From the NCBI GenBank assembly GCA_019136395.1, contig JAGVUH010000209.1, forward strand, positions 1 through 5,941: DNA of 5,941 nt. The letters run 5' to 3'. Positions 1 through 5,941 of the stretch are shown here, in pieces (position 1 is the first letter of the stretch; each line of letters opens with the position of its first letter). A program made the translations under genes and the position numbers. The notes below the pieces were generated by a model. It was given only the letters and a program-made list of their open reading frames with translations. It was not told the origin of the DNA and searched no databases. The stretch is from Gammaproteobacteria bacterium. GTDB lineage: Bacteria; Pseudomonadota; Gammaproteobacteria; Chromatiales; Chromatiaceae.

Positions 1-794
1 TGCACCAGGTCCTTCTGCACCGCCGGCAGCTCGGCGTCGCCGATCTCGACCCCCAGGTCGCCGCGGGCGATCATGATGGCGTCGGCGGCGGCGATGATCT
101 CATCGGCGGCGGCCAGGGCCTCGGCGCGCTCGATCTTGGCGACGATGCCGCCCTGCCCGCCGGCGGCGGTGAGGATCGCCCGTGCCTGGTGAACGTCGGC
201 GGCGCTGCGGACGAAGGATACCGCCAGGTAGTCGGCCGCGATGTCGGCGGCGAAGCGGATGTCGGCCAGGTCCTTGGCGGTCAGGGCCGGGGCGGACAGG
301 CCGCCGCCACGTTTGTTGATGCCCTTGTGGTCGGAGAGGACGCCGCCCAGGGTGACCTGGCAGTGGATGGCCGTATCGGCGACCGCCGCGACCGTCAGTT
401 CGAGGGCGCCGTCGTCGAGGATCAGCACGTCCCCGGGGGCGACGTCCCCGGCCAGGGCGGCATAGGTGGTGCCGACCCGCTGGCCGTCGCCGCCGTCCAG
501 GGGGCAGGCGGCGTCGATGGTGAAGGTCGCGCCTTCGCTCAGCCGTACCGCGCCGTCAGCGAAGCGGCCGATGCGGATCTTGGGGCCTTGCAGGTCGACC
601 AGCACCGCTAGGTCGCGCCCGGCGGCGGCGGCCGCGGCGCGCACGGCCACGACCCGCTCGCGGTGGCGCTCGTGGCGGTCATGGGACAGGTTGAGGCGCA
701 CCACGTCCACCCCGGCGGCGATCAGCCGGTCAAGGACCTGCGGGCCGTCAGTGGCGGGGCCAAGGGTGGCGACGATCTTGGTGCGTCTGGGCAT
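1..794 (-). CDS. pyk: Pyruvate kinase, PykA-type, partial (C-terminal part outside window)
   Basis: Pyruvate kinase transfers phosphate from phosphoenolpyruvate to ADP, the last step of glycolysis, in the cytoplasm. The frame is open for 264 codons to the window edge; the family is about 470-480 residues, so the rest of the barrel and the C-terminal domain lie outside. The N-terminus reads MPRRTKIVATLGPATDG, close to E. coli PykA. Substrate residues R33, N35 and S37 lie in VRLNLSHD. DLQGPKIR opens the B domain, and KGINKRGGGLS is typical of PykA rather than PykF. Catalytic K220 and metal ligand E222 lie in AKIERAE; metal ligand D246 lies in ARGDLGVEIG. All expected residues in the visible part are intact. 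The chosen ATG (792-794) matches homologues but has no purine-rich ribosome-binding sequence. An in-frame GTG (852-854) would add 20 Pro/Ala-rich residues and has GGAGAGG about 11 nt upstream. It lies 292 bp downstream of pgk on the same strand, so co-transcription is likely. Confidence 0.95.
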   Translation of the reverse strand, partial: MPRRTKIVATLGPATDGPQVLDRLIAAGVDVVRLNLSHDRHERHRERVVAVRAAAAAAGRDLAVLVDLQGPKIRIGRFADGAVRLSEGATFTIDAACPLDGGDGQRVGTTYAALAGDVAPGDVLILDDGALELTVAAVADTAIHCQVTLGGVLSDHKGINKRGGGLSAPALTAKDLADIRFAADIAADYLAVSFVRSAADVHQARAILTAAGGQGGIVAKIERAEALAAADEIIAAADAIMIARGDLGVEIGDAELPAVQKDLV

Positions 795-1086
795 GGGGCT
801 CGTTGCGTTGGGGGCCGGGGCGCCGGCCGGGGTCGGGTCGTCAGGGGCGGTCACGGGGCGTGGGGCCTCTCCAGGCGCGCCACGGGTGGCGGCCGGCACC
901 CCCGTGGGGGTCCCCCGGCCCGCGCCACGCGGCGGGGTGGCGGGACCCTCCCCGGCACCAAGGGGACGCCAGGCGGTCACCGGGCGGGGTCAGGGCGTGC
1001 CCCTCCCGGCAGCCACGGGTCAGGGTGGACCGGTAGCCGGGTGCGGGGCCACCACCCCTGTCCCGCCCCTGGGCAGCGTGGGGGTC
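795..1086. other. pgk-pyk intergenic spacer, extremely GC-rich with dense G-runs
   Basis: No gene is supported here. The plus strand carries eight runs of three or more G between 795 and 865 (795-798, 810-814, 817-820, 829-832, 835-837, 844-847, 855-858, 862-865), enough to form a G-quadruplex on the pyk template strand. The pyk leader transcript would be correspondingly C-rich. A short perfect inverted repeat lies at 898-911. I see no stem followed by a T-tract on the minus strand, so nothing argues that transcription stops between pgk and pyk. Part of the spacer (795-854) may be coding if pyk starts at the upstream GTG. Confidence 0.6.
898..911. repeat. Short perfect inverted repeat in the pgk-pyk spacer
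   Basis: ACCCCC (898-903) and GGGGGT (906-911) are perfect inverted repeats separated by 2 nt, and the right arm runs into a second overlapping palindrome, GGGGGTCCCCC (906-916). The loop is too short for a good RNA hairpin and no T-tract follows on either strand. It may be chance in such GC-rich DNA rather than a terminator. Confidence 0.35.
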
Positions 1087-2268
1087 TCACCCCTGCGCGC
1101 GGGCCTCCAGCATGGCCACGGCGGGCAGGGTCTTGCCTTCCAGGTACTCCAGGAACGCGCCGCCGGCAGTGGAGATATAGCTCACCTGGTCGTAGATGTC
1201 GTACTTCTGGATGGCGGCGATGGTGTCACCGCCCCCGGCGAGTGAGAAGCCCGGGGCGGCGGCGATGGCCCGGGCCAGGGTCTCGGTGCCGCCACCAAAC
1301 TGGTCGAACTCGAAGACGCCCACCGGGCCGTTCCAGACGATGGTCCCGGCCTGGGCGATGATCGCCGCCAGTTCCGCGGCGGAGGCGGGACCGATGTCGA
1401 AGATCATTTCGTCGTCGGCCACCGCGCCGGCGGCCTTGGTCACCGCCGGCTCGTCAGCGGCGAACTGCTTGCCGACCACCACGTCGCGGGCGATGGGGAT
1501 GCTCGCCCCGCGGGCGGCCATCTTGGTCATCAGCGCCTTAGCGGTTGCCACCAGGTCGTCCTCGCACAAGGACTTGCCGACGTTGTAGCCGGCAGCCTTG
1601 AGGAAGGTATTGGCGATGCCACCCCCGACCACCATCTGGTCGACCTTCTCCGCCAGGGACTCCAGCACGGTGAGCTTGGTCGAGACCTTGGAGCCGCCGA
1701 CGATGGCCACCATCGGCCGCGCCGGGTTGGCCAGGGCCTTGCCCAGGGCGTCCAGTTCCTCGGCCAGCAGCAGGCCGGCGCAGGCCACCGGGGCATAGGT
1801 GCCGACCCCGGTGGTGGAGGCCTCCGCCCGGTGGGCGGTGCCAAAGGCGTCCATGACGAAGACGTCGCACAGGGCGGCGTACTTGCGTGCCGTCGCCTCG
1901 ACGTTCTTCTTCTCGCCCGGGTTGATGCGGCAGTTCTCCAGCACCACCAGTTCCCCGGGGGCGACCTCAAAGCCGCCGTCCACCCAGTCCCGGATCAGCC
2001 GCACCGGCTTGCCCAGGCGGCCAGCGATATTGTCTGCGACGGGCTGGAGGGAAACCTCGGGGCTCCACTCGCCCTCGGTGGGACGGCCCAGGTGGGAGGT
2101 GACCATGACCTTGGCCCCGGCCTTCAGGCAGTGCTCGATGGTCGGCATGGAGGCGGTGATGCGGGCATCGGAGGTGACCTTGCCCTCTTTGACGGGGACG
2201 TTGAGATCGGCGCGGATCAGGACGCGCTTGCCAGCCAGATCGAGGTCGGTCAACTTGATAAAGGACAT
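1087..2268 (-). CDS. pgk: Phosphoglycerate kinase, complete
   Basis: Phosphoglycerate kinase interconverts 1,3-bisphosphoglycerate plus ADP and 3-phosphoglycerate plus ATP, in glycolysis, gluconeogenesis and the Calvin cycle; it is a cytoplasmic monomer. The 393 residues fit the usual bacterial length (about 385-400). Seen in order: signature RADLNVP (19-25), R36, SHLGRP (58-63) for 3-phosphoglycerate binding, DAFGTAHRA (140-148), the nucleotide-domain motif GGSKVSTK (191-198), WNGPVGVFE (312-320) and GGGDT (345-349). No key residue appears lost. The ATG is set by GGAGG six nt upstream and by the family-typical N-terminus. It is probably the first gene of a pgk-pyk unit. In many proteobacteria gap lies directly upstream in the same orientation; here the next gene upstream is a divergent replication gene, so pgk must be driven from the 2269-2811 region or from further away. 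Confidence 0.98.
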
Positions 2269-2274
2269 GGGCGG

Positions 2275-2279
2275 CCTCC
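2275..2279 (-). promoter_or_regulatory. Ribosome-binding site of pgk
   Basis: On the minus strand GGAGG is followed by six bases and then the pgk ATG (2266-2268). This is near-ideal spacing and fixes the start. By contrast, pyk in the same unit has no such sequence before its likely ATG. Confidence 0.85.
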
Positions 2280-2280
2280 G

Positions 2281-2811
2281 TGATGTCAGGGACGGGGTTT
2301 TGCGAGGCGGGGAGGAAATGGCGGCCCATTCGGGCTGTAGTCTATATAATTTTCTGATGGGCTGGTTTTGTATGAAATTTTTTTATGGATAACCAGCCCC
2401 AAAACGCTCATTCCCAATATCCATCAGCTTTTCAGCAGTTTTGATGCCTCAGACGGGGATTTGACCCCCCTTGCGCGCTTCTTTGCTCCAGCGTTACAGT
2501 ATTCATCGTCTAAGCCAAGGCGGCTGCCCCACTGGTCATGGAAGATGAATATGCAATTCGTCCCCTCTCTCCTTCTCGCTCCGCGGCCTGACCCGCATCC
2601 CACATACGACAAGCACCGTCCTACCCATTGGCGGCGGGGATTTCTGCGTGCCTGGCTGTTTTTCATTCAGCCCCACCCGTATCCGACCGGCGATCCCGCC
2701 GCGCCTCGGACACGGGCTGTCGCCCCATTACTCACCACGGAGGACCCCAAGACCGAACAGGACTCACTGACCCTTCTCAGCCCAGTTCCTTGACACACAC
2801 GGAGGTCATCC
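2281..2811. other. Divergent intergenic region between pgk and the primase-helicase gene
   Basis: No gene is supported in these 531 bases. Composition changes abruptly: GC-rich up to about 2335, AT-rich at 2341-2440, then mixed. The AT-rich part would suit promoters in both directions. A TATAAT (2345-2350, plus strand) and, on the opposite strand, TATATA are visible, but neither has a recognisable -35 box at proper spacing, so I do not call a promoter. The open frames here (2368-2793 plus, 2424-2666 minus) lack ribosome-binding sequences and recognisable protein motifs. A TATGGATAA (2384-2392) is, on the minus strand, one mismatch from a DnaA box (TTATCCACA). The region could hold the left junction of an inserted element, but no att site or tRNA fragment is recognisable. 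Confidence 0.55.
2359..2399. repeat. 9-bp perfect inverted repeat around an AT-rich centre
   Basis: GGGCTGGTT (2359-2367) and AACCAGCCC (2391-2399) are exact inverted copies separated by 23 AT-rich bases that include a run of seven T (2378-2384). It lies at the GC drop upstream of pgk. It could be an operator for a dimeric regulator of the divergent genes, a stem-loop, or a trace of a mobile-element end. No T-tract follows the right arm on the plus strand, so it is not a normal terminator. Confidence 0.6.
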
Positions 2812-2817
2812 ATGACC
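2801..2817 (+). promoter_or_regulatory. Ribosome-binding site and overlapping inverted repeat at the primase-helicase start
   Basis: GGAGG (2801-2805) is six bases upstream of ATG 2812, a strong initiation signal that supports the upstream start. The last GG of this site begins a 6-bp inverted repeat, GGTCAT (2804-2809) with ATGACC (2812-2817), which spans the start codon. It could be a small operator, but its 2-nt loop makes an RNA hairpin unlikely. Confidence 0.65.
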
Positions 2818-5445
2818 AAGGAAAAACCAAGGGGGGGGGGCGCGCCGCTCCCCCCTACCCAATCCCGCGCTGGCTGCTACCCACCGCGGCTCTTCAACCA
2901 TCAACCATCGACAGAGGACGTTGATATGGACGACAACAGCTCGTCGTTATCCCCGCTGAGTTCCCAGGACTCGACAACTCCCGCCTTGCCGGCGGCCACC
3001 GGCCAGGTGCGGATCTCATCACAGACCTTTGACATGGTGGTTACCATGAACCAGACGGACCCCACCACGCTGCCTCAGCCCCCGCAAGAAGCTACCCAGA
3101 CCACGCTCCCCCTGAGCGTCAAACGCTACCTGAGGCGGCACTCAGAACTGCGTGAGGACAGCGCAAGGATAGCGGAATTGGTTGAAAACTACAACCAAAC
3201 AGCTAGATACCTTAGTCTCCTCGACCCGGATGCAAAGCGCTTTCTCTTCTTTACGGTCCTGGAGGACAAGCAATTCGAGGGCGATCGACCCAACAGTACG
3301 CTCTGGCGGACCCTGGACGATGCCTGGCCAAGTCTCATGGATTTGAACGATGACGGCTATGGCATCTTCGTCTGCATCAACGAGACGAATGGGGGGTATC
3401 GCAAGCTTGCGGATATCACCGGGGTGCGCGCAGTCTGGATCGACCACGACCAACCCGATCAGCCCGAGGTGCCCACCCGACTGCCGCCGCAGATCCGCGT
3501 CATGACCTCTCCCGGCAAGTCACAGCGTCTGTTCCTGACCCAGACCAAGGATTTCGCCGCCTTCACGGCGGTGCAGGATCACCTGGTCTGTGATTATGGC
3601 TCAGATCCCGGCGCCGCGGACTTGTCTCGCTGCCTGCGCCTGCCCGGCTTCCGGCACATGAAAGACCCCACGACGCCGCACCTGGTCACGGCGGAGTTTT
3701 CCCCCACCGCCGAGCGCTATCCCTGGGCCGAAATCACCGCCGCCTTCCCCGCACTCCCGCCAGCGGCCAAACCCGCGCCGGCGCCCGCGCGCCAGGCGGG
3801 CGGAAGGGGCATGGCCTTGCGCCCGGTCTCCCTGCAACTGGGGCGCGTCGCCTCCGCGCTCAACAAGATCCCACCCGACTGCCCCTATGACGAGTGGCTC
3901 CGCATCGGCATGGCCCTGCACGCCACGGAAGAACCGGAAGCCTTCGACCTCTGGGATGCGTGGAGCGCCCAGGGCGATACATACCGCCGGGGTGAGACCA
4001 AAGCCAAGTGGGAGACGTTTTCCATTGATCCGGATGGCGTCACCTTAGGCACCCTCTTCCACCTGGCCAAGGGATACGGCTGGACGGAAGAGGACGGCAT
4101 CAAGGATGCGCAGGCCCAGCTCCTAAATCTCCTGGTTTACGCGGCGGAGTTGGACGCCTTCTATAACCTCGCCACCGGGGCTTACTACACCCAACCCGCC
4201 CTCAACCGGCTCTACGCCCATCTCCCCTGGGGGGAGAGCAAATCGGCCGGGAAATGGTTCACCAGCCATTACGCAGCGAAAAAGTGTGACAACTTAACCT
4301 ACTTACCTGGCAAAGCGTCAGGGTTGGTGCGCTTCAAAGGCAAGCCCTGTTTCAACCTCTGGCGCCCAACCGATGCCACCTACATCCCCGGGGTCACCGC
4401 TGACGACATCGCACCCTACCTCGAACTGGCGGCGTATCTGATCCCGGATGAACGGGTACTGGGGCACATCCTGGATACCTTCGCCTTCGTGATCCAGCAC
4501 CAGGACATCAAGGTCAACCACTGCATTCTGGTGAGTGGCGCGCACGGCATCGGCAAGGACACCTTGTTCCAGCCCTTGATCCACGGGTTGGGCGTGCATA
4601 ACGTGGCGCAACCCTCGGCGAGCGAAATGCACGAGAAGTTCACGGACGCCCTTCTCTCCGCCAAATGCCTGGTCTACCAAGAGGTCCAGAACTTTGACAA
4701 GACCGAGATCGAAAACAAGCTCAAACCGATCATCGCCGCGCCGCCGGAGGAACTACGACTGCGACTCTTCGGTAAAGGATATGCGCTCGTGCCTAACCGG
4801 GTCTTCGTCATCATGATGTCCAACCATCGCAATGCCCTGAAGATCTCGCCCGGTGACCGCCGCTACCTGGCCTACTGGTCTCCCGCCGAACCCAGGCCCC
4901 AGACGTTCTACCGTAAGTTTTACGACTGGCTCAACGCGGGCGGCAATGACCAGATCTACTCCTGGCTCAAGGATCGCGATGTGTCCGCCTACGATCCCAA
5001 GGCCCCCGCGCCTCTGACCGAGTACAAGCAGGAGGTGATCGGCATGGGCCTGTCGGACGCGGAGGCGCGCATCGCCGAGTTCAAGCTGGTGATGGCCGAT
5101 GAGCCCGACCGGCATCTCTATACCTTAGAGGAGGTCATAAAGGGGATGGGGTATGACGAGTTCCACAAGAATGAACCAGGTCGCCCTACCGAGCAGCGCC
5201 TTCGCACCCTCCTACTAGAGGCGGGATTCCAAAGCAAAAGCGTTCGCTTCCTGAAGGACGGCAAACGGGAACGCAAGTCGCTCTGGTTCGCGGTCGATCA
5301 TGAGCGCTATCAGTCGATGACGGAAGCACAACTGGTCAAGGCTTACGATGGGCAGCGAGCCGCCCCGGTGACAAAGCTAATCGAAGCAGCAAAACCGTCA
5401 GTAAAACAGTCTCTTACCCGCACAAGAGGGCGGCGAAGGACCTAA
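2812..5445 (+). CDS. Plasmid/phage-type replication primase-helicase (RepB-like primase, PriCT-2, DUF5906 SF3 helicase)
   Basis: Probable replication initiator that makes primers and unwinds DNA for a mobile element. Residues 1-125 are low complexity, with Ser/Thr/Pro-rich stretches. About 130-300 is a RepB-like archaeo-eukaryotic primase domain: catalytic motif VWIDHD (D211, D213), SPGKSQ (233-238) and DLSRCLRLPG (270-279). About 343-424 is a PriCT-2 domain (NKIPPDCPYDEWLRIGMALH). About 560-700 is a superfamily 3 helicase: Walker A GAHGIGKDT (576-584, K582), Walker B CLVYQE (619-624), motif C with N671 in VIMMSNH, and a candidate arginine finger in GDRRYLAY. About 769-829 looks like a winged helix, followed by a basic tail ending RTRGRRRT. 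The order recalls phage P4 alpha protein, whose C-terminal domain binds origin repeats. All catalytic residues seem intact. Start 2812 has the better ribosome-binding site; Met39 (ATG 2926) is an alternative that skips a ten-G run. The gene stands alone, followed by the TGTCCA array. Confidence 0.88.
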   Translation: MTKEKPRGGGAPLPPTQSRAGCYPPRLFNHQPSTEDVDMDDNSSSLSPLSSQDSTTPALPAATGQVRISSQTFDMVVTMNQTDPTTLPQPPQEATQTTLPLSVKRYLRRHSELREDSARIAELVENYNQTARYLSLLDPDAKRFLFFTVLEDKQFEGDRPNSTLWRTLDDAWPSLMDLNDDGYGIFVCINETNGGYRKLADITGVRAVWIDHDQPDQPEVPTRLPPQIRVMTSPGKSQRLFLTQTKDFAAFTAVQDHLVCDYGSDPGAADLSRCLRLPGFRHMKDPTTPHLVTAEFSPTAERYPWAEITAAFPALPPAAKPAPAPARQAGGRGMALRPVSLQLGRVASALNKIPPDCPYDEWLRIGMALHATEEPEAFDLWDAWSAQGDTYRRGETKAKWETFSIDPDGVTLGTLFHLAKGYGWTEEDGIKDAQAQLLNLLVYAAELDAFYNLATGAYYTQPALNRLYAHLPWGESKSAGKWFTSHYAAKKCDNLTYLPGKASGLVRFKGKPCFNLWRPTDATYIPGVTADDIAPYLELAAYLIPDERVLGHILDTFAFVIQHQDIKVNHCILVSGAHGIGKDTLFQPLIHGLGVHNVAQPSASEMHEKFTDALLSAKCLVYQEVQNFDKTEIENKLKPIIAAPPEELRLRLFGKGYALVPNRVFVIMMSNHRNALKISPGDRRYLAYWSPAEPRPQTFYRKFYDWLNAGGNDQIYSWLKDRDVSAYDPKAPAPLTEYKQEVIGMGLSDAEARIAEFKLVMADEPDRHLYTLEEVIKGMGYDEFHKNEPGRPTEQRLRTLLLEAGFQSKSVRFLKDGKRERKSLWFAVDHERYQSMTEAQLVKAYDGQRAAPVTKLIEAAKPSVKQSLTRTRGRRRT
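2831..2840 (+). repeat. Run of ten G just inside the primase-helicase gene
   Basis: Ten consecutive G follow the seventh codon, and with ten the frame from ATG 2812 is open. By my reading, eleven G would lead to TGA at 2922-2924, one base before the alternative ATG at 2926, and nine would lead to TGA at 2957-2959. Such tracts slip readily during replication and are also prone to sequencing error, so the true reading frame of the first 38 codons depends on this count. Confidence 0.8.
2914..2928 (+). promoter_or_regulatory. Alternative ribosome-binding site and start codon of the primase-helicase gene
   Basis: GAGG (2914-2917) lies eight bases before ATG 2926-2928, in frame with the long protein (Met39). 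Starting here removes a Pro/Gly-rich, unconserved-looking leader and avoids the G-run, giving 839 residues with all domains intact. A stop in another frame (TGA 2922-2924) ends one base before this ATG, an arrangement that permits translational re-initiation. Confidence 0.5.
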
Positions 5446-5479
5446 CAAAGCCCGTGTAGGCTAGGGGCCGTCCAAGCCG

Positions 5480-5537
5480 TGTCCATGTGTTTCTTCATTT
5501 AATTCATAGTCTTATATGGATTTTGGACACATGGACA
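5480..5537. repeat. 11-bp perfect inverted repeat made from two array units
   Basis: TGTCCATGTGT (5480-5490) and ACACATGGACA (5527-5537) are exact inverted copies separated by 36 mostly AT-rich bases. It lies about 35 bp after the primase-helicase stop. The loop is long and no T-tract directly follows the right arm, so it fits inverted protein-binding sites better than a terminator, though a stem-loop in single-stranded DNA or in RNA is possible. Confidence 0.6.
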
Positions 5538-5731
5538 GCTGGACAGCCCCCTTTCTGCCTTTTTATTTTCCAGTAGCGCAGCAGGGCGCACCCTTCCCCC
5601 CTCATTATTTTTTCTAAATTAAGGGTTTTTAGGTGTCCATCTGTCCAAATGCTTTTAACTAATTGATTATTAGATATTTTGTCATGGACAGGCTCTCTTC
5701 CACGTCTGTCCAAATGCTGTCCATCTGTCCA
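5480..5731. repeat. Iteron-like array: ten TGTCCA units on both strands, largely 8-bp phased
   Basis: Plus-strand TGTCCA units start at 5480, 5634, 5642, 5707, 5718 and 5726. Minus-strand units (TGGACA on plus) start at 5524, 5532, 5540 and 5685. The groups 5524/5532/5540, 5634/5642 and 5718/5726 have an exact 8-bp period, as TGTCCAnn repeats. Three units end as TGTCCAAA (minus 5522-5529, plus 5642-5649, plus 5707-5714). Two 14-bp sequences recur exactly: TGTCCATCTGTCCA (5634-5647, 5718-5731) and TCTGTCCAAATGCT (5640-5653, 5705-5718). Within the primase gene I noticed only one TGTCCA. By analogy with short repeats bound by initiators such as P4 alpha, these are candidate binding sites for the adjacent primase-helicase; that role is inference. 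AT-rich stretches between the groups (5601-5630, 5653-5680) could be melting regions. Confidence 0.75.
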
Positions 5732-5740
5732 TCAATACAC

Positions 5741-5750
5741 TAGCGCGCTA
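5741..5750. repeat. 10-bp perfect palindrome
   Basis: TAGCGCGCTA is a perfect palindrome 9 bp after the last TGTCCA unit and 13 bp before a second, longer GC palindrome. It could bind a dimeric protein or be a recombination or resolution core; the sequence alone does not decide. Confidence 0.5.
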
Positions 5751-5763
5751 CTGCTCCACGCCG

Positions 5764-5779
5764 GGCCGGCGCGCCGGCC
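5764..5779. repeat. 16-bp perfect GC-only palindrome
   Basis: GGCCGGCGCGCCGGCC is a perfect 16-bp palindrome made only of G and C, placed between the repeat array and the AT-rich tail. Its symmetry has no spacer, so it suits a dimeric DNA-binding protein or a duplex-to-cruciform site better than an RNA hairpin. It contrasts sharply with the AT-rich sequence immediately downstream. Confidence 0.6.
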
Positions 5780-5780
5780 A

Positions 5781-5941
5781 GTCGCAAAACATACAATACG
5801 ATATGCTATTCAATTAGTTATAAGCTATTCCCAAACATTAATTATCTATAAATATTACTTATGCTCACATAATTTTACTTAATCAATTCTGCCCATTACA
5901 TTTTTGAACTACATCCTTGCACCCTCTCCCCCGCTCGCCGC
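5781..5941. other. AT-rich tail with no supported gene
   Basis: About 5781-5915 is strongly AT-rich (for example TTAATTATCTATAAATATTA at 5838-5857) and the last 25 bases return to a C-rich composition. No open frame has a ribosome-binding sequence or a recognisable product. It could be a DNA-unwinding element of an origin, a promoter region for a gene beyond the window, or simply the edge of an inserted element. I found no exact DnaA box here. Confidence 0.45.

Follow-up and report, generated by a model that had tools for sequence, protein, structure and literature searches.

Why should a single hexamer recur ten times, on both strands, just behind a gene for a primase-helicase? The question is raised by the window analyzed here (the whole stretch of 5,941 nucleotides, from a gammaproteobacterial contig), where copies of TGTCCA lie between positions 5480 and 5731. 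We conclude that this region most probably provides the iterons of a replication origin, belonging to a mobile element (a phage, a satellite, or something plasmid-like) whose genes include the one at 2926-5445. The features on which the argument is built are listed below.

2926..5445, + strand: primase-helicase gene, 839 aa from the ATG at 2926 (ORF list, domain search, length of relatives)
3178..3750, + strand: AEP/RepB-type primase domain, residues 123-313
3850..4068, + strand: PriCT-2 domain, residues 347-419 (PF08707, E 3e-22)
4534..4863, + strand: SF3/D5-like helicase core (DUF5906), residues 575-684 (PF19263; alignment; NrS-1 and SaPI5 folds)
5119..5292, + strand: predicted C-terminal winged-helix domain, residues 770-827, proposed reader of TGTCCA (AlphaFold2 model)
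5480..5485, + strand: TGTCCA copy 1 (sequence)
5524..5545, - strand: TGTCCA copies 2-4 at 8-bp pitch, starts 5524, 5532, and 5540 (sequence)
5634..5647, + strand: TGTCCA copies 5-6 at 8-bp pitch, starts 5634 and 5642, TGTCCATCTGTCCA (sequence and repeat search)
5685..5690, - strand: TGTCCA copy 7 (sequence)
5707..5712, + strand: TGTCCA copy 8 (sequence)
5718..5731, + strand: TGTCCA copies 9-10 at 8-bp pitch, starts 5718 and 5726, TGTCCATCTGTCCA (sequence and repeat search)
5620..5679, no strand: AT-rich stretch within the array (GC 0.28)
5764..5779, no strand: perfect 16-bp GC palindrome GGCCGGCGCGCCGGCC, between the array and the AT-rich stretch at 5800-5889 (sequence)
5800..5889, no strand: AT-rich stretch past the array, candidate unwinding element (GC 0.22, both 60-bp windows)

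The repeat array exceeds chance expectation

A sequence-only reading of the window had proposed ten copies of TGTCCA on both strands, three groups with exact 8-bp spacing, two exact 14-bp repeats, and a copy number far above chance, and these points were confirmed. The steps between consecutive starts are 44, 8, 8, 94, 8, 43, 22, 11, and 8 bp, and the three groups in exact 8-bp phase comprise 7 of the 10 copies. The 14-bp repeats are TGTCCATCTGTCCA, at 5634 and 5718, and TCTGTCCAAATGCT, at 5640 and 5705. The single further copy of the hexamer across the whole window lies within the primase-helicase gene (4817, + strand). In 2000 dinucleotide shuffles of the segment 5446-5941, TGTCCA occurred 0.14 times on average and never more than twice; in the same shuffles, the most frequent hexamer of any sequence reached a mean of 3.34 and a maximum of 7 copies, against the 10 observed.

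The region has repeats in both orientations together with an AT-rich segment, as in iteron origins of the P4/SaPI type. A 19-nt inverted repeat (5651-5669 and 5807-5825, 89% complementary, 137 nt apart) spans its right part. DnaA boxes have the consensus TTATNCACA or TTGTCCACA, and an origin based on them was rejected, as neither sequence occurs exactly in 5446-5941 on either strand. The same segment gave no match in a DNA similarity search that covered plasmids.

The upstream gene encodes a putative initiator

The open frame of the primase-helicase extends back to an ATG at 2812 (877 aa). The start at 2926 is likelier because the relatives P0002 and P0003, which are 89-90% identical, have 839 aa. 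A run of ten G at 2831-2840, near the start of the extended frame and upstream of the ATG at 2926, is a spot where slippage or an assembly problem may occur.

Domain searches bore out the earlier description of the gene by recovering PriCT_2, DUF5906, and RepB_primase domains, and domains and fold together indicate that the putative initiator has an SF3/D5-type helicase and a primase. Within the helicase core, G579, G581, and K582 are invariant in the alignment and lie in a stretch that reads as a Walker A motif. The C-terminal part of the AlphaFold2 model has helices at 772-778 and 794-803 followed by a beta hairpin at 806-827, with middling confidence (pLDDT of 54-78 in 10-residue blocks), and the SaPI5 fold match extends to residue 813. 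The fold-search lists may miss folds, and absences from them were given no weight. Protein searches of plasmids and phages returned 23 and 450 records, respectively, none of which covers 80% of the query and all of which are below 60% identity.

Some relatives of the gene are followed by arrays of other hexamers

If the array belongs with the gene, relatives may have one as well. Protein alignment yielded 157 loci (L001-L157), among which 67 (L001-L034 and L081-L113) were used for the downstream regions. Removing 3 without a stop, 2 with less than 250 bp, 2 with less than 600 bp, and 4 near-copies left 56, among which near relatives, for example L019 and L020, were each retained. Some hexamer reached at least 7 copies in the 600 bp downstream of 14 of the 56 relatives, compared with 22 of the 833 control tiles of 600 bp from the same loci. 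With at least 8 copies, the numbers are 12 of 56 and 8 of 833. The downstream regions differ from the tiles with a Mann-Whitney p of 3e-7, uncorrected for kinship. Two cases are doubtful, L111 (16 copies with a 15-bp period, probably a coding repeat) and L015 (AT-rich); leaving both out gives 12 of 56, with the control tiles uncleaned. No hexamer reaches 7 copies behind 42 of the 56 relatives.

The expectation that relatives would also have downstream arrays was supported: arrays are commoner behind them than in control DNA, though they are made of other hexamers, and no TGTCCA array was found in L001-L157 (the best has 3 copies in 300 bp). The hexamers revealed by the motif-free scan differ between proteins: GTGCCA in L002, GTAAAC in L108, AGGGAC in L109, GGAACC in L019 and L020, and ATTAGC in L011, with smaller arrays of 5-6 copies in L004 and L007 (GTGAAC) and in L025 (CGTCCC). 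They resemble the array of the window in having two orientations and a pitch of mostly 8-11 bp, and by this comparison a pitch of exactly 8 bp is not special. The GTGAAC copies of L004 (6, in a Comamonas MAG) and L007 (5, in a betaproteobacterial MAG), both behind a relative of the window gene, are partly at 9-bp pitch and have the same core as the P4 type 1 repeats.

TGTCCA arrays adjoin other primase families

The triple 8-bp array TGTCCANNTGTCCANNTGTCCA was found in 29 viral contig stretches, and a primase-helicase gene ends at the array in 13 of these motif-found contigs. They include D5_N/NrS-1-like genes that are close relatives (L159-L162), VapE genes (L170, L175), and DUF3987 genes (L172, L177, L181, L183, L187). 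The two others are L174, with PriCT-2 and DUF5906, the same pairing of helicase and PriCT-2 as in the window, and L180, with PriCT-2 and Prim-Pol and just three TGTCCA copies. No primase was found beside the array in 15 of the 29 (L158, L163, L164, L171, L173, L176, L178, L179, L182, L184, L186, and L188-L191), where the scan covered some of the ORFs and none in L171. In L185 (7268-7513), twenty-one TGTCCA run in a single direction with TGTCTA units between them, about 1.6 kb behind a primase gene. In L173 (8368-8742) and L186 (957-1331), TGTCCA groups lie beside a stretch rich in TATATATA and adjoin an ORF of 217-228 aa without family match, perhaps an origin with another initiator.

Loci were also collected by protein similarity, leaving out motif-found contigs, near-copies, and those with less than 600 bp downstream. 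Among the resulting 77 DUF3987-type, VapE-type, and other loci, 25 have at least 4 TGTCCA in the 600 bp downstream, whereas this was the case for 0 of 924 tiles elsewhere. Because the query proteins were picked for their array, the 25 of 77 tell that array and gene stay together and are not a random sample. They divide into 18 of 54 DUF3987, 7 of 21 VapE, 0 of 1 NrS-1-like, and 0 of 1 PriCT-2 loci. In a wider set that includes the motif-found contigs, some hexamer has at least 7 copies in 38 of 83 regions versus 76 of 980 tiles.

Other genomes and primase loci, used as a proxy for the genome of the window, indicate that TGTCCA is not generally frequent. Besides the 0 of 924 tiles above, the double array was seen in 4 of the 16 genomes of relatives searched, with 2 of 16 for the reversed control pattern, and the triple array in 1 of 398 from Pseudomonadota, with 2 of 398 for its control. 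That one genome (L169/L192) is a real counter-example, an array without a primase. Its eleven TGTCCA (L192, 8901-9080) lie just behind lpxK, five one way at 9-bp pitch and six in the opposite direction, and there are no primase seed hits within 19 kb. When viral sequences were scanned with P0005, one weak locus (L314) came up. In four of six hand-picked phage records, the 500 bp that follow the primase contain a repeat array, with 5 copies of TGTCCA in Variovorax phage VarioGold, 5 of CGTCCA in Aval, 8 of GCAAAC in NancyRae, and 6 of CTGTCC in Haddon; none was found within this distance in YungJamal and MW202483.

In other primase families, the repeat varies with the C-terminus of the protein

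If the adjacent protein reads the repeat, the two are expected to change together. L174 and L195 are 76% identical in their best segment, with 287 of 306 identical residues at 75-380, 195 of 246 at 500-745, and 42 of 88 in the last 90. Downstream of L195 there are five TGTTCA and zero TGTCCA. By sequence, this close pair differs both in the C-terminus and in the repeat.

Of the 80 loci of DUF3987 type, 58 could be used after the removal of 15 near-copies and of 7 whose downstream DNA was short. A clear array was present in 36 of these, 22 of TGTCCA and 14 of other hexamers, the remainder being unclear or having a protein of less than 300 residues. At constant helicase identity, pairs with the same repeat have more similar C-termini (partial r of 0.28, with 0 of 500 label shuffles); for the reverse comparison, partial r is -0.03. 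The tripeptide RDR is found within the C-terminal 85 residues of 18 of the 22 TGTCCA proteins versus 2 of the 14 others; motif-found contigs contributed 4 of the 22, and RDR is present in three of those 4. In a VapE branch, where numbers are small and members are kin, L284 and L305 have KKQ.NG.RAWG in common and five TGTCCA each, with no CGTCCA, whereas L285-L288 and L309 have RE..G.RR.GY in common, 4-5 CGTCCA, and 0-1 TGTCCA. These comparisons indicate that the repeat changes with the C-terminal domain in the DUF3987- and VapE-type families. The window protein lacks the RDR signature in its C-terminal 130 residues and its winged helix is of another sequence type. Since it belongs to none of these branches, the C-terminal link extends to it by analogy.

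The proposal of a candidate origin is thus supported by comparative evidence: the arrays behind relatives, the TGTCCA arrays behind DUF3987, VapE, and other primase families, and the co-variation of repeat and C-terminus. Most probably, the array is an iteron origin like those of P4 and SaPI, with the neighboring RepB-primase/PriCT-2/DUF5906 helicase as its initiator and the C-terminal winged helix of that protein as its proposed reader. Points against this reading are the 42 of 56 relatives without a hexamer at 7 or more copies, the lack of TGTCCA arrays in L001-L157, the 15 of 29 motif-found contigs with no primase found among the ORFs scanned, the array beside lpxK in L192, the different sequence type of the window protein's winged helix and the middling confidence of its model, and the separate RepA that binds the iterons of pWTY27. 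On the model of P4 alpha, SaPI Rep, and SCCmec Cch2, the winged helix would bind the repeats. The opposed repeat groups might let two hexameric helicase rings assemble around an AT-rich stretch, which would then be melted at the expense of ATP, and the fused AEP domain could lay the first primers.

A broader rule, which we regard as having an even chance of being right, is that several primase-helicase families have a hexamer array at 8-11 bp pitch behind the gene, read by their own C-terminal winged helix according to a partly readable code, with TGTCCA either reached by unrelated winged helices or ancestral. As part of that rule, the code would associate RDR with TGTCCA in DUF3987-type proteins and, in one VapE branch, KKQ.NG.RAWG with TGTCCA and RE..G.RR.GY with CGTCCA. 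If true, origins of uncultured mobile elements would be predictable from sequence. For the window, the analysis provides a candidate origin and a candidate reader for an uncharacterized primase-helicase family, and the enrichment of downstream arrays behind such genes suggests that origins of phages and satellites could become findable from sequence. Natural pairs of repeats that differ by one base, together with slightly different C-termini, make a protein-DNA recognition code directly testable.

Alternative readings of the array

Alternatively, some other DNA-binding protein, encoded by the element or by the host, might use the array as an operator, origin, or partition (centromere-like) site, and the place of the array after the primase gene would only reflect the clustering of replication and partition functions. 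This has precedents: passages of PMC3583192 describe iterons beside repAB of pWTY27 that are bound by RepA, distinct from the primase/polymerase RepB, and passages of PMC7157519 describe, for phages Miko and Rachaly, parS repeats that follow repA. The arrays beside lpxK in L192 and beside the ORF without family match in L173 and L186 point in the same direction. Yet 13 of the 29 motif-found contigs, including four close relatives, have the array at the end of a primase-helicase gene, the repeat and the C-terminus of the primase itself vary together, and the ORF list shows no obvious gene in 5446-5941, where the window stops. We hence consider a separate reader unlikely.

A second alternative, very unlikely, is that function resides in a DNA stem-loop of the sort proposed for pRN1 and phage BIP-1, and that the repeats matter just by the pairing of opposed copies. 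The region does fold better than shuffled sequences (z of -3.48, 0 of 100 as good), partly by pairing between opposed repeats, and sections of PMC4234260 propose stem-loop origins for AEP-SF3-winged-helix proteins, including those with PriCT-2. However, 7 of the 10 copies are in same-strand 8-bp tandems, which pairing does not need, and the tandem build is kept in relatives with other hexamers. In BPP-1, a 9-bp-pitch repeat with two copies each way flanks an AT-rich stretch at a distance of about 467-569 bp from the primase, on its downstream side; this is at most suggestive, as four copies are at background level.

A decayed remnant or functionless repeat left in a chromosome next to pgk is hardly credible. 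In its favor, pgk and a pyruvate-kinase-like frame lie in the window too, no integrase was recognized by eye among the ORFs, and there is no tRNA; a search for RNA families in the window found none either. Against it, the gene has an open frame with residues that are conserved in an alignment of 21 sequences, all ten copies of the hexamer are exact, and there are relatives with 89-90% identity.

Comparison with known replication systems

Iteron origins read by a neighboring initiator are known from P4 and SaPI; the literature searched does not appear to state the motif, the family, or how broadly the rule holds. Among the matches listed, no TGTCCA origin array is described by title or abstract, the motif itself having been sought in one search. 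PMC3583192 contains the letters TGTCCA, with other repeats named in its excerpts; the excerpts of PMC7145576, PMC5862659, and PMC10803314 name no such array. PMC5862659 does suggest that origins may be recognized by a winged helix at the C-terminus of some PrimPol-PV1 proteins.

The Streptomyces plasmid pWTY27 is similar in that repeats of 8 bp and 7 bp occur on both strands next to the gene of a primase/polymerase, and differs in the repeat, GTGGGAAC, and in its binding by a separate RepA (passages of PMC3583192). According to parts of PMC4234260, ORF904 of pRN1 and the proteins of Bordetella phages BIP-1/BPP-1 share with the window protein an AEP, an SF3 helicase, and, as predicted for the latter, a winged helix, with an origin region 3' of the gene; PriCT-2 is present in the phage proteins, as in the window. 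The origin proposed there for pRN1 and BIP-1 is a stem-loop and not iterons, and our results bear on this published suggestion as it concerns replication proteins of the PriCT-2 type. The NrS-1 phage primase-polymerase, a fold match to the window helicase core, is listed among the closest systems. The SaPI Rep and SaPI5 primase-helicase origins differ in belonging to staphylococcal islands. In SCCmec Cch2, the C-terminal domain taken alone binds the DNA that follows the cch2 gene, and loss of the direct repeats abolishes protein binding (excerpts of PMC7581432); this system differs in having only three 5-nt iterons and the primase as a separate protein.

The sequence-only reading had compared the array with that of phage P4, and the comparison proved apt: crr follows alpha directly and contains short repeats on both strands, with pairs among them at 9-bp pitch. 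As a positive control, the same scan behind P4 alpha gave 10 copies of GGTGAA in both orientations, inside the annotated crr with type 1 repeats. P4 differs in the repeat core, GGTGAACA and not TGTCCA, in the pitch (8 bp in the window), in a Toprim-type primase (parts of PMC4234260) where the window protein has an AEP, and in having a further, separate ori. The two are alike in their short repeats running both ways, some in P4 at 9-11 bp pitch, and in the position of crr immediately 3' of the alpha gene. They are also alike in a single winged-helix protein that binds the repeats, unwinds, and primes, which is described for P4 in parts of PMC4234260 and predicted for the window protein.
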